64,000 bases of DNA from Gammaproteobacteria bacterium. Its GTDB lineage: Bacteria; Pseudomonadota; Gammaproteobacteria; GCA-001735895. The translations under genes were made by a program, and so were the position numbers. Shown here piece after piece: positions 1-64,000 of the stretch. Below the pieces are notes generated by a model that ran no database searches, was not told the DNA's origin, and saw nothing but the letters and a program-made list of their open reading frames with translations. Within the stretch, counting starts at the first letter, position 1. Each line of letters begins with the position of its first letter. The stretch spans positions 62,001-126,000 of the forward strand of contig JAAEMR010000010.1 of the NCBI GenBank assembly GCA_024225395.1. The letters are read 5' to 3'.

Positions 1-1
1 C

Positions 2-937
2 TATCGGTTGTTCGACCTAACGCATATCATTTCTAAGCAGGATAACAGTATATTCGCCCACCGCTTCGATCGTTTGTATGTGGATATTACCGGGACAAAT
101 GCAGTTGCTCGCCTGGGTCGACAGGCCATCAGCTGGGGTAATGGTCTGATCTACACACCGATGGATTTTTTTAACCCGTTTGATCCTTCAGCCGTCGATA
201 AAGAATACAAAACGGGTGACGATATAGTGTATGGCCAGTACTTGCAGAAAAATGGGAATGATCTTCAATCGGTCTGGGTTATGCGTCGAGATAACAGCGG
301 AGATATCAGCAATGATGTTGACTCTATAGCTGTCAAGTATCATGGCTTTGCCGGTAACCATGAATATGACTTATTATTTTCAGAACACTTTGGTGACACT
401 ATTTTAGGTCTGGGCGGCCTTGCTGATTTAAATGGTGCTATATGGCGTGGAGATATCACGCTGACTCATACTAATAATTCCGCGAATGTAACCAGTCTGG
501 TGACCAGTTTAAGCTACTCATGGGTCGGCTGGGGTCACAATATGAGTGGTGTTGTCGAATATTTTTATAATGGTTTTGGTCAGACTGATGGAGACTATAG
601 CCCGCTATCACTCATCAGTAATCCGGCATTAGCTGAGCGCATTATTCGAGGTGAACTCTATACCCTGGGGCGGCATTACGTGGCAGCATCGGCCATGGTA
701 GAAATGACTCCATTGTGGTTATTAACGCCAAATGTTTTTATCAATGCCAGTGATGGTTCGTTTTTATTTCAGCTGGTCAGTAGTTACGACCTGAAACAGG
801 ACTGGCAACTGCTGGCATCTGTCAGTCTACCCGTTGGCGCAACAGGTACAGAATATGGCGGGATTGATTCATCCATAACAGGCAAACAGCTGGGTACAGA
901 GTTTAACCTGTTTGCGCAACTGTCCTGGTATTTCTAA
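2..937 (+). CDS. Outer-membrane beta-barrel protein, 3' part only
   Basis: The frame is open to the left edge, so the signal peptide and N-terminus lie outside the window; 311 residues are visible before the TAA. The sequence alternates polar and hydrophobic residues in short strands rich in Gly, Tyr, Trp and Phe, and ends with Trp-Tyr-Phe. A C-terminal Phe is the usual signal for insertion by the BAM complex, so this is very likely a beta-barrel of the outer membrane. A conserved-looking stretch, GRQAISWGNG followed by FFNPFDP, lies about 40 residues into the visible part. I do not recognise the family well enough to name a substrate; porin-like or export-channel proteins are possible. No linked gene follows: the next gene is about 450 bases downstream. 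Confidence 0.7.
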   Translation, partial: YRLFDLTHIISKQDNSIFAHRFDRLYVDITGTNAVARLGRQAISWGNGLIYTPMDFFNPFDPSAVDKEYKTGDDIVYGQYLQKNGNDLQSVWVMRRDNSGDISNDVDSIAVKYHGFAGNHEYDLLFSEHFGDTILGLGGLADLNGAIWRGDITLTHTNNSANVTSLVTSLSYSWVGWGHNMSGVVEYFYNGFGQTDGDYSPLSLISNPALAERIIRGELYTLGRHYVAASAMVEMTPLWLLTPNVFINASDGSFLFQLVSSYDLKQDWQLLASVSLPVGATGTEYGGIDSSITGKQLGTEFNLFAQLSWYF

Positions 938-1383
938 AGTCAAAAGATATTCACCGCGAACTAAGGCAGTATGCCTGTCGTAGATATTTACCGGGTTAAA
1001 TCTAGTGATGCCAGTTTTTTATCACGGGGTACTCAGGTTTTATGATATCCAGTCTTGCTTTAAGTTTATCAAAATATGCATAGTGATAATATTAGTGAGA
1101 GCTTTATGCATGAATGTAGAAGATTTTTTAAAATTTATTATTGATCTCGGCAGTATTCCTGTTTCAATGCTATAAACCGGGATAAATCAGTAGAATGACG
1201 AAAGTCTGCACAAGTTCTTGATCCGTCTAGCTATATGAAAAAAGTGCTTGTCACCAATAAGGTAATGTCGCATTGTTTCATTACGCTAGCCAAACCAGTA
1301 ACTTGCACACCTTTTTCACGCTTAACTGATTTTTCTAGGATAAAAGCTTTAACTGTTTATAACCTGAAAAGAGTTTATTTTAA
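938..1383. other. Gene-free stretch with a CACC-type repeat at its start
   Basis: Bases 943-970 share the string TCAAAAGAT..TTCACC.CGAACTAAGG with a second copy at 43680-43705, so the start of this gap carries a dispersed repeat. The rest is AT-rich. Short frames here (for example 1235-1387) have no ribosome binding site and no family resemblance. No clear terminator for the upstream gene was seen. Confidence 0.5.
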
Positions 1384-1887
1384 ATGAAAGTATATTTTTC
1401 CCATGGTAAGGAAAGTGGTCCCTGGGGCAGCAAAATAAAGAGGCTGGCTAAAGTTGTAGTCGAGCATGGGTGCGAAATAGAGAGTATTGATTATTCTGAT
1501 CTTATGGATCCTGATCTTCGGGTAAAGCGACTACTGGATATTATTCACAATGAGGATGATGAAATTATCTTGGTGGGTTCCAGCATGGGTGGATATGTAT
1601 CACTGGAAGCTTCTGAGCAAGTGGAAGTGAAAGGGGTGTTTCTGCTTGCTCCGGCTCTTTTTATGCCGGGTTATGAAAAGCAGTTATATCGTTCCCTCTG
1701 TAGGCATATTGAAATTGTTCACGGTTGGTCGGATGATGTGATTCCTGTCGAGCATTCGATGAAATTTGCACAAGAAGCAGACTGTAGCCTTCATTTAATC
1801 AGTGGGGATCACCGTTTAAATGACTCGATTGAGCAGGTGGTGAATATTTTTGAAAATTTCCTTAATCGAAATGCTACAAATTATTGA
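1384..1887 (+). CDS. Small alpha/beta hydrolase (YqiA/YcfP-like esterase)
   Basis: A 167-residue single-domain alpha/beta hydrolase, probably a cytoplasmic esterase or thioesterase of unknown substrate. The nucleophile elbow GSSMGG places the catalytic Ser at residue 67. Asp117 in HGWSDD and His143 in GDHRLN complete a plausible triad. The N-terminal SHGKESGPWG loop and the short length match the small UPF0227/YqiA-type hydrolases rather than long lipases. There is no signal peptide. Its 3' end overlaps the convergent lipoprotein gene by 7 bases, so the two transcripts run into each other. Substrate is not predictable from the sequence. Confidence 0.8.
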   Translation: MKVYFSHGKESGPWGSKIKRLAKVVVEHGCEIESIDYSDLMDPDLRVKRLLDIIHNEDDEIILVGSSMGGYVSLEASEQVEVKGVFLLAPALFMPGYEKQLYRSLCRHIEIVHGWSDDVIPVEHSMKFAQEADCSLHLISGDHRLNDSIEQVVNIFENFLNRNATNY

Positions 1888-2684
1888 ACATTAATGTTGT
1901 GTGTAATATTAATGTTTCCATTGCTGGTGTTAAGAGAAAGCTTTCCTGAGTCACTGTTTTTGGGCAGCTTTGGCCCGTAGAAATATGACTTTCCATTACC
2001 TGTTGAGCTATTGATTTGAGCGTCAATTATGCCTGAGCTAATAACAGAGATAGCTCCATTTGAAGAATATACTTTGCCGTTACCATTCCAGTTTCCATTA
2101 AGCTGAACTTTAATTTTTCCATTGGAACTATCCAGATCAAAATTCGGTGACGAACCGTTGTAATTAATTTTTCCATTGGATGTTTCTGCAATCACCGTAT
2201 CACCACCCGTTATTAAAATAGAGCCATTGCTGCTTTCAGCATGAATAATGTTGAAGCCGTGAGGAATAATAATTTGGCCATTAGCGGTGTCGATATTAAG
2301 GTTCCAGGTTGCTGGAACGGTGAGTTCTGTTAAGTGTGATCCGCCGCTTTTACCGTTAAGTTTAAGCTCCAGGGTGTTACCGCTCTGGGTGAATTCCCAG
2401 TTGATTTTTGACAGGCGATGTTGAGCCTGTTCTTCATTTTTACCAACAGCCCAGGTTTTGGCAATTCCGTGGATTTTGCTGTTATCTTCACCGGCAATGA
2501 CTATGACTCTTCCATTGAAGGAGTCGATATTCAGGGTATCGGTATCCGGGGTGGAATCGAATTGCAGAAAGTCATTGCGATCAACTTTATCTCTGTCGAA
2601 ATTGATGCTGATGGCACAGGAGGAAAAGGTAAGCATAAAAAAGATAGAGAGTATGATTCTTGTTTTGATTGCTGAGTACTTCAT
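1881..2684 (-). CDS. Lipoprotein with DUF4097-like beta-solenoid repeats
   Basis: The 267-residue product has a lipoprotein signal peptide ending in LTFSSC, with lipidation expected at Cys23. The rest is built from repeating short strands with the recurring motif SSNGKI/TANGQI/TSNGNI, typical of the DUF4097 'putative adhesin' fold, a right-handed beta-solenoid. This family is often found near envelope stress or anti-sigma genes, but no such partner is adjacent here. A good ribosome binding site (AGGAAG about 8 bases before the ATG) supports the start. It is likely anchored in the outer membrane facing the periplasm. Function is unknown; the fold assignment is an inference from the repeats. 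Confidence 0.75.
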   Translation of the reverse strand: MKYSAIKTRIILSIFFMLTFSSCAISINFDRDKVDRNDFLQFDSTPDTDTLNIDSFNGRVIVIAGEDNSKIHGIAKTWAVGKNEEQAQHRLSKINWEFTQSGNTLELKLNGKSGGSHLTELTVPATWNLNIDTANGQIIIPHGFNIIHAESSNGSILITGGDTVIAETSNGKINYNGSSPNFDLDSSNGKIKVQLNGNWNGNGKVYSSNGAISVISSGIIDAQINSSTGNGKSYFYGPKLPKNSDSGKLSLNTSNGNINITHNINVQ

Positions 2685-2777
2685 TTTTTACTTCCTGCTT
2701 TATCCGAATTTTTAATTTTAGTTGACCCGTTATAGTCAGTTCTTGTTTTGGTTTAACTGAAACTTGTTTGTATGTGA

Positions 2778-3083
2778 TTAGAAATTTACCACGGTATTTT
2801 CTGCGACAACAATTCTGTTATTGATGCTAACTGGTTTAAGCATCAGGGCTAGCTGAGTTAATTCAATGCTGTGATTTTTTACCAACAGCTGATTTTCAAG
2901 TTTCTGCTGCATGCGAGAAGTGAGCTCTGTTTGGGCTTTTTTAGTCCAGTCAGTAACAGTGGTCTGAGGCTGGCTCATTACTTTGTTTTCAGTAACCGTT
3001 GTGTCATCGGCAAAACTGGATTGCATGCCTAGTGATGCAGTTAAGAATATTGTGATGCTTAAGATTTTGTTTAATTTTAACAT
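2778..3083 (-). CDS. Small secreted protein of unknown function
   Basis: A 101-residue protein with a clear Sec signal peptide (charged MLKLNK, hydrophobic core, likely cleavage after SSFA near residue 25). The mature part of about 75 residues is polar and probably helical, with no cysteines. A strong AGGAG ribosome binding site lies 7 bases before the ATG. It is in the same orientation as the DUF4097 lipoprotein about 90 bases downstream and may be co-transcribed with it. I do not recognise a family. Confidence 0.65.
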   Translation of the reverse strand: MLKLNKILSITIFLTASLGMQSSFADDTTVTENKVMSQPQTTVTDWTKKAQTELTSRMQQKLENQLLVKNHSIELTQLALMLKPVSINNRIVVAENTVVNF

Positions 3084-3418
3084 GTTGTTTCTCCTGAATG
3101 ATTAGTTGGGCGTTTGCCTGTTGTTGTAATGTTATTAACATTAATCGTGCCAATTTCAGGATTTATTATGTAAGTGATTGTTATATATAAGAAAATTGAA
3201 AAATTCTTTTTTTTCTATTTGTAGGCTTAGTCTTATTATTGGTGGGGAGTGGTTGTATTAACTATTAGTTAGTTAATTTAACCGGAAGTACTGGTGAGAA
3301 AGGCGATGATAAATGCCTTACTTTTTGTGGTAAATTGACAGTCCAGCGCCTTTGATCTAATCTGGCACTAGCTTTAGAAGAAGTGTTAGTTGATATAAAT
3401 ATTATGGGGGATAGTTAT
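3084..3418. other. AT-rich intergenic stretch between divergent small genes
   Basis: Contains the promoters of the secreted-protein gene on the left and the small membrane protein on the right. A run of T residues near 3205 and the near-palindrome ATTAGTTAGTTAAT near 3265 are visible, but no confident -10/-35 pair or operator can be assigned. Confidence 0.4.
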
Positions 3419-3658
3419 ATGCAAAATAATAAGGTGCAAAACAGTAAATTACCATTCAGGTGCCGAATGGTCTGTGTGTCTCTGGTCGGGGGCTCACTTC
3501 TTCTTGCCTTTGTTTTTTTACTCTTTTATATAGACTTTATTAGCATTGAAGTCGCCCTCTGGGTTGCTGCGGTTATATTTGTTTCTATAGCTATTTACGA
3601 GTCTATTCTGTTGTCATTAATTACCCGCTGTATGATTAATGGTATCAATAAATCCTGA
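3419..3658 (+). CDS. Small inner-membrane protein, two predicted helices
   Basis: A 79-residue protein if translation starts at the ATG at 3419, which has a GGGGGA ribosome binding site 8-10 bases upstream; a GTG 36 bases earlier lacks one. Two hydrophobic segments, around residues 19-40 and 44-66, are separated by a short loop and preceded by a basic patch (KLPFRCR), consistent with a helical hairpin whose N-terminus is cytoplasmic. Not recognised as a named family and isolated between genes of opposite orientation. Confidence 0.55.
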   Translation: MQNNKVQNSKLPFRCRMVCVSLVGGSLLLAFVFLLFYIDFISIEVALWVAAVIFVSIAIYESILLSLITRCMINGINKS

Positions 3659-3699
3659 AAATACCGGGCTTTAAGCTTTAAATAGAGTTTTTTTTGGGG

Positions 3700-4587
3700 T
3701 CATGAATTTAGTTGATGGTTAGCCGCCAGTTCCAGTGCTTTAATCATTGATGAATGGTCCTGACTGCCTCCTTCATCCTGTGCTGCACAGCTGTTAAATA
3801 ATTGCATAGCTGTAGCGGTACTGGGCAGGCTAATGCCTAATTCCTGTGCTGCATTCAGTGCTAGTTTTAAGTCTTTACGATGAAGATCAACCCTGAACCC
3901 TGCTTTAAACTGTCGTTGGATCATTTTTTCGGCATGAACCTCAAGCACTCTTGAGGAAGCAAAACCTCCCATCAGGGCATCTCTGACCTTTGATGGGTCA
4001 GCACCGGCCTTTGATGCAAATAGCAGTGCTTCAGCAACAGCTTCAATATTTAACGCAACAATAATCTGGTTGGATATTTTGCATATTTGACCACTGCCAA
4101 TGTCACCGACCAGCGTGATATTTTTACCGAAAACCTCAAACACGGGCTTTATCTGATTGAATGTTTGCTGGTTTCCACCCACCATGATGGTCAGTGATGC
4201 CGACTCGGCACCAGTCTGTCCCCCGGATACAGGCGCATCCAGGTATTCGCAACCGGCTTCGTTAGCCTGGTAAGCAAAACTTTTTGTTTCTGCAGGCGAA
4301 ATCGAGCTCATGTCAATAATGACTTTACCCGGTTTAATATCCATTAAAACACCATTGTCTCCGACCAAGACTTTTTCCACATCATGGGTGTCAGGCAGCA
4401 TGGTAATGATGATTTCTGACTGTGACGCTACTTCAGAGGGAGTGGCGCAGACGTGCAAACCTTTGGCTAAAAGATCGGGGTGAATATCCGAAATATTGGT
4501 GCAGCTATACAGTTTATGACCGGCATCGATTAAATGATTGGCCATGGGTTTGCCCATAACACCTAAACCAATAAATCCAATATTCAT
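3700..4587 (-). CDS. garR: 2-hydroxy-3-oxopropionate (tartronate semialdehyde) reductase
   Basis: A 295-residue beta-hydroxyacid dehydrogenase that most likely reduces tartronate semialdehyde to D-glycerate with NAD(P)H in the cytoplasm. The N-terminal Rossmann motif GLGVMG starts at residue 7. The substrate-binding signature DAPVSGG begins at 118, and the catalytic lysine is Lys170 in GQICKISNQ. The C-terminal half contains FKAGFRVDLHRKDL, close to enterobacterial GarR and GlxR and less like 3-hydroxyisobutyrate dehydrogenase. The length matches the family (292-296). No glyoxylate carboligase or hydroxypyruvate isomerase is nearby, so another short-chain beta-hydroxyacid or succinic semialdehyde could be the substrate. 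Confidence 0.8.
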   Translation of the reverse strand: MNIGFIGLGVMGKPMANHLIDAGHKLYSCTNISDIHPDLLAKGLHVCATPSEVASQSEIIITMLPDTHDVEKVLVGDNGVLMDIKPGKVIIDMSSISPAETKSFAYQANEAGCEYLDAPVSGGQTGAESASLTIMVGGNQQTFNQIKPVFEVFGKNITLVGDIGSGQICKISNQIIVALNIEAVAEALLFASKAGADPSKVRDALMGGFASSRVLEVHAEKMIQRQFKAGFRVDLHRKDLKLALNAAQELGISLPSTATAMQLFNSCAAQDEGGSQDHSSMIKALELAANHQLNS

Positions 4588-4630
4588 GAATTATCTCCAG
4601 CGTAAGTTTATAGTTCATCTATATACGAAT

Positions 4631-4673
4631 GGCTTAAACCTAAAAAATCAGTTGAATTATTTAGGTTTAAGCC
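4631..4673. repeat. Perfect 14-bp inverted repeat upstream of garR
   Basis: GGCTTAAACCTAAA at 4631-4644 is repeated perfectly inverted at 4660-4673 with a 15-base spacer. It lies 44 bases before the garR start codon, in the untranslated leader or promoter. It could be a regulator-binding palindrome or an RNA hairpin; there is no U-tract expected of a terminator. Confidence 0.6.
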
Positions 4674-4833
4674 GGTCAATCGAGTCTAACGAAGTTATGC
4701 GATTGTGGCGAGAGAAAATGTTTAGCGGCTGGAATGGAGTCAATGATTGACGAAAAGTGAAATATCGATGGTGATGCTTTGAGTCAAATAGAGTCCAAAC
4801 TATGGCTTATTACATGAGTAATAAAAACAGTTA

Positions 4834-5013
4834 TTAGCGTATTAATTTACGGATGAAACGAATCAAACCGGACTTTTTCTCAGACAATGGCTTTGCTATA
4901 GGTGTCCTGGTATCGGGAAAATATTTCAAACGTTGTTTGCCGGTTAAAATAAGCATTTTATCTTCGTTCAGGTCCTTATTGATCTGTGTGATGGTATCTT
5001 CTGATAATTCCAT
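4834..5013 (-). CDS. Short basic protein, 59 residues, unknown
   Basis: An ATG at 5013 opens a 59-codon frame ending in TAA at 4834. The product starts MELSEDTITQINKDL and ends with the basic tail IRFIRKLIR. Codon composition resembles real genes of the window (acidic first half, then a Lys/Arg-rich half), but no strong ribosome binding site precedes the ATG and no family is recognised. The tail could be an amphipathic membrane-binding helix. Treat as a candidate small gene. Confidence 0.45.
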   Translation of the reverse strand: MELSEDTITQINKDLNEDKMLILTGKQRLKYFPDTRTPIAKPLSEKKSGLIRFIRKLIR

Positions 5014-5156
5014 AGTTATTAGGCATTGAATAAAGTTCGTTGATTATATCCAGCGATTAAGGTGGATATGTGTTCTGTTTCACATTCGAATTTATTCCCC
5101 GGTGCTTTTGTAAATTTTGTGTTTTAGCTCACAGCTCGACAATAAAGGGTGAAGGT

Positions 5157-5495
5157 TTAGATGATCTTAATATCTGTTTCGGCTGTTAGTTTGTTGATGG
5201 TAAACAGCATTTCACAATATTCTGAGTTGGGATCTACTGGAGTGGGGTCATCCGAACAGTTGCAGCCAGCGATAATGCTGGAGTAAAAAATACCTGCAGT
5301 AATTAATAGACTATCTTGTTGCTCGGTCATGCTGTTGACTATGATCTTGAGGTTATCTTTGGTGGCATAACTCCCGAGCAGTAAAGCCTGTTGCAGAGGT
5401 AGCTCATCCAGTGAAAGCTGACTCAGCTGCCGGATAAAAGTGGACTTAAACTCTGCGCTATTCCACGCCTGTAATGATTTAGTTAACTGGAGCAT
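5157..5495 (-). CDS. Conserved hypothetical protein with Cys-x-Cys motif
   Basis: The 112-residue product is cytoplasmic, starting MLQLTKSLQAW. The distinctive part is the C-terminal third: IIAGCNCSDDPTPVDPNSEYCE, in which two cysteines one residue apart and a third 17 residues later could bind a metal. I recall similar short proteins in many gammaproteobacteria and pseudomonads with the same AGC.C.DDPTP...EYCE signature, but no function is known to me. It is a single gene, divergent from the ABC exporter at 5624. Confidence 0.65.
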   Translation of the reverse strand: MLQLTKSLQAWNSAEFKSTFIRQLSQLSLDELPLQQALLLGSYATKDNLKIIVNSMTEQQDSLLITAGIFYSSIIAGCNCSDDPTPVDPNSEYCEMLFTINKLTAETDIKII

Positions 5496-5558
5496 GTTAG
5501 TGATAAATTCTAGTGTCAGATTTTTTCCGAGTATAACTAAAGACTGAATTGATGTTTT

Positions 5559-5575
5559 GAATTGATCGACAATTC
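5559..5575. promoter_or_regulatory. Short palindrome in the ABC-exporter promoter region
   Basis: GAATTG and CAATTC are arranged as an inverted repeat around a 5-base centre, about 50 bases before the ATP-binding protein start. AT-rich -10-like sequence (TATATT) follows at about 5582. This may be an operator, but the evidence is only the symmetry and position. Confidence 0.25.
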
Positions 5576-5623
5576 ACTAAACTATATTAACGTATATTTT
5601 GTATCTTAATCACTTGCAGGAAA

Positions 5624-6505
5624 ATGAACCCTATTCTGTCGGCTCACAATTTAATAAAAACCTACCCTGATGTTATTGCTGTTAACGATATCGGGTTTGA
5701 AGTGGAAGCTGGTAGTTGCTATGGCCTGTTAGGTCCGAATGGCGCAGGAAAAACCACCACCATGGAAATGCTGGAAGGTATTATTCAGCAGGATTCAGGT
5801 GAAATTCTGTATCAGGGGCAAGCGGTTAACGCCGGCTTTAAGCATGAAATTGGCATTCAATTTCAATCTACCTCTCTACTTGATTATCAGACGGTGATTG
5901 AAGCGCTGGAAATGTTTGCAGCGCTTTATGAAAATACTGTTGACCTTGATGAGTTGATTGAACTGTGCCATTTAAAGGAATTCATCAATAGAGATACTCG
6001 AAAACTTTCGGGGGGGCAAAGACAAAGACTGCTACTGGCAATAGCACTGGTTAATGATCCTAAGCTGGTTTTTCTGGATGAACCTACGACGGGGCTGGAC
6101 CCACAGTCTCGCAGGAATTTCTGGCATTTAATCGAGAGTATTAAACAGGCTGGAAAAACAATTATCCTGACTACGCATTACATGGAAGAAGCGTATCGAT
6201 TATGCGATCAGATCGCTATTGTTGATCAGGGAGAAATTATTATTGAAGGTAATCCGGATGAATTATTAAAGTTACACTTTGCGCCCACGTTCATCAGACT
6301 ACCGAAAGCCGCCGTCATGAGACCAGAGCAAATACCCGATGACATTAAACTGGTGGACGGGTTATATGAAATGTCTACCGATGACGTTCCGGCTTCTATT
6401 GCTCGTCTTGAAAAATTAGGCATTGGACTGGAAGACTGTCAGATAGGTGCTCCCACTCTGGAAGATCTGTTTTTGAAGTTAACTGGCCATGCGCTGAGAA
6501 CATAA
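5624..6505 (+). CDS. ABC-2 type exporter, ATP-binding subunit
   Basis: A 293-residue ABC ATPase that would energise the permease encoded immediately downstream. Walker A is GPNGAGKT near residue 38, the signature LSGGQRQR lies near 128, and Walker B with its glutamate (LVFLDEPTTGLDP) near 147, followed by the switch His in THYMEEA. About 70 residues after the ATPase core resemble the C-terminal extension seen in CcmA/DrrA-type exporters. The ATG has a close AGGA ribosome binding site. The class exports drugs, lipids or polysaccharide; the substrate here is not predictable. Confidence 0.88.
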   Translation: MNPILSAHNLIKTYPDVIAVNDIGFEVEAGSCYGLLGPNGAGKTTTMEMLEGIIQQDSGEILYQGQAVNAGFKHEIGIQFQSTSLLDYQTVIEALEMFAALYENTVDLDELIELCHLKEFINRDTRKLSGGQRQRLLLAIALVNDPKLVFLDEPTTGLDPQSRRNFWHLIESIKQAGKTIILTTHYMEEAYRLCDQIAIVDQGEIIIEGNPDELLKLHFAPTFIRLPKAAVMRPEQIPDDIKLVDGLYEMSTDDVPASIARLEKLGIGLEDCQIGAPTLEDLFLKLTGHALRT

Positions 6506-6507
6506 TC

Positions 6508-7521
6508 ATGAAAATGTCTAGAATGATGGCGGTCATGCGGGCACGATTCCGTGAGTTTTATCGGGATACGGCTTCCTGGTCGTGGAACCTGGTCATGCCT
6601 ATTCTGATTATTACCGGATTTTCTTTTATCTTTAGTGGTGACTCAGAAGATATGTTCAAGGTGGCCGTGCTGCAAAATGATAGTAACGATGACATAGCAT
6701 TCTTAAAAACAGATTATATCCGTTTTATTAAAGTCACTGATCTGGAAAGTGCCATGACCAAAGTACAGCGGCATCAAATTGATATGTTGCTGGATTTAAC
6801 GGGCAAACCGAAATACTGGATTAATGAGCATTCGGCCAATGGTTATATGCTGGAAAAGATATTTCATGAATCTTTCCTGGCAAGCTCTTTATCGTTTCAG
6901 CGCGAACTGGTTAGCGGACAGGATATACGCTATGTAGACTGGGTGATGCCCGGAGTGCTGGCGATGAATATGATGTTTTCCTGTCTGTGGGGTGTGGGAT
7001 GGGTGGTTGTTCGTTACCGCAAAAATGGAGTGCTGAGGCGATTGCAGGCGACACCCTTAACGCCTTTTGAGTTTTTAAGTGCACAGGTGATTGCTCGAAT
7101 GATCATAGTTACAGCAGTGACTTTAATGGTTTTCCTGGGTGCTGATCTGGTGGTCGATTTTACTATGCGTGGCTCCTACCTGGCATTGTTTCTGGTGTTT
7201 TTCAGTGGCGCCGCCTGTTTAACCAGCATGGGTCTCATGGTGGCTACCCGGCTTAGAACGGAAGAGGTTGCTGATGGATTACTGAATCTTTTAAGCTGGC
7301 CGATGATGATTTTCTCAGGGGTCTGGTTTTCCATGGAGGGTACTCACCCGGTTGCTCAATTTATTTCCCAGATGTTTCCGTTAACACATCTGGTGGATGC
7401 ATCCAGACGCATTATGATCGATGGTGCGGGTGTGTCTGGTGTTGTGTTTGAGATAAGTTTATTAAGTGGTTTGACACTACTGCTTTTGTTTATTGCTTCA
7501 AGACTGTTCAGGTGGTCTTGA
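6508..7521 (+). CDS. ABC-2 type exporter, membrane subunit
   Basis: A 337-residue ABC-2 permease starting 2 bases after the ATPase stop, so the pair is translationally linked. One helix near residue 27 is followed by a periplasmic domain of about 120 residues. A five-to-six helix bundle then follows, with the conserved WVMPGVLAMNMMFSCLWG segment and the coupling-region basic residues RYRKNGVLRRLQATPL. The overall plan matches the YadH/DrrB/NodJ-like family with an enlarged extracytoplasmic loop. It acts in the inner membrane with the preceding ATPase. A weak hairpin (7524-7549) follows the stop codon. Confidence 0.85.
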   Translation: MKMSRMMAVMRARFREFYRDTASWSWNLVMPILIITGFSFIFSGDSEDMFKVAVLQNDSNDDIAFLKTDYIRFIKVTDLESAMTKVQRHQIDMLLDLTGKPKYWINEHSANGYMLEKIFHESFLASSLSFQRELVSGQDIRYVDWVMPGVLAMNMMFSCLWGVGWVVVRYRKNGVLRRLQATPLTPFEFLSAQVIARMIIVTAVTLMVFLGADLVVDFTMRGSYLALFLVFFSGAACLTSMGLMVATRLRTEEVADGLLNLLSWPMMIFSGVWFSMEGTHPVAQFISQMFPLTHLVDASRRIMIDGAGVSGVVFEISLLSGLTLLLLFIASRLFRWS

Positions 7522-7639
7522 ATCAGTAATCTACAATAAAAAATTACTGAACTATTTGATTTCTGGGCGGCGGAATTATGCACAAACCGTCCATTCATGA
7601 AAACTTTATATTCCATACTGGTATTCTTCCGATCGCTTG

Positions 7640-7955
7640 TTAAGCAGATCTCCCCGGATAAGAACATTAGCTTTTACGGCACCACTCCTGATGTCTTGTG
7701 CCATCCCAGCTACAGCCTATGCCTCGTAAGACTTTTTTGTTCATCTGCTCACGTTTTGCTTACCGGTTACCGTTCCCTTCGGTCACTCTCGCTGCGCTCA
7801 TTGTCTCCGCTACGCCACGGCTCCTACAGATTTTTCCTCACGGATAAACCCTTGCCATTCGCCAGTAGTTATCGTCTAATCACGGTATGGATTTCGACGG
7901 TGATTTTCCTACAGAGGACTCTTGCCTCATTAGTTAATTCCCATATCCGGCGTAC
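7640..7955 (-). mobile_element. Group IIC-attC intron relic (5' domain I part)
   Basis: Read on the minus strand from 7955, the sequence begins GTACGCCGGATATGGG. It then shows landmarks of group IIC intron RNA in order: AGTCCTCTGT, GGCAAGGGTTTATCCGTGAGG, AATCTGTAGGAGCC, GAACA...CGAGGCATAGG, and finally ATCCGGGGAGATCTG, which normally sits before the intron's reverse transcriptase gene. The sequence stops matching near 7640: no reverse transcriptase and no domain V are present, so the intron is truncated and cannot splice. Its 5' end abuts the bottom strand of an attC site exactly where group IIC-attC introns insert. Identification is from remembered consensus of the class, not from an alignment. 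Confidence 0.75.
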
Positions 7956-8017
7956 ACAATAAGCTCCAAAAGGAATCGCTCACTGTGTTCGCTCTCCTTT
8001 AAGCTTAGCCGTTAGCG
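7951..8017 (+). other. Integron attC site (relic)
   Basis: TAAGC at 7960-7964 and GCTTA at 8003-8007 form the outer L boxes, AAAGGA (7969-7974) pairs with TCCTTT (7995-8000), and the core-site-like GTTAGCG follows at 8011-8017. The interior CGCTCACTG.GTTCGCTC is typical of attC sites from chromosomal integrons. The opposite end, which should be RYYYAAC, is interrupted by the group IIC intron at TTGT. No integrase gene is in the window. Confidence 0.65.
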
Positions 8018-8155
8018 GTCAATAATGCGGGTGAAGAAATCAATACCGATAATACTGACACCTGGTATAAAATAGTTGAACTCTTTCAACAAAATTGGGG
8101 TGTTATCAAGCCATCTGATTCTGACTGTTTGTATTTGTTACTAACGGTAAGATAA
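8009..8155 (+). pseudogene. Possible 3' remnant of a cassette gene
   Basis: From the attC core site to a TAA at 8153-8155 there is an open frame of 48 codons without any start codon, ending DTWYKIVELFQQNWGVIKPS..LYLLLTVR. The amino-acid composition is protein-like. It ends 10 bases before the kinase start. It may be the tail of a gene whose 5' part was lost when the cassette array decayed; chance is an alternative. Confidence 0.3.
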
Positions 8156-8165
8156 CCAGCTAAAT

Positions 8166-10538
8166 ATGAGTATCAAACTTCGTACCTATGTATTGCTAAT
8201 ACTTCTTCTGTTTGGCCTGGCGCCCCTGGTGACCGAGCAGTTGATGAATCAGCCACTGATCTTCAACAAACTAACCCAGCTCTATCATGATGCCCATCTG
8301 CAGAATCTACGTGCAGACTTCCATGAACTGGATCAGCATATTGCAAGTCGTCGAGAGACTGTGCGTATCATGTCTCGCTTTCCACACATGAAACAGTTAA
8401 TGTCCGGGCAGGCTGGGCCGGAACTGGACGTGGTGAAGGAACGTTATACGGATTGGATGAATCGCCTGGTGTTTGATCGGAAAGATATTGCACAGGTGCT
8501 ATACGTTGACCAGGATGGTAATGAACGACTGTTGATGCATCGCGACCCGACGACCAGTGAAATGTACATCGAGGAGCAACTGAAGATTAAGGTAGAGAAG
8601 TCATTTCTTGATAGTGGTATCAAGTCAGTGCGGGGCCGAGTGAGAACCGGCCCGATAGACATAGACGAACAGGCTGGTCAGTTGAATCCAACGCGTTTTA
8701 TCAATCTGCAGTTGATTACCCCTGTGTATGAGCAGGAATATGGAGGAGCAGGGTTTGACCCTTCGGCCGCCCCTTTGGGAACAGTTGTGATCAATCTGGA
8801 CGTTAGTGGTCTGGCTCGGGTCTTCAGCGATATCCTGTGGGTACATCACAGCGGCAGGTATTTTCGAGGTGTGGGTGCTAGTGAAGATGGGTCTACAGCA
8901 TTTACCGATTATCCTGGTCTGAATCGCCTGTTCGAAGCGGGTAATCTGGGTTTGTGGAGAGGTGAGAATGAACGCCAGGCGATCTGGGTACCTCTATTCC
9001 CCACCACAGGTTCTGGTCCTCTATGGGTGGGTCGCCTTGTCGATTCTTCTCCTCTGGATACTTTTCGAAAAAACCTGGAGCTACGCACAGCTGGTATTAT
9101 GTTGGCCATGGTTGTCATGATATTCATCGTGGCTCAGTTGTTTGCAAATCGTGCCGTGAAACTCCAGGCATCCTTCACCGATGGTATCGCGCGCATGCTG
9201 GATGAGGACAAGCCGGTGACGTTTGACTGGACTAGTCCACGGGAGGCACGCGCACTGGCTGAGAAGCTTACTACCTTGTCAGAAAAGCATGCAAAAAACA
9301 GTGGTGACCTTCGTGATTACGCGCGGGAACTGGAGAAGACCAACCGGTACAAATCAGAGTTTCTGGCTAATGTCAGTCACGAATTGCGTACGCCGTTAAA
9401 TTCGATTTTATTGTTGTCAAAGTTGTTGGCATCTGATCAACAGGGCCTGGATGAGAAGCAGAAACAGCAGGCGAGGGTGATCAATATGGCGGGGCAGGAT
9501 CTGTCACAGCTGATAAACGACATCCTCGACTTATCGAAGATTGAAGCTGGGCGACTGGATCTGAAAGTTGACAAGCTGATCATTGTCGACCTGTTAAATG
9601 ACATTCAGGATCTGTTCAAGCCTGTTACTGACGACAAAGGCCTGGAACTGGTGATGGATATTCATGCGTCTGCACCGGAGACTCTGTATACCGATGCTGA
9701 TAAACTCTCGCAAATTTTGAAAAATTTCATGGCGAATGCCATTAAATTCACGGCACAGGATCAGGTTACCCAGGGTCGGGTAACATTGCTCCTGGAAGAT
9801 GTTGTACCGGATAGTCGATGGCCGATCAGGATCAGCGTCATTGATACGGGTATTGGTATTTCGGAAGACAAGCAGGAACTTATCTTTGAAGCTTTTCAAC
9901 AGGCAGACGGGTCAACCAGTCGCCGATATGGTGGCACCGGGCTGGGACTTTCAATCAGTCGTAAACTCGCGGAATTGATGGGCGCGCGCATCAGTGTCGA
10001 GAGTCAGTTGGGGCAGGGTGCAACCTTTACTATCATGCTGCCAGAGAGATTGGTCACGGATGAAAGTGATGAACCGGTTATGCCTGAGCGCCATAACATG
10101 CAGGGGGACTTGCAGGCGGAAGATACTGAAACCATTCCGATTGCGGATTTTAAAGGTGCGCGAATTCTTATGGTGGATGATGATATGCGCAACTTGTTGG
10201 CGTTGACGCCTGTGCTTGAGGGATGGGGGCTGGATGTGATCGCCGCGGGCGATGGTGAAGAGGCGCTGGAAACGCTGGCAGAGGAGTCCGACGTGGCGGT
10301 CGCATTGCTCGATGTCATGATGCCCGGGATGGACGGTTTGGCCTTGGCTGGAGCCATTCGTGAGCAGTCCCGGTTTGCTACGCTACCCTGTGTTGGGCTC
10401 TCTGCCAAAGCGGGCGATGATGATCGAGAGCGCTGGCTTGCGCTGGGTGTCGGTGATTACCTGGTCAAGCCGGTTGATGTCCGTGAACTACACAACGTGC
10501 TGAGCAAGGTCTTAAATGAGGAGACGGATAAGCTATGA
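8166..10538 (+). CDS. Membrane hybrid sensor histidine kinase
   Basis: A 790-residue hybrid kinase. A helix at residues 5-24 and a second near 308-328 enclose a periplasmic sensor domain of about 280 residues that looks Cache-like. After a linker comes the HisKA domain with phospho-acceptor His405 in NVSHELRTPLNS, then the HATPase domain with the N box NAIKFT near 525, the G boxes DTGIGIS and YGGTGLGL. A receiver domain follows from about residue 665, with phospho-acceptor Asp716 in LLDVMMPGMDG and the conserved Lys in YLVKPVD. No output domain is fused, so phosphate should pass to a partner, probably the next gene, which overlaps by 4 bases (ATGA). Base composition is clearly more GC-rich than neighbouring genes, consistent with transfer. 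Confidence 0.9.
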   Translation: MSIKLRTYVLLILLLFGLAPLVTEQLMNQPLIFNKLTQLYHDAHLQNLRADFHELDQHIASRRETVRIMSRFPHMKQLMSGQAGPELDVVKERYTDWMNRLVFDRKDIAQVLYVDQDGNERLLMHRDPTTSEMYIEEQLKIKVEKSFLDSGIKSVRGRVRTGPIDIDEQAGQLNPTRFINLQLITPVYEQEYGGAGFDPSAAPLGTVVINLDVSGLARVFSDILWVHHSGRYFRGVGASEDGSTAFTDYPGLNRLFEAGNLGLWRGENERQAIWVPLFPTTGSGPLWVGRLVDSSPLDTFRKNLELRTAGIMLAMVVMIFIVAQLFANRAVKLQASFTDGIARMLDEDKPVTFDWTSPREARALAEKLTTLSEKHAKNSGDLRDYARELEKTNRYKSEFLANVSHELRTPLNSILLLSKLLASDQQGLDEKQKQQARVINMAGQDLSQLINDILDLSKIEAGRLDLKVDKLIIVDLLNDIQDLFKPVTDDKGLELVMDIHASAPETLYTDADKLSQILKNFMANAIKFTAQDQVTQGRVTLLLEDVVPDSRWPIRISVIDTGIGISEDKQELIFEAFQQADGSTSRRYGGTGLGLSISRKLAELMGARISVESQLGQGATFTIMLPERLVTDESDEPVMPERHNMQGDLQAEDTETIPIADFKGARILMVDDDMRNLLALTPVLEGWGLDVIAAGDGEEALETLAEESDVAVALLDVMMPGMDGLALAGAIREQSRFATLPCVGLSAKAGDDDRERWLALGVGDYLVKPVDVRELHNVLSKVLNEETDKL

Positions 10539-11422
10539 AAGGGCAACAACAATATGCCGGGTTCAAGGTGCTGATTGTCGACGACAATCCAAACAATTTA
10601 TTCACCTTACGTACTTTGATCGAGAAGTATACTGACGTACAGGTAATCGAGGCGGATGGTGGGGAGAAGGCGGTCAAGCTTGCGCTCACTGAGAATGATG
10701 TCGATCTGATCATCCTTGATGTTCAGATGCCAGAGATGGATGGTTTTCAAACCGCTTCCATGCTCAAGGTGCGCAAAAAGACGCGCGAGATCCCGGTGAT
10801 ATTCCTCACCGCTGCCTACAAGACAGACGAGTTTCAGCAGAAGGGGTACGAAGTGGGTGCTGCCGATTATCTGTTGAAGCCTATTGATGACAATTTGCTG
10901 CTGAATAAACTGACAGCCTATTTTCGTCTGATTGAAAAAGAACGCGCACTGAACGTATTGTTGGAAGAAAAAGTAGCACGGCGCACGGCTGAGCTGGAGC
11001 AGATCAGGCGGTATCAGGAAGGTCTATTGAATACCATGGGTGAGGCGCTGCTGGTGCTCTCTCCTGAAGGACACATCAAGTCCACCAATCCTGCAGCGCA
11101 GAATATGCTGGGTTACAATGAAACTGAACTGGTTGGTCTGAGCATTGGTGATGTTTTTGAAGAAGCCGAGGACGAGCAGGCTGGTGCCTTCATGGGAACC
11201 TGGTTGGAAGCGATAATTCGTACTGGCGTGGTAAGGAATGTCGAAGCGCGATTTATTACCAGGAACGGTACTCTTGTGCCAATTCTGTTCTCACGCACCG
11301 CGATGGCTGACGAGGCAGGAGTAGCCACGGATATTATCTGTATCGCGAAAAATATGACCGGTTATGTAAAGCTAGATGATGACGATGACCTACCTGCACC
11401 AAATACGGGAGATTTTGTATGA
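10535..11422 (+). CDS. Response regulator receiver protein with PAS domain
   Basis: A 295-residue soluble protein. Residues 10-130 form a CheY-like receiver with the acidic pocket DDN at 17-19, phospho-acceptor Asp62 in ILDVQMPEMDG, Thr in FLTAAY and Lys in YLLKPID. A coiled-coil linker (about 133-163, EKERALNVLLEEKVARRTAELEQ region) leads into a PAS domain (about 165-285) with the usual GxxLVLSPEGHIKSTNPAAQ start. There is no DNA-binding, kinase or nucleotide-cyclase output domain. It overlaps the kinase upstream and the ArsR-type gene downstream by 4 bases each, so the three are surely one operon. It may relay phosphorylation into a protein-protein signal sensed or modulated by the PAS pocket. 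Confidence 0.88.
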   Translation: MKGQQQYAGFKVLIVDDNPNNLFTLRTLIEKYTDVQVIEADGGEKAVKLALTENDVDLIILDVQMPEMDGFQTASMLKVRKKTREIPVIFLTAAYKTDEFQQKGYEVGAADYLLKPIDDNLLLNKLTAYFRLIEKERALNVLLEEKVARRTAELEQIRRYQEGLLNTMGEALLVLSPEGHIKSTNPAAQNMLGYNETELVGLSIGDVFEEAEDEQAGAFMGTWLEAIIRTGVVRNVEARFITRNGTLVPILFSRTAMADEAGVATDIICIAKNMTGYVKLDDDDDLPAPNTGDFV

Positions 11423-11748
11423 GTAAAGAACAACCTGCGTCACCAGTGAAGCAATCAGCAGAAGAGGCTGCTCTCACGGCGAACGCACTGAAGGCTATGG
11501 CCAACCCGCTACGCTGGCGGATCATCTGTGCTCTGGGTAGTGAAGAACTTTCAGTGGGCGATATCGTGGAGAGAATAGGCACATCGCAAAGCAATATCTC
11601 CCAGCATCTGATTTTGCTAAAGGCTAAAAATATCATCAAGTCCCGCAAAGATGCCAACAAGGTGTATTACAGTATTAGCAATGATCAATTGTTGTTGCTG
11701 ATTTCCAACATGCGCACAGTACTGTGTCATACCAATCTTGATGACTAG
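11419..11748 (+). CDS. ArsR-family winged-helix regulator
   Basis: A 109-residue winged helix-turn-helix protein. The region ALKAMANPLRWRIICALGS is typical of ArsR/SmtB proteins, followed by the recognition region VGDIVERIGTSQSNISQHL and the wing KDANKVYYSIS. The metal-binding ELCVCDL box of classical ArsR members is absent, and only Cys40-area and Cys104-area cysteines occur, so it may be metal-independent. Because neither upstream signalling protein has an output domain, this protein is the likely transcriptional end of the pathway. Start and upstream stop share ATGA. The operon order kinase, receiver-PAS, ArsR is unusual. Confidence 0.88.
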   Translation: MSKEQPASPVKQSAEEAALTANALKAMANPLRWRIICALGSEELSVGDIVERIGTSQSNISQHLILLKAKNIIKSRKDANKVYYSISNDQLLLLISNMRTVLCHTNLDD

Positions 11749-11818
11749 ATAAGTGGGGTCAGATGAAGTTTTCTGGTTAATCGCTTGATCAGATCAAAGG
11801 AAGTTACATATGATCCTG

Positions 11819-11847
11819 CTTGTTTAATTTTTTCAACAATAAACAAG
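11819..11847. terminator. Weak hairpin after the signalling operon
   Basis: CTTGTTTA at 11819-11826 pairs with TAAACAAG at 11840-11847 across a T-rich loop. It lies between the ArsR gene and the convergent antiporter gene, but the stem is AT-rich and no clean U-tract follows, so terminator function is uncertain. Confidence 0.3.
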
Positions 11848-11900
11848 AAGTCATATTTTATGTTCTATCAAGTTGGTATGAAATTATTTATCCGTGACCC

Positions 11901-13874
11901 TTAGTTTTTTCCCCGATAAATTTCAAGTTCTGCAGCCCGGGTTTCATTCGTTGGACCTTCCACAATAATGACGTCATTAGCCAGTAATAAAGTTTCCGGT
12001 CTAGGGCTGTCTGTACGAATTCCATGCCTCACTAGTGCGATTATGGAAGTGTGTTGATCAAATACAAAACTATTGATTGCTCTGCCGATGGAAGGAGAAC
12101 CTTCAAGTACTTCGATGCTGTGCAGGTGATGAAAATGTTCCGGGTGTTCATAGTCTTCCTGGCTATGAAAAAATGCCCGAACACGGGAATAATGGTTGCT
12201 CCTGGCCTGATCAATCATGTCATCGACAATCTCTCTTTTTAGTCCGAAATGGGTCAGGGCATGCCAGGCTAACATCATGCTTGATTCTACGGTGTCAGGA
12301 ACAACATCGGTCGCACCCGTTTCCAGCAATTCTTCCAGATGTAGATCATCACGAGTTCGCACGATAATAGGGACATCCTGACGAAGTTGTTTTGCGCTGC
12401 GAGTGATATGATGACTTACGTTGAAATCATGAAAAGTGATGATGATTGCTCGGGCATGATCAATACCGGCATGTTGTAAAACTTCCGGGTGACTGCTGTC
12501 GCCATAATAAACCGGTTCACCTGCATCCCAGTTTTCATTGATCAGGTCAGGATCGAGTTCAAGAGCCAGAAACGGGATGTTGACCTGCTTTAAAAATTGA
12601 GAAAGGTTTTGCCCGGTGCGTCCAAAGCCACAGATAATGACATGATTTGATACATGATCTGCGGCCTGCTCAATATGTGTATCATGTTGTTTTTGTTGAG
12701 CAAGGTAATCCGGGCTCAGCCAATTTGCGATCTGGCCGTTATAGCGAATAATCATCGGAGAAATGACCATGCTGAAAACGATGGCTGCAATAATGGGCTG
12801 GCTTACTTCCAGTGATAATAATCCACTACTTAACCCCACACCGAGTAATGCAAAACCAAATTCACTGCCCTGTCCTAATGATATGCCTGAACGAATTGCA
12901 ACGCCTGTTTCATTACCTGCAAGGCGTGATATCAAAATGACAGCCAGCCCTTTGCCGAAAATTAAACTCAGTGTTAACACTAAAACAGCGATCGGTTCGG
13001 TGAGTAAAATGTGCCAGTTGAATTGACTGCCTACCGAGATAAAAAACAGTCCCATTAATACATCTTTAAAGGGGCGAATCTCAGTTTGTACCTGGTGCTG
13101 GAACTCGGTTTCGGCCAGCATAATGCCGGCCAGAAAAGCCCCCATGGCCAGGGACAGCCCCAGTTTCCAGGTTAGCCATGCAGCCAGTAAAGTGATCAAT
13201 AAGATAAACAGGGTAAATAATTCAGACGAATAGGTCGATGAAATCCAGTGGGTAACTGGTCGAATAAGATAGGTTCCGACGATATAGATAAGGGCAAATG
13301 CTGCCGCACCTTTTAGTAAAGCGAGACTAATGGGCACTAACAGGCTGCCAGCTTCCGGTTGTGCAAATATAGGAATCAGTACCAGAAAAGGCACAACGGC
13401 CAGATCCTGAAACAACAAAACGCCGAGGGCAATATGACCGTGACGGCTGTGTAACTCGTGCTGTTCGGTGAGCTGTTTGACTACGATGGCCGTGGAGGAT
13501 AATGCCAGTGCTCCACCTACGGCAAAAGCGGCTTGCCATGACATGCCTAGCCACATAGCGAGTCCAAGTGTGCTGAATGTGGATACAAAAACCTGGGCAA
13601 AACCAATACCGAATACGATACCTTTCATTGACATCAATTTCGGTATTGAGACTTCAAGGCCGATGGTAAATAACAGGAAGACGACGCCAATTTCCGCAAT
13701 TTGTTCAATCGCCACAGAATGCGGAATCCAGCCTAATGTGTGGTGTCCTGCCAGCATGCCAACAAGCAGGTAACCGAGCACGGATGGCAAGTTGATCTTG
13801 CGGAAAATTGCCACGCTGATTACAGAAAAAAACAGCAGGATGAGAACCTGGTTTAACTGGTCAAATTCATGCAT
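11901..13874 (-). CDS. CPA2 cation:proton antiporter with RCK domains (KefB/KefC type)
   Basis: A 657-residue inner-membrane protein. Residues 1-380 form 11-13 hydrophobic helices of the Na+/H+ exchanger fold, with LPSVLGYLLVGMLAG and the LLFTIGLEV segment typical of CPA2 members. An RCK/TrkA-N domain begins near residue 410 with the dinucleotide motif GFGRTG, and a TrkA-C domain occupies about 570-650. It most likely moves K+ outward in exchange for protons. The glutathione-gating partner KefF or KefG is absent nearby, so regulation may differ from E. coli KefC. The gene lies about 30 bases upstream of no other same-strand gene; the cytochrome gene precedes it in the same direction with a 30-base gap. 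Confidence 0.88.
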   Translation of the reverse strand: MHEFDQLNQVLILLFFSVISVAIFRKINLPSVLGYLLVGMLAGHHTLGWIPHSVAIEQIAEIGVVFLLFTIGLEVSIPKLMSMKGIVFGIGFAQVFVSTFSTLGLAMWLGMSWQAAFAVGGALALSSTAIVVKQLTEQHELHSRHGHIALGVLLFQDLAVVPFLVLIPIFAQPEAGSLLVPISLALLKGAAAFALIYIVGTYLIRPVTHWISSTYSSELFTLFILLITLLAAWLTWKLGLSLAMGAFLAGIMLAETEFQHQVQTEIRPFKDVLMGLFFISVGSQFNWHILLTEPIAVLVLTLSLIFGKGLAVILISRLAGNETGVAIRSGISLGQGSEFGFALLGVGLSSGLLSLEVSQPIIAAIVFSMVISPMIIRYNGQIANWLSPDYLAQQKQHDTHIEQAADHVSNHVIICGFGRTGQNLSQFLKQVNIPFLALELDPDLINENWDAGEPVYYGDSSHPEVLQHAGIDHARAIIITFHDFNVSHHITRSAKQLRQDVPIIVRTRDDLHLEELLETGATDVVPDTVESSMMLAWHALTHFGLKREIVDDMIDQARSNHYSRVRAFFHSQEDYEHPEHFHHLHSIEVLEGSPSIGRAINSFVFDQHTSIIALVRHGIRTDSPRPETLLLANDVIIVEGPTNETRAAELEIYRGKN

Positions 13875-13904
13875 GCTTTTATCTCCCTGTGAGGTTCTGA
13901 CTCA

Positions 13905-14543
13905 TTATTTTTTTAACAGGCTATCCAGTGATACCGAATTATCCTTGATCGGATTTTCTACTTCCTTTGTCTGAAAATACTTATACCCGTTTAACATGGC
14001 AGAGACTTGTGCACCACCACCTTTGATATCATGCAGTACGGCAAAAAAAATATGTGCCAGAGTAAAATAAAGTATGAAATTCGCAAGAACGGCATGTAAT
14101 TGGGGCATTGTGAAGTCTGCCGGGAACAGGTAGTTCCCGATTAAAAATCCAGTAACTGTCGTTAATATCATGACGATGATCAGCAGCAGGTAGACGGGTT
14201 GCCATACGGGGTTAAAGGCGTACCAGTCAGGGCAGGGTAGTCTGCCTAACGAAGCATAAAATTTTACCGTCCGGGTAAAAACATGTCGCTGTTCACTGGT
14301 GGGAACTAGCAGTCGCCAGTGGCCGGAACCCGGTACGAATAATAAATAAATGCGATAAGCCAGTACCAGTGATAAAGACTGACCGATCATGATATGCCAG
14401 TCTAACCAGGCGATGACATCAACGTCTGAGTGTTGTACCAGCCATGCGCTAATAAGCAGGAAAGTGGTTGCAGCGGCAATTAACCAGTGAGTGATACGTT
14501 GCGCTTTAGAAAACACCGCCACGCGATAGATATCATTCGGCAT
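13905..14543 (-). CDS. Cytochrome b561-type membrane heme protein
   Basis: A 212-residue integral membrane protein with four hydrophobic helices. His residues suited to bind heme b occur at RITHW in helix 1, DWHIMIGQ at the start of helix 2, QLHAVLANF and LAHIFFAVLHD in the last pair. This pattern matches the PF01292 group (Ni,Fe-hydrogenase b-subunit/cytochrome b561), which passes electrons between quinones and periplasmic enzymes. No hydrogenase or multiheme partner is adjacent; it precedes the antiporter gene by 30 bases in the same direction, so co-transcription is possible. The electron partner is unknown. Confidence 0.82.
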   Translation of the reverse strand: MPNDIYRVAVFSKAQRITHWLIAAATTFLLISAWLVQHSDVDVIAWLDWHIMIGQSLSLVLAYRIYLLFVPGSGHWRLLVPTSEQRHVFTRTVKFYASLGRLPCPDWYAFNPVWQPVYLLLIIVMILTTVTGFLIGNYLFPADFTMPQLHAVLANFILYFTLAHIFFAVLHDIKGGGAQVSAMLNGYKYFQTKEVENPIKDNSVSLDSLLKK

Positions 14544-14692
14544 AAGAATTATTTTAAATGTATTAGTTTATGAGTATTCCCTCTCGCTCATCCATAGAAT
14601 TACTAATGATTTATTTGAAAATTCTGATGGATGATATTCCTGCAAATTGCAGAGCTGAACTAGTGAAGCTTTCTGGTTTAAGTTAGACACAA

Positions 14693-14794
14693 ATACTGCT
14701 CGAAGCCTTCCCTGGCCTCGCAGCATAAGGACATCCATGTGTGCAGATACTGCTCGAAGCCTTCCCTGGCCTCGCAGCATAAGGACATCCATGT
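14693..14794. repeat. Two tandem 48-bp repeats, 54-bp period
   Basis: Copies at 14693-14740 and 14747-14794 are identical over 48 bases and separated by GTGCAG. Each contains an imperfect inverted repeat (ATACTGCTCGAAGCC against GGCCTCGCAGCAT) and ends in GGACATCCATGT; in the second copy this continues to the palindrome GGACATCCATGTCC. The array abuts the terminator of the downstream-reading sulfur-globule-like gene. A degenerate relative is at 55050-55160. Confidence 0.9.
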
Positions 14795-14796
14795 CC

Positions 14797-14823
14797 AAAA
14801 AAAAACCCGGCAAAAGCCGGGTT
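14797..14823 (-). terminator. Rho-independent terminator of the sulfur-globule-like gene
   Basis: On the minus strand an 8-bp stem AACCCGGC/GCCGGGTT with a four-base loop is followed by a run of nine T residues. It lies 21 bases past the stop codon of the gene at 14845-15576. Confidence 0.9.
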
Positions 14824-14844
14824 CTGATTTTTGAGGTCAAGCGA

Positions 14845-15576
14845 TTAGCGTCTGCCACCAGAGTTGATGGTGATGCCTTTATCCTTTTTCTTGTTGCCAA
14901 ATCCGATTGACCCTCGATCACTATTATCGTTGTATCTATCGTCACCACCGTAGGTGAATCCTTCACTGAAATTTTGCATCTCACCTGGCATGTCGATGGC
15001 TGCATCTCTGAATTCTGTTTCCACATCGATAGGGTTAGGGATAGAGATCGATGGCGCTTTCCAGCCACCGGGCATAGTGCCAAGTCTGTTTGGAGTGATC
15101 ATCATGTCTTCCCATGCTTCGGCTATGCCTTCTTCTGGATCTGAAGGATCAAACCATTTGCTGGGTCCACCATTGCGTCCCCACAGGTTGTCATAGTCAC
15201 GATTCCAGGGAGCACGTCCCCAGCTGCGATTCCACGGGCCATTGGCTGGTAGAACGTCATCATAGTAACTTCCATGTCCTGGCCAGAAGCGTTCGCCAAA
15301 ACCGGAGTTTCCAGTGAAAGGCATACTGTTGTTGTTACCAAAAGGCCCCTTTCTGAAAAAGCTATTGTTATTCTGACGTGGATAGTAGCCACTATTGTTG
15401 TACTGATTGTAACCATTGTAACGGTTATAACCATTATAGTTCTGATATTGGTTTGCGTATGGTGCAGCATTATACTGCCCATTGTTGTAATAGGGGTAGC
15501 CCTGCGCCTGAACTGACTGACTCGACATAACGAGAGCAGCCAGACTTGCTAGCAGTAAAGGTTTAAAATTCATCAT
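14845..15576 (-). CDS. Secreted Gly/Asn/Tyr-rich protein, sulfur-globule-like
   Basis: A 243-residue protein with a Sec signal peptide cleaved near residue 24 (SVQAQ). The mature N-terminus (25-75) is a low-complexity run of Tyr, Asn, Gln and Gly in YNGYNQYNN-type units. A middle region rich in Trp, Pro and Gly follows, containing GPWNRSWGRAPWNRDYDN. Near 165-200 there is a segment MPGGWKAPSISIPNPIDVE. Composition and secretion fit the structural proteins that coat periplasmic sulfur globules in sulfur-oxidising gammaproteobacteria (Sgp proteins), but I infer this from composition, not from alignment. It is monocistronic with a strong terminator. Alternative: a generic extracytoplasmic structural or biofilm protein. 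Confidence 0.6.
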   Translation of the reverse strand: MMNFKPLLLASLAALVMSSQSVQAQGYPYYNNGQYNAAPYANQYQNYNGYNRYNGYNQYNNSGYYPRQNNNSFFRKGPFGNNNSMPFTGNSGFGERFWPGHGSYYDDVLPANGPWNRSWGRAPWNRDYDNLWGRNGGPSKWFDPSDPEEGIAEAWEDMMITPNRLGTMPGGWKAPSISIPNPIDVETEFRDAAIDMPGEMQNFSEGFTYGGDDRYNDNSDRGSIGFGNKKKDKGITINSGGRR

Positions 15577-15682
15577 TGTCTCGCCGTCTCCAGTAGTAGA
15601 ACCAGTCTCTTAAGAACTGGTCAGGTATTTATTAAGAATGAAGTTTAGCTAAAAAGACAAAATAAATCAATATAAGAATTTG

Positions 15683-16534
15683 CTAATATTCTAAATAATG
15701 TTTTTCAGCAGCAGTTACAGTCTGTGTCATCAAGGTCGCAATGGTCATCGGGCCAACACCGCCGGGAACCGGTGTATAGGCGTAACAACTCTGTTTTATC
15801 GCACTTAATTCAATGTCACCAATACCTCCGGGATGGTATCCAGCATCGATTACAACAGCGCCATCTTTTATCCATTCACCCTTAATAAGTTCAGGCTGTC
15901 CCACTGCGCCAACGATGATATCAGCCTGTTTTATGAAGGAAGGCAGGTCCTGTGTTCTTGAATGACAGATGGTCACTGTGGCATTTTCATTCAATAACAT
16001 CATCGCCATGGGTTTACCCAGAATAGCGCTTCGTCCTACTACCACTGCATGTTTTCCACTGATGTCTATGTTGTATTCTTTCAAAATGCTCATGATGCCG
16101 GCCGGGGTCGCAGAGCCGTAGGCAAATTCCTGCATCACCATTTTGCCGAAACCCAGCGAGGTGACGCCATCAACATCCTTATTCAAAGCAATAGCGTCAA
16201 AGCACAGACGCTCGTCGATTTGTTCGGGTACCGGGTGTTGCAGCAGGATGCCATGAACATTCGGATTGTCATTGAGTTGTTGAATTTCTGCGATTAACTG
16301 TTCAGTGGTGATATCTTTATCCAGCACCAGTCGAATAGACTCCATGCCGACACGTTTGCAGGCGTTGCCTTTCATTTTAACATAGGTGGCAGAAGCCGGG
16401 TCATCTCCAACCAGGATGGTGGCCAGTATAGGCGTCGTTCCGTTGGTATGTTGCTTGATAGTCTCTACACGTTTAGACAGTTGTTGTTCAACTTTTGTCG
16501 CGAGGGCTTTTCCATCTAGAATAATTGCAGCCAT
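15683..16534 (-). CDS. folD: Methylenetetrahydrofolate dehydrogenase/cyclohydrolase
   Basis: A 283-residue bifunctional enzyme that interconverts 5,10-methylene-THF, 5,10-methenyl-THF and 10-formyl-THF in the cytoplasm with NADP. The catalytic lysine is Lys55 in YVKMKGNAC. The conserved GILLQHPVP segment (near 95), DVDGVT (near 120), the nucleotide-binding [11 protein letters not shown] (near 168) and the C-terminal [13 protein letters not shown] are all present. The length matches the family. It stands alone, separated by about 100 bases from the next minus-strand gene. All expected signatures are intact. Confidence 0.97.
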
Positions 16535-16779
16535 AAGTCATCAGAGCCTTAAGTTTAAAATGCATAGCATTATAAGTGATTGTCTGTATTTCACACGAAA
16601 AATAATTTATTGGCTGATTAATTTGAGTGTTTAGTCGTAAATTTAAAATAATACAGAGTCATCTTTAATTTAATTAATAGATCGACAAAAATACTTGGAT
16701 TAAACATACCAAATCAAATATTCTTCAGGAATAACCCAACGGTTGCATCAGCAACTTGAATCTGAATTCGAAGAAATTT

Positions 16780-19599
16780 ATGTTAAGTAATTTATTTAAA
16801 CCAGCCTGGCAAAGTAACTCTGTTGATAAGCGTTTAAGGGCCATTTCCAGCATGGATGGTTCCAGTCCAGATAAGCAATTGATACTGACTCAACTGGCCA
16901 AAGATGATATTGAACCGAGCATTCAAATTGCTGCAACCAGGAAGTTAACTTCGGTCATTGTGTTACATGAGCTATCTATGAATGCACATGACTCTGTTCG
17001 AATAGAGGCTGCAAACCGTCTGGATGGATTAATTGGAGAAAGCAGTTCTCTGCGGGAACAGGATTTCATCGAATTGATAACAAGCTACCCGGAACTGTGT
17101 ATTCGCATTGCTGCTCAGGCAGTTATACCTTCGGTCAGGGATGAATCATTGCGGAAAGTACCTACAGAGCAATTACTGGATGTCCTAGAGATAACGACTT
17201 ATAGCGATTCCCGGCAACAGATAGCTGATAGGCTTTCAACGATTAAAATGCTAGAACCTGCCAGAAAAATATTGCGCGGAAAAGATAAAAATGCCGAGCG
17301 TATCGTGAAGGCAAAAATTGATGAAATAAGAAGGCTGGAACGACAGCAGGCTGAAAACCTGGGCATTGTAGAAAAGTTGATTGATGAGGTGGAATATCTG
17401 GCCAGTCATGAATGGGTATCTGAGTTTAAAGCTAAAATACTGGCCCACCGAAGTCATTGGGACAAGCTTGATTTCGATATCGATACAGAGTTGAAACAAC
17501 GTTATAAAATCGCGCGGGAAGTTATTGATTCACGCTTCGAAGAACACAAAGTTATTGATGAAACTCATGACTCTCAGGATGCGTTAGTTGTAGAGCTTGA
17601 AGCTTTTGTCAGGGAAGTGGCAAGCATGGATCTCGTTAGTTCGTTAACCCGTTTAAGCGATATTAATAGCCGACGAGCTCAGCTTGAAACCAGCTGGCAG
17701 GCTCTTGCGGTTAAAGCCAGACCCAGTCTGAAGGAAGATGAACTGGTAGACAAAATGTTCCGGGCATTACAGTCTGCAACCGACCTGTATTCTACAGCCG
17801 AAGAAATATCAGGGTTTGAAGAGGATGCCGGTGAACCAGATGAAGCAACTGCAATCGAACAAACTTCCAATGTTACTCATCGCTTAGAAGATGAAAAAAA
17901 ATTAGCGGCAGCTCTGAAAAAACTCAAATGGCCTGCACAATTTGTCGAGTTGAAATCAGTTGCTGAATTACAGTTAAAAATAGTCAGTTGGCAAAATGCC
18001 CGCAAGGCATTAGCGGCTGAATATAAGCAGAGTCTAGATTTAGTTCATAAAAAAATCGGTTCAATCTTTCATTTCTCCCGTACCGGTAATTTGCAGAGAG
18101 CTAAACAGTTCTATGAAAGAGTTGAAAAAAATCTTGCTCATTTCAATGCAAAAGATCGTTCGATACTCGAGGAACGATTGGCAGAAGCCCGGCTGTCATT
18201 AGATAAAATGGGGGACTGGAAGAACTTTGCAACCGAGCCTAAATATCTTGAGCTATGTGATGAAATGGAGCTTCTTGCATCGTCAAAACATCATCCAGAT
18301 AAACTTTCGAAAGAAATAAAAGATCTTCAGCAGCGTTGGAAAATACTTGGACACTCAGATATTTCAGATCAATATTGGCCACGTTTTAAAGATGCTGCCG
18401 ATAAGGTTTACCAGCCCTGCGCAGAATTTTTTGATAAGCGGCATAAAACTCGAAAAGATAATTTGCAGCAGCGACAACAAATTGTGAACCAGATGAAGGA
18501 GTTGCTGGAACTTACCGACTGGGATAGTAGTCCCGATTATAAAGCAGTGCAGTCTTCTGTTCGTTCATTCGCGGATAATTTTTCCAGGATAAAAGAGGTG
18601 GAAAGGGGAGCGGGTCAAAAACAATGGAAAATATTTTCAAAGCTAAAGGATGAAGTGTATGACAGGTTAAATGTTGCCTACGAAGCTAACATTCTACTCA
18701 AGCAGAAATTGATAAAGCAGGTTACTTCGCTGGCTGAAGCAGTTGCCAAAAAAGAAAATCTGGACGCCCTGAAAATCTTACAGACCCGATGGAAACAGGT
18801 GGGAGTGACGCGACGTAATGCAGATCAAAAGGCCTGGAAAGAATTCAAGAAGCAGGGTGATATTGTGTACCACAATGTACAGCAACTTCGTCAGGGTGAA
18901 AGAGATGAAACGGATTCACAGTTGAATGCCTATCGGAAGATAATCAAGGAAATTAAACAGTTGGCAAAAAATGCAAAGGAGCTGGCAGAGGCGGATCAAC
19001 AGTTTATAGCGCTTCAGCAGCAGTATAACAATTTACCTGAGTTACCCGAGCAGCTTCCTGAAAAACTGATTGATGGGATTCAACGTGATTATCGACATGC
19101 CTGTGATCAGTTTGACAATAGCCATGCCCGAATTATTGATAATATGCACAACCGTCAAATTGACGCCCTGCGAAAAAAAGCAGATCTTTGTGCTCAGCTG
19201 GAAGCTTTGGCTGGGACTGATTGTGAAGAGAAGTTGCGGGAAATTTCACAACAATGGGATGCTATTGAATTACTGGATCATGCATTAATCCAGCGTATAG
19301 AAAAACGTCGAAAGTCAGCCACTGTTCAACAGGACAGAGTAGATATTACCGCTCAACGCCGTTTGCTTTGTATTCAACTGGAAATCACAAAAGGAGTAGA
19401 GAGTCCGGCTGAAGATAAATCTTTGCGAATGCAGTATCAACTGGATCAGATGAATGAACTGGGGTTGGGGCAGCAGGCTGGTAATAGCGTGGAACAGCTC
19501 GAGAAAATGGAGCTGGACTGGTTATGCATGCCGGGTGCCGAAGCAGAACAGCAGAAAATTCTGGATGAACGCTTCCAGAAAGTTCTGCGCTCTAACTGA
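16780..19599 (+). CDS. Large DUF349 repeat protein
   Basis: The product is about 939 residues from the ATG at 16780 (MLSNLFKPAW), a typical N-terminus for this family; a TTG eight codons upstream is less likely. The N-terminal 150 residues look like HEAT-type helical repeats (SSMDGSSPDKQLILTQLAKDD onwards). The remainder carries several DUF349 units, recognisable by W..Wxx..... patterns such as LQQRWKILG, LQTRWKQVGV and SQQWDAI. The protein is charged, lacks membrane segments and should form long helical bundles in the cytoplasm. DUF349 proteins are widespread in gammaproteobacteria; their role is not established to my knowledge. No co-directional partner is adjacent. Confidence 0.85.
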   Translation: MLSNLFKPAWQSNSVDKRLRAISSMDGSSPDKQLILTQLAKDDIEPSIQIAATRKLTSVIVLHELSMNAHDSVRIEAANRLDGLIGESSSLREQDFIELITSYPELCIRIAAQAVIPSVRDESLRKVPTEQLLDVLEITTYSDSRQQIADRLSTIKMLEPARKILRGKDKNAERIVKAKIDEIRRLERQQAENLGIVEKLIDEVEYLASHEWVSEFKAKILAHRSHWDKLDFDIDTELKQRYKIAREVIDSRFEEHKVIDETHDSQDALVVELEAFVREVASMDLVSSLTRLSDINSRRAQLETSWQALAVKARPSLKEDELVDKMFRALQSATDLYSTAEEISGFEEDAGEPDEATAIEQTSNVTHRLEDEKKLAAALKKLKWPAQFVELKSVAELQLKIVSWQNARKALAAEYKQSLDLVHKKIGSIFHFSRTGNLQRAKQFYERVEKNLAHFNAKDRSILEERLAEARLSLDKMGDWKNFATEPKYLELCDEMELLASSKHHPDKLSKEIKDLQQRWKILGHSDISDQYWPRFKDAADKVYQPCAEFFDKRHKTRKDNLQQRQQIVNQMKELLELTDWDSSPDYKAVQSSVRSFADNFSRIKEVERGAGQKQWKIFSKLKDEVYDRLNVAYEANILLKQKLIKQVTSLAEAVAKKENLDALKILQTRWKQVGVTRRNADQKAWKEFKKQGDIVYHNVQQLRQGERDETDSQLNAYRKIIKEIKQLAKNAKELAEADQQFIALQQQYNNLPELPEQLPEKLIDGIQRDYRHACDQFDNSHARIIDNMHNRQIDALRKKADLCAQLEALAGTDCEEKLREISQQWDAIELLDHALIQRIEKRRKSATVQQDRVDITAQRRLLCIQLEITKGVESPAEDKSLRMQYQLDQMNELGLGQQAGNSVEQLEKMELDWLCMPGAEAEQQKILDERFQKVLRSN

Positions 19600-20111
19600 T
19601 TTATCTCAGTAAGGTAAATGTAGTAGCTCAGATTTTAGCCCACACTGACCTGTTTTTTAGGGGGCTAGTAGATACAATTTTATCTATAACCTTCTTCAAC
19701 GCTATATGGCCAATCTCTTGCGCTTCAAGGCTTGCTGCACATTCATTAAAGGTAAATTCACGAATACAGAAGGTCGATGCAAACCGGTTAATATTGCTTC
19801 AGGATCTGGCCTTTCATGGGAAATATACTCAATCATTGCAAACCCGCTATCATAAAAATACAGATATTCCTGATCAATGCGAAACAGTGTTGAAGGGGTG
19901 CTGGGATACATTGTTCACAAAAGCAATGGGTGCACTGAAGAAGTTATAATAATTTTATTTACCCTGGCTTTGGGCAATTAAGAATATGGATAAAATGGAC
20001 AGTACCCTTTAACAGCCCTGCCTGGCTCTAGCTGTTTCTACATTTATGCTGCAATACATAGTTCACCGGTTATAATTCTGGCTATTCACCTTCTAAAGAA
20101 ACAAATAGATA
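19600..20111. other. Intergenic stretch, one doubtful small frame
   Basis: Apart from the weak 69-codon frame listed separately, nothing recognisable is seen. The final 60 bases before 20112 should hold the promoter of the DUF6164-like gene. Confidence 0.4.
19702..19911 (-). CDS. Doubtful small protein, 69 residues
   Basis: The frame encodes a polar 69-residue product ending VNLPLMNVQQALKRKRLAI. No ribosome binding site precedes the ATG at 19911 and no family is recognised. The amino-acid composition is protein-like and it fills an otherwise empty 500-base gap, so it could be a real small gene or the tail of a decayed one. Confidence 0.3.
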   Translation of the reverse strand: MYPSTPSTLFRIDQEYLYFYDSGFAMIEYISHERPDPEAILTGLHRPSVFVNLPLMNVQQALKRKRLAI

Positions 20112-20480
20112 ATGGCTAAAATTATTTTTAAACTTAAATCGGTATCTTATGACGAAGCCGATGATGTAAAAAAACTGCTAACTGAAAATAAAATAGATTT
20201 TTACGAGTCACCTGCCGGTAACTATGAGGTGTCTCTTCACGCACTATGGGTAAATGATGAAGCTCAATATATTCAGGCAAAACAGCTAATTGATGAATAC
20301 CAGCTTAAAAGAAGCCAGCGAATTAGGCTGGAAACACAGCAAAAAATAGATAAAGGTGAGTTTGAAACACTTTTTCAGCGACTACTAAACAGGCCTGTTC
20401 AGTTTATTACTTATCTAGCTATTATCCTTTTTATACTTTATATATCTATCATGCCTTTTCTCGAAATTGGTCAAGTATAA
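20112..20480 (+). CDS. DUF6164-like small membrane protein
   Basis: A 122-residue protein. Residues 1-75 form a soluble ferredoxin-like domain of the 'two-residue-pair' kind (KSVSYDEADDVKKLLTENKIDFYESPAG), followed by a charged helix and one membrane helix at about 94-113. The layout (N-terminal domain comparing protein positions, EYQ.KR..R linker, C-terminal helix) matches the DUF6164 family as I remember it. Function is unknown. The gene stands alone and has its own upstream region. Confidence 0.72.
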   Translation: MAKIIFKLKSVSYDEADDVKKLLTENKIDFYESPAGNYEVSLHALWVNDEAQYIQAKQLIDEYQLKRSQRIRLETQQKIDKGEFETLFQRLLNRPVQFITYLAIILFILYISIMPFLEIGQV

Positions 20481-20572
20481 AAACCAGTTTTCATACATGA
20501 AAAAATCGATTTGATGCCATGAGTAACATCTATATTCACTAAGTAGAGTCTCGGGGGATATTTTTTTTGGGT

Positions 20573-20950
20573 TTATTGCCCAATGGTTTTAATCTCGCTG
20601 AGATCACTTTTAGCTATTTTTTGAATATTGATTGCCCTTGGATTCGAATATTTAGTGGAATATAGAATAACGTGTCTTTCTGTGATTTGAATACCGTAAT
20701 CACCAGTTTTGATGTATACACCTCCGGGGAAATTACCCGAAGTAGGGTACCAGTCAGAGTTATGTTCTCTTAGCCATTGATTGAGCGCGGTATACTCTTT
20801 ATCTTTTGTAGTAAGCCGTATTGTTTGCTTACTGTCGGTGCTAAGAAATAGCGTCACTTCCGGCTCCAGCTGTATATCCAGTGACTCACTACAGCTCACT
20901 AAAATCATGACTGAAATTAAAATAAAGATTTTATTTATCGTATTACTCAT
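20573..20950 (-). CDS. Small lipoprotein of unknown function
   Basis: A 125-residue lipoprotein precursor with lipobox MILVSC (lipidated Cys at residue 20). The mature part of about 105 residues contains TALNQWLREHNSDWYPTSGNFPGGVYIKTGDYGIQI, a pattern suggestive of a small beta-rich periplasmic domain. No family is recognised. It is convergent with the DUF6164-like gene. Confidence 0.65.
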   Translation of the reverse strand: MSNTINKIFILISVMILVSCSESLDIQLEPEVTLFLSTDSKQTIRLTTKDKEYTALNQWLREHNSDWYPTSGNFPGGVYIKTGDYGIQITERHVILYSTKYSNPRAINIQKIAKSDLSEIKTIGQ

Positions 20951-21107
20951 AACGTCTTACTCACCCTTTTACTGCTAACTGGTAGATAATCAATTCTGTA
21001 TATCATCCATCAAAAACCGATTGTTATACAGTCAATATTCTGAATTAGCAATAATGTCAAATGGGCTAAAGCTAACAGATTTTATTTACTTTTAATCGTC
21101 GTGTAGT

Positions 21108-21587
21108 TTACAAAGATTTCTGCCAGAACTCGGCATGACCAAACTGCTCATTCAGTTGATAGGGGGTGTAGCCTGAAGCAAGATAAGATTTTTTGGCAGC
21201 CTCGTTTTTGCTCAGTACTTCTAAAGTCATTTTGCAGCAACCATTGTCTCTGGCCAGTTGCTCTGCCTTTTGCATCATCTGTCTTGCTATACCCTGTTTT
21301 CGATAAGCTACTTTGACAAATAAATCGTGAATATTGAGTAGTGGTTTACAGGCGAAAGTTGAGAAGGCTTCGAAACAATTGCACAAACCAATCGCGGTAC
21401 CTTCATCATAAGCCAGAATTACCGAGCATTCTTTTCTTGATTGGAGTGTGGTAATAAGGTTGTTACGAGTAAATTCAGTTAAGGCTTCACCGCCGCCCAT
21501 CGGGTGCAGCGCGTACTCATTCAAAAGTTCAATGATTGCACTTGCCTGTTTGGAGTTTGATAAATCTGCCTTTTTTATCTGGATCAT
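21108..21587 (-). CDS. GNAT-family N-acetyltransferase
   Basis: A 159-residue acetyltransferase if translation starts at the ATG at 21587 (MIQIKKADLSN); the frame extends 59 codons upstream but that extension does not resemble the family. The acetyl-CoA pyrophosphate loop is VKVAYRKQGIARQMM (Arg/Gln-x-x-Gly-x-Ala near residues 96-108), preceded by the strand INIHDLFV and followed by NEAAKKSYLASGY, typical of motif B. It is a cytoplasmic small-molecule or peptide acetyltransferase with unknown substrate. Confidence 0.82.
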   Translation of the reverse strand: MIQIKKADLSNSKQASAIIELLNEYALHPMGGGEALTEFTRNNLITTLQSRKECSVILAYDEGTAIGLCNCFEAFSTFACKPLLNIHDLFVKVAYRKQGIARQMMQKAEQLARDNGCCKMTLEVLSKNEAAKKSYLASGYTPYQLNEQFGHAEFWQKSL

Positions 21588-21840
21588 TTTTTCATTTTGC
21601 CTGATATGATTATTCTTCAAAGCCTTTGTATTCAATTTTGACATTGTTTCTGTCTCTGTTGCTACTCTGAACTGAGGTGGATAAAAAAAGGCAACCAGTA
21701 GTGCAAACAATCTGTGCATAGTTGTGAGGAGAAAAACAGAATACGCAGCTTTTAAGTATAGCAAGGAGTTGCAGTTTTAAACAAATATATGAAAAATCGT
21801 AAGCTTATAAAAATCATTTTTAGTCATTATTGAAGCTCTC

Positions 21841-21880
21841 TGGTATTCTTTTTATTATAAAAAAATAAGCAGGAATACCA
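21841..21880. repeat. Inverted repeat in the gap before the xni-like gene
   Basis: TGGTATTC (21841-21848) and GAATACCA (21873-21880) flank an inner TTTTTAttaTAAAAA-type stem, so the whole 40 bases can fold. It lies in a 330-base gap that is otherwise featureless apart from the TrkA-like remnant. Role unknown. Confidence 0.45.
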
Positions 21881-21919
21881 AATCTGGGACTACTTTATTA
21901 ACCACCTAAAGGTAATCCT

Positions 21920-21985
21920 ATGAAAAAAAGAATTATTGTTGGCGCGGGTCGAGTGGGTGAAGCCACGGCTCAGCTTATTGTATAG
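21920..21985 (+). pseudogene. N-terminal remnant of a TrkA/Rossmann protein
   Basis: Twenty-one codons read MKKRIIVGAGRVGEATAQLI plus Val before a TAG. The GxGxxG dinucleotide motif directly after a short basic beta strand is the usual start of TrkA-N, Kef-type RCK or short reductase proteins, but nothing follows; the exonuclease gene begins 19 bases later. This looks like the stub left when a gene was deleted; an upstream leader peptide is a less likely alternative. Confidence 0.5.
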
Positions 21986-22004
21986 GATAAAAAAATAACA
22001 CGTG

Positions 22005-22898
22005 ATGAGTTTGTACCTGGTTGATTCCAGTATTTATGTATTCAGAGGCTGGTTTAGTTTACCGGATAGTCTGGTCAATCAGGATGGACAGCCAAATAAT
22101 GCTTTGATCGGTTTTAGTGATTTTGTGTATCACTTTTTACACAATGAAAAACCAGAGCAGGTGGTGTTTGCCTTTGATGAAAGCCTTAAGCATTCTGCGC
22201 GTAAAACTATTTATGCTGAATATAAGGCGAATCGGGCTCCTGCACCTGAAGAGTTAAAGAGACAGTTTCAATGGTGCCGGGACTGGGTTAAAGCGTTGGG
22301 TATTTCGCAGGTTTCGAGTGACCGGCATGAAGCTGATGACCTGATTGGATCGCTGGCTGAAATTCATCGTACTGAAAGTTGTAATATCATGATTCTCACC
22401 GCCGATAAAGATCTGGCGCAATTGATTCGAAAAGATGATTTCTGGTGGTCTTTTGCAACCGGGCAAAAGTTGAACTATCGGGCACTGGTAAAAAAATTCG
22501 GAGTAAAACCTGAGCAGATTGCCGATCAGCTGGCATTAGCGGGCGATAAGGTTGACAACATCCCCGGAATCCCCGGTATCGGAATGACTATTGCAGGGCG
22601 TCTGTTAACAAAATTTGAGACCCTGGATAATTTAAGAAATAACCTGAACCGGGTAAAATTAATGAAATTTCGTGGTTCTGAACGAATTATGAAATTGTTA
22701 ATTGAACACGAACCGGTGCTGGATATATCCTCTCTGTTAACGCCCATAGACTGTCAGATTGATTCGATGAAAAGCGTGGAAATTAATAAGACTAAAGTGG
22801 ATAAAGACAGTCTGAAGGACATGATGCACTATCACAACATGGGTGAAAGTCGACAGCAGAAGTGGCTGCAGTTGATTGAATCTAAATACACTGAATAG
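22005..22898 (+). CDS. 5'-3' exonuclease/flap endonuclease (Xni/PolA N-domain type)
   Basis: A 297-residue stand-alone nuclease resembling the N-terminal domain of DNA polymerase I. The metal-binding acidic residues are seen in YLVDSS (start), VVFAFDES, HEADDLIGSLA and ILTADKDLAQL. The helix-3-turn-helix DNA-binding region contains LAGDKVDNIPGIPGIGMTIAGRLLTKF. It should remove 5' flaps or RNA primers using two metal ions. A full PolA is expected elsewhere in the genome; E. coli ExoIX (Xni) is a shorter relative. Start chosen at the ATG after a redundant GTG. It is followed closely by rluE and others in one direction, a probable operon up to 26379. Confidence 0.88.
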   Translation: MSLYLVDSSIYVFRGWFSLPDSLVNQDGQPNNALIGFSDFVYHFLHNEKPEQVVFAFDESLKHSARKTIYAEYKANRAPAPEELKRQFQWCRDWVKALGISQVSSDRHEADDLIGSLAEIHRTESCNIMILTADKDLAQLIRKDDFWWSFATGQKLNYRALVKKFGVKPEQIADQLALAGDKVDNIPGIPGIGMTIAGRLLTKFETLDNLRNNLNRVKLMKFRGSERIMKLLIEHEPVLDISSLLTPIDCQIDSMKSVEINKTKVDKDSLKDMMHYHNMGESRQQKWLQLIESKYTE

Positions 22899-22903
22899 TT
22901 ACT

Positions 22904-23443
22904 ATGAAACTACTTTTATTTAACAAACCTTATCGTGTGATGAGCCAGTTTTCACCCGAGGGTGATAAAATAACGCTGGCAGAATTTATTGAGATTAAAA
23001 ATGTTTACCCGGCCGGCAGGCTGGATTTTGATAGCGAAGGTCTGATGGTGTTAACCGATGATGGAAAGTTACAGGCCAGCATTACCTCACCCGACAGTAA
23101 AAAATATAAAACCTACCTGGTTCAGGTGGAAGGCGTACCGGATAGAAAAGCGTTGATTAAACTTCAACGAGGTGTTGAGCTTAAAGAAGGCAGGACTTTA
23201 CCTGCCAGGGCTAAAAAAATTGATGAACCTGAGTGGTTATGGGAGCGTAAGCCTCCGATTCGATTTCGTAAGGACAGTCCGACCAGCTGGCTGGAAATTC
23301 AAATCAGGGAAGGGAAAAATCGGCAGATTCGGCGCATGACGGCCGCGGTGGGTCTTCCAGCTTTACGCCTGATCAGGATTAAAATTGATGACTGGGAACT
23401 ACAAGGTTTAAAACCTGGTGAGTACCGGTTGATAGATAAGTAA
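22904..23443 (+). CDS. rluE: 23S rRNA pseudouridine synthase, RluE type
   Basis: A 179-residue member of the RsuA/RluB/C/E/F pseudouridine synthase family, lacking the N-terminal S4 domain. The catalytic Asp is in the motif PAGRLDFDSEGLMVLTDDG (near residue 40). The C-terminal part has PPIRFRK..P..WLEIQIREGKNRQIRRMTAAVGLPALRLIR, the version typical of RluE, which modifies U2457 of 23S rRNA in E. coli. It begins 5 bases after the exonuclease stop and its stop overlaps the next start. Confidence 0.92.
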   Translation: MKLLLFNKPYRVMSQFSPEGDKITLAEFIEIKNVYPAGRLDFDSEGLMVLTDDGKLQASITSPDSKKYKTYLVQVEGVPDRKALIKLQRGVELKEGRTLPARAKKIDEPEWLWERKPPIRFRKDSPTSWLEIQIREGKNRQIRRMTAAVGLPALRLIRIKIDDWELQGLKPGEYRLIDK

Positions 23444-24324
23444 TGATGAATATTTGGCAGCAGATAGAAAAGGATATTTCAGAACACTCGGGAAAGCCAT
23501 TCCGTATTGTTGAAAAGCAAAATATTGCTGGTGGTGATATCAATAATGCCTTTAAAGTGAGTGATGAAAAACACAGCTATTTCGTAAAAACAAATCGTCA
23601 GCAGTTAGCTTATATGTTTGAAGCGGAAGCCAGGGCATTGCAGGAACTGTTTCAGACGCAAACTATAAAAGTACCAGAGCCTGTCTCGTTTGGTGTTTCC
23701 GGACACGAATGTTATTTTGTGATGCAGTGGCTGGATTTATCGGGCAGGCCGGGTGGTGATCTATTTGGCCGGGCACTGGCTGAATTACATCAGCACAGTA
23801 ATGAGCAGTTTGGTTTCCATCTTGATAATACGATTGGCTCAACCCATCAGCTAAATCAATGGTCAAGTGACTGGATAGATTTCTGGCAAAAGCAGCGACT
23901 GGGTTACCAGCTGGATCTGGCAAAACAAAACGGTTTTGGCGGGCAGTTATATGGTCTGGGATTGCAACTGATAGAAAAAACGCCACTGTTTTTTAAGACT
24001 TATAAACCTGTTGCTTCGTTATTGCATGGTGATTTATGGGCCGGAAACTGGTCCAGTGATGAAAATGGATCTCCAGTCATTTTTGATCCCGCCAGTTATT
24101 ATGGAGATCGTGAAGCTGACCTGGCGATGATGGAATTATTCGGTCATCCGGGACGTCAGTTTTTTGATGCCTACAATGAAGTGTTTCCACTGGATGATGG
24201 TTATGCACTACGCAAGAAATTTTATAATGTTTATCACATCTTAAATCACACCAACTTATTTGGTGCTTCTTATGCCATGCAGGCACAGAATATGATTGAA
24301 GATTTGCTGGCGGAAGTCGGGTAA
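23443..24324 (+). CDS. Fructosamine-3-kinase-like protein (YniA family)
   Basis: A 293-residue kinase of the aminoglycoside phosphotransferase-like fold. The N-lobe glycine stretch IAGGDINNAFKV is followed by the ATP-binding Lys in YFVKTN. The catalytic HGDLWAGN motif lies near residue 199, and the metal-binding DPASYYGDREADLAMMELF near 218. These match fructosamine kinase/ketosamine-3-kinase family proteins, which phosphorylate glycated amines so that they break down. The substrate in bacteria is uncertain. ATGATG at the start overlaps the preceding TAA region, so it is translated from the same transcript. Confidence 0.9.
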   Translation: MMNIWQQIEKDISEHSGKPFRIVEKQNIAGGDINNAFKVSDEKHSYFVKTNRQQLAYMFEAEARALQELFQTQTIKVPEPVSFGVSGHECYFVMQWLDLSGRPGGDLFGRALAELHQHSNEQFGFHLDNTIGSTHQLNQWSSDWIDFWQKQRLGYQLDLAKQNGFGGQLYGLGLQLIEKTPLFFKTYKPVASLLHGDLWAGNWSSDENGSPVIFDPASYYGDREADLAMMELFGHPGRQFFDAYNEVFPLDDGYALRKKFYNVYHILNHTNLFGASYAMQAQNMIEDLLAEVG

Positions 24325-24346
24325 GTAATAGGAAAACTGGTTAAAC

Positions 24347-25195
24347 ATGTATGACACTTTAATAAAAGCGAATGAATTATTACTTCATGTTGAAGATAAA
24401 AACTGGCTGATATTTGATTGCCGCTTTGATCTGTCGGATGTGGATAAGGGACAGAAATCTTATGCGGTGTCTCATCTTCCCGGTGCTATTTATGCTCACC
24501 TTGATGATCACTTGTCTTCTCCCATTACCCCCGATTCCGGTCGTCACCCGATGCCGGATACAAAAAAGCTGATTCAATGGCTGGCCACATGCGGATTAAC
24601 TGAGCAGACTCAGGTGGTCGTTTATGATGATTCATTTGCTGCGATGTCGTCACGGCTGTGGTGGTTGTTAAAATGCCTGGGACACGAAGCAGTTGCGATA
24701 CTGGATGGTGGCTGGCAAGCCTGGGTAAATCAGAGTCTGGTGGTGGACAGTAAATTGCCTGAGCTTCATGCTTCAAACTTTACTGCTGACTTGAATGAGC
24801 ACTGCGTGGTGACTACACGGGATGTGTTGAATAATATAAACACTGATGATTTTCAGCTGGTTGACGTCAGAACCAATGAGCGCTTTATAGGAAAGCTGGA
24901 GCCTATTGATCCGGTGGCCGGGCATATTCCCGGAGCGATGAATATGCCGCTCATTGATAACCTGGATGAAAATGGTTTCTTCAAGACGGCTGCTCAACTA
25001 AAAGCAATGTACTCAGCATTGTGTGAATCAAGGTCTGCTGAAAATCAGGTGTATATGTGTGGTTCCGGAGTGACAGCCTGTCATTCTATTTTTGCCTTGT
25101 CGTTGGCAGGTTGTGGTTTTGCTAAAGTCTACGCAGGATCCTGGAGCGAGTGGATTAGGGATCCTGGAAGGCCTGCAGCAATTGGTCAGGAATAA
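24347..25195 (+). CDS. sseA: Two-domain rhodanese (thiosulfate/3-mercaptopyruvate sulfurtransferase)
   Basis: A 282-residue tandem rhodanese. The inactive N-terminal domain has the CH2A-like segment (LIFDCRFDL.....YAVSHLPGAIY) and VVVYDDSFAAMSSRLWW. The C-terminal domain carries the active-site loop CGSGVTAC with catalytic Cys near residue 238, followed by LSLAGCGFAKVYAGSWSEW. The CGSGVT(A/S) loop is characteristic of 3-mercaptopyruvate sulfurtransferases rather than classical CRKGVT rhodaneses. It transfers sulfane sulfur in the cytoplasm, to cyanide or a thiol acceptor. Gene position in the operon does not add further specificity. Confidence 0.92.
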   Translation: MYDTLIKANELLLHVEDKNWLIFDCRFDLSDVDKGQKSYAVSHLPGAIYAHLDDHLSSPITPDSGRHPMPDTKKLIQWLATCGLTEQTQVVVYDDSFAAMSSRLWWLLKCLGHEAVAILDGGWQAWVNQSLVVDSKLPELHASNFTADLNEHCVVTTRDVLNNINTDDFQLVDVRTNERFIGKLEPIDPVAGHIPGAMNMPLIDNLDENGFFKTAAQLKAMYSALCESRSAENQVYMCGSGVTACHSIFALSLAGCGFAKVYAGSWSEWIRDPGRPAAIGQE

Positions 25196-25201
25196 CTGGT
25201 G

Positions 25202-25438
25202 ATGGATAATATTTTACCTTTCCCGAATAAAATTAAAGATGCCATTGATGAGGAACAGTGGAAAGCTCTTCAGGCAGAATTTTACCTCGATTGTTATTTT
25301 GCCATTAAAGGCGTTCCTGCCAGTGATCCGGATAAATTACAGCAATGGCTACTTGAAGCAAAGATAAAAGCAGACATTGAAAATCCATTTTTCCGTGGCT
25401 GGCTGGTGAGGCGGTTAAGTGAAGAAAATACTGTCTGA
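25202..25438 (+). CDS. Small conserved-looking hypothetical protein
   Basis: A 78-residue acidic cytoplasmic protein starting MDNILPFPNK, directly after the rhodanese stop (a GTG one codon earlier is possible). It has no motifs beyond a predicted helical body (EEQWKALQAEFYLDCYFAIKGV). Its tight placement between co-directional genes suggests it is a genuine part of the operon. Confidence 0.6.
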   Translation: MDNILPFPNKIKDAIDEEQWKALQAEFYLDCYFAIKGVPASDPDKLQQWLLEAKIKADIENPFFRGWLVRRLSEENTV

Positions 25439-25446
25439 CAGGTCTG

Positions 25447-26379
25447 ATGAAATATAATAGTCGGCTGTTATTTGCTTTATTTTTATTGTTGCTGGGCAGT
25501 TTTTACCTTTTTTCAGATGGACTTGGAAACAGGGCAGTCAGGTCATCCAAAGAGCTATGGAATCTGGGGCATATAGTCTATTTTGCAGTGACGGTTTATT
25601 TGCTGGTAGAACTCAGGTTACTGAAAAGGTTCTCGTTGCCGGTTCAATGGCTGGCTTTGCTGATGTTGAGTCTGCTGTGGGGGACGTTGATTGAAGTGCT
25701 CCAGTACGATACGCAAAGAACCCCTGATCTGGCAGATATATTTAGAGACCTGACCGGCTGCCTGCTGGTTTTATCATTTCACCCGGCTTTATTAAAATTA
25801 TCGAGCTATTCGGGCCTGTTACTGATTCGACTACTGGTATCCCTGCTGTTAATTATTCAGTTGATACCGCTGAGTATTGCGTTGATTGATGAGACAATAG
25901 CGCGGCAGCAGTTTCCTGTCCTGTCTAATTTTGAAACGCCCTTTGAACTGGACAGGTGGAAAAAAACCGGGGAGATTGTTCAGCTGAACCCTGATCCTGA
26001 GAGTTTCCAGTTAAAAGTTGAGCTAACCACCAGTACTTATTCTGGTAACGGTTTGAAGTTTATGCCGTCAGACTGGCGGGGTTATAAGTCTGTAAAGTTA
26101 AAAATTTTCAACCCATCCGGTAAACCTCTCAAACTGGTGGTCAGGATTCATGATGTCGAACATGAAACAGATCCTGGTGCCTATGCGCATAGTGACCGGT
26201 TTAATACACGTGTAAAGTTGAATCAGGGTTGGAATGATATAACGATATCTTTAGTTAAAGTAGAATCAGCTCCGCGTAAACGAAAGATGGATCTGAGCCG
26301 GATTGCGGATATCAGCTTTTTTGCTGTCAGGTTGCCTGCACCCAGAGTTATTTACGTGGATAGCATCGGGTTGCAGTAA
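25447..26379 (+). CDS. VanZ-like membrane protein with C-terminal carbohydrate-binding-like domain
   Basis: A 310-residue protein. Residues 1-155 hold about five hydrophobic helices with the VanZ-like features HIVYFAVTVYL and TLIEVLQYDTQRTPDLADIFRDLTG (the conserved D..D...N-type region). After the last helix a beta-rich extracytoplasmic domain of about 145 residues follows (FETPFELDRWKKTGEIVQ ... LNQGWNDITI ... RIADISFFAVRLP), which resembles galactose-binding or CIA30-type jelly-roll domains. VanZ confers teicoplanin resistance in its original setting, but most family members are uncharacterised. The fusion suggests binding of glycan or peptidoglycan at the outer face of the inner membrane. 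Confidence 0.72.
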   Translation: MKYNSRLLFALFLLLLGSFYLFSDGLGNRAVRSSKELWNLGHIVYFAVTVYLLVELRLLKRFSLPVQWLALLMLSLLWGTLIEVLQYDTQRTPDLADIFRDLTGCLLVLSFHPALLKLSSYSGLLLIRLLVSLLLIIQLIPLSIALIDETIARQQFPVLSNFETPFELDRWKKTGEIVQLNPDPESFQLKVELTTSTYSGNGLKFMPSDWRGYKSVKLKIFNPSGKPLKLVVRIHDVEHETDPGAYAHSDRFNTRVKLNQGWNDITISLVKVESAPRKRKMDLSRIADISFFAVRLPAPRVIYVDSIGLQ

Positions 26380-26401
26380 GTTTGCCTGCTGACTTTTTCA
26401 G

Positions 26402-27403
26402 TTAGTAACTACGCTCCACAGCATAATCGGCCAGAAATAATAAAGCCTGTTTGGGTTGAGAATCAGGTAGACTGGAGATTGTTTTTTTAGCTTTCTCGGC
26501 ATGTTTGATGGCTTGTTGATGAGTGTATTGCAGAGACCCTGTCTGTTTTATGATTAGAGTAATTTCTTTAATCTTTTCCAGTCCCCCATTTTCAATGGCC
26601 CCACGAATCAAATCCCGTTGTTCTTCAGTTCCCTGTTGCATGGCATGAATAAGTGGAAGTGTTGGTTTTCCTTCGGCCAGGTCATCACCTACATTTTTAC
26701 CCAGTTTTTCGCTATCGGCTTCATAATCTAAAGCGTCATCGACCAGTTGAAAGGCTATGCCCAGGTGTTTTCCGTATTCGCCCAGTGCTTCAGAGCAGTT
26801 ATCGGAAGAATTGGAGATGATTGAACCTGTTTTACAGGCGGCTTCAAACAGGCAGGCAGTTTTGCTGTAGATAACCTGATGGTATTTCTCTTCAGAGGTA
26901 TCAGGGTCGTTAATATTGAGTAATTGCAGAACTTCACCCTGAGCGATAGTGTTGGTGGTGTCGGCCAGCAGATTCATTATTTGCATCGACTCAGCCAGCA
27001 CCATTAACTGGAAAGCTCGGGAGTAGAGATAATCACCCACCAGTACAGCGGCTTCATTGCCCCAGATTGTACTGGCGGTTTGTTCTCCACGGCGCATTTC
27101 TGATTCATCAACTACATCGTCGTGCAACAGCGTCGCGGTATGGATAAATTCAATAATTGCAGCCAGTAATGCATCTTTATTACCTTCGTAACCACAGGCT
27201 TTTGCCGCTAACATGACCAGCATCGGGCGCAAACGTTTTCCACCACTATGAATAATGTGCTGACTCAACTGGTTAATTAAAACCACCTCGGAACTTAAAT
27301 GCTGCTCAATAACTTCATTGACACGATTCATGTCAGTTTCGGTGAATTGCTTCAGGCTTTCCAGGGTAAAGGTTTCAGAAGGTGAATTAATGCTGATGCT
27401 CAT
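26402..27403 (-). CDS. ispB: Octaprenyl diphosphate synthase
   Basis: A 333-residue trans-prenyltransferase that builds the C40 side chain of ubiquinone and menaquinone from FPP and IPP. The substrate-binding GGKRLRP lies near residue 54, the first Asp-rich motif is LLHDDVVDE (near 93) and the second is LVDDALDYE (near 222). Length and pattern match IspB. In E. coli ispB is transcribed divergently from rplU; here rplU is only about 4 kb away but not adjacent, so the arrangement has been broken by sat and the zinc importer genes. Confidence 0.95.
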   Translation of the reverse strand: MSISINSPSETFTLESLKQFTETDMNRVNEVIEQHLSSEVVLINQLSQHIIHSGGKRLRPMLVMLAAKACGYEGNKDALLAAIIEFIHTATLLHDDVVDESEMRRGEQTASTIWGNEAAVLVGDYLYSRAFQLMVLAESMQIMNLLADTTNTIAQGEVLQLLNINDPDTSEEKYHQVIYSKTACLFEAACKTGSIISNSSDNCSEALGEYGKHLGIAFQLVDDALDYEADSEKLGKNVGDDLAEGKPTLPLIHAMQQGTEEQRDLIRGAIENGGLEKIKEITLIIKQTGSLQYTHQQAIKHAEKAKKTISSLPDSQPKQALLFLADYAVERSY

Positions 27404-27437
27404 GAGTTTTATCTTTGTTTATCCATAACAGTTTAGC

Positions 27438-27467
27438 AAAAAAAAGGGCGGTTTAAAAACCGCCCTT
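27438..27467 (-). terminator. Rho-independent terminator of sat
   Basis: The stem AAGGGCGGTTT/AAACCGCCCTT with a 2-base loop is followed on the minus strand by a T-run. It lies 24 bases past the sat stop codon and also just before the ispB start, so it separates the two genes. Confidence 0.92.
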
Positions 27468-27490
27468 CCGATATAACCAAGCTAATTAAA

Positions 27491-28678
27491 TTAACCCTGA
27501 TTCTGATAATGAGCTATCAGGATCTCGGCAACTTCAGGTCGTGAAAATTCTTTCGGTGGAGCTTCACCGTTAGCCAGCATTTCACGTACTTTAGTACCAG
27601 AAAGTAATACAAAATCTTCCTTCTCGTGATCAGGTGCTTCACACATCATCACAACTTTATCCAGTTTCTTGGACCATGCAGTGTGATCAGCATTAAAGAT
27701 TTCGATATCCAGAGCGCCAGCAGGAACTTCATCTTGAAAGATAGTCTGCGCATCGAATGCACCGTAGTAATCGCCAACACCCGCGTGGTCACGACCGATA
27801 ATGAAGTGCGTAGCACCCATGTTCTGACGGAAGTATGCGTGTAATACAGCTTCACGAGGACCGGCATATAACATGTCGAAACCGTAACCTGTAACCATTG
27901 CACTGTTAGGCGGGAAGTAAACTTCAACCATTTTACGAATAGCTGCATCACGTACAGGAGCAGGGATATCTCCCGGCTTCAGTTTTCCTAACAGCATGTG
28001 GATAACCAGGCCGTCACAATCTAAACGATCCATGGCCATGTGGCATAACTCTTCGTGTGCCAGGTGCATTGGGTTACGAGTCTGGAATGCAACAATCTTT
28101 TTCCATCCGCGTTCAGCGATTTCGTTACGAATTTCAACAGCTGTACGGAACGTATCAGGGAATTCATCGATGAAGTAACTGAAATGTAGAACCTGGATAG
28201 GACCGGAAACAGCAACCTTACCCTGACCATTGAAAGCTGCAACACCAGGGTGCTCAGCATCATCAGTGCGGTAAACTTTATCAGTCATCACTGCCATTTG
28301 CTCTGCTGAAACAGTTTCGATGTTTTCAACATCCATAACAGCCAGAACAGGGTTTCCTTCCATATTTGGATCACGTAGAGCAATACGCTTTGCATCACCG
28401 ATAGCATCAGCACTTTCGAGCAGGCATAAAACAGGAACAGGGAAAAATGAACCGTCAGTCAGGGTCATTGTTTCGGCAGCGCCCATAGCGTCAGCAACGT
28501 TCATGAAGCCTTTAAGCGGGTTGAAATAACCTGCACCCATCATGACTGCATTACCTGCAGCCTGTGAGCTAATAGTAACAGAAGGCAGAGTTTCTGCTTC
28601 TTTTGCTAGTTTAGAATGTTCTTCAGTATCGTAGACAAAACGAGGGTCTAACTCGTTGGAACCAACTGGTTTAATCAT
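27491..28678 (-). CDS. sat: ATP sulfurylase (sulfate adenylyltransferase, stand-alone Sat)
   Basis: About 395 residues when translated from the ATG at 28678, which has a GGAGG ribosome binding site; a longer frame upstream has none. The active-site motifs are TRNPMHLAHE (the QxRNP/HxxH region) and GRDHAGVGDYY. This homomeric type interconverts sulfate plus ATP and APS plus PPi. In sulfur oxidisers it runs toward ATP, the final step of sulfite oxidation through APS reductase. No aprBA, cysDN or APS kinase gene is in the window, so direction is an inference from the enzyme type. A hairpin lies in its leader (28708-28739) and a strong terminator follows. Confidence 0.93.
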   Translation of the reverse strand: MIKPVGSNELDPRFVYDTEEHSKLAKEAETLPSVTISSQAAGNAVMMGAGYFNPLKGFMNVADAMGAAETMTLTDGSFFPVPVLCLLESADAIGDAKRIALRDPNMEGNPVLAVMDVENIETVSAEQMAVMTDKVYRTDDAEHPGVAAFNGQGKVAVSGPIQVLHFSYFIDEFPDTFRTAVEIRNEIAERGWKKIVAFQTRNPMHLAHEELCHMAMDRLDCDGLVIHMLLGKLKPGDIPAPVRDAAIRKMVEVYFPPNSAMVTGYGFDMLYAGPREAVLHAYFRQNMGATHFIIGRDHAGVGDYYGAFDAQTIFQDEVPAGALDIEIFNADHTAWSKKLDKVVMMCEAPDHEKEDFVLLSGTKVREMLANGEAPPKEFSRPEVAEILIAHYQNQG

Positions 28679-28707
28679 GGGAATCCTCCAGATTTTGGGA
28701 TAAAAAT

Positions 28708-28739
28708 ATGCTCTCGTGATATAAATCAAGAGCGAGCAT
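28708..28739. promoter_or_regulatory. Inverted repeat in the sat leader
   Basis: ATGCTCT..TGAT at 28708-28720 is matched inverted by ATCA.AGCGAGCAT at about 28725-28739. It lies 30-60 bases before the sat start codon, so it may be an operator or an mRNA hairpin. Only the symmetry supports it. Confidence 0.35.
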
Positions 28740-28834
28740 GCCTGAAAATGGCTGGCAGATTAACTGTCTGACTGTTCAGATGCAAACGTATCTCTCTATG
28801 CCTTGATAGAGGTCATTTATACAAAAGATTTAAT

Positions 28835-29680
28835 TCACCGGCAGTTGGAGAGTTTGGTAACGATGTTATCGAGTAAATCCATAACTGATTGATGGCTATT
28901 CCGTTCGTTTAGCAAGTTGATGGCGACTGTTTCCAGCTGGAACTTATTCACTATTTGTTGTGCCTGTTGACTGAGAGGTAATGACGTGACAACCAGGCAT
29001 TTTGCCGGTGTTTGCTTCAATTGCTGATGTAATCTGGAGATTTGTTTAATGCTGCTGCCTTGGTCATGGCTATTTCTCAGGCTGCCAATATTTTTCAATC
29101 CGAAACTCTGTTCAAAATAAGCCAGGAACTGATGGTCAAGAATGTAGCGGGGTTTGCTGTCTGTTAACTGTTGTTGTGACAGGGTTTTCCAGCGTGAGGC
29201 TTTATTCGACAGATTTTGTAAGTTGTTAGCATAAAGTGTTTTATTCTCAGGATCTAGAATGGATAATTTGAGAGTTATTGACTGTGCGATGAGTAAAACA
29301 TTTTCGGGACTGAGCCAGATATGCCCGTCGATCGAGTGATGATCTTCAATCAGATGACTTTGCGGCAGGTGGTGAACCAGCTCCAGCTTTTCAGTATCAG
29401 CTGGTAAAATATTTTGTAGCCGATTCAGGCCGGTTTCAAATTCGTTACTGACCCAGATTAGCAAATCTGATTGTGTCGCTAATTTTAATTGCGAAGGTTT
29501 GAGCTGAAAATGATGGGGTGACTGATCGCTTTGTATCAGCAGGTCAGAATTGCCGGTTCCACTCATGATTTCATCGGCAATGAGCTGGATAGGGTGAATG
29601 GATGTGACGACTTTAAGCTTGCTGTCGGCCAGCAACTGAAGAGGTAATAACAGAAAAATAAGAGATAATAAAAAAGGCAT
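28835..29680 (-). CDS. znuA: Zinc ABC transporter substrate-binding protein
   Basis: A 281-residue periplasmic binding protein with a signal peptide ending LLAD near residue 19. Metal ligands are placed as in cluster A-I proteins: QSPHHFQLKPS (His near 57), the His-rich loop HHLPQSHLIEDHHSIDGHIWLSP (near 102-124), ILDHQFLAYFEQ (His near 183), and a C-terminal acidic/His region. The His-rich stretch is the usual zinc-specific feature of ZnuA. It is divergent from znuC with a Zur-like palindrome between them, so the three genes form one zinc regulon unit. Confidence 0.93.
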   Translation of the reverse strand: MPFLLSLIFLLLPLQLLADSKLKVVTSIHPIQLIADEIMSGTGNSDLLIQSDQSPHHFQLKPSQLKLATQSDLLIWVSNEFETGLNRLQNILPADTEKLELVHHLPQSHLIEDHHSIDGHIWLSPENVLLIAQSITLKLSILDPENKTLYANNLQNLSNKASRWKTLSQQQLTDSKPRYILDHQFLAYFEQSFGLKNIGSLRNSHDQGSSIKQISRLHQQLKQTPAKCLVVTSLPLSQQAQQIVNKFQLETVAINLLNERNSHQSVMDLLDNIVTKLSNCR

Positions 29681-29698
29681 ACTACAGAACAGTTAAAA

Positions 29699-29721
29699 TA
29701 ATGTCATAATATTATACTTTA
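29699..29721. promoter_or_regulatory. Zur-box-like palindrome
   Basis: A 23-base site with the perfect core ATAATATTAT resembles the gammaproteobacterial Zur consensus GAAATGTTATAnTATAACATTTC (matching ATGT.ATAATAT.A.A.TT). It sits between the divergent znuA and znuC genes, where a zinc-dependent repressor would control both. Confidence 0.7.
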
Positions 29722-29747
29722 AAAATACTGATTTGGTCGTGTTAAGA

Positions 29748-30512
29748 ATGCCGCTGGTAACAACAAAAAATATTCATTATAAAATTGGTGACAGGCATAT
29801 TTTGCGTGATATCAATTTTGTACTGGAGTCAGGCCAGATCACCACTGTTATTGGTCCGAATGGGGCCGGTAAATCTTCACTGGTCAATATTGTTATCGGA
29901 TTAAATACGCAGTTTGAAGGGCAAGTTGAACGTATGCCCGGGCTGACTATCGGTTATCTTCCGCAAAATTCGAAAATTAATCCGTTAATGCCAATTACGG
30001 TAAAGCGTTTGATGTCGTTAACCCGAAAGGTTTCTGATCAACAGTTGCTTCAGGCGCTGGAAAAAACCGGCGTAGCTTCACTGTTAAATCAGCAGGTTAA
30101 AAGTTTATCCGGTGGTGAAACACAGCGGGTCATGCTGGCTAGAGCGATATTGGGCAAACCTGACCTGCTGGTGCTGGATGAGCCGACTGCGGGTGTCGAT
30201 GTCACCGGCGAAATAGAAATGTATGAGCTGATCGCGCAAATTCGTGATGGCAGTGGCTGTGCCATTTTAATGGTGTCACACGATCTGCATCTGGTGATGT
30301 CTAAAACAGATCAGGTTTTGTGTCTGAATCAACATCTGTGCTGTTCGGGTAAACCGGAATCAGTGAGTAAGCATCCCGAATATCTGGCGTTGTTCGGTGA
30401 TAAAACCGAATCCATTGCCGTTTATACGCACCATCATGATCATGTGCATAGCCTGGATGGCGGTTGTGAAGGCTGTGTGCACAATGCGGAAAACACTGAT
30501 CATGCTGGATGA
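29748..30512 (+). CDS. znuC: Zinc ABC transporter ATP-binding protein
   Basis: About 254 residues from the ATG at 29748 (MPLVTTKNIHY); a TTG five codons upstream is unlikely. Walker A is GPNGAGKSS, the signature LSGGETQRV, Walker B LLVLDEPTAGVD, and the switch His is in MVSHDLHLVM. The C-terminus is His-rich (YTHHHDHVHSLDGGCEGC), a feature common in ZnuC. It energises the ZnuB channel; its last codons overlap znuB by 11 bases. Confidence 0.94.
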   Translation: MPLVTTKNIHYKIGDRHILRDINFVLESGQITTVIGPNGAGKSSLVNIVIGLNTQFEGQVERMPGLTIGYLPQNSKINPLMPITVKRLMSLTRKVSDQQLLQALEKTGVASLLNQQVKSLSGGETQRVMLARAILGKPDLLVLDEPTAGVDVTGEIEMYELIAQIRDGSGCAILMVSHDLHLVMSKTDQVLCLNQHLCCSGKPESVSKHPEYLALFGDKTESIAVYTHHHDHVHSLDGGCEGCVHNAENTDHAG

Positions 30513-31305
30513 TTTTCTGATTCGCAGTTTGCTAGCGGGTGCTTTAATGGTGCTGGTGGCAGCTCCCATGGGTTGCCTGATGGTGTGGCAACGGCTGGCG
30601 TTTCTGGCAGATACTCTGGGGCATGCTTCAGTGTTAGGCGTTGCACTGGGATTGATGATGTCACTTCACCCGATGGTGGGTGTGCTTATTGTCATTTTAG
30701 TGATAATGCTAATTGTGTCTCAATCGATGGGGGGTAAGCCTGTGGCCATGTCAGAGTCGGTACTGGCGATTATTTCTCATACCGGGCTTGCTGCGGGGAT
30801 CCTGTTATTAAGCCTTACAGGGGCAGCTAATATCAGTCTTGAAGCGATTCTGTTTGGAGATTTGCTGGCCACTTCTATGAGTGATCTCGGTTTTATTGCA
30901 TTGACTGTTTTTATATTGTTATTTTTACTGTGGCAGCACTGGACTTCTTTTGTTGCTGTGTCTGTCAGCCCTGAAATTGCGCAGGCAGAAGGCATTCCTG
31001 TTCAAAAGGTTCAATTTATTCTATATTTAATGATTGCACTGTTAATAGCCGTAATGATGAAAGTGATGGGTGTTTTATTAATCGGCGCTATGCTGGTGAT
31101 ACCGGTGAATGCGGCCAGAGTGTTTAGTCGTGGCCCTGAACAAATGATGGTAATTAGTCTGTTTTTTGGTTTAATGTCATTACTTTCAGGCATGTTTATG
31201 TCCTGGCAATATGACTTACAGACGGGTCCTGCCATTGTTGTGATGGCTGCAGTCTGGTTATTATTGTCATTATTTATTAAAAAGCTGAATAAAACATTGA
31301 CCTGA
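30502..31305 (+). CDS. znuB: Zinc ABC transporter permease
   Basis: A 267-residue inner-membrane protein with seven to nine hydrophobic helices of the ABC-3 family. The start MLDDFLIRSLLAGALM at 30502 overlaps the end of znuC; longer readings of the frame run back into znuC and are not real. Conserved features include GCLMVWQRLAFLADTLGHASVLGVALG and VKVMGVLLIGAMLVIPVNAAR. A terminator follows 8 bases past the stop. Confidence 0.93.
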   Translation: MLDDFLIRSLLAGALMVLVAAPMGCLMVWQRLAFLADTLGHASVLGVALGLMMSLHPMVGVLIVILVIMLIVSQSMGGKPVAMSESVLAIISHTGLAAGILLLSLTGAANISLEAILFGDLLATSMSDLGFIALTVFILLFLLWQHWTSFVAVSVSPEIAQAEGIPVQKVQFILYLMIALLIAVMMKVMGVLLIGAMLVIPVNAARVFSRGPEQMMVISLFFGLMSLLSGMFMSWQYDLQTGPAIVVMAAVWLLLSLFIKKLNKTLT

Positions 31306-31312
31306 CAGGCCA

Positions 31313-31338
31313 GGGCGGATAAAATCTGCGCCCTTTTT
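31313..31338 (+). terminator. Terminator after znuB, before rplU
   Basis: GGGCGGAT and ATCTGCGCCC form a G+C-rich hairpin with a small bulge followed by TTTTT. It should end znuCB transcripts, or act in the rplU leader. Confidence 0.75.
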
Positions 31339-31364
31339 GAAGATCGATTTGGAGTAACATCAGA

Positions 31365-31676
31365 ATGTATGCTGTCATCGCTACTGGCGGAAAACAGTAC
31401 CGTGTCACCGAAGGTGAGACATTAAAGGTAGAGAAATTAGCAGGCGAAGAAGGTTCTGAAGTTGAACTGGATCAGGTCTTAATGATTGCAGATGGTGAAA
31501 ATATCCAGGTCGGTTCTCCGGCTCTAGATAATGGTTCCGTCACAGCGACAATTAAATCTCATGGTCGCCACAAAAAAGTCGGTATCATAAAGTTCCGTCG
31601 TCGTAAGCATCATCGTAAGCAGATGGGCCATCGTCAGAGCTACACTGAAATCGAAATTTCAAAAATTCAGGCATAG
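31365..31676 (+). CDS. rplU: 50S ribosomal protein L21
   Basis: A 103-residue protein with the standard start [18 protein letters not shown] and the C-terminal basic run [17 protein letters not shown], identical in layout to bacterial L21. GGAGT precedes the ATG. It binds 23S rRNA in the large subunit and is cotranscribed with rpmA 14 bases downstream. Confidence 0.99.
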
Positions 31677-31690
31677 GACGGTTTTAAGCT

Positions 31691-31948
31691 ATGGCACATA
31701 AGAAAGCGGCGGGCTCCACCCGTAACGGTCGTGACTCGCAGTCAAAAAGACTGGGTGTTAAGAAATTTGGCGGCGAAGTAGTTGTTGCTGGAAATATTAT
31801 TGTTCGTCAGCGTGGTACTAAAATGCACGCTGGTGATAACGTAGGTATTGGTAAAGACCATACTCTTTTTGCGAAAGCAGATGGAAATGTTGAGTTCAAG
31901 ACTCAAGGTCGTCATAACCGTACTTTCGTTAACGTGGTAACTGCTTAG
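31691..31948 (+). CDS. rpmA: 50S ribosomal protein L27
   Basis: An 85-residue protein starting [24 protein letters not shown], the conserved L27 N-terminus that reaches the peptidyl-transferase centre. The body contains [33 protein letters not shown] textbook terminator follows. Confidence 0.99.
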
Positions 31949-31972
31949 TTTTTAGTTACTTCGTAATGAATC

Positions 31973-32002
31973 AAAAAACCCCGCTTTTGCGGGGTTTTTT
32001 TT
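31973..32002 (+). terminator. Rho-independent terminator of rplU-rpmA
   Basis: AAAAAACCCCGC, loop TTTT, GCGGGGTTTTTTTT: a perfect stem with T-run 25 bases past the rpmA stop. Confidence 0.97.
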
Positions 32003-32445
32003 GTTTGAAATTTATCATCTGAAATTTTTCACACACCAGGGTTTTCATTACTTCGTAGCTGCTACTTATTACGGGTGCGAGTTACTTCTTTGCAACAGCA
32101 AAAAGAAGAAACCAGCAAGCGCCGCCCCATCAAGCCCTTTACTCGTAAAAATAGTGCTCAGCTCGTGGTCGGTACTGAAGCGGGGCCAACCGCTCAGTAC
32201 CTCAAATGGCAACCTTGCCATTTGACCCGGGGCTGAACACAATTTTTCCACGGGCTTGAAAGGGGAGGGAGAGTCAAGATCCCTAACATTACGATCTTGA
32301 CTTGTACCACCCTGAGCATGTGAAATAAATTCAGGTTAGAGGCAATAAAGTATGAAACAATCTTGGAATTCTAAATTCTGGAACTATCTAAAACCATTAC
32401 CATCAAATCAGTAGTTTTAACTCAATACTAAAAGAGGAAAGAGCT
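32003..32445. other. Intergenic stretch with decayed dispersed element
   Basis: Bases 32091-32112 form the hairpin GTTACTTCTTTGC against GCAAAaAGAAGaAAC. They are followed by sequence (CCAGCAAGCGCCGCCCC...) resembling the widespread 'GTTACTTCTTTGC' intergenic repeats of gammaproteobacteria. At 32273-32301 a perfect 9-bp inverted repeat GTCAAGATC/GATCTTGAC with an 11-base loop is seen. Short frames here are probably not genes. The last 80 bases should contain the moxR operon promoter. Confidence 0.55.
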
Positions 32446-33414
32446 TTGTCACACCAGGCCAGTTTTCAAAAATTAAAGGAATACGCCCAAAGCCAGATCA
32501 TCGGACAGCCAAAATTGATCAATCGATTAATGATAGCGCTACTCGCAGATGGTCATCTGTTGGTGGAAGGTGCTCCCGGCCTGGCCAAAACCCGTGCCAT
32601 TAAAGTGCTCGGCGATTGCATCGAAGGTGATTTTCATCGGGTCCAGTTTACCCCGGACTTATTACCCGCTGATTTAACCGGCACCGATATTTACCGTCCT
32701 CAGGATGGTAGTTTCAAATTTCAACAGGGCCCGCTATTTCATAATTTAATCCTTGCGGATGAAATTAACCGTGCTCCAGCCAAAGTACAATCGGCGTTGC
32801 TCGAAGCCATGGCTGAGCGTCAAATTACAGTAGGTTCCAAAACCTATACATTGCCTTCTCTATTTCTGGTCATGGCAACGCAGAACCCGATAGAGCAGGA
32901 AGGTACGTATCCATTGCCGGAAGCGCAGCTCGATCGCTTTCTGATGCACGTGACCATTGAATACCCAGATGCTCAGGCCGAGAAAGAGATATTACATTTA
33001 AACCGTAATGAAGCGCGTCAGGATTATTCAGAGCCATCTACTGAAAGCATTGTTATTTCACAAAGTGATTTGTTTTCGGCTCGTGATGAAGTACTGGATG
33101 TGCACATGACCGAAAACCTGGAGACCTACTTACTGGAACTGGTGCTTGCTACGCGTAAGCCGGAAGCCTATGGAAAGGATTTGGAAAACTGGCTGGAATA
33201 TGGGGCAAGCCCTCGAGCCAGTATCGCGCTGGATCGGTGCGCTCGAACTTATGCATGGCTGGATAACCGGGATTATGTGACGCCGGATGATATTCAGGCG
33301 ATAGCCTTTGATGTGTTACGCCATCGTATAATTCTCAGTTATGAGGCTGAAGCGGAAGGCATTACGACTGATCGATTTATTAATGAACTGATCCATCGGG
33401 TTGCTGTTCCCTAG
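32446..33414 (+). CDS. MoxR-family AAA+ ATPase
   Basis: A 322-residue MoxR ATPase translated from a TTG with a strong GAGG ribosome binding site. Walker A is EGAPGLAKT, Walker B is LILADEINRAPAK, and sensor 1 is MATQNPIEQEG followed by YPLPEAQLDRF, all typical of MoxR proteins. They act as chaperones, inserting or remodelling von Willebrand factor A partners. Here the partners are the VWA proteins encoded downstream. It is the first gene of a six-gene run with gaps of a few bases or overlaps. Confidence 0.93.
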   Translation: MSHQASFQKLKEYAQSQIIGQPKLINRLMIALLADGHLLVEGAPGLAKTRAIKVLGDCIEGDFHRVQFTPDLLPADLTGTDIYRPQDGSFKFQQGPLFHNLILADEINRAPAKVQSALLEAMAERQITVGSKTYTLPSLFLVMATQNPIEQEGTYPLPEAQLDRFLMHVTIEYPDAQAEKEILHLNRNEARQDYSEPSTESIVISQSDLFSARDEVLDVHMTENLETYLLELVLATRKPEAYGKDLENWLEYGASPRASIALDRCARTYAWLDNRDYVTPDDIQAIAFDVLRHRIILSYEAEAEGITTDRFINELIHRVAVP

Positions 33415-33416
33415 CG

Positions 33417-34364
33417 ATGAATCAACCGGTTCAAAACATGAATAGTGATGATGGCATTATTCATATCAGCCAGTCACGTCTGATTGCCCTGCAGCAGGAT
33501 GCGCGTCTGTTGCGTAAGAAAAAGCCTAAGATTCGATCTCATTTTAATGGTGGGTTCCTGTCGGCTTTAAAAGGCCGGGGCATGGAATACGATGAATCAC
33601 GTCCTTATCAGCCTGGTGATGATGTGCGTAACATGGACTGGCGGGTAACGGCCAGAACCAACAAACCTTATAGCAAAGTATTTCGAGAAGAACGAGAACG
33701 CCCCGTGCTGTTATGGGTGGATTTTCGTTCACCGATGTTTTTTGGCACTCAGCAATGTTTTAAATCCGTTCTGGCTGCAAAAGTGGCTGCACTGCTAGCC
33801 TGGAAATCCAGTCAGCAGGGTGATCGCCTGGGTGCGTTACTTTTTTCTGAATTTGAACACCTGGAAATCAGACCAAGAGGCGGTAAATCTTCAGCCTTGC
33901 AACTGGTTAAAAATTTATCTGAATTCAGTATTCAGTCAACTCAAAAGCCTCATCTGGCGGATCAAAACAAACGTGATTCAAGGCATGCGTTAAATCGTTT
34001 ATTACACGTCACCCGGCCGGGTAGCCTGATTTATTTAATCAGTGATTTTAGAAATATGTCCAGTCAGTTTGAGTCAACATTAAGCCGCTTAAGCCGACAT
34101 AATGAACTGGAACTTATTCAACTGTCAGACCCCCTGGAAACGCAGTTACCGGCTGATGGTTATTATCGGGTGACGGATGGTTCGACTGAAACTGAGGTTA
34201 ATGCTTTTAATAAAATGAGCAGGCTGAATTATCATCAACGTTTTACGCAGCATCAGGAAAACTTGAAGACTCTATGCAAAAAAACAGGGGTACGTTACCT
34301 GTCGCTGTCGACTGATCAGGTTTTACTGGATGGGTTGATGCAAAGAAACAGCGGTATGCGCTAA
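33417..34364 (+). CDS. DUF58 protein
   Basis: A 315-residue cytoplasmic protein starting 2 bases after moxR. The conserved DUF58 region GRGMEYDESRPYQPGDDVRNMDWRVTARTNKPYSKVFREERERPVLLWVD is at about residues 57-105. The C-terminal half is a VWA-like fold (IYLISDFRNM, LELIQLSDPLE). DUF58 proteins accompany MoxR in almost every such operon; their precise role is not known to me. Confidence 0.92.
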   Translation: MNQPVQNMNSDDGIIHISQSRLIALQQDARLLRKKKPKIRSHFNGGFLSALKGRGMEYDESRPYQPGDDVRNMDWRVTARTNKPYSKVFREERERPVLLWVDFRSPMFFGTQQCFKSVLAAKVAALLAWKSSQQGDRLGALLFSEFEHLEIRPRGGKSSALQLVKNLSEFSIQSTQKPHLADQNKRDSRHALNRLLHVTRPGSLIYLISDFRNMSSQFESTLSRLSRHNELELIQLSDPLETQLPADGYYRVTDGSTETEVNAFNKMSRLNYHQRFTQHQENLKTLCKKTGVRYLSLSTDQVLLDGLMQRNSGMR

Positions 34365-34858
34365 TGAACCCTGCAGATAGCCTTCCACTCAGAGATATCC
34401 ATTTGCCAGATCCAGTGTCCTGGTGGCCGCCTGCGATGGGCTGGTGGTTTTTGCTGCTGTTTAGCCTGATTGTTATGTGGCTGTTGATTGTACTCATTAA
34501 AAAGTTGAGGAAGCCGGTTCTTAAAAAAAGTGCCAGAGCAGAAGTTGTTGCTGTGATTGAGGCTTATCACAACCATCAGGACAAACATTTACTCATTCAG
34601 CAGCTGTCGGTTACGTTAAAACGGATTGGTATTAGTTATCTGCAGCGAAACGAGATGGCGGGTTTGTCAGGCATAGAGTGGTATACGCAAATTAATTCGC
34701 TGGTTGAAAAAAATAAATTCAGTGAAGATGTTATCAGGCTTCTGTCTCAAGGGCCTTATCAGAAAAAACCGGAACTGGATGGTAAAACTGTTAATGATGT
34801 CATTCAGCAATCACGGCTCTGGGTTTCTGCTCTATCAAGGGAGAAACCGAATGCTTGA
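34364..34858 (+). CDS. DUF4381 membrane protein
   Basis: A 164-residue protein with one membrane helix at about 24-45 (MGWWFLLLFSLIVMWLLIVLI) preceded by a short periplasmic N-terminus LPLRDIHLPDPVSWWPPA, the DUF4381 signature. The cytoplasmic remainder is helical. Stop and start codons overlap with the neighbours on both sides, so it belongs to the operon. Function unknown. Confidence 0.88.
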   Translation: MNPADSLPLRDIHLPDPVSWWPPAMGWWFLLLFSLIVMWLLIVLIKKLRKPVLKKSARAEVVAVIEAYHNHQDKHLLIQQLSVTLKRIGISYLQRNEMAGLSGIEWYTQINSLVEKNKFSEDVIRLLSQGPYQKKPELDGKTVNDVIQQSRLWVSALSREKPNA

Positions 34859-35840
34859 ATTAGAGTGGCCTCTCGCTTTACTGTTTTTACCGCTGCCTGT
34901 ATTGGTTTGGTATTTCATTCCAGCGACAGGGACCCGGCAGCAGGCCGCATTACGTGTGCCCTTTATGCAGGATTTTGAATCGCTAAACGCAACTTTTCAA
35001 AAAAACAGAGTCAATATCTGGTTGAATATTGCACTGGTTATCTGCTGGCTTTTACTGGTGCTGGCGAGCGCTCGTCCGCTTTGGGTCGGAGAGCAAATTG
35101 AACTACCCGTCAGTGGTCGTGATTTAATGCTGGCCGTGGATTTGTCCGGCAGTATGCGGGTGGAAGATTTTCGCATTAAAGGACAGGCCGTAGATCGTTT
35201 GACAGCGACGAAATATGTTGCACAGGATTTTATCCGTGACCGAGAGGGAGATCGCCTGGGCCTGATTCTGTTTGGACGCAATGCTTATTTACAGACACCC
35301 CTGACCTTTGATTTGACCACGGTGAGTACCCTGCTGATGGAATCGGAAATAGGTCTGGCTGGAAGGGAAACCGCCATCGGTGATGCTATCGGTCTGGCAA
35401 TTAAACGCCTGAAAGATAAAAAAGATGGTAGCCGGGTATTAATACTGTTAACCGATGGAGCCAATACAGCTGGAGAAATTACCCCGTTAAAGGCTGCGGA
35501 ACTGGCGGCTAATCATGGCTTGAAAATTTATACCATTGGTATCGGTGCAGATGAAATGATACGTGAATCTTTTTTTGGCAAACAGCGAATCAACCCGTCG
35601 CAGGATCTGGATGAGGAAACTCTGACAGCTATTGCGGAAAAAACGGATGGCCAGTATTTTCGCGCAAGGGACACCGAAGAGCTGGCTGAAATTTATAAAA
35701 TACTGGACAAGCTTGAGCCTGTAGAAGTCGATACCCAGACACTGAGGCCCGAAAAATCTCTCTACATGTGGCCATTGGGGATCGCATTTTTATTAGCCAT
35801 GTTGATTGCATTATTCAGGTTAACAGGTCGAGGTAAATGA
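34851..35840 (+). CDS. batA: VWA-domain membrane protein, BatA type
   Basis: A 329-residue protein from the ATG at 34851, overlapping the DUF4381 stop by 8 bases. Helix 1 is near residue 5-22, helix 2 near 58-75, then a periplasmic or cytoplasmic von Willebrand factor A domain with MIDAS motif DLSGSM and ILLTDGANTAG. A last helix is at the C-terminus. It is the BatA-like partner of the Bat (Bacteroides aerotolerance) set, here in a proteobacterial operon. Probable role in envelope stress or complex assembly, powered by MoxR. Confidence 0.88.
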   Translation: MLELEWPLALLFLPLPVLVWYFIPATGTRQQAALRVPFMQDFESLNATFQKNRVNIWLNIALVICWLLLVLASARPLWVGEQIELPVSGRDLMLAVDLSGSMRVEDFRIKGQAVDRLTATKYVAQDFIRDREGDRLGLILFGRNAYLQTPLTFDLTTVSTLLMESEIGLAGRETAIGDAIGLAIKRLKDKKDGSRVLILLTDGANTAGEITPLKAAELAANHGLKIYTIGIGADEMIRESFFGKQRINPSQDLDEETLTAIAEKTDGQYFRARDTEELAEIYKILDKLEPVEVDTQTLRPEKSLYMWPLGIAFLLAMLIALFRLTGRGK

Positions 35841-37690
35841 TGATGGAATTTTATTTACTTCGAATTGAATGGTTATTGATGTTGATTCCACTGTTTTTAC
35901 TGGGATGGTTATTCTGGTCGAAAAAATTGTTTAGTCGTGATTGGGAGTCGGTTATTGATCCTCGTTTATTGCCACATTTGTTAGTGGGTAAAGCCGGCTC
36001 TAAAAGTATCTGGACACTATTATTCTGGATGAGTATCGGAGTGATTATTATTTTTGCGCTATCAGGTCCGGTGTGGAAAAAATTACCTTTACCTGTTTTT
36101 AAACAACAGTCGGCACTGGTGATTGTTTTAGATTTATCACGATCCATGAATGCTCAGGATGTTAAACCGGGTCGCCTGATTCGAGCCAGGTTGAAGTTAC
36201 TGGACCTGTTGAAGAATCGTAACGAAGGCCAGACAGCACTGATTGTCTTTGCGGCTACAGCTTACACGGTCAGCCCTTTAACGGATGACACTGATACGAT
36301 TCAGTCGCTGGTGAGCAGCCTGACCACGGAAATTATGCCGGTGCAGGGAAGTCGTGCAGATCTGGCGGTAGAAAAAGCGCTGCAATTATTTGAGAATGCG
36401 GGCATCAATAAAGGTGATATTTTACTGATCAGTGATGGCGTGAGTGCTGCCAGTGCTAATAAACTTAAGCAATTAAATATGGCAGATTTTCGCCTTTCAG
36501 TGCTTTCGGTTGGTACGCAACAGGGTGCACCGATACCGGCTCAATCGGGAGGTTTTGTTAAAGATCAAAAAGGTTCCATTGTCATTGCTAAAACTAACCA
36601 GCATGAATTACGTGCTCTGGCATCAAGCCTGGGCGGAGTTTTTAATGCTATGAGTCTTGATGATAGTGACTTACACAGTGTTCAAAAATTACTCGATAAT
36701 AATAAGATGTCTATGGATCATCAGCAAATGGACTTCAAGGCTGATCGCTGGCAGGAAGAAGGTCCCTGGTTATTATTGCTGGTGACTCCACTGGTAGCCC
36801 TGGTGTTCCGGCGGGGTATTTTTCTGAGTTTATTGCTGGTATTTATTATTTTACCGTTGCCGCGTCCGGTAATGGCGATTGATTTTCCTGAAAGTTGGCC
36901 GCGTTGGCAGAGTCTGTGGAAAAATACCAACCAGAGGGCTGCAGAATCGCTCAATTCTGGTGATGCGGAAAATGCTGCAGAACTGTTTGATCGTGCTGAC
37001 TGGAAAGCTGCTTCTCATTATAAAGCTGGCCAGTATGAACAGGCACTTGAACAACTGGAATCACTGAAGGGAGTTGAAGATGCTTACAACCGGGGCAATA
37101 CTCTGGCAAAATTGGGCAAGCTGGAACAGGCGCTGGAATCTTATGATGAAGTACTAAAGCAGCAACCTGCTCATGAAGATGCTGTGTTTAACCGTAAGCT
37201 GGTAGAAGAGGAAATTAAAAAGCAGCAGCAACAGCAACAGCAAAATCAGGACCAGCAGAATGGTGAGCAGAGTGATGCTGACCAGCAGCAGGGCGATAAA
37301 CAGCAACAGTCTGATCAGCTGAATCAGGATCAGAAAAACCAGGATCAACAAAGTGCTGAAAACTCTGATCAACAGCCAAGTGATCAGCAGTCTCAGGGAG
37401 AAAAAGATAAACAGCAAGATGCTCAACAACAGTCTGATGATGAAAAGCAAAAAGCGGATGAGGAAGCGAAACAGGCTGAGCAGCAAGAAGATGTAAAACA
37501 ACAGGAAAAAGAAGCCGAGCAGGCTGCAACAGAACAGAGCAATGAAGAGCCCACCGAAAGCCTTTCTGAACAGGCAGAAGCGCAATGGTTAAGACGAATA
37601 CCCGATGATCCAGGTGGGTTATTGAGAAATAAATTTAAGTACCAGTACGGCCGTCAACAGCAGCCATCTCAGGAAAAGGAGTCATGGTGA
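35837..37690 (+). CDS. BatB/BatC-type fusion: VWA plus TPR plus Gln-rich tail
   Basis: A 617-residue protein starting ATGATGATG over the batA stop. Residues 1-75 hold two helices. A VWA domain follows with MIDAS DLSRSMNAQD, then a further pair of helices near residues 310-350. A TPR region occupies about 395-450 (ADWKAASHYKAGQYEQALEQLESLKG..AYNRGNTLAKLGKLEQALESYDEVL). From about 455 to 565 the sequence is almost entirely Gln, Asp, Glu, Lys and Ser. BatB and BatC are separate proteins in Bacteroides; here they are fused. The low-complexity region may be a flexible spacer. Confidence 0.88.
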   Translation: MMMEFYLLRIEWLLMLIPLFLLGWLFWSKKLFSRDWESVIDPRLLPHLLVGKAGSKSIWTLLFWMSIGVIIIFALSGPVWKKLPLPVFKQQSALVIVLDLSRSMNAQDVKPGRLIRARLKLLDLLKNRNEGQTALIVFAATAYTVSPLTDDTDTIQSLVSSLTTEIMPVQGSRADLAVEKALQLFENAGINKGDILLISDGVSAASANKLKQLNMADFRLSVLSVGTQQGAPIPAQSGGFVKDQKGSIVIAKTNQHELRALASSLGGVFNAMSLDDSDLHSVQKLLDNNKMSMDHQQMDFKADRWQEEGPWLLLLVTPLVALVFRRGIFLSLLLVFIILPLPRPVMAIDFPESWPRWQSLWKNTNQRAAESLNSGDAENAAELFDRADWKAASHYKAGQYEQALEQLESLKGVEDAYNRGNTLAKLGKLEQALESYDEVLKQQPAHEDAVFNRKLVEEEIKKQQQQQQQNQDQQNGEQSDADQQQGDKQQQSDQLNQDQKNQDQQSAENSDQQPSDQQSQGEKDKQQDAQQQSDDEKQKADEEAKQAEQQEDVKQQEKEAEQAATEQSNEEPTESLSEQAEAQWLRRIPDDPGGLLRNKFKYQYGRQQQPSQEKESW

Positions 37691-39423
37691 TAAAATCTAA
37701 TTCATTTTTGAATGCAGCAGGAAACGTTAATATCAGATTTTTGCAGATTAATTTTTTTGTACTGTTACTCGCGCTTCCCACTTTGGTGACAGCTGCTACC
37801 ATTCAGGTTAAAGCGGATCGTAACCCGGTGAGTTTAAATGAATCATTTCAGCTGATTTATGAAAGCAGTGAATCGGTGGATGATGACCCTGATTTTGCTC
37901 CTCTGCAAAAATACCTGGATATATTGAATCGTAGTCAAAGCAGCAACATCAGTATTGTTAATGGACGTTATAACAGCAGTAAAACCTGGGTTTTGAACGT
38001 AATCGCCCGGCAGGTTGGCGTTATTGTTTTACCGCCTGTTTCTTTTGGCTCAGATTTAAGCGACCCTTATAAAATTACGGTAAAAGCGGCGACTAAAAAT
38101 CAACTGGTTCAATCCGGATTTTATACTCGGATTCGAGTAGACCAGGAGCAGGTTTATGCCCAGCAACAACTGGTCATAACGCAACAATTATTCAGCGATA
38201 AAAATCTGTCCGCCTATGGCATGGCTGAAATTGATTTCAATGGCATGGATGTGATCAGTCTGCCACTAGGGGATGAAAAGAAGTATAAAACTCAAATCGG
38301 TGATAAAGCCTACCTGGTGATTGAAAAAAAATACGCGGTATTTCCACAAACCAGCGGCCTGTTAAAGTTAGCTCCTGTGCTGGCTGAGGCAAGAACAGGA
38401 TCTGCTTCAAATTCTTTTTTCAATTCCCTGGGTAATGGGAAAGTGGTGCGCGCTCGTTCAAATGCTCTTGATATTGCAGTATTACCAGTGCCAGCAAATA
38501 TTAATGTGAACCCCTGGTTACCAGCCAAAAATTTCCAGCTACTGGAGCAGTGGCCAGCAAATCCTCCACAGTTTGTTCAGAGTGAACCTGTAACAAGAAC
38601 ACTGTCAATAAAAGCAGAGGGTTTGACTGCGGCACAATTACCGGTGCTACCGGATATTTCGATAGATGGATTGAAGCAGTATCCTGATCAGCCTCTATTA
38701 AATGATATTCAAAATGATACGGGTATTACCGGTTATCGTGTGGAAAAGATAGCTCTTATTCCCACTGTGTCTGGAAAAATCACCCTGCCAGCCATTGATA
38801 TACCCTGGTGGAATACCACAACGCAGAAAAGAGAAGTTGCAAGCATTCCTGCTCGAATCATAAATGTTATTCCTTCTGCATCGCCAGTGACACCTGCAGT
38901 AACCCCGTCCACTGTGCCACAGGCTGTCGCAGCAGAAATCGAACCTGTTGAAAGTACTCAATCTGTGGATTTGTTGTCATCTGCTGAGTCAAAAATATGG
39001 ATGTTCGTGGCAATTTTATTTGCTGTTGCCTGGATTGTGACTTCCTTAAGCTGGTTTTTTGTCAGTAGAAAAAAGCGTCCTGTTAATAATAAGGAACAGT
39101 CAGCTCTATCTGCTAAACAACAGTACAAGTTATTAAAAGTAACCTGTGCCAAAAAGGATGTTGCAGGGGTGAGATTGAGCCTGGTTAACTGGGCTCAGGC
39201 TTTCTTTTCAAAAAGTAATATTAATAACCTTCAGGATCTTGTCCAATATGTTCCAGCTGAGCTTTCCAGAGAAATAAAAAAACTGGATGCGATACTGTAT
39301 GGAGGCCAGCAGCTAGAAATCAACTTTGACTTAATAATTGATAGTATTGAACAGTTGATAAAATCTGAAAGTTCTAAATCTTCACAGAAGCAGCCCGAAT
39401 TGCTGGAACCTCTCTACAAATAG
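37684..39423 (+). CDS. batD: BatD-like protein
   Basis: A 579-residue protein beginning inside the end of the preceding gene. A signal-anchor or signal peptide (residues 17-38, cleavage after TLVTA) leads into a large periplasmic beta-rich region with IQVKADRNPVSLNESFQLIYES. Several Ig-like segments characteristic of BatD follow. A membrane helix near 438-460 (MFVAILFAVAWIVTSLSWFF) precedes a cytoplasmic helical tail. BatD is the last member of the operon; it is expected to contact the VWA proteins in the membrane. Confidence 0.88.
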   Translation: MVIKSNSFLNAAGNVNIRFLQINFFVLLLALPTLVTAATIQVKADRNPVSLNESFQLIYESSESVDDDPDFAPLQKYLDILNRSQSSNISIVNGRYNSSKTWVLNVIARQVGVIVLPPVSFGSDLSDPYKITVKAATKNQLVQSGFYTRIRVDQEQVYAQQQLVITQQLFSDKNLSAYGMAEIDFNGMDVISLPLGDEKKYKTQIGDKAYLVIEKKYAVFPQTSGLLKLAPVLAEARTGSASNSFFNSLGNGKVVRARSNALDIAVLPVPANINVNPWLPAKNFQLLEQWPANPPQFVQSEPVTRTLSIKAEGLTAAQLPVLPDISIDGLKQYPDQPLLNDIQNDTGITGYRVEKIALIPTVSGKITLPAIDIPWWNTTTQKREVASIPARIINVIPSASPVTPAVTPSTVPQAVAAEIEPVESTQSVDLLSSAESKIWMFVAILFAVAWIVTSLSWFFVSRKKRPVNNKEQSALSAKQQYKLLKVTCAKKDVAGVRLSLVNWAQAFFSKSNINNLQDLVQYVPAELSREIKKLDAILYGGQQLEINFDLIIDSIEQLIKSESSKSSQKQPELLEPLYK

Positions 39424-39504
39424 CAGAAGTGACCTGAAGAAGTGGCTTTAGCCGGCTAATTCAGCTCATTTTCTGCTTACAACTGATTTCTTCAAAATGC
39501 TATA

Positions 39505-39672
39505 CTAGGAGCCTGTTGGACTTATGATGAAACTACTGCGGAAATGAGATTTTGACCACCTTTTCCTATCGATTTAGTTAAATATGAATAACTTTTAGCC
39601 CAAATCGATAGAAAAATCTGCCACAAAATGACTTTCCCTCGCTACGATCACATAAGTCAGAAAGACTCCTAG
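39505..39672. mobile_element. MITE-like 168-bp imperfect palindrome
   Basis: Both ends carry the tetranucleotide CTAG, followed by inverted terminal repeats: CTAGGAGCCTGTTGGACTTATG on the left against CTAGGAGTCTTTCTGACTTATG read inward from the right. The symmetry continues to a central stem CTATCGATTT (39566-39575)/AAATCGATAG (39602-39611) around one midpoint. It encodes nothing, ends 24 bases before obgE, and resembles a non-autonomous element. Terminal repeats with CTGT.GGACTTA are reminiscent of IS1182-type elements; that family link is tentative. Confidence 0.75.
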
Positions 39673-40734
<1,062 letters not shown>

Positions 40735-40741
40735 AGTCAGC

Positions 40742-41851
40742 ATGAACAGGATTAGTCGAGTAGTCGTAAAAATTGGCAGTGCACTGATTACCAATGACGG
40801 GAAAGGTCTGGATCACCAGGCTATTACGCAATGGGCCGATCAAATGGCCCAGTTACGCTTATCCGGGGTAGACGTTGTTTTGGTTTCCTCGGGGGCTGTT
40901 GCTGAAGGTATTACCCGACTGGGTTTACATACTCGTCCGCGCAGTATCCATGCTTTGCAGGCTTCTGCTGCGGTGGGTCAAATGGGTTTAGTTCAGGCTT
41001 ATGAAAGCTGTTTTCAGAAGCATGGCATACAGACAGCCCAGGTATTGCTGACTCATGAAGATCTGGCTAATCGCCAGCGCTATTTGAATGCCCGTTCTAC
41101 GCTGCGAACCTTGCTTGATTTTGGCGTCGTGCCAGTGGTCAACGAAAACGATACGGTGGCCACCGATGAAATTAGATTCGGTGATAATGATACTTTAGGC
41201 GCTCTGGTTGCGAATATAATCGAAGCAGATTTACTCATTATTCTGACTGACCAGAAAGGACTTTTTGATAGCAACCCGGATCAAAACCCCAACGCTAAAT
41301 TTATTCAGAAAGCAGATGCTGATGATGACATGCTAATGAGCTTTGCCGGAAGTAGTAAAGGAAATCTGGGGCAGGGTGGAATGCAAACTAAAATTATTGC
41401 TGCTCAAAAAGCAGCGCGTTCCGGGACTCATACCGTCATTGCTTCTGGCCGTGAAGAGGACGCTATCAAACGTGTGGTGAAAGGTGAGTCGCTGGGTACT
41501 TTTCTGACTGCTGCAAAAGGTCAGATGGCCGCCAGAAAGCAGTGGCTGGCCGGTCATATGCGCTGTGCAGGCGAACTGGTACTGGATGACGGTGCTGTCA
41601 GGGTTTTACAGAATTCCGGAGCTAGCCTGTTACCTATAGGGGTCAAAGCAGTTAAAGGAGAGTTCAAGCGGGGTGAAGTTATCGCCTGTGTGAATACCAA
41701 TGGAAGTGAAGTGGCCAGAGGCCTGGTTAATTACCCTTCAGATGAAACGCGAAAAATTATTGGTCATACCAGCAAACATATTTCCGGCATTTTAGGTTAT
41801 GTCGATGATGAAGAACTGGTGCACAGGGATAATTTAATCTTACTTGGTTAA
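40742..41851 (+). CDS. proB: Glutamate 5-kinase with PUA domain
   Basis: A 369-residue enzyme for the first step of proline synthesis, phosphorylating glutamate. The amino-acid kinase domain (residues 5-260) has [39 protein letters not shown] and [12 protein letters not shown]. The C-terminal PUA domain is at about 275-360. proA is not adjacent. It follows obgE as in many gammaproteobacteria. Confidence 0.96.
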
Positions 41852-41860
41852 CAGAATTTA

Positions 41861-41918
41861 ACTCAACTCAAAAGCTGCCTTTGGTATTACAGGCGAAACA
41901 GGTTTCTTTGAGTTGAGT
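41861..41918. repeat. Long-loop inverted repeat after proB
   Basis: ACTCAACTCAAA (41861-41872) is repeated perfectly inverted as TTTGAGTTGAGT (41907-41918), with a 34-base interior holding GCCTTTGGTATTACAGGC-like symmetry. It lies between the convergent proB and AIM24-type genes and may act as a bidirectional end-of-transcript structure, although the T-run is short. Confidence 0.5.
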
Positions 41919-41956
41919 ATTGAGTTGTTTCCAGTATTGTATTTCAAGGTTAATAA

Positions 41957-42733
41957 TTAATCCCCGTCCAGCATATTTCCAATCTTACCCAGCACCGAGC
42001 CTTCTCCCGTTCCACCCCCCGCATTGGTGAGAATGCGATCGGCCATGCGAGCAAATGGCAGGCTTTGTAACCATACGGTTCCTGTACCCTGTAAGGTGGC
42101 CAGAAACAGGCCTTCACCACCAAATACCATTGATTTCAGGTTGCCTGCTCGTTGGATATCATAATCGATATCTCCGCTGAAACCTACCAGGCAGCCTGTA
42201 TCTACTCTGAGTTTTTCTCCTTTTAGTTTCTTCTCAATAACGGTGCCACCAGCCTGAATAAATGCCATACCATCACCTTCGAGGGCTTGCAGGATAAAAC
42301 CTTCTCCACCGAAAAAACCGCTACCCAGTTTACGGTTAAAGCTGATGTCAATTTTGGTGCCAAATGCAGCACATAAAAAGGCATCTTTCTGGCAGGTGAT
42401 TCTGCCACCTAATTCGGCCATATTGAGTGGCACAATATTTCCTGGATAAGGGGCTGAGAATGCGACTCGTTTTTTTCCGTGTCCATGATGAGTGAAGTGG
42501 GTGGTAAAGATCGATTCGCCCGTCATCATTCTTTTACCAGCCTGAAATAGTTTTCCCATGATGCCTTCGTTGGCTTCACTGCCATCACCCATGCGAGTTT
42601 CGAAGTCGATGCCTTCTTCCATGTAAGTCATGGCACCGGCTTCAGCGACAACGGTTTCACCCGGATCTAGCTCTACTTCGATTAGCTGTAGCTCAGCACC
42701 TATTATTTCATAATCTATTTCATGGCAAATCAT
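41957..42733 (-). CDS. TIGR00266/AIM24 family protein
   Basis: A 258-residue protein of the AIM24 (PF01987) beta-solenoid-like family: [41 protein letters not shown] at the start, repeated [14 protein letters not shown] and [23 protein letters not shown] units, and a Gly-rich tail ending NMLDGD. Family function is unclear (some members are linked to membrane binding or mitochondria organisation). It sits 12 bases downstream of the S1-domain gene, a probable two-gene operon. Confidence 0.88.
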
Positions 42734-42745
42734 ATGTCTCTCCTA

Positions 42746-43582
42746 TTATTTTTCTATCAGCCGAATTCCATCTTTTTCAATCGTGATAACCCGTTGTTTA
42801 TATAATCCGCCGATTGCCCTTTTAAAAGCTTTTTTACTCATGCCGAATAATCTGGATATAAGTTGTGGATCGGACTTATCGTGAACGGGAGCGAAGCCAT
42901 TTTGCTTGTTCAAATATTGTAAAATAATTTTAGCATATTTATCCCGGGTTTCCTGCCCGCCCTGCAGGCTTAAATCAATTTTCCCATCGGCACGGATTTT
43001 TTTAATAAAACCTTTTTTAGATTGACCAAAGCTTAGTCGCTGGAATACATCGTCCTTATATAAAACTCCCCAGTGGCTATTGTTAATAATGGCTTTGAAA
43101 CCCAGCTCTGTGGTATTTGCAATAATCAAATCAACCTGTTGCTGAGGTCTGAAATTGTGTGGCCTGTCATCATCCAGAAATTTATCAATTTTTGAAGATG
43201 CCGCTATCCGACCATCACGTTGGTCAAGATATAAATACACCAGGTACGAATGATCGACTTCCATCTTGCGGTGCTGCTCAGCAAAAGGGACTAATAAATC
43301 TTTATCCAGTCCCCAGTCTAAAAACGCACCAATTTCAGTAATAGCCAGAACTTTTAAATACGCAAATTCAGCGACTTTAGCTTTGGGCCTTTGGGTTGTG
43401 GCCACCGGGCGATCTTCTGAATCGAGGTATAGAAAAACATCAACACTGTCGCCTGGTGCTAAATGATCAGGTGCATGTCTTTTAGGTAATAACACTTCGC
43501 CGAGTTCTTCGGCATCCAGGTAAAATCCAAAATCAACGGTTTTTATCACTTCTAAAGAGTAACTCTGGCCTAAAGTAATCAT
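42746..43582 (-). CDS. CvfB/YitL-like S1 RNA-binding protein
   Basis: A 278-residue protein with three S1-like beta-barrel units: residues 1-60 (LGQSYSLEVIKTVDFGFYLD), 68-130 (AYLKVLAITEIGAFLDWGLDKDLLVPFAEQ) and 150-210 (GFKAIINNSHWGVLYKDDVF). A winged helix at the C-terminus (ISRLFGMSKKAFKRAIGGLYKQRVITIEKDGIRLIE) completes the CvfB plan. CvfB proteins bind RNA and affect virulence gene expression in Staphylococcus; in this organism the RNA targets are unknown. Confidence 0.92.
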   Translation of the reverse strand: MITLGQSYSLEVIKTVDFGFYLDAEELGEVLLPKRHAPDHLAPGDSVDVFLYLDSEDRPVATTQRPKAKVAEFAYLKVLAITEIGAFLDWGLDKDLLVPFAEQHRKMEVDHSYLVYLYLDQRDGRIAASSKIDKFLDDDRPHNFRPQQQVDLIIANTTELGFKAIINNSHWGVLYKDDVFQRLSFGQSKKGFIKKIRADGKIDLSLQGGQETRDKYAKIILQYLNKQNGFAPVHDKSDPQLISRLFGMSKKAFKRAIGGLYKQRVITIEKDGIRLIEK

Positions 43583-43625
43583 GTTATTGCTGTGGTTAAA
43601 TATTGAGAGGTGATTATACAGGTAA

Positions 43626-43715
43626 AACGATTTTTACCACAGAGGACACTCAGAGCACAGAGGAAAAATAATGTTTACAATCAAAAGATTTTTCACCACG
43701 AACTAAGGTTGTTAA
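43626..43715. repeat. CACC.CGAAC/CACAGAG intergenic repeats
   Basis: TTACCACAGAGGACACTCAGAGCACAGAGG at about 43634-43665 and TCAAAAGATTTTTCACCACGAACTAAGG at about 43681-43708. The second unit matches 943-970 at the left of the window. Members of this family also occur at 45545-45707 and 52974-53000. Confidence 0.75.
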
Positions 43716-43717
43716 TG

Positions 43718-44431
43718 TTAATCATGTTTTAACGCACGGGCCAGGCTCCAGACCTGTATTTGTTGTACGCCCGATTTCTTTAACACTTTACAGATTTCGG
43801 TCATGGTGCTACCTGTGGTGATGATGTCATCGATGAGCGCTACGGATTTGTATTGTTGTTGAGGAGTATACTCGAAGGCTTTTTGAATGTTTTTGTGGCG
43901 TTTATTCAAGCTAAGACCTGATTGAGCTTGTGTCGCTTTTACTCGTTTCAGGCTGCACCGGTCAATGGGAATGTTTAATAACAGGGAAAGTGCAGTGGCA
44001 ATTTCTTCTGCCTGATTATAACCACGTTCAAGTAACCTGGTTTTATGTAATGGAACTGGTAGCAAGACGTCTACCCGGCTGTTTTGATAATAGGGTTGAA
44101 TATGAGTGAGCAGTGCATTGGCATTGTGTAGTTGCTCGTTGAATTTAAGGTCCTGAATTATTTTTCGAGTCCAGCCTGTGTAAATTAATGGAGCAATCAT
44201 GGTTTTCCAGCGAGGTGGTTGTTTAAGGCAGGATGGGCAAATATGACTGGTAACTTTATTGGGTAAACCGCAGCAGGAGCAGGGATTGGGAACCCTGGTT
44301 AATGAATCTACACAATATTGGCAAATGAACTCGCTTGATTTAACAGGCGTGCCACAGGTCAGGCATAGGCCTGGATTTAGAATTTGGCTTAATTTATACC
44401 TGATATTGAAATAAATACGTCTTCCTGACAT
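43718..44431 (-). CDS. comF: ComF-family phosphoribosyltransferase-like protein
   Basis: A 237-residue protein. The N-terminal zinc ribbon has paired cysteines: CLTCGTPV, FICQYCVDSL, CSCCGLP and ICPSCLKQP. The phosphoribosyltransferase-like domain carries LLPVPLHKTRLLERGYNQAEEIA and the PRPP motif VALIDDIITTGSTM. Family members take part in uptake of transforming DNA. It is divergent from bioB, as in many gammaproteobacteria. Confidence 0.94.
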   Translation of the reverse strand: MSGRRIYFNIRYKLSQILNPGLCLTCGTPVKSSEFICQYCVDSLTRVPNPCSCCGLPNKVTSHICPSCLKQPPRWKTMIAPLIYTGWTRKIIQDLKFNEQLHNANALLTHIQPYYQNSRVDVLLPVPLHKTRLLERGYNQAEEIATALSLLLNIPIDRCSLKRVKATQAQSGLSLNKRHKNIQKAFEYTPQQQYKSVALIDDIITTGSTMTEICKVLKKSGVQQIQVWSLARALKHD

Positions 44432-44459
44432 GATTCTGACTCCATAACTTGTGACGACC

Positions 44460-44490
44460 CCTGAATTCGCCCATAAGTCACGAATTCAGG
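44460..44490. promoter_or_regulatory. Perfect inverted repeat between comF and bioB
   Basis: CCTGAATTCG (44460-44469) and CGAATTCAGG (44481-44490) flank an 11-base spacer, giving a perfect 10-bp stem. It lies 70 bases before bioB. It does not resemble the BirA operator (TTGTAAACC..GGTTTACAA). It may be an operator or part of a small dispersed palindrome. Confidence 0.55.
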
Positions 44491-44559
44491 ATTGACTAAT
44501 CCCTTAATAGTAATAGACTGACCAGCCATTTTCTCATTTAAGAAATAACGAGCTGTATC

Positions 44560-45540
44560 ATGACAGAAACAACCTTGCGACATGACTGGTCTCTGACCGA
44601 AATAAAAACATTATTTGACCAGCCTTTCAATGACTTATTGTTTCAGGCTCAAACTATTCATCGCCAGAATTTTGATCCGAACAGCGTTCAAATCAGTTCT
44701 TTGTTAAGCATTAAAACCGGTGCATGCCCTGAAGATTGTTCCTATTGTCCTCAATCGGCCAAATATGAAACTGAGCTGGAAAAAGAGCGTTTACTGCCCA
44801 TCGAAGAAGTTAAACAGGCCGCGTTAAACGCCAAACATAACGGTGCAACTCGTTTCTGTATGGGTGCGGCATGGCGTAATCCGACCGATAGAAATCTCGA
44901 TAATGTGATTGAAATGATCTCTGTGGTTAAAGACCTGGGCATGGAAACCTGCGTCACGCTGGGTATGTTAACCAGGCAGCAGACGCATCGTTTAAAACAG
45001 GCCGGGCTGGATTATTACAATCACAACCTGGATACATCACCTGAATTTTATAAAGAAGTGATTACCACTCGAACTTTTCAGGATCGACTGGATACACTGC
45101 AACATGTGCAGGATGAAAATATCAATGTCTGTTGTGGCGGCATTGTCGGCATGGGTGAAGTGGAAGAAGATCGTGCGGGTTTGTTGCAGCAACTGGTGAA
45201 TATGCCCAGACACCCTGAATCAGTACCTATTAACCTGTTAGTGCAGGTAGAAAATACTCCTTTATTTGGTACTGCTGAACTTGATCCTCTAGACTTTGTA
45301 AGAACGATTGCTGTGGCCCGTATTTTGATGCCCAAGTCAGCTGTTCGTTTATCAGCTGGACGAAATGATATGAGTGATGAGATGCAGGCAATGTGTTTCT
45401 TTGCCGGTGCGAATTCAATTTTCTACGGTGAAAAGCTACTGACTACACCGAACCCAGAGGAAAATAAGGATATGGAATTGTTTGCGAAACTGGGTATTAA
45501 ACCGCAATCAACTAAAGATGCTCAGCAGTCTGCTGCTTAA
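44560..45540 (+). CDS. bioB: Biotin synthase
   Basis: A 326-residue radical SAM enzyme inserting sulfur into dethiobiotin. The [4Fe-4S] ligands are Cys56, Cys60 and Cys63 in [14 protein letters not shown]. Further expected elements are [24 protein letters not shown] and the auxiliary-cluster Arg in [11 protein letters not shown]. The length is typical. It is separated from bioF by an inverted-repeat element; bioA, bioD and bioC are not in the window. Confidence 0.97.
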
Positions 45541-45544
45541 AACA

Positions 45545-45707
45545 TTATTCACCACTAAGAGCGCGAAGGACACGAAGAAAATCTTTAGGGTGATAGAACT
45601 AGATTTCAGCCAAGGCTTATGCCTGGCGTAAATGGAATGTTCCAAAGGCTTTATAGGGGTTAAACCTTTTTTAGTGTTTTTCCTTTGTGTTCTTCGTGGT
45701 GCAATAA
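45545..45707. repeat. Inverted-repeat element between bioB and bioF
   Basis: The left arm TTATTCACCACTAAGAGCGCGAAGGACACGAAG and the right arm, read on the other strand, TTATTGCACCACGAAGAACACAAAGG, are related inverted copies of the CACCACGAAG family about 160 bases apart. The interior holds GGAATGTTCC. The element ends 10 bases before the bioF ATG. Confidence 0.7.
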
Positions 45708-45717
45708 GATTTACATA

Positions 45718-46872
45718 ATGAAAGAATTACGAGCAGCTTTAGATAAACGAAAACTACATGGGCTTTACCGTAAGCGTCTGATCACTCAATCCCCACAGGG
45801 TGTTCATAACGTCATCAATGGCAAACAGGTTTTATCGTTTTGCAGTAATGATTACCTGGGGCTGGCGAATCACCCTGAAATTAAACAGGCTTTTATTCAG
45901 GCGACCGATAAATATGGTGTTGGCAGTGGTTCTGCTCATCTGGTGAATGGGCATAGCCAGTTACATCATGACTGTGAATTGATGCTGGCACAATTTACCG
46001 GGCGTGATAGAGCGCTGCTTTTCAGCACCGGTTATATGGCTAACCTGGCAATTACCTCGGCATTAGTGGGGCGTAATGATTTCATTTTTCAGGATAAGCT
46101 CAATCATGCGTCATTGATTGATGCCGCTAAACTCTCCGATGCAAAATTATTGCGTTATCAGCATAACGATTTAACTCAATTGCAGCGTTTGCTGGATAAA
46201 CACCAGCCTGACCATCGTCGCCTGATTATGGCTGATGCAGTGTTCAGTATGGATGGCGATAAAGTCGATGCTAAAAACCTAAGCCAGATTAGCCGACAAA
46301 GTAAAAGCTGGTTGATGCTAGATGATGCGCATGGCTTTGGTGTATTAGGTGAAACGGGTTCCGGTTTATGTGAAGAGCAGCAACTGTCTCAGGCTGCTGT
46401 GCCAATTCTGATGGCGACGCTGGGCAAAGCCGTTGGTGTCAGCGGGGCATTTGTGGCGGGCAGTGAAGGGCTTATCGAAACCATGATCCAGTCATCCCGG
46501 AGTTATATTTACACTACAGCCAGTCCGCCGGCCAATGCAGCAGCCGTCATGCAAAGCATAAAAATAATTCAGCAGGAAGGCTGGCGTAGAGAAAAGCTGT
46601 TTGAATTAATCCACTATTTTAAAAATCAGGTAACTCAACTGAATTGTGAATTGATGCCTTCTAATACGGCCATCCAGCCGATAGTTATTGGGGATAATCA
46701 TAAAGCGGTGAATATTGCGTCAAACCTGTTTCAGCAAGGTATTCATGTCACTGCAATCCGCCCACCGACAGTGCCCGAGAATACCGCCCGCCTTCGAATC
46801 ACTTTGTCAGCAGAGCATGAAAAACAGGATGTGGATGTGTTGATAAAAGCTTTATTCGGCATAATAGGGTGA
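45718..46872 (+). CDS. bioF: 8-amino-7-oxononanoate synthase
   Basis: A 384-residue PLP enzyme condensing pimeloyl-ACP/CoA and alanine. Start chosen at the ATG at 45718; the frame upstream runs into the repeat element. Expected signatures are FCSNDYLGLANHPE, GVGSGSAHLVNGH, DDAHGFGVLGETG and the PLP lysine in ATLGKAVGVSGAF. It groups with bioB on function and direction. A related PLP enzyme (kbl) follows convergently. Confidence 0.95.
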   Translation: MKELRAALDKRKLHGLYRKRLITQSPQGVHNVINGKQVLSFCSNDYLGLANHPEIKQAFIQATDKYGVGSGSAHLVNGHSQLHHDCELMLAQFTGRDRALLFSTGYMANLAITSALVGRNDFIFQDKLNHASLIDAAKLSDAKLLRYQHNDLTQLQRLLDKHQPDHRRLIMADAVFSMDGDKVDAKNLSQISRQSKSWLMLDDAHGFGVLGETGSGLCEEQQLSQAAVPILMATLGKAVGVSGAFVAGSEGLIETMIQSSRSYIYTTASPPANAAAVMQSIKIIQQEGWRREKLFELIHYFKNQVTQLNCELMPSNTAIQPIVIGDNHKAVNIASNLFQQGIHVTAIRPPTVPENTARLRITLSAEHEKQDVDVLIKALFGIIG

Positions 46873-46892
46873 AGCCCAAAAAAAATAATTTG

Positions 46893-46916
46893 AACCGCAG
46901 AGAATGCCCTGCGGTT
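46893..46916. terminator. Bidirectional terminator between bioF and kbl
   Basis: AACCGCAG/CTGCGGTT, an 8-bp stem with 8-base loop, has an A-run on the left (T-run for the minus-strand transcript) and TAATCTCTTTT on the right. It can end both converging transcripts. Confidence 0.8.
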
Positions 46917-46925
46917 TAATCTCTT

Positions 46926-48116
46926 TTAGATGCTCATCTGTTGCTTAACTTCAACAAAACTATCCATCGCTACTTGCAGGTCCTGCTGGCTATGAGACGC
47001 CGATATCTGAGTGCGAATTCTGGCTTTACCATCGGGTACTACTGGGAACGAGAAGGCAATGACATACACGCCTTTCTCCAGCATGCGACTGGCGAATTCA
47101 ACGGCTTTGGCAGCATCGTAAAGCATGATTGGAGAAATAGGGTGAGTGCCTGGTAGAATTTCGAATCCTCGATCTAACATTCCCTCGCGGAAGAACTGTG
47201 TGTTTTGATCTAACTTGTCTCGCAAATCAGTGGAACTGCTGAGTATTTCCAGTGCTTTAATGGCTCCGGTGACAACGGACGGAGAAACCGTATTAGAAAA
47301 AAGATAAGGTCGTGAACGCTGGCGCAATAGCTCGATAATTTCAGACTTGCCACTGGTGTAGCCTCCGCCTGCACCACCCAGAGCCTTGCCAAGTGTCCCG
47401 GTGGTGATATCTATACGATCCATGCACGAATGATATTGGTGTGTACCACGCCCCTGTTTTCCAACGAAACCTACCGCATGGCTGTCATCAAAATGAACCA
47501 GTGCGTCATATTTTTCAGCCAGATCACAAATTTTGTCCAGCTGGGCAATGTACCCATCCATTGAAAAGACCCCGTCTGTGGTAATCAGTTTAAAACGTGC
47601 TCCAGCCTGTTGAGCCGCCTGTAGCTGTATTTCAAGATCAGCCATGTCGTTGTTACGGTAACGATAGCGGTTTGCCTTGCACAGACGTACACCATCGATG
47701 ATTGATGCATGGTTTAGTTCATCGGATATTACTGCATCTTCGAGGCCTAGTAAGGTTTCGAATAAGCCGCCATTGGCATCGAAGCAGGATGGGTAAAGAA
47801 TGGTGTCTTCCGTTCCCAGAAATTTTGTGAGTTCGTCTTCCAGTTGTTTATGAATAGATTGTGTTCCACAGATAAAACGTACCGATGCCAGTCCGTAACC
47901 CCAGTCTTTCAAACCCTGTTGAGCGGCTGCCTTAACGTCAGGATGTTGAGCCAGTCCCAGGTAATTATTGGCGCAAAGGTTGAGTACCGGTTCAGCGTCT
48001 TTTACCCTGATGAAAGCTCCCTGAGCTGTGGTGATAACACGTTCTTCTTTATACTGACCTTTTGATCTTATGTCATCGAGTTGCTGTTGAAGGTGGTCTT
48101 TAAATTTTCTGTACAT
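46926..48116 (-). CDS. kbl: Glycine C-acetyltransferase (2-amino-3-ketobutyrate CoA ligase)
   Basis: A 396-residue PLP enzyme that splits 2-amino-3-ketobutyrate with CoA to glycine and acetyl-CoA. Signatures are [55 protein letters not shown] and the PLP lysine in [16 protein letters not shown]. It follows tdh by 2 bases, forming the classic threonine degradation operon. Confidence 0.97.
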
Positions 48117-48118
48117 GG

Positions 48119-49156
48119 TTATTTTTCCCAGTCTAGAATAACTTTACCCGATTCACCGGAAAGCATAGCATCAAACCCCTGCTGGAACTGATCTATCGGC
48201 AGACGATGAGTAATAATAGAATTTAAGTCCATGCCGGAATCGATCATTACCGACATTTTGTACCAGGTTTCATACATTTCCCGCCCGTACACGCCTTTAA
48301 TGGTCAGCATATTGAACACGATTTTATCCCAATCGATAGCAACATCTGACTGTTGAATGCCCAGCATGGCAATTTTTCCACCATGGCACATATTCTCTAT
48401 CATGCTGTTAAATGCCGATGCGTTGCCTGACATTTCAAGTCCTATGTCAAAACCTTCATGCATGTTCATGTCCTGTTGAACATCAGCCAGGTTTTCAGTT
48501 CGAACATCCACCGTGTGATTAGCGCCGAGTTTTTCAGCGAGCTTTAAGCGCCAGGGGTTTACATCGGTAACAACCACATGGCGAGCGCCAGCATGGCGAC
48601 ATACAGCGGCTGCCATGCAACCGATCGGCCCCGCCCCGGTGATTAATACGTCTTCACCCAGTAAATCGAACTGCAGGGCAGTGTGCACAGCATTGCCAAA
48701 AGGGTCAAATATAGCCGCGATGTCAAGATCGATACCGGGCCGGTGCTCCCAGACGTTGGACATGGGCAACACTACATATTCTGCAAAGGCTCCCTGACGA
48801 TTAACGCCTATTCCACGGGTATGAGCGCATAAATGACGGCGTCCAGCCATGCAATTTCGACAGCGACCACAAACAACATGACCTTCTCCGGAAACAATTT
48901 GACCTGGCTTGAAATCATTAACATTGCTGCCAACTGCAATAATTTCACCAACGAATTCATGTCCTACCACCATGGGCACAGGGATAGTTTTTTGCGCCCA
49001 GGCATCCCAGTTATAAATGTGGATATCGGTTCCACAGATGGCAGTGCGTTTTACCTTGATGAGTACATCATTGATACCGTAGGGTGGAACGGGAACCTGT
49101 TGCAGCCAGATGCCTTTTTCGGGCCTGGCTTTGACCAGTGCGTGCATTGTATCCAT
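48119..49156 (-). CDS. tdh: L-threonine 3-dehydrogenase
   Basis: A 345-residue zinc alcohol-dehydrogenase family enzyme oxidising threonine with NAD+. The catalytic zinc ligand is Cys41 in [15 protein letters not shown], with GHEFVGEI next; the structural zinc cysteines are in [15 protein letters not shown]. The NAD site is GAGPIG. First gene of the tdh-kbl operon. Confidence 0.97.
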
Positions 49157-49297
49157 GGATGAGAAAACCTCAGTTAAAAGCTGGATAGAAAATACTATGC
49201 TATCGTGTGTTTCGACTAGTAAGCAAGAGAGCCGGTTAAACTTTTTTTATAAACTATAATCAAATCATTACATAAAATATTAAACCGAGGAATCCGT

Positions 49298-49879
49298 ATG
49301 GCTGAGAAACTTTTTGATATTGCTTTCAGTGGACAAATTGCTGACGGAGCTGATTTGCAGGCCGTAAAACAGAAAATTGGAAAAATCTTTAAGGCTGACG
49401 AGACTCGTCTGGCTAAAATGTTCTCGGGGCGTCGGGTTTTCATCAAGCGTCAGGCAGATGAAATTACCATGATTAAATATCGTGGGGCTTTTCAAAAAGC
49501 AGGTGCGGTTTGTGAAATTGTTGATCTCTCTGGAGAAATAGAGGATGCACCCGATAAACCTTCTCAGGCGGTAAATAAAAGCCCCGAAACACCTCAGGTA
49601 AGTGACTCTGAATACGTCAGTAAATACCCTGAGTCCGATGAAGTTCCGCAGGCATTGCTCACAATCCCGCTGGATGTCAATGGTGAAAATATCGAGGATC
49701 TACCAGCAGATGTGGCTCCCGTAGGTAGTTCGATGCAGCATCAAATTAAGGAGGTGAATGAGCCTGAGATAGACATCAGTGGTATCGATGTTGCGCCGGT
49801 GGGTAGTGATATGTCGCTAAACAAAGGGGGGGAAGCTCCGCCACCACCCGACACATCGGGGTTGACCATGGCGGATTGA
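49298..49879 (+). CDS. Hypothetical protein with DVAPVGSxM repeats
   Basis: A 193-residue cytoplasmic protein. Residues 1-80 form a small alpha/beta domain (LFDIAFSGQIADGADLQAVKQKIGKIFKADETRLAKMFSGRRVFIKRQAD) that looks like a regulatory or nucleic-acid-interacting domain. The rest is acidic, Pro/Ser-rich and disordered, with two copies of ADVAPVGSSM/IDVAPVGSDM and a Pro-run before the end TSGLTMAD. Domain plus short linear repeats suggests a binding scaffold; no function known. Confidence 0.7.
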   Translation: MAEKLFDIAFSGQIADGADLQAVKQKIGKIFKADETRLAKMFSGRRVFIKRQADEITMIKYRGAFQKAGAVCEIVDLSGEIEDAPDKPSQAVNKSPETPQVSDSEYVSKYPESDEVPQALLTIPLDVNGENIEDLPADVAPVGSSMQHQIKEVNEPEIDISGIDVAPVGSDMSLNKGGEAPPPPDTSGLTMAD

Positions 49880-49884
49880 ACGGG

Positions 49885-50130
49885 TTAAATTTTGACCGTT
49901 TTTATCATGTGGAAAAGCTCGTCTTTTAAGTAGAGCCGGTGTTTCTTTCTTTCATCCAGATACTCATCTGACGTTGTTTCTACTCCCGTTTCTATGCGAT
50001 GTACTTCCTGGTCAACCTTGTGATATTGGTCGAACAGTCGAGAAAAGTGCTGATTGTTCATTTTAAGTGAGTGGATGCGTTCACGATGTTCCGGCAATTC
50101 ATGAACTAGATCGTGTTTTTCATTGAGCAT
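49885..50130 (-). CDS. DUF465/YdcH-family small protein
   Basis: An 81-residue helical protein. The pattern HELPEHRERIHSLKMNNQHFSRLFDQYHKVDQEVHRIE, followed by DEYLDERKKHRLYLKDELFHMI, is the DUF465 (YdcH) signature: two helices forming a coiled coil. Function unknown. It follows the DksA-like gene by about 50 bases. Confidence 0.88.
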   Translation of the reverse strand: MLNEKHDLVHELPEHRERIHSLKMNNQHFSRLFDQYHKVDQEVHRIETGVETTSDEYLDERKKHRLYLKDELFHMIKTVKI

Positions 50131-50181
50131 AGACTTGTCTCCAGGCCGGTAAGATTGGATGAAATAATCTGTTCGTGTTTC

Positions 50182-50514
50182 TCAGTGTTCGAGATCTTCT
50201 GCACAGTTGATGCAGTGTGTGGTGAATGGTAATAGTTCCATTCGAGCTGCTGGAATAGTTTCTCCGCAGAGGCTGCAGGTGAAATATTCACCACTCTCAA
50301 TACGCTTGAGTGCATTTTTAATTCGGATTAAATTCTCAGAAGAAGCATTGCCGAGAGACTCAAGAACTTCATCGTTTTCACGTTCACTTGCCTGCTCTGC
50401 CCAGTCGGCCGACATGCCTTCGTGCCGGATGTCTTTATCAATGGCTGTAACTCGATGGGTAAGCTCTGATTTAAGTTTTTCAAGCTTTTTTCTGAAGGGT
50501 TTCAGGTCCTGCAT
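50182..50514 (-). CDS. DksA/TraR-type zinc finger protein
   Basis: A 110-residue protein with an N-terminal coiled coil (residues 5-60) and a C-terminal C4 zinc finger: CSLCGETI and CINCAEDL. It is shorter than DksA (about 150) and resembles DksA2 or TraR-like relatives that bind RNA polymerase through its secondary channel. The tip DxxA acid motif of DksA is not clearly present, so its effect on transcription may differ. Confidence 0.85.
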   Translation of the reverse strand: MQDLKPFRKKLEKLKSELTHRVTAIDKDIRHEGMSADWAEQASERENDEVLESLGNASSENLIRIKNALKRIESGEYFTCSLCGETIPAARMELLPFTTHCINCAEDLEH

Positions 50515-50619
50515 GGTTCACCTGTTAAAGCTTAAAGATCATAGGTAAAACATAATAGAAAAGGCGGCGCAATGCGATGACCTGAATCATGAAGAGCAGT
50601 TGTCGATTTAGTTAATCGA

Positions 50620-52501
<1,882 letters not shown>

Positions 52502-52543
52502 TTATAACCTGCGTCAATAATATTTTACTTATTAGAATTAACA

Positions 52544-52972
52544 ATGAATGATCAGCTGCTATTAGAATATATTTTTTTCCACAAACAACCCTGTGATCAA
52601 TTTAAACAGTTTCTCCAAAGTAAGCAGGTAGAGCTGCTTAAAGAAGGTATAGATGAAACGGATGTCGAAGCTTTTGTGGTGTATATAGCCGATGACCTTG
52701 ATGATGATTTATCCGAAGAGATTGAAAATTTCTATGACGAAATGATGGAGTTAAATGAGTCTCTGGTTATGCAGAGTGAGGGGACTGATGAAATGAATAA
52801 TGTAGGCCTGGCTGTTTCTTTAAATGACGGTCGATCTGTTTTGGCAACCGTTGATCCTGATGTTCTGAATCGAATTTTGAGCGTAATCTCTCATGATGAG
52901 TTGGGAAAACTGGTGGATACTATTGCTGATGCGGTGGAAAACCCGGATGAAAGGCCGCTTTGTAAGCGGTAA
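52544..52972 (+). CDS. Acidic hypothetical protein
   Basis: A 142-residue very acidic protein (DDLDDDLSEEIENFYDEMMELNESL). The N-terminal half, LEYIFFHKQPCDQFKQFLQ, and the C-terminal half GLAVSLNDGRSVLATVDPDVLNRILSVIS look like two small domains. It is divergent from hemB and conserved-looking, but no family is recognised. Confidence 0.6.
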   Translation: MNDQLLLEYIFFHKQPCDQFKQFLQSKQVELLKEGIDETDVEAFVVYIADDLDDDLSEEIENFYDEMMELNESLVMQSEGTDEMNNVGLAVSLNDGRSVLATVDPDVLNRILSVISHDELGKLVDTIADAVENPDERPLCKR

Positions 52973-53031
52973 AAAAACATTCACCACGAAGCACACGAAG
53001 TTTATGATTTACAGGTAACAATATCAGGGGC

Positions 53032-53535
53032 TTAACAGCTTTTGATGGAAGCGACGTTTATTTTGACAGGGTTTATTTTACCAGTAAGCGAGTGCTGAAC
53101 CATTAGTGATGGAGAGTTAAAGTTTCGATTAAGATCAATACCATTTGCATTAAGCCTGCGCAGCTTTTTTATTAAGGCGCCATCAGGATTCATCAGCGGA
53201 CTTACATGCCAGTGGAATAAACCCGAATGGTATTTTTCCAGTTTTTCTATCTATTTGAAAACAACACTGATGGAAGCAGGCTCATCACCAGGTGTGCCGC
53301 CAGTCAATAACACGCGACCCTTAGGTGTTGTTGCTTTAACAGGAGCATGATTCCTGATTAAAATTGGAAAATTATTGACTGAGTTATAGCCGCCGGGTTT
53401 CAGTTGTAGCGTATTGCACTCACGGAGTGAAACATCCGTGAATTTATTACTTATTTTCTGGCAGGCCTGATCGGCATTTAGGCTGGTCTCAGTGCTGGCC
53501 GAGGTTAGCAGAAATAATCCGCATAAAAAATACAC
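53032..53535 (-). pseudogene. Broken M14-family (zinc carboxypeptidase/MpaA-like) gene
   Basis: Reading from the ATG at 53535, the frame encodes a signal peptide and a segment RVLLTGGTPGDEPASISVVFK before a TAG at 53251-53253. The same frame continues after that TAG with IEKLEKYHSGLFHWHVSPLMNPDGA and RLNANGIDLNRNF, which are M14 peptidase motifs, and ends at a TAA at 53032. The first zinc-ligand motif, HGDE in the family, reads PGDE here (CAT to CCT). The C-terminal third, with the last His ligand and catalytic Glu, is missing. Three independent defects make a working peptidase unlikely. The TAG probably replaces a Trp codon. Confidence 0.82.
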
Positions 53536-53566
53536 TTAATAATTTCACGGTTAAGTGATAAATAAG

Positions 53567-54796
53567 TTACAGATTTTTATGCACCGCATTCGATGCGATA
53601 GCGGCATCTTTAACGGCCCGGGGTACAGTTTCAATAAGGCGTGGATCGAAGGGTTTGGGGATAATGTAATCTTTACCAAATTCCAGTGACTTCAGATTGT
53701 ATGCATCCAGAACTTCCTGGGGGACAGGTTGTTTAGTCAGATCTTTTAATGCGTTAACTGCTGCAATGTGCATGTCGAGAGTGATATGAGTTGCCCGTGC
53801 ATCGAGTGCTCCACGGAAAATATAAGGAAATCCGAGTACATTATTGACCTGGTTGGGGAAGTCACTTCGACCGGTTGCCATAATGATGTCCCTACGTGTT
53901 TTAAAAGCCAGTTCAGGTAAAATTTCAGGATCTGGGTTTGACAGTGCGAATACAATGGGGCGATCAGCCATAGTGCAAAGCATTTTGGCAGTTAAAACGT
54001 CAGGACCGGAAACTCCGATGAATACGTCAGCGTTATCCATGGCATCCGCCAGGGTTCTTTTTTCCGTTACCCGGGCAAAAGCCTGCTTATATTTGTTCAG
54101 ATTCTTGCGTTCACAATGAATGACGCCTTTACTGTCTACCAGGGTGATGTTGTCCTGATCAGCACCCATTGCCACCAGTAAATCCATTGAAGCAATGCCT
54201 GCAGCGCCTGCTCCCACGCAGGTTATACGTGCGTCTTCTAGTGTTTTTCCCTGGATTTCAAGTGCATTTAAAAGCCCGGCCGCTATGATAATGGCGGTGC
54301 CATGCTGATCGTCATGAAATACCGGAATATCCAGTTTTTCTGTCAGTGCCTGTTCGATTTCGAAACATCTGGGCGCGGCAATATCTTCAAGGTTTATTCC
54401 ACCAAAACCGTCAGCAATATTAGCGACTGTGGTGATGAATTCATCTGTACTGGCGGCACTCACTTCAATATCAAATACATTAATATCGGCAAAAGCTTTA
54501 AATAAAACGGCTTTTCCTTCCATCACAGGTTTCCCGGCGAGTGCGCCAACATTACCCAGACCCAATACTGCAGTTCCATCGGTGATGACTGCTACCAGGT
54601 TACCCTTTGAGGTATATCGGTAGGCTGCATCAGGGTTAGCCTCAATTTTCCTGACAGGTTCTGCAACGCCTGGTGTATACGCCAGTGAGAGATCATGTTG
54701 AGTCGCTGTTGGTTTTGTCACCTGAATAGCTATTTTCCCCGGAGTGGGAAGTTCGTGATAAGTCAGGGCTTCTTGTGCTAGATTTTTTTTGTTCAT
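53567..54796 (-). CDS. maeB: Malic enzyme, short form without phosphotransacetylase domain
   Basis: A 409-residue NAD(P)-dependent malate decarboxylating enzyme. The substrate region includes LAYTPGVAEPVRKIEANPDAAYRYTSKGNLVAVITDGTAVLGLG, with catalytic Lys in GKPVMEGKAVLFK, and metal ligands in PVFHDDQHGTAI. The nucleotide site GAGAAGIA follows. E. coli MaeB is fused to a phosphotransacetylase-like domain of about 330 residues; that domain is absent here, as in many other bacteria. It yields pyruvate from malate, with NADPH. Confidence 0.93.
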   Translation of the reverse strand: MNKKNLAQEALTYHELPTPGKIAIQVTKPTATQHDLSLAYTPGVAEPVRKIEANPDAAYRYTSKGNLVAVITDGTAVLGLGNVGALAGKPVMEGKAVLFKAFADINVFDIEVSAASTDEFITTVANIADGFGGINLEDIAAPRCFEIEQALTEKLDIPVFHDDQHGTAIIIAAGLLNALEIQGKTLEDARITCVGAGAAGIASMDLLVAMGADQDNITLVDSKGVIHCERKNLNKYKQAFARVTEKRTLADAMDNADVFIGVSGPDVLTAKMLCTMADRPIVFALSNPDPEILPELAFKTRRDIIMATGRSDFPNQVNNVLGFPYIFRGALDARATHITLDMHIAAVNALKDLTKQPVPQEVLDAYNLKSLEFGKDYIIPKPFDPRLIETVPRAVKDAAIASNAVHKNL

Positions 54797-55163
54797 ATCT
54801 GGAATAGGGTTTTATCTGGGTATTGCATTAAAGAAATTCTTAATATTTGATGAATGCATAGCTTAGGCAATTGGTTAAGCGGTTACAAATATTTGTACAA
54901 GCTATTTTTTTATGATGTTTTATTATTGGGGTTTCGCTATGGATGGCATATATGCAGATAATGTATGGAGCATTTTATCTGTCCATGGCCTTTAAGCATA
55001 AGCACATCAGCAAATAGTAACTGTTTTTACAATTATTGTGTTTACCTGCCTTCGGTACAAATACTGCTCGTTGCCATATATGGCCCCACAGCATAATGTA
55101 ACCTCTGTGCAAGCACCCTTCTCGGCCATCCATGACCTTAAGGGTATAAGCACATCCTTGTGC
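54797..55163. other. Intergenic region with degenerate terminator-adjacent repeat
   Basis: Bases 55050-55160 contain ACAAATACTGCTCG, CAGCATAA, CCATCCATGACC and CACATCCTTGTGC, diverged relatives of the tandem repeats at 14693-14794, again directly beside a terminator. A shorter partial copy (TCCATGGCC..AAGCATAAGCACATC) lies at 54980-55010. The left part, near 54890-54960, should contain the maeB promoter. Confidence 0.5.
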
Positions 55164-55191
55164 AAAAAAAAAGGTACCCATAGGTACCCTT
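55164..55191 (-). terminator. Terminator of rpmE2
   Basis: On the minus strand GGTACC/GGTACC around a 4-base loop, extended by AAAAGG..CCTTTT pairs, is followed by a run of nine T residues. It is 24 bases past the rpmE2 stop. Confidence 0.9.
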
Positions 55192-55214
55192 TTCGGAATG
55201 CTATCTGATGATAA

Positions 55215-55457
55215 TTACTTTCCGTAACGCTCGCGGAACTTATCAACTTGTTTGGCTGATTGTAGAACGTGCTGCTTACCGGTGTAGAAGGGGTGTGAAG
55301 CACTAGAGACTTCAAGTTTGACCAGAGGGTATTCGTTACCGTCTTCCCACTTGATAGTTTCTTTAGCATTAATTGTTGAACGCGTTAAAATCGCGAAGTC
55401 AGAAGAAGTATCCTGGAACACTACATCTTTATATTCTGGGTGGATATCCTGTTTCAT
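55215..55457 (-). CDS. rpmE2: 50S ribosomal protein L31, type B (zinc-independent)
   Basis: An 80-residue L31 of the long type: [28 protein letters not shown], then [10 protein letters not shown] and KFRERYGK. No CxxC zinc motif is present, so it is the C-minus paralogue that replaces zinc-binding L31 under zinc shortage in many bacteria. No clear Zur box is upstream; instead a structured leader is seen (55472-55524). Terminated strongly. Confidence 0.96.
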
Positions 55458-55471
55458 ATCTCTTAGTTCGG

Positions 55472-55524
55472 CACTTGCTTAAAAGGGCGCGAATTCTGCC
55501 CTTTTTTCTGTGAAAGTGCAAGTG
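55472..55524 (-). promoter_or_regulatory. Nested hairpin in the rpmE2 leader
   Basis: The outer pair CACTTGC (55472-55478)/GCAAGTG (55518-55524) encloses the inner pair AAAAGGGC (55481-55488)/GCCCTTTT (55498-55505). On the minus strand the inner stem is followed by TTTT, so it is terminator-like, about 25-70 bases before the rpmE2 start. L31 autoregulatory leaders are known in several phyla, including gammaproteobacteria; whether this is one needs a covariance model. Confidence 0.55.
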
Positions 55525-56152
55525 ATATTTTATGGTGAAGGGTGTTACACAGATATTAATCGGATTATAACTGAAAATTAGTCATTATCAGGGGCTAAAG
55601 TGGATGAATTTTATGTGTCGTGAAGTACTGTTTAGTACTATGGAATATTATCAGTTGCTAATTGAGACTTGCGTCACATAGTTAAAGTAAAATCTTATAA
55701 AGTGTGGCGAAATTCATGTTCCTTTTAGGCTTAATCCTGTTATCCACAAAAACTGTGGATAAGTCTGTGGGTAACAAGTTAATGGAGCTCTCCAGCACAT
55801 GTAAATAAAGGCTTTATGTTAAAATAGTCATTTTTTAACCAGTTTGAAATTATCTTTAAAAATCATGTGCTTATGCGTATTTATAAAAAAAATAAAATTT
55901 TTCTCTATTTTTCTATTGACAAATATTTAGATATTTTTTAGCTGTGTATAAAAACAACTGGTTTTGATTGAATTTCACTTAAATCAGTGTTTAGTGACAT
56001 TATTCCTGATTTTCATTGCGCAGAAATTTCTCTTCGTTATTAATAAAAGAATAAATTACTTAATCGGCTTATTTATATATTTTTTTATTAACGTTGTCCC
56101 CATAATTTACTGGAAAAAGCTGAGTTGATTTTATGAAGTATAGAAACAGCTC
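55525..56152. other. AT-rich gene-free region with DnaA-box cluster
   Basis: No gene is seen. It contains three DnaA boxes at 55740-55774, an isolated fourth at 55943-55951, and between them a very AT-rich stretch (about 55850-55940). No GATC clusters were seen. Confidence 0.6.
55740..55774. promoter_or_regulatory. Three DnaA boxes in 35 bases
   Basis: TTATCCACA at 55740-55748, TGTGGATAA (the reverse complement of the same box) at 55754-55762 and TGTGGGTAA (TTACCCACA on the other strand) at 55766-55774. A fourth match, TGTGTATAA (TTATACACA), is at 55943-55951. Confidence 0.8.
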
Positions 56153-57349
56153 TTAAAAATGGATTTTGGGTTCAATTACTAACTTCTGACTGGTGTCTAC
56201 ATCCAGGAAAAGAGCTTGTAAATCATTGTGGAACTGTAACCCCAGTGATGTGGGTTGTAACCAGTTTTTAGAGTCAGTCAACAGTTTCAGTTTAACCGCT
56301 TGCTGAATGGCCGGATTCAATAGCTGACTGGAAAGCCCGCTGCGCTGTGTGAACAGTGTTTTATCGAACCCGTTCACTAAACGTAAGGCATTTAACATAA
56401 ATTCAAAAACCAGGTCTTGCTCATCCAGTTCCCGTTCTTCACTGATTTTCTCAAAACCCTGATGTTGCATATAAGTTTCGGGATGGCGTGTACGAGTCCG
56501 CCTGATAACCCGGCCTTCTGCCGGAAGGGTTATTTTTTCGTGAGCACCTGCACCTATTCCAAGATAATCTCCAAAACACCAGTAATTAACATTGTGCTGA
56601 CTTTGCCTGTCTTTTGTTGCATAGGCTGAAATTTCATATTGCTCAAAGCCTGCTGATGCCAGGCTTTGTTGTGCTTTGTGTAACATATCCCAGCTAAGAT
56701 CATCGTCGGGTAGTCTATCGGGTGTCCGGCTGTGGAACAGGGTGTTGGGCTCTATAGTCAGCTGATAAAGTGAAATATGTTCCGGCCGACATTCTATGGC
56801 CCGTGATAAATCTGCATGGAGCTGTTGCAGGGTCTGACCGGGCAGGGCATACATCAGATCGAGGTTTATGTTTTCAAAACCAGCCTGCCGTGCCTTGTTA
56901 AAGGCTGCTATAGACTGTGAACCATTATGGATGCGGCCTATGGCTTGCAGGCTGGCATCATCGAAGCTTTGTACGCCAATGGATAAACGATTGATACCGG
57001 CTTCCCTGTAACCTCTGAATCGGGATTCGTCAGCGCTGCCCGGATTGGCCTCCATGGTGATTTCTATGCCGGGATTAAAATTCAGTAACGAGCGCAGACC
57101 GGATAGTAATTGCTGGATAGCCTCGGTTGAAAATAATGAAGGCGTTCCTCCGCCAATAAATATGCTGACGATTTGTCTGCCCCAGATTAGTGGTAAATCC
57201 TGCTGTAGGTCCTCAATCAAAGATTTGATATAAGCCTGTTCATCAAAACCATCCGCCTGATGCGAGTTGAAATCACAGTAAGGACATTTCCTTTCGCACC
57301 AGGGCAGGTGGACGTACAGGCTTAATGGAGGGTTGTCAGTGAAAACCAA
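56153..57349 (-). CDS. hemW: HemW-type radical SAM protein (heme chaperone)
   Basis: A 398-residue radical SAM protein. The cluster ligands are Cys18, Cys22 and Cys25 in CERKCPYCDFNSH. Further features are IFIGGGTPSLFS, EANPGSADESRFRGYREAGINRLSIGVQSF, NLDLMYALPGQT and YQLTIEPNT. It lacks the extra N-terminal Cys and other hallmarks of HemN, so it is the heme-trafficking HemW rather than coproporphyrinogen dehydrogenase. It follows rdgB by 4 bases. Confidence 0.95.
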   Translation of the reverse strand: MVFTDNPPLSLYVHLPWCERKCPYCDFNSHQADGFDEQAYIKSLIEDLQQDLPLIWGRQIVSIFIGGGTPSLFSTEAIQQLLSGLRSLLNFNPGIEITMEANPGSADESRFRGYREAGINRLSIGVQSFDDASLQAIGRIHNGSQSIAAFNKARQAGFENINLDLMYALPGQTLQQLHADLSRAIECRPEHISLYQLTIEPNTLFHSRTPDRLPDDDLSWDMLHKAQQSLASAGFEQYEISAYATKDRQSQHNVNYWCFGDYLGIGAGAHEKITLPAEGRVIRRTRTRHPETYMQHQGFEKISEERELDEQDLVFEFMLNALRLVNGFDKTLFTQRSGLSSQLLNPAIQQAVKLKLLTDSKNWLQPTSLGLQFHNDLQALFLDVDTSQKLVIEPKIHF

Positions 57350-57353
57350 GGGT

Positions 57354-57944
57354 TTACTGACCCAGTTTTTCGACTAACTCTCGAAGTGCCTGTCCCCGAT
57401 GGCTGAGAGAGTTTTTTACCTCGGCAGGTAGTTCGGCACTGGTGCAGCCATGAGTGGGTACAAAAAAATAAGGGTCATATCCAAAACCACCTTCACCTAT
57501 CGGGTCCAGCACAATGCGACCCTCCCAGCTGCCTTCGCAAATAATCGGGGACGGGTCTTTGGCGTGTTTCATGAAAACAATAACGGCGCGATAACGCGCG
57601 GTTCTTAACTCTTCAGGAACGTCACGTAGTTTTTCTACCAGCAAGGCATTATTTTTATCATCGGTTGCATCAGGGGCAGAAAAGCGTGCGCTATAAACGC
57701 CGGGTGCTCCATCTAGTGCATCTACTTCGATGCCTGAGTCATCAGCGACGGCTGCAAGCCCGGTAATTTCAGCGGCATGACGAGCCTTGATAATTGCGTT
57801 TTCGACAAAGGTAGTACCTGTCTCCGGTACATCAGGAACATTAAATTCGGCTTGCGTATGCACGTCGTAATCGAGTGGTTTGAGCAATGCTGATAACTCG
57901 CGTAATTTGCCTTTGTTTCCTGAAGCTATGACCAGTTTTTGCAT
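57354..57944 (-). CDS. rdgB: RdgB/Ham1 non-canonical purine NTP pyrophosphatase
   Basis: A 196-residue enzyme removing ITP, XTP and dITP. Start at the ATG at 57944, which has GGGGAG upstream and gives the expected MQKLVIASGNKGKLRE; an earlier ATG is inside rph. Signatures are DDSGIEVDALDGAPGVYSARF, GFGYDPYFFVP and LSHRGQALREL. It lies 4 bases after rph. Confidence 0.96.
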   Translation of the reverse strand: MQKLVIASGNKGKLRELSALLKPLDYDVHTQAEFNVPDVPETGTTFVENAIIKARHAAEITGLAAVADDSGIEVDALDGAPGVYSARFSAPDATDDKNNALLVEKLRDVPEELRTARYRAVIVFMKHAKDPSPIICEGSWEGRIVLDPIGEGGFGYDPYFFVPTHGCTSAELPAEVKNSLSHRGQALRELVEKLGQ

Positions 57945-57948
57945 GCGG

Positions 57949-58656
57949 TTACTCTCCCCGTTGAAGTTCAAATATTTCGTTGATGCCTTTACTGGCCAGT
58001 GCCAGCATGTCGCTCAGGTTGTCCTGACTAAAAGCTGCGCCTTCAGCCGTTCCCTGAATTTCGATGAATCCACCGTTACTGTCCATCACCACATTCATGT
58101 CTGTTTCAGCGCTACAGTCTTCCGGGTAATCCAGATCGAGTACCGCATGGCCTTCATAAACACCGACAGAAATTGCAGCAACCTGACATTTAATCGGGTT
58201 CTCTTTTAAGCTGTCATTATCCAGTAATGTTTGAATTGCATCAGATAAGGCAACAAATGCTCCGGAAATTGATGCTGTTCGTGTTCCACCATCGGCCTGA
58301 ATGACATCGCAATCGATAGTGATGGTACGTTCACCGAGTAATTTAGTATCCACACAGGCGCGTAATGAACGTCCAATCAATCGTTGTATCTCCATGGTAC
58401 GCCCCCCCTGTTTACCTGAACTGGCTTCACGACGCATACGACTTGATGTTGAACGTGGCAACATGCCGTACTCAGCGGTTACCCAGCCACAGTTCTGACC
58501 TCTGAGAAAACCCGGAACACGTTCTTCAATGGATGCATTGCACAATACTTTGGTGTTTCCGCATTCGATTAACACAGAACCTTCTGCGTGCATGGTGTAA
58601 TTGCGGGTAATCCTGGTATCTCTAAGCTGATCTAAATCTCTACCGCTGGGTCTCAT
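57949..58656 (-). CDS. rph: Ribonuclease PH
   Basis: A 235-residue phosphorolytic exoribonuclease that trims tRNA 3' ends. [12 protein letters not shown] at the start, [31 protein letters not shown] and [23 protein letters not shown] are standard. First gene of the rph-rdgB-hemW operon. Confidence 0.97.
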
Positions 58657-58779
58657 GGTTAGCTCCTGAAAAATGCGCGTGATTATAGCGCTTTTTTAAA
58701 TAAATTATTTTGATTTTCTATAGATGTGATCCTGGCATTAATTGGGTAGAATGTAGACATTAAACCAAGGAAAAAAAAT

Positions 58780-59658
58780 ATGTTAAAAAGTATGACGGCT
58801 TTTTCCCGTGAACAGCAAAGTAACAGTAGCGGCGACATCATCTGGGAAATTAAATCTGTAAATCATCGTTATCTTGAGCCAGGTTTTAAATTACCCGATG
58901 ATTTTAAAATATTGGAGCCAGATATAAGGCAGCAACTTGGGCAATACTTGAAGCGTGGAAAGCTGGACATCAGCTTGCGTTATAAACTGAATAAAAAAAC
59001 GCAGACTTCCATCCAGTTAAATGCTGACCTGGTTAAAAATTTACGTAAGGTAGAACAGCAGGTTTTGACCATCGTTCACGAAGGACATAGCTTGTCGGTA
59101 GCCGATATTTTACGCTGGCCGGGCGTGGTGGATGAAATGGATAAAGATTTCAAACCGTTGCAGGAGCTGGCTCTGAATAGCTTGAATGCCGCTCTGCAGC
59201 AACTGGTTGATAACAGGGAACGGGAAGGTAAAGCACTGTATGAAATGATAGCGACTCGTTGTCAGCAGGTGACAGAAATTGTTAAGCAACTCCAGCAAAG
59301 GCGTCCTCAGGTAGTCGAAGGTATGCGCAAAAAATGGTCTGCTCAACTGGATGACAAGCTGGCTAACTGGACTGAGTCTGCAGACTCTGGTCGACTTGAG
59401 CAGGAACTGGTTATGTTAGCGCAGAAGTTAGATGTTGAAGAAGAGCTGGATCGATTAATAGCGCATGTCGCAGAAGTTGAACAGGTACTTGACCGGGATG
59501 AAGCCGTAGGACGCAGACTCGATTTTTTAATGCAGGAGCTCAATCGTGAAGCCAATACCCTGTCTTCTAAATCTCAGGATACTGAAACCACGCGTTTAGC
59601 GGTAGATCTGAAGGTATTAATCGAACAGATGCGGGAGCAGGTGCAGAATATAGAGTAA
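58780..59658 (+). CDS. yicC: YicC-family endoribonuclease
   Basis: A 292-residue protein starting MLKSMTAFSREQ, with the YicC N-terminal domain WEIKSVNHRYLEPGFKLPDDF, and the DUF1732 C-terminal domain ADSGRLEQELVMLAQKLDVEEELDRL, AVGRRLDFLMQELNREANTLSSKSQD. YicC is an endoribonuclease linked to small-RNA turnover in E. coli. It is divergent from rph, the usual context. Confidence 0.96.
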   Translation: MLKSMTAFSREQQSNSSGDIIWEIKSVNHRYLEPGFKLPDDFKILEPDIRQQLGQYLKRGKLDISLRYKLNKKTQTSIQLNADLVKNLRKVEQQVLTIVHEGHSLSVADILRWPGVVDEMDKDFKPLQELALNSLNAALQQLVDNREREGKALYEMIATRCQQVTEIVKQLQQRRPQVVEGMRKKWSAQLDDKLANWTESADSGRLEQELVMLAQKLDVEEELDRLIAHVAEVEQVLDRDEAVGRRLDFLMQELNREANTLSSKSQDTETTRLAVDLKVLIEQMREQVQNIE

Positions 59659-59721
59659 CTTCGAAAATTTATTGGAACCGGTTAGTCTTTAACCCGGCTA
59701 ATTCCTTTATCGGTAAAATAA

Positions 59722-62259
59722 TTACATTGTTTCGCAGTTTGAAGGTAAGTAATTTTTAACTAAATTACTGCTGCATATCCATCGTAAATTGTAGGCATTT
59801 TCTGAACTGGGTAATGTAGGAGATAATTTTAACGATTTATCCTCCCCAAACATGTCGGTTAACTCAATTAAAATGCTGCCATCGTACTCAATGCTGATGT
59901 CTGATACAGTTTTACTACCGCTGTAGTCGGATAAACCTATTTCACTAAGGCTTTCTGGCCACTTTCCATAACTATGATAATACTCTGTAACCATCATTTT
60001 GATGGGTGTTATTTCAACAAAAGTTTGCCCGAGATGAGCCTTTAAAATGTAAGGGTTAGCGGTGCTTTTTGTATCTTCTTTGTTATCTGTTGATGACGAA
60101 AAAAGTTTAGAAAAGAAACTCTCCTCCACCTTCTCCTGTAACATTATTTCATCAATAAAACGTGGGTCAGCGAAAAGCACAGATGTTGCATTCTCTATAG
60201 CCTGACCCATTATTATTTTCGGCTTGGCATTTAATAGCCAGCTATCTGAAATACCTTGAGACAGTTTTTCATATAAAATCTGCTGATTTGAATTACCGAT
60301 CAACTGCCATTTTATTTTTATGCTAACGCGATGTCTTTTAAACGAATTAGTGGATATTTTTCTTTTTCCGCCAAATTCAAAGTCTGACTTTATTGCAGGA
60401 GCACAGGAGTCAAACCGGAGTGCCATAATTTCACTGTGCAAGCTATAAGCACCTGTCTTTCTCTTGTTTTTTAACAGATTGTATTGATCCGAACGTTTGT
60501 GCCTGTAATCCAGACTTTTTAGAATTTTGGAAGCGCTGCCCGCTAACTCCGCGGCTGTAGGATAAAAAGCCGGGTATTCATTTAATGCTTCGGGCCAGCT
60601 TTTTGACTTGATCGTAGAGCAGTTTTCTCCAACAGCATAATAACCCCGGTGTTTAGCTGCTGGTAAATCATTCCAGGTTGTGTTGTTTGTTACTAATAAA
60701 ATCTGTTTTACTTCGCCCTTTTCGGGCCGGGCTATAGCTGAACCGGGTTTTAGTTTATTCAAAGGAAACGAATTCATCGCTTCCGTTTTTCTGGTTTTTT
60801 TAGATATTTTTTTGATGAAATGAGCATCAGATAGCAGCTGCCTGGAGGCATTTGTGATTGCTTTTTGCATCACCGCTGAACCTTTTGAATCAACCAGCAG
60901 GCTTCCCGCGATACCTTCTGTTCTGGTCTGGTACAGTAAAACGCGGTTTCGATCAGTTTTTAGCGACCACTTAACGGTAATCTTCAGCTGTTTTCGACTT
61001 AGCTTGTTCTTCTTAATGTCATTCAGGGTCTTATATTTTGCTGTCGCTGACAGTGACGGAGCACAGATGTTGTAATTTATGCCGACTACCTCGGCGAATA
61101 ATGTATAGCCATCACTGTTTTCTATTTCGGATAGTGCATTTTCAGTATTTCTCTGTATCGAATAACCAGCAGACGAAATAGCTTTAACTACACTACCTGT
61201 GGATTCTGCATTGTTAGCAAAAAACCATTTTTGATTATTTACCGCATCTAGTAATTTCATTGGCTTGTTGGCGGAACACTTTTCACCAAACAGGAACATA
61301 CCCACCGTATCTTCGTTTCCCAACCGTCGTGTCCAAACATTTTCATCAACCGTTAAAAACAGTCGATGAGGTTCAGTTTTTCCTGAAAATTTTATTGGCT
61401 GAGCATTAGTTGATTTATGTGTGACTATGCCTCCGTTATCTTCCTCTACCATAACTTTATGGATAAATTTTTTATCGGAATACAACTTTAAAGTAGCCGA
61501 TTCAACGGCATTGGCTAAGGCTATCGATGGGGGATTTTCACTCTGCCAGCCACTAAAGCTACCGTCGGTGGTTTTTTCATAGATCACATCCTGATCTCGA
61601 TTAGATTTTAGTTGCCAGTGAACTTTTAATTTAATGCGATGTTTTTTAAATTGATAGGCTGATATGTTGTTAACCGGTTTGAGACGGTCTCTTTTTGAAA
61701 TATGTGGCGCACAGGTATTAAAACTTAAACTGATAATTTCTGAGTGAAGACTTAATCCACCTGAATGCTTTAATTTCCTCAATAAATCATATTTTGATGA
61801 ACGATCTGACTCATAGTCCAGGCTGTTAATCACTTTCATCATTCGGCGGCTAAGTTCTGACTCCCTGGGGAAAAAGTCCTTGTGATTAATGTAAACATCG
61901 GGGACTTTCATTGCGCCTCTTGATGAACAACCTTTCCCTGCATAGTAAGCGCCAATTTTTTTATTTTTACTGGATGCAGATTGTTTTTTCCAGCTGTAAC
62001 GAGTGTCCAGTAAAAATACTTTCCGGGCAGTCTGGTCATAAGGTTTTAATATCGCCTTACTGGCACTTTGCTCGACAACAACTTGAGTAACCGACTTTGT
62101 TAGCGGAACCAGTTTTGTTTTAGACTTATCCGTTGGTTGTTTATCCGAATAATGGACTTTCCCATTTTTATCCACCCATTTAAAAAGTTCGGCTGGTGAG
62201 CTGGTTATAGTTAAATTTAGAGCCAGGAACAGTATTAAGCTTAAGTAATTTGTTTTCAT
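59722..62259 (-). CDS. 845-residue secreted protein: DUF4124, three repeat modules, pilin-like C-terminus
   Basis: A signal peptide (residues 1-23) is followed by a DUF4124 domain (about 22-55, LFKWVDKNGKVHYSDKQP). Three related modules of about 190 residues follow at 79-270, 298-485 and 518-706. Each begins with a strand such as VFLLDTRYSW, RLFLTVDENVW or QILLVTNNTTW, and contains two cysteines at matched places (Cys111/183, Cys328/399, Cys547/619). The second cysteine sits in FNTCAP, YNICAP or FDSCAP. Each module ends FIHKVM, FIKKI or FIDEIM. Module 2 is most diverged. The last 100 residues (744-845) resemble the globular end of a type IV pilin: TEYYHSYGKWPES...SDISIEYDGSILIEL...LSPTL...WICSSN...YLPSNC, with a Cys829-Cys842 loop. 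No hydrophobic pilin helix is present. Single gene, function unknown. Confidence 0.85.
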   Translation of the reverse strand: MKTNYLSLILFLALNLTITSSPAELFKWVDKNGKVHYSDKQPTDKSKTKLVPLTKSVTQVVVEQSASKAILKPYDQTARKVFLLDTRYSWKKQSASSKNKKIGAYYAGKGCSSRGAMKVPDVYINHKDFFPRESELSRRMMKVINSLDYESDRSSKYDLLRKLKHSGGLSLHSEIISLSFNTCAPHISKRDRLKPVNNISAYQFKKHRIKLKVHWQLKSNRDQDVIYEKTTDGSFSGWQSENPPSIALANAVESATLKLYSDKKFIHKVMVEEDNGGIVTHKSTNAQPIKFSGKTEPHRLFLTVDENVWTRRLGNEDTVGMFLFGEKCSANKPMKLLDAVNNQKWFFANNAESTGSVVKAISSAGYSIQRNTENALSEIENSDGYTLFAEVVGINYNICAPSLSATAKYKTLNDIKKNKLSRKQLKITVKWSLKTDRNRVLLYQTRTEGIAGSLLVDSKGSAVMQKAITNASRQLLSDAHFIKKISKKTRKTEAMNSFPLNKLKPGSAIARPEKGEVKQILLVTNNTTWNDLPAAKHRGYYAVGENCSTIKSKSWPEALNEYPAFYPTAAELAGSASKILKSLDYRHKRSDQYNLLKNKRKTGAYSLHSEIMALRFDSCAPAIKSDFEFGGKRKISTNSFKRHRVSIKIKWQLIGNSNQQILYEKLSQGISDSWLLNAKPKIIMGQAIENATSVLFADPRFIDEIMLQEKVEESFFSKLFSSSTDNKEDTKSTANPYILKAHLGQTFVEITPIKMMVTEYYHSYGKWPESLSEIGLSDYSGSKTVSDISIEYDGSILIELTDMFGEDKSLKLSPTLPSSENAYNLRWICSSNLVKNYLPSNCETM

Positions 62260-62304
62260 TAACCTTGAAGGTAAGCCTTATAACTCGCAGGTTTTACTGC
62301 ATTT

Positions 62305-62568
62305 TTAAGATAGATTAAAATCAGTATAGTTTATTTTTACCAGATGTCTGTTCATATCCTGACTGCAATACAATACAATATAGGCCTGGTCTTGCAGTAT
62401 TAAGAAATCATCTTTGTTGAATCTGGTGTGTTTTTTAATAAACAGAAAAGTAACAGGTGCCTGGTATTGCAAACCTGAGAAAGTTATATTTAGCTCTTCA
62501 ATTGAACCCTTTAAGCCAAAAATTAGTGATAGCAGATTTGATGGCAGATTATTAAAAAACCCAGCCAT
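62305..62568 (-). CDS. Small hypothetical protein, 87 residues
   Basis: An 87-residue protein, MAGFFNNLPSNLLSLIFGLKG..., predicted beta-rich after residue 25 with ITFSGLQYQAPVTFLFIKKHTRF and AYIVLYCSQDMN. Its first two bases overlap the start codon of the divergent GGDEF gene. No ribosome binding site is obvious and no family is recognised. Same orientation as the triple-repeat gene, 45 bases upstream of its start. Confidence 0.5.
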   Translation of the reverse strand: MAGFFNNLPSNLLSLIFGLKGSIEELNITFSGLQYQAPVTFLFIKKHTRFNKDDFLILQDQAYIVLYCSQDMNRHLVKINYTDFNLS

Positions 62569-64000
62569 GAAAATAAAAATTCAGCATTATACGTTATCAA
62601 TTTTTATGCTGATGAGCTTTTCTGCAGTTTTACTGTGGAGCCTTTCATTACACTTTCTCAATGAATCGTTAGTACAGGAAAAGACCCGCTTATACCGCAA
62701 TAACTGGCAAACACAGCTGGATCAATTGCAGTTGGCCCAGAAACTCTGGTTACAGCAACGCTTTCATGAAGTGGAGATATGGGTTCAGAAAAATACAGAT
62801 TCCCAGCAACGCCGTCATTTTATTAATCAGTATTACCAGCATTACCCGAGGCTAGAGTTTATTCGGGTTGTTCAACCTGGAGTCAATGTTGGTGAGCCAG
62901 TTAGTGATATTCCAGATTGTCTGATTTTACCGGATACACAGCCTGATGCAGAAACTCCCCCGATTAAAATCTGCTTGTTCAATGAGCAGCTAATGATGGC
63001 CCTGACTGCTGACATTGGCACGTCAAATCCACAGAAACTGCTTATACTGATGAAGTATTTCAGCTTTGTAGATGATTTTGAGAAGCTAACGGGGCGTCAT
63101 TTTTATCAGGAACCTGGAACTGCTGTTAGCCCTGAATTTATTGAAACCAAAGTTCTGAGTGAGCAGTACCAAGCTATTTTTGAGATTAACCAGGACGCAT
63201 TGAGTGTTGGCAGACTCACGCTTTCTATACCCGTAGAAAGCTTTTTATCAATCTGGATGCTGCAGGCTCGCTGGGTTATCCCACTATGGTTACTGCTTAG
63301 TCTGGTTGTCTATTTAAGCTTGTATCGAGCATTGATTCAACCGCTGCTGACTATCACGCAACGAATGAAAAAAATGGTGCTGACAAGACGCCCCGGTAAT
63401 TCTTATGACCGGCAATTTTTAACCCCTGGTCTGGTGCTTCTGCATAAATATTTTATGTATTTAACTTACCTGACTAAACATGATCACCTAACTGGCCTGA
63501 ATAACCGGGCGATTTTTGATGAGCGACTGCAACAGGCGGTTATGGAAGGTAAAAGATCCGGGCGAAAATATGCACTGGTACTGGTTGATATCAATCACTT
63601 CTATAAAGTGAATAAAGAATTCGGGAATTACGTGGGTGATGGATTATTAAAGCAGCTGGCTAAGAGGTTAAGTAATGACCTGCGGGAATCTGATAGCCTG
63701 GCTCGACTGGAAAAAGATAATTTTGCCTTGCTGCTGGAATTTAGAGATGAAGAGGTTGTGACATCACTGGTGGAAAAGCTGCATCAATCACTGTCTAAAA
63801 CCTACACCGTTTATGGACGAAAGATCAATATTGGTGTCAGTATCGGCGTGGCTATCTACCCGGATCATGCGCTGGATATGGAAGAACTCGAACTTAAAGG
63901 AAATGAAGCCTTATTAAAGGCTCATCGGGGAGATTGGCCCGTAGTATTTATCCAGCAATCGAGTGTGCAGACAGACTATTCAGGTTTGAGTTTGATACAG
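62567..64000 (+). CDS. Membrane GGDEF protein with degenerate active site, cut by the window end
   Basis: Open from the ATG at 62567 to the right edge (478 codons). A helix at residues 8-30 and another near 232-252 enclose a periplasmic domain of about 200 residues. A GGDEF domain starts near 308 (HDHLTGLNNRAIFDERL). The motif that should read GGDEF is EKDNF at 382-386, so cyclase activity is very unlikely. The allosteric c-di-GMP site RxxD is intact as RESD at 373-376. The end of the visible part (GVSIGVAIYPDHALDMEELELKGNEALLKAH) is the normal GGDEF C-terminus. An EAL domain may follow outside the window. Confidence 0.88.
   Translation, partial: MKIKIQHYTLSIFMLMSFSAVLLWSLSLHFLNESLVQEKTRLYRNNWQTQLDQLQLAQKLWLQQRFHEVEIWVQKNTDSQQRRHFINQYYQHYPRLEFIRVVQPGVNVGEPVSDIPDCLILPDTQPDAETPPIKICLFNEQLMMALTADIGTSNPQKLLILMKYFSFVDDFEKLTGRHFYQEPGTAVSPEFIETKVLSEQYQAIFEINQDALSVGRLTLSIPVESFLSIWMLQARWVIPLWLLLSLVVYLSLYRALIQPLLTITQRMKKMVLTRRPGNSYDRQFLTPGLVLLHKYFMYLTYLTKHDHLTGLNNRAIFDERLQQAVMEGKRSGRKYALVLVDINHFYKVNKEFGNYVGDGLLKQLAKRLSNDLRESDSLARLEKDNFALLLEFRDEEVVTSLVEKLHQSLSKTYTVYGRKINIGVSIGVAIYPDHALDMEELELKGNEALLKAHRGDWPVVFIQQSSVQTDYSGLSLIQ

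Follow-up and report, generated by a model that had tools for sequence, protein, structure and literature searches.

For group IIC-attC introns, the exon consensus around the insertion point is given as TTGT/T (PMC7923331). The same paper describes the model of Leon and Roy for cassette birth by these introns, and in it truncated integron-associated introns (UHB.F1, H.ha.F1 and H.ha.F2) are already published; the kind of element treated here is thus known. Outward promoters were measured in group IIC-attC introns by Leon and co-workers (2010), as stated in a review (PMC8876359). In the open-licence literature no report was found of a chromosomal operon that is driven by such an intron outside of integrons.

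The window analysed here is a stretch of 64,000 nucleotides of a gammaproteobacterial draft genome (GCA_024225395.1, contig JAAEMR010000010.1, positions 62,001 to 126,000). A preliminary description had assigned positions 7640 to 8017 to a group IIC-attC intron remnant in a lone attC site. Judged by sequence comparison, the intron tip is the 5′ end of such an intron, still in the attC bottom strand it invaded. The integron-derived part comprises the following features.

7617 to 7955, minus strand: 5′ remnant of a group IIC-attC intron, about nucleotides 1 to 319 of the intron in G011 (blastn, alignments to full-length homologues, sub-threshold RF02001 match)
7760 to 7821, minus strand: zone with an insertion of about 53 nt absent from homologous introns (alignments, between which the exact placement varies)
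7852 to 7880, plus strand: promoter-like TTGCCA-17-TCTAAT within the intron remnant, facing the operon, of putative function (promoter scan, shuffles, homologue comparison)
7956 to 7959, minus strand: TTGT, end of the 5′ exon (IBS1) where the intron inserted (sequence and homologue junctions; consensus TTGT/T in PMC7923331)
7957 to 8017, plus strand: remaining attC part with L″ arm, loop, L′ arm and R′ box GTTAGCG at 8011 to 8017 (sequence, arm-pairing test, covariance model)
8018 to 8137, plus strand: start of the next cassette with a degraded open reading frame (ORF), which is open in G007 (comparison with G007; L124 is similar only from 8138 onwards)

On the minus strand the order is CGCTAACGG CTAAGCTTAAAGGA [loop] TCCTTTTGGAGCTTA TTGT/GTACGCC...ATGGG, with intron position +1 at 7955 and the numbering running downwards. 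The paired L arms, GTTAGCG, TTGT and the following GTACGCC...ATGGG were found as first described. The full-length intron of G011, a relative, and homologues on four plasmids have exactly the same junction, TTGT/GTACGCC. With the best piece per homologue, blastn gave E values of 1e-17 to 1e-34, far beyond chance. Junction, homologues and the full-length intron of G011 confirm the assignment to a group IIC-attC intron remnant in an attC site. Because junction and orientation match those of homologues in attC sites, we regard the identity and origin of the element, an intron 5′ end in an attC site and with it a piece of an integron fused ahead of an operon, as highly probable. Counted against it were that the attC covariance model misses the site in the window scan, that the Rfam match stays low, that the 3′ exon is gone and that the order of events has a single outgroup. 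At a permissive threshold, group-II-D1D4-3 (RF02001) was matched in 7500 to 8200 at 7663 to 7847 on the minus strand with 29.5 bits (E 4.7e-4), below the gathering score of 32 bits. The proposed covariance check thus returned domain I of a group II intron, but under the cut-off. At gathering score no Rfam match, domain V included, was obtained on either strand of the whole window.

The extent of the remnant differs from the first reading. It had been described to end with ATCTG at 7640, whereas blastn and alignments extend the similarity to 7617, perhaps to 7612. The series of domain I landmarks was borne out in its homology to domain I of this intron class, but not in its continuity: about 53 nt are inserted, and about 33 nt are absent near 7687 relative to homologous introns. 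No second copy of the inserted segment was found in the same genome, G001, G004 or G007. The motif TTGTTAAGC at 7638 to 7646 was considered as a second R box, which would make 7640 to 8011 a small cassette; this was rejected, since it lies inside sequence conserved in homologous introns. As no 3′ exon remains, the insertion can be checked from one side only. The remnant has no 3′ end, domain V or reverse transcriptase (RT) in the window and is hence expected neither to splice nor to retrohome by itself. The lack of the latter two was stated correctly before: no domain V match was obtained in the window, and no RVT_1 match in the genome. Having no intron-encoded RT/maturase, the element is classed as a remnant and not as an intact member of the class.

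Homologous introns occur on plasmids. With 7630 to 8030 as query, blastn matched 345 of 72,556 plasmid records (the lowest E value of the 20 listed being 3e-27); the matches come in pieces, none of which covers 80% of the query. In three of the four records examined (L002, L004 and L005) the match adjoins an ltrA gene for reverse transcriptase, located on the intron strand. The fourth, a Shewanella baltica plasmid (L003), lacks an annotated RT and has an IS21-type element next to the match; by this element the intron copy at about 4940 to 5313 ends after about 310 nt, near the end of the window copy. G011 carries (in L050) a full-length intron whose RT gene starts at nucleotide 518 and encodes an intact protein of 444 aa with RVT_1 and GIIM domains. 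Its 3′ end is followed, by eye, by TAGC, so that TTGT/TAGC would restore the attC site.

The R″ box of the attC site in the window is not intact, being split by the intron with its other half lost. The R′ box GTTAGCG departs from the strict consensus GTTRRRY, yet it is the same as in L050. Folding of the attC strand as DNA (z = -2.58) did not form the expected arms, and complementarity of the arms was therefore tested directly. The score of 8.5 was reached by 94 of 21,309 equally spaced pairs of the window and by 48 of 20,000 shuffles; few random hairpins, the comparison proposed earlier for this site, pair as well as its arms. The copy in G007 scores higher (11.5 vs 8.5). The attC covariance model was built from six sites (alignment A2) of the related genomes G016, G014 and G007, picked from a widened hand-made scan, leaving out longer or weaker candidates from L005, L096 and L102. 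In the window scan this model did not find the site, its best match lying elsewhere (12.3 bits, E 0.74); with filters off, the site was recovered in 7900 to 8100 in the right register with 7.8 bits. The comparable intron-split attC in L050 reached only 14.6 bits, and we ascribe the low scores to the intron replacing one R arm. Recombination at an attC site with one R arm split is considered unlikely.

Behind the R′ box, an ORF of G007 begins directly, as in cassettes, and reaches the upstream region of the operon. This cassette ORF piece had no match in plasmids or Pfam. Among the relatives it was found in three of 57 genomes: the genome of the window, G007 and, as a doubtful match, G011 (E 0.06).

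The absence of an integrase, noted before for the window, also holds for the draft genome, in which the best match to the integron integrase had 78.5 bits against a cut-off of 265 bits; as the genome is a draft, this absence is provisional. Of the 57 genomes searched, a set that contains this one, 21 have integrases over the cut-off, including the congeners G001 and G007. The genome-wide search recommended earlier yielded neither intI over the cut-off nor a second copy of the intron/attC element; on the intron side only an RT piece of 49 residues was detected. This piece was found with the G011 RT as query (78% identity), which matches 16 of the 57 genomes, this one included, and it lies at the edge of contig C261 (L088, 2 to 148) as part of a group IIC-type RT gene. 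The ORF beside it looks like one for an IS200-type transposase. Three further attC candidates were detected in the genome with the attC model, one in C129 (27.6 bits; L117, 3279 to 3362) and two in C48 (25.9 and 25.2 bits; L118, 717 to 792 and 4045 to 4131). The candidate in L117 follows an ORF of 122 aa, cassette-like. With these candidates and the RT piece, the element can no longer be called a lone trace: its attC is one of several attC traces of a genome without a detected intI.

The operon behind the integron part and its surroundings consist of the following features.

7522 to 11907, no strand assigned: stretch between the permease and KefB-type genes, 50 bp in G001 (comparison with G001 and G007)
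8166 to 10538, plus strand: the operon's first gene, for a histidine kinase of 790 aa with receiver domain (gene calls, domain matches)
10535 to 11422, plus strand: response regulator with PAS domain, 295 aa (gene calls, domain matches)
11419 to 11748, plus strand: ArsR-type helix-turn-helix regulator, 109 aa (gene calls, domain matches)

The three operon genes are free of inner stops, with omega values between the window and G007 of 0.14, 0.12 and 0.41. Between the window (8166 to 11748) and L124 (1502 to 5105), dS is 0.92 for the kinase gene vs 0.32 and 0.21 for the two downstream genes; the operon looks mosaic, as if its genes had been exchanged separately. The operon as a gene cassette itself was considered and dropped, since the attC model finds no site behind it in the window scan; none was found in L124 or L125 either. 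Among the matches listed for 41 genomes of the family, a full-length relative of the kinase occurs in the genome of the window and in G007, the other matches being partial with at most 43% identity. A scan of 84,980 species with the N-terminal part of the kinase confirmed two loci, the G007 contig, titled uncultured Gammaproteobacteria bacterium ERR2206791_bin.50 in the species collection, and L124, from a Gammaproteobacteria MAG.

A relative of the ABC permease gene is present in each of the eight genomes of the genus. From the end of the permease gene to the KefB-type gene, 4.4 kb are found in the window vs 50 bp in G001, and G007 carries 1.6 kb of unrelated DNA there (L058, 7318 to 8931) with an ORF which, by motif, may encode a diguanylate cyclase. 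This junction may be an insertion hotspot. The core of the segment, 7833 to 11816, is located on another contig of G007 with 89.7% identity and different flanks, and contains there the intron tip, the attC site, the cassette ORF start and then the kinase/regulator/ArsR-type operon. Directly behind the shared block in G007 (L049, about 5890 to 6075), a short element with inverted ends was seen by eye between two copies of CATATGACCC. Given the 50 bp of G001 and the different locus in G007, the 4.4-kb segment looks like a transplanted piece. The fusion was found in two of 41 genomes of the order, this one and G007. In L124, similarity to the window spans 8138 to 11758 (79.8%), covering the operon but neither the intron, the attC site nor the cassette start; integron DNA was thus fused about 30 to 55 bp ahead of the kinase start. 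In the simplest order, which is based on L124 as the single outgroup, the operon would have come first, the fusion second and movement between loci third. A former integron piece of intron 5′ end, attC site and next cassette start was fused directly ahead of the complete operon, whose own upstream region it probably replaced, and the fused block occupies different loci in the two related genomes. The putative outward-facing intron promoter at 7852 to 7880 may read through the attC site into the operon.

The promoter-like site is the only sigma-70-like site with 10 of 12 positions on the plus strand of 7600 to 8165. Ten of 12 was reached in 9.8% of the shuffles of this region, in 6% for 7833 to 8165 and in 1% for 7833 to 8017. 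A stricter stock promoter scan does not list the site, since it accepts only an A as second base of the -10 box. At a looser limit of 9 of 12, no site was found in the window between 8018 and 8165; in G007 one additional site accompanies that of the intron, and the upstream region of L124's own operon contains two sites that overlap and share TATAAT. In G007, the remnant of which is shorter, the site starts 19 bp into it. The TTGCCA is kept in the introns of L002 to L005, L050 and L051, while the -10 box is variable and, in L005, poor. Compared with fourfold sites (113 of 510 different between the window and G007), the promoter-like site (1 of 31 columns; p = 0.011) and the attC site (4 of 62; p = 0.0024) are conserved, in contrast to the rest of the shared intron (14 of 89; p = 0.21) and the spacer (25 of 148; p = 0.21), with p values for four stretches uncorrected and the site boundaries set after the motif had been seen. 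Against the rest of the shared intron the site gave p = 0.11, against all other non-coding columns p = 0.098. The conservation is therefore suggestive of a promoter role, not proof. We consider it possible, at somewhat less than even chance, that the putative promoter drives the operon. Slightly more tentative is the full reading in which the dead intron has been co-opted as operon promoter with the attC site as leader, both kept in two genomes while the remaining intron decays and the block moves.

Roughly even chances are given to the reading that intron tip and attC site have merely travelled with the operon as neutral debris and that its transcription comes from elsewhere, for example as read-through from the upstream ABC-transporter genes (5624 to 7521, same strand). 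In line with this reading, no terminator-like site was found in 7500 to 8300, and the promoter-like site does not differ significantly from the remaining shared intron. As the bases of the site are conserved in full-length introns anyway, a ribozyme legacy is a live alternative for their conservation. In G007, however, the upstream genes differ, which leaves no such read-through from the genes named above in that genome, and the conservation of site and attC relative to fourfold sites also argues against mere debris.

Decay in place, the first interpretation of this locus, implies an array between the permease and KefB-type genes that was deleted down to a scar. The presence of attC site, intron and cassette ORF start and the integrases of G001 and G007 would agree with this, and the integron origin it presupposes is upheld by the cassette-like ORF start of G007. 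Nevertheless, we hold it to be improbable that the array stood at this place, which is 50 bp in G001 and unrelated DNA in G007, where the block sits at another locus. An intermediate of cassette birth, with the intron joining an attC to a new gene by recombination, is more improbable still. Intron, attC and a non-cassette operon are indeed joined, but the attC lies ahead of the kinase gene and not behind it, the model finds none at the operon end, and the joint with the operon is at about 8110 to 8138, not within the intron.

On the reading of a fused integron piece, the locus shows integron debris outside its integron and joined to an unrelated operon, and it makes it possible to test whether a promoter carried by an intron works beyond cassette arrays. 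Furthermore, the TTGT junction allows the donor class of a single attC scar and its intron tip to be recognised, though attC detection and the Rfam cut-offs miss the scar.

Like a CALIN or single attC in the terms of IntegronFinder, the site in the window is an attC without neighbouring integrase; with one attC, already split by the intron, it is below the CALIN default limit of two given in PMC9024848. With the group IIC-attC introns (class C; S.ma.I2 and relatives) the remnant shares the position in the attC bottom strand after TTGT, the orientation opposite to the cassettes, the sequence of the 5′ end and the candidate outward promoter region. Unlike intact introns of this class, it is reduced to about 319 nt from the 5′ region, altered by one deletion and one insertion inside, is devoid of RT, domain V and 3′ end, and lies outside any array. 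Also close are UHB.F1, H.ha.F1 and H.ha.F2 (PMC7923331): they too are broken introns in cassette DNA, and H. halochloris likewise has no intI. In contrast to these introns, which are 5′-truncated and keep the 3′ part, the remnant described here keeps its 5′ end and is fused to a non-cassette operon.

Follow-up and report, generated by a model that had tools for sequence, protein, structure and literature searches.

The window analysed here (the whole stretch of 64,000 nucleotides) comes from a marine-type gammaproteobacterium and contains, on the reverse strand, an uninterrupted reading frame with an ATG start that encodes a protein of 845 residues, in the company of HemW, RdgB, Rph and a YicC-like gene (assigned by inspection) as well as a GGDEF protein. 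The gene and its parts, read from the N-terminus, are as follows.

59722..62259 (-), whole gene, DUF4124 followed by three modules and a pilin head, 845 aa, with full-length matches at 41-46% identity in six relatives
62191..62259 (-), Sec-type signal peptide, residues 1-23, with the cleavage site read by eye after ...SSPA
62083..62202 (-), DUF4124 (PF13511), residues 20-59, Pfam E 2.4e-7
61435..62037 (-), module M1, residues 75-275, C111/C183, pI 9.8
60781..61377 (-), module M2, residues 295-493, C328/C399, pI 9.7
60124..60717 (-), module M3, residues 515-712, C547/C619, pI 9.5, modelled at pLDDT 89.6
59968..60054 (-), helix 736-764, which corresponds to the C-terminal half of pilin α1, from AlphaFold2 secondary structure, hydropathy and alignment to PilE 27-124
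59734..60039 (-), pilin globular head (PF00114), residues 741-842, C829/C842, pI 4.7, from Pfam (E 3.9e-10), PDB pilins and a structural match to 4v1j (TMt 0.61)

An artefactual reading frame or a chance repeat is ruled out by the shuffle test, the homologues and the dN/dS ratios given below, and a plasmid origin was rejected as no plasmid match was obtained. Promoter and terminator scans returned sites no more numerous than in shuffled sequence.

The hydrophobic peak of the protein (Kyte-Doolittle) lies at residues 5-26, the homologues have signal peptide cleavage sites of the AxA type, and inspection of the signal peptide reveals no lipobox cysteine. No second transmembrane segment is apparent, the best 19-residue Kyte-Doolittle window past residue 30 reaching 1.07, there is no prepilin (GFTLIE-type) motif, and no membrane or cell-wall anchor was detected. 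DUF4124, a broad family, scores 31.3 bits against a gathering score of 22. All cysteines noted in the protein (111, 183, 328, 399, 547, 619, 829 and 842) fall into the pairs listed above, and the conserved pair of each module probably forms a disulfide. M3 is followed by a linker and then the acidic head; every three-module homologue has basic M1 and M2 and an acidic head, and in most of them M3 is less basic. The earlier note had described an exported protein with DUF4124 at its front, three repeated modules with cysteine pairs at exactly these positions, and a disulfide-looped C-terminal head of pilin type lacking the pilin helix; the Sec-type signal peptide, the Pfam matches above cut-off, the module comparison and the lack of a membrane helix bear this description out.

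The three modules, of about 200 residues each, are homologous to one another, at 28-34% identity and with BLAST E values of 1e-29 to 1e-44 between pairs, and with module-versus-module Smith-Waterman scores of 238-336 against shuffles of mean 32-34, standard deviation about 5 and maximum 53, placing them at least some 39 standard deviations above. They have no significant match in Pfam, NCBIfam or PDB sequence profiles; the best superfamily profile match is LptE, at E 0.031 and in three of 21 modules, and a search of the organism's own genome with the LptE profile gave nothing at E 0.001. Weak matches to SWI-SNF_Ssr4_N, cIII, adenylosuccinate lyase and ribosomal eS8 were dismissed as chance. 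The AlphaFold2 model of M3 (pTM 0.86, built on an alignment of 21 rows) retrieved 36 PDB entries below 0.001 in Foldseek (best E 6.5e-6), with HpaA as the top fold match, and those listed are, besides HpaA, FlgT, CsgG, DUF330, PelC, LptE and related proteins of Helicobacter. With modest TM-scores (0.3-0.57) and a large rmsd, the match holds at superfamily level. The predicted topology of a helix, three long strands and a C-terminal helix resembles that of many members of the CsgG/FlgT/PelC/LptE/HpaA/DUF330 superfamily, and on the evidence of this model the module is a member of the CsgG/FlgT/LptE/PelC/HpaA structural superfamily; it is distinct from these proteins in having no significant sequence match, no lipobox and three tandem copies. 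The comparison of the module with known domains that the earlier note had suggested therefore comes out differently at two levels, no sequence family being found whereas the predicted structure has a known fold. HpaA, FlgT, CsgG, PelC, DUF330 and LptE all belong to the envelope and several form rings, those of CsgG, PelC and FlgT lying at the outer membrane or the basal body; to this group the modelled module would add a new sequence family. The full-length AlphaFold2 model is weaker (mean pLDDT 71.9, pTM 0.33), such that the domain arrangement cannot be read from it; in structural searches it also retrieves FlgT, HpaA and, as listed above, the meningococcal pilin 4v1j.

The head (41.1 bits against the PF00114 cut-off of 22) is matched at sequence level by pilins in the PDB and aligns with PilE from residue 27 onward. 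Core pilin features are retained, namely the WP motif, the W...N pattern and the C-terminal cysteine pair. With the type IVa pilins (N. meningitidis PilE, 4v1j; P. aeruginosa pilin, 1hpw) the head shares α1-C, the β-sheet and the C-terminal disulfide loop, but it has neither the prepilin peptidase site (class III signal) nor the hydrophobic α1-N of these proteins, and it ends a long Sec-exported protein. Hydropathy indicates that helix 736-764 is amphipathic and not a membrane helix. Pilin heads are normally carried on a membrane helix that builds the filament, and without α1-N this head is predicted to be incapable of joining the filament core. In a tree of 39 pilin heads, the rows of which were chosen by similarity to the head of the 845-residue protein and are to that extent biased, every DUF4124-linked head lies on a single branch (94/79), together with the membrane-anchored head of L127 and apart from both true pilins and other tethered pilin domains; the head is also distant from the PilA of its own genome. 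L127 (1462-2124, reverse strand) has no DUF4124; its pilin head, of the same lineage, follows an unrelated membrane segment at the N-terminus. The loop cysteines C829 and C842 are kept in the aligned homologues except L007, from Olavius algarvensis Gamma 3 (G021), the sole such three-module homologue, in which the first is replaced by arginine and the loop is unpaired. The PilQ match of the same genome is in two pieces, one with an internal TAG.

Three-module relatives of about 850 residues are present in six genomes of the same family, one of them the Olavius algarvensis Gamma 3 endosymbiont. One-module relatives were found in two genomes from the same genus, where the start codons chosen give lengths of 444 and 432 aa, and in one uncultured Cellvibrionales (409 aa), and at least four proteins (from G007, G133, G253 and G375) join DUF4124 to the pilin head with no module at all. 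Pfam confirms DUF4124 and Pilin in the one-module proteins and in those of G133 and G253; the G007 protein falls slightly under the pilin cut-off (19.5 against 22), and for G375 Pfam gave DUF4124 alone at the limit used, the head being found with a custom profile. DUF4124 and the helix-less head thus stay joined across several families with three, one or no modules, although the gene is absent from some close relatives (G001, G004). Three pairs gave dN/dS of 0.10 to 0.13, and the architecture is held by purifying selection. In the module tree M2 forms one group (98/96) and M3 another (93/94) across genomes, which indicates that the triplication is older than the sampled family members, and the M1 modules cluster with those of the one-module proteins from the same genus, the module of which is thus of M1 type. 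The position of the Cellvibrionales module is unsure owing to long branches.

The earlier note had raised the possibility that homologues sit near pil genes, and this was not borne out: no pil gene lies beside the gene or its homologues in any neighbourhood examined. The homologues are flanked by unrelated housekeeping genes (BioB, ComF and thioredoxin; HDOD-EAL and Maf; an ABC transporter and an ATP synthase subunit; RecN; DUF3095; a Na/H antiporter; ChaN), and neighbourhood linkage to pil genes was accordingly rejected as support. Nor is co-occurrence with PilQ informative, as a PilQ-profile match is present in all 45 genomes searched, relatives included. The organism's own genome does encode PilQ and a typical true PilA, which makes the pilus a plausible target, but with no homologue examined lying beside pil genes the link to pili rests on the pilin domain itself and on TfpC. 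By analogy, TfpC (NGO0783, N. gonorrhoeae) is the nearest functional precedent. Like the 845-residue protein it is an exported DUF4124 protein; it is periplasmic and is required to keep gonococcal pili extended (PMC7593972). Its authors point out that most DUF4124 members have not been shown to act in pili and that the number of true orthologues is not known (PMC7593972). TfpC differs in its size of about 150 residues, its membrane helix and coiled coil, and its lack of both modules and pilin head; of its layout, DUF4124 followed by a proline-rich linker and a C-terminal coiled coil, our protein shares DUF4124 alone.

Tentatively, and with somewhat less than even confidence, we view the protein as a soluble accessory that serves the type IV pilus machine from the periplasm, in which the modules and DUF4124 would act as envelope scaffold and the head as a mimic that recognises a partner. 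What is observed is which domains the protein has, that they are conserved, that the module model matches a known fold and that the heads share one branch; location, partner and effect we infer. Sec would export the protein and the signal peptide would be removed; fold and charge suggest that DUF4124 and the basic modules could then hold it in place within the envelope, where it would probably form an oligomer or abut the secretin, the peptidoglycan or the outer membrane. There the head may present, or imitate, a pilin surface towards pilus machinery whose usual partners are pilins, and so stabilise or gate the pilus or occupy pilin-binding sites. The suggestion of the earlier note that the protein may dock on, or imitate, a pilus subunit is likewise conjectural. 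The more specific proposal of an undescribed family of pilus accessories, each a helix-less pilin mimic on a ring-type periplasmic scaffold of CsgG/FlgT-like fold (with no, one or three modules) that stabilises or gates the pilus at the outer membrane, is possible but rather doubtful.

The first two parts of the protein are not pilus-specific, as elsewhere the same pair carries a trypsin-like protease. A class-wide search for the module gave one partial match, a DUF4124-module-Trypsin_2 protein, and exported proteins of this kind (L155:814-2229, reverse strand, L192, L193 and L194) occur in several genera. They share with the 845-residue protein its first two domains and the cysteine pair, but have one module and the protease in place of the pilin head, and the profiles of protease-linked and pilin-linked modules align at 99.1% probability in hhalign (E 9.6e-19). 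Of the further copies, found in relatives, L195 has a degenerate protease part in which the active-site motifs are, by eye, seemingly lost. DUF4124 and the module might then be a general periplasmic targeting unit, an envelope platform for varied effectors such as a protease or a pilin head, with the head a generic binder that does not act on pili. We consider this rather unlikely, since the zero-module proteins keep DUF4124 and the head without any module, which argues against the head having been attached to the module at random.

Somewhat less probable again is a surface or secreted adhesin, in which HpaA-like modules and the head would serve to bind ligands of the host or matrix and the pilus machine would not be involved. 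HpaA, the top fold match, is a Helicobacter adhesin lipoprotein, NCBIfam gives a weak match to the leptospiral adhesin Lsa20 (E 0.0054, far below cut-off), and one relative is the Olavius endosymbiont; however the HpaA fold is common to non-adhesin machine parts, the lipobox and the membrane or cell-wall anchor sought in the protein were not found, and the other relatives are metagenome bins not known as host-associated. An exported head that titrates pilus-binding agents, e.g. phages or pilin-modifying enzymes, would be expected to look like this one, a non-polymerising pilin head in a genome that also has a true pilin, but such a decoy is very improbable given that the protein is conserved, with dN/dS about 0.1 instead of rapid diversification, and that its head stands far from the resident PilA.

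The architecture of DUF4124, modules and pilin head was not found described in Pfam, NCBIfam or the literature searched on DUF4124 and pilins, in agreement with the earlier note, which knew of no family with this domain order. The parts are known, but their combination and the lineage appear new, and the relatives with three, one or no modules suggest a family of periplasmic helpers related to the pilus that has not been described before. If this pilus-accessory reading holds, conserved, exported, helix-less pilin heads joined to folds that occur in the rings of flagella and secretion systems would be a sign of a further layer in the pilus machine, and such a lineage makes it testable whether DUF4124 proteins in general serve pili, as TfpC does in the gonococcus.

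Pilin domains were also seen in other settings. A second class outside pilus subunits is formed by L131, L142, L148 and L151, frames of about 730-750 residues that encode large proteins ending in a pilin domain whose hydrophobic helix, of VAVVGILAAIAIPAYNDY type, is retained well away from the N-terminus. In L146, L178 and L165 the domain is tethered, outside the normal pilin context, behind apparent membrane segments of DUF805/TM2 type, and L138 (1360-3183, forward strand) encodes an ankyrin-like repeat protein with a pilin-type domain near its N-terminus.
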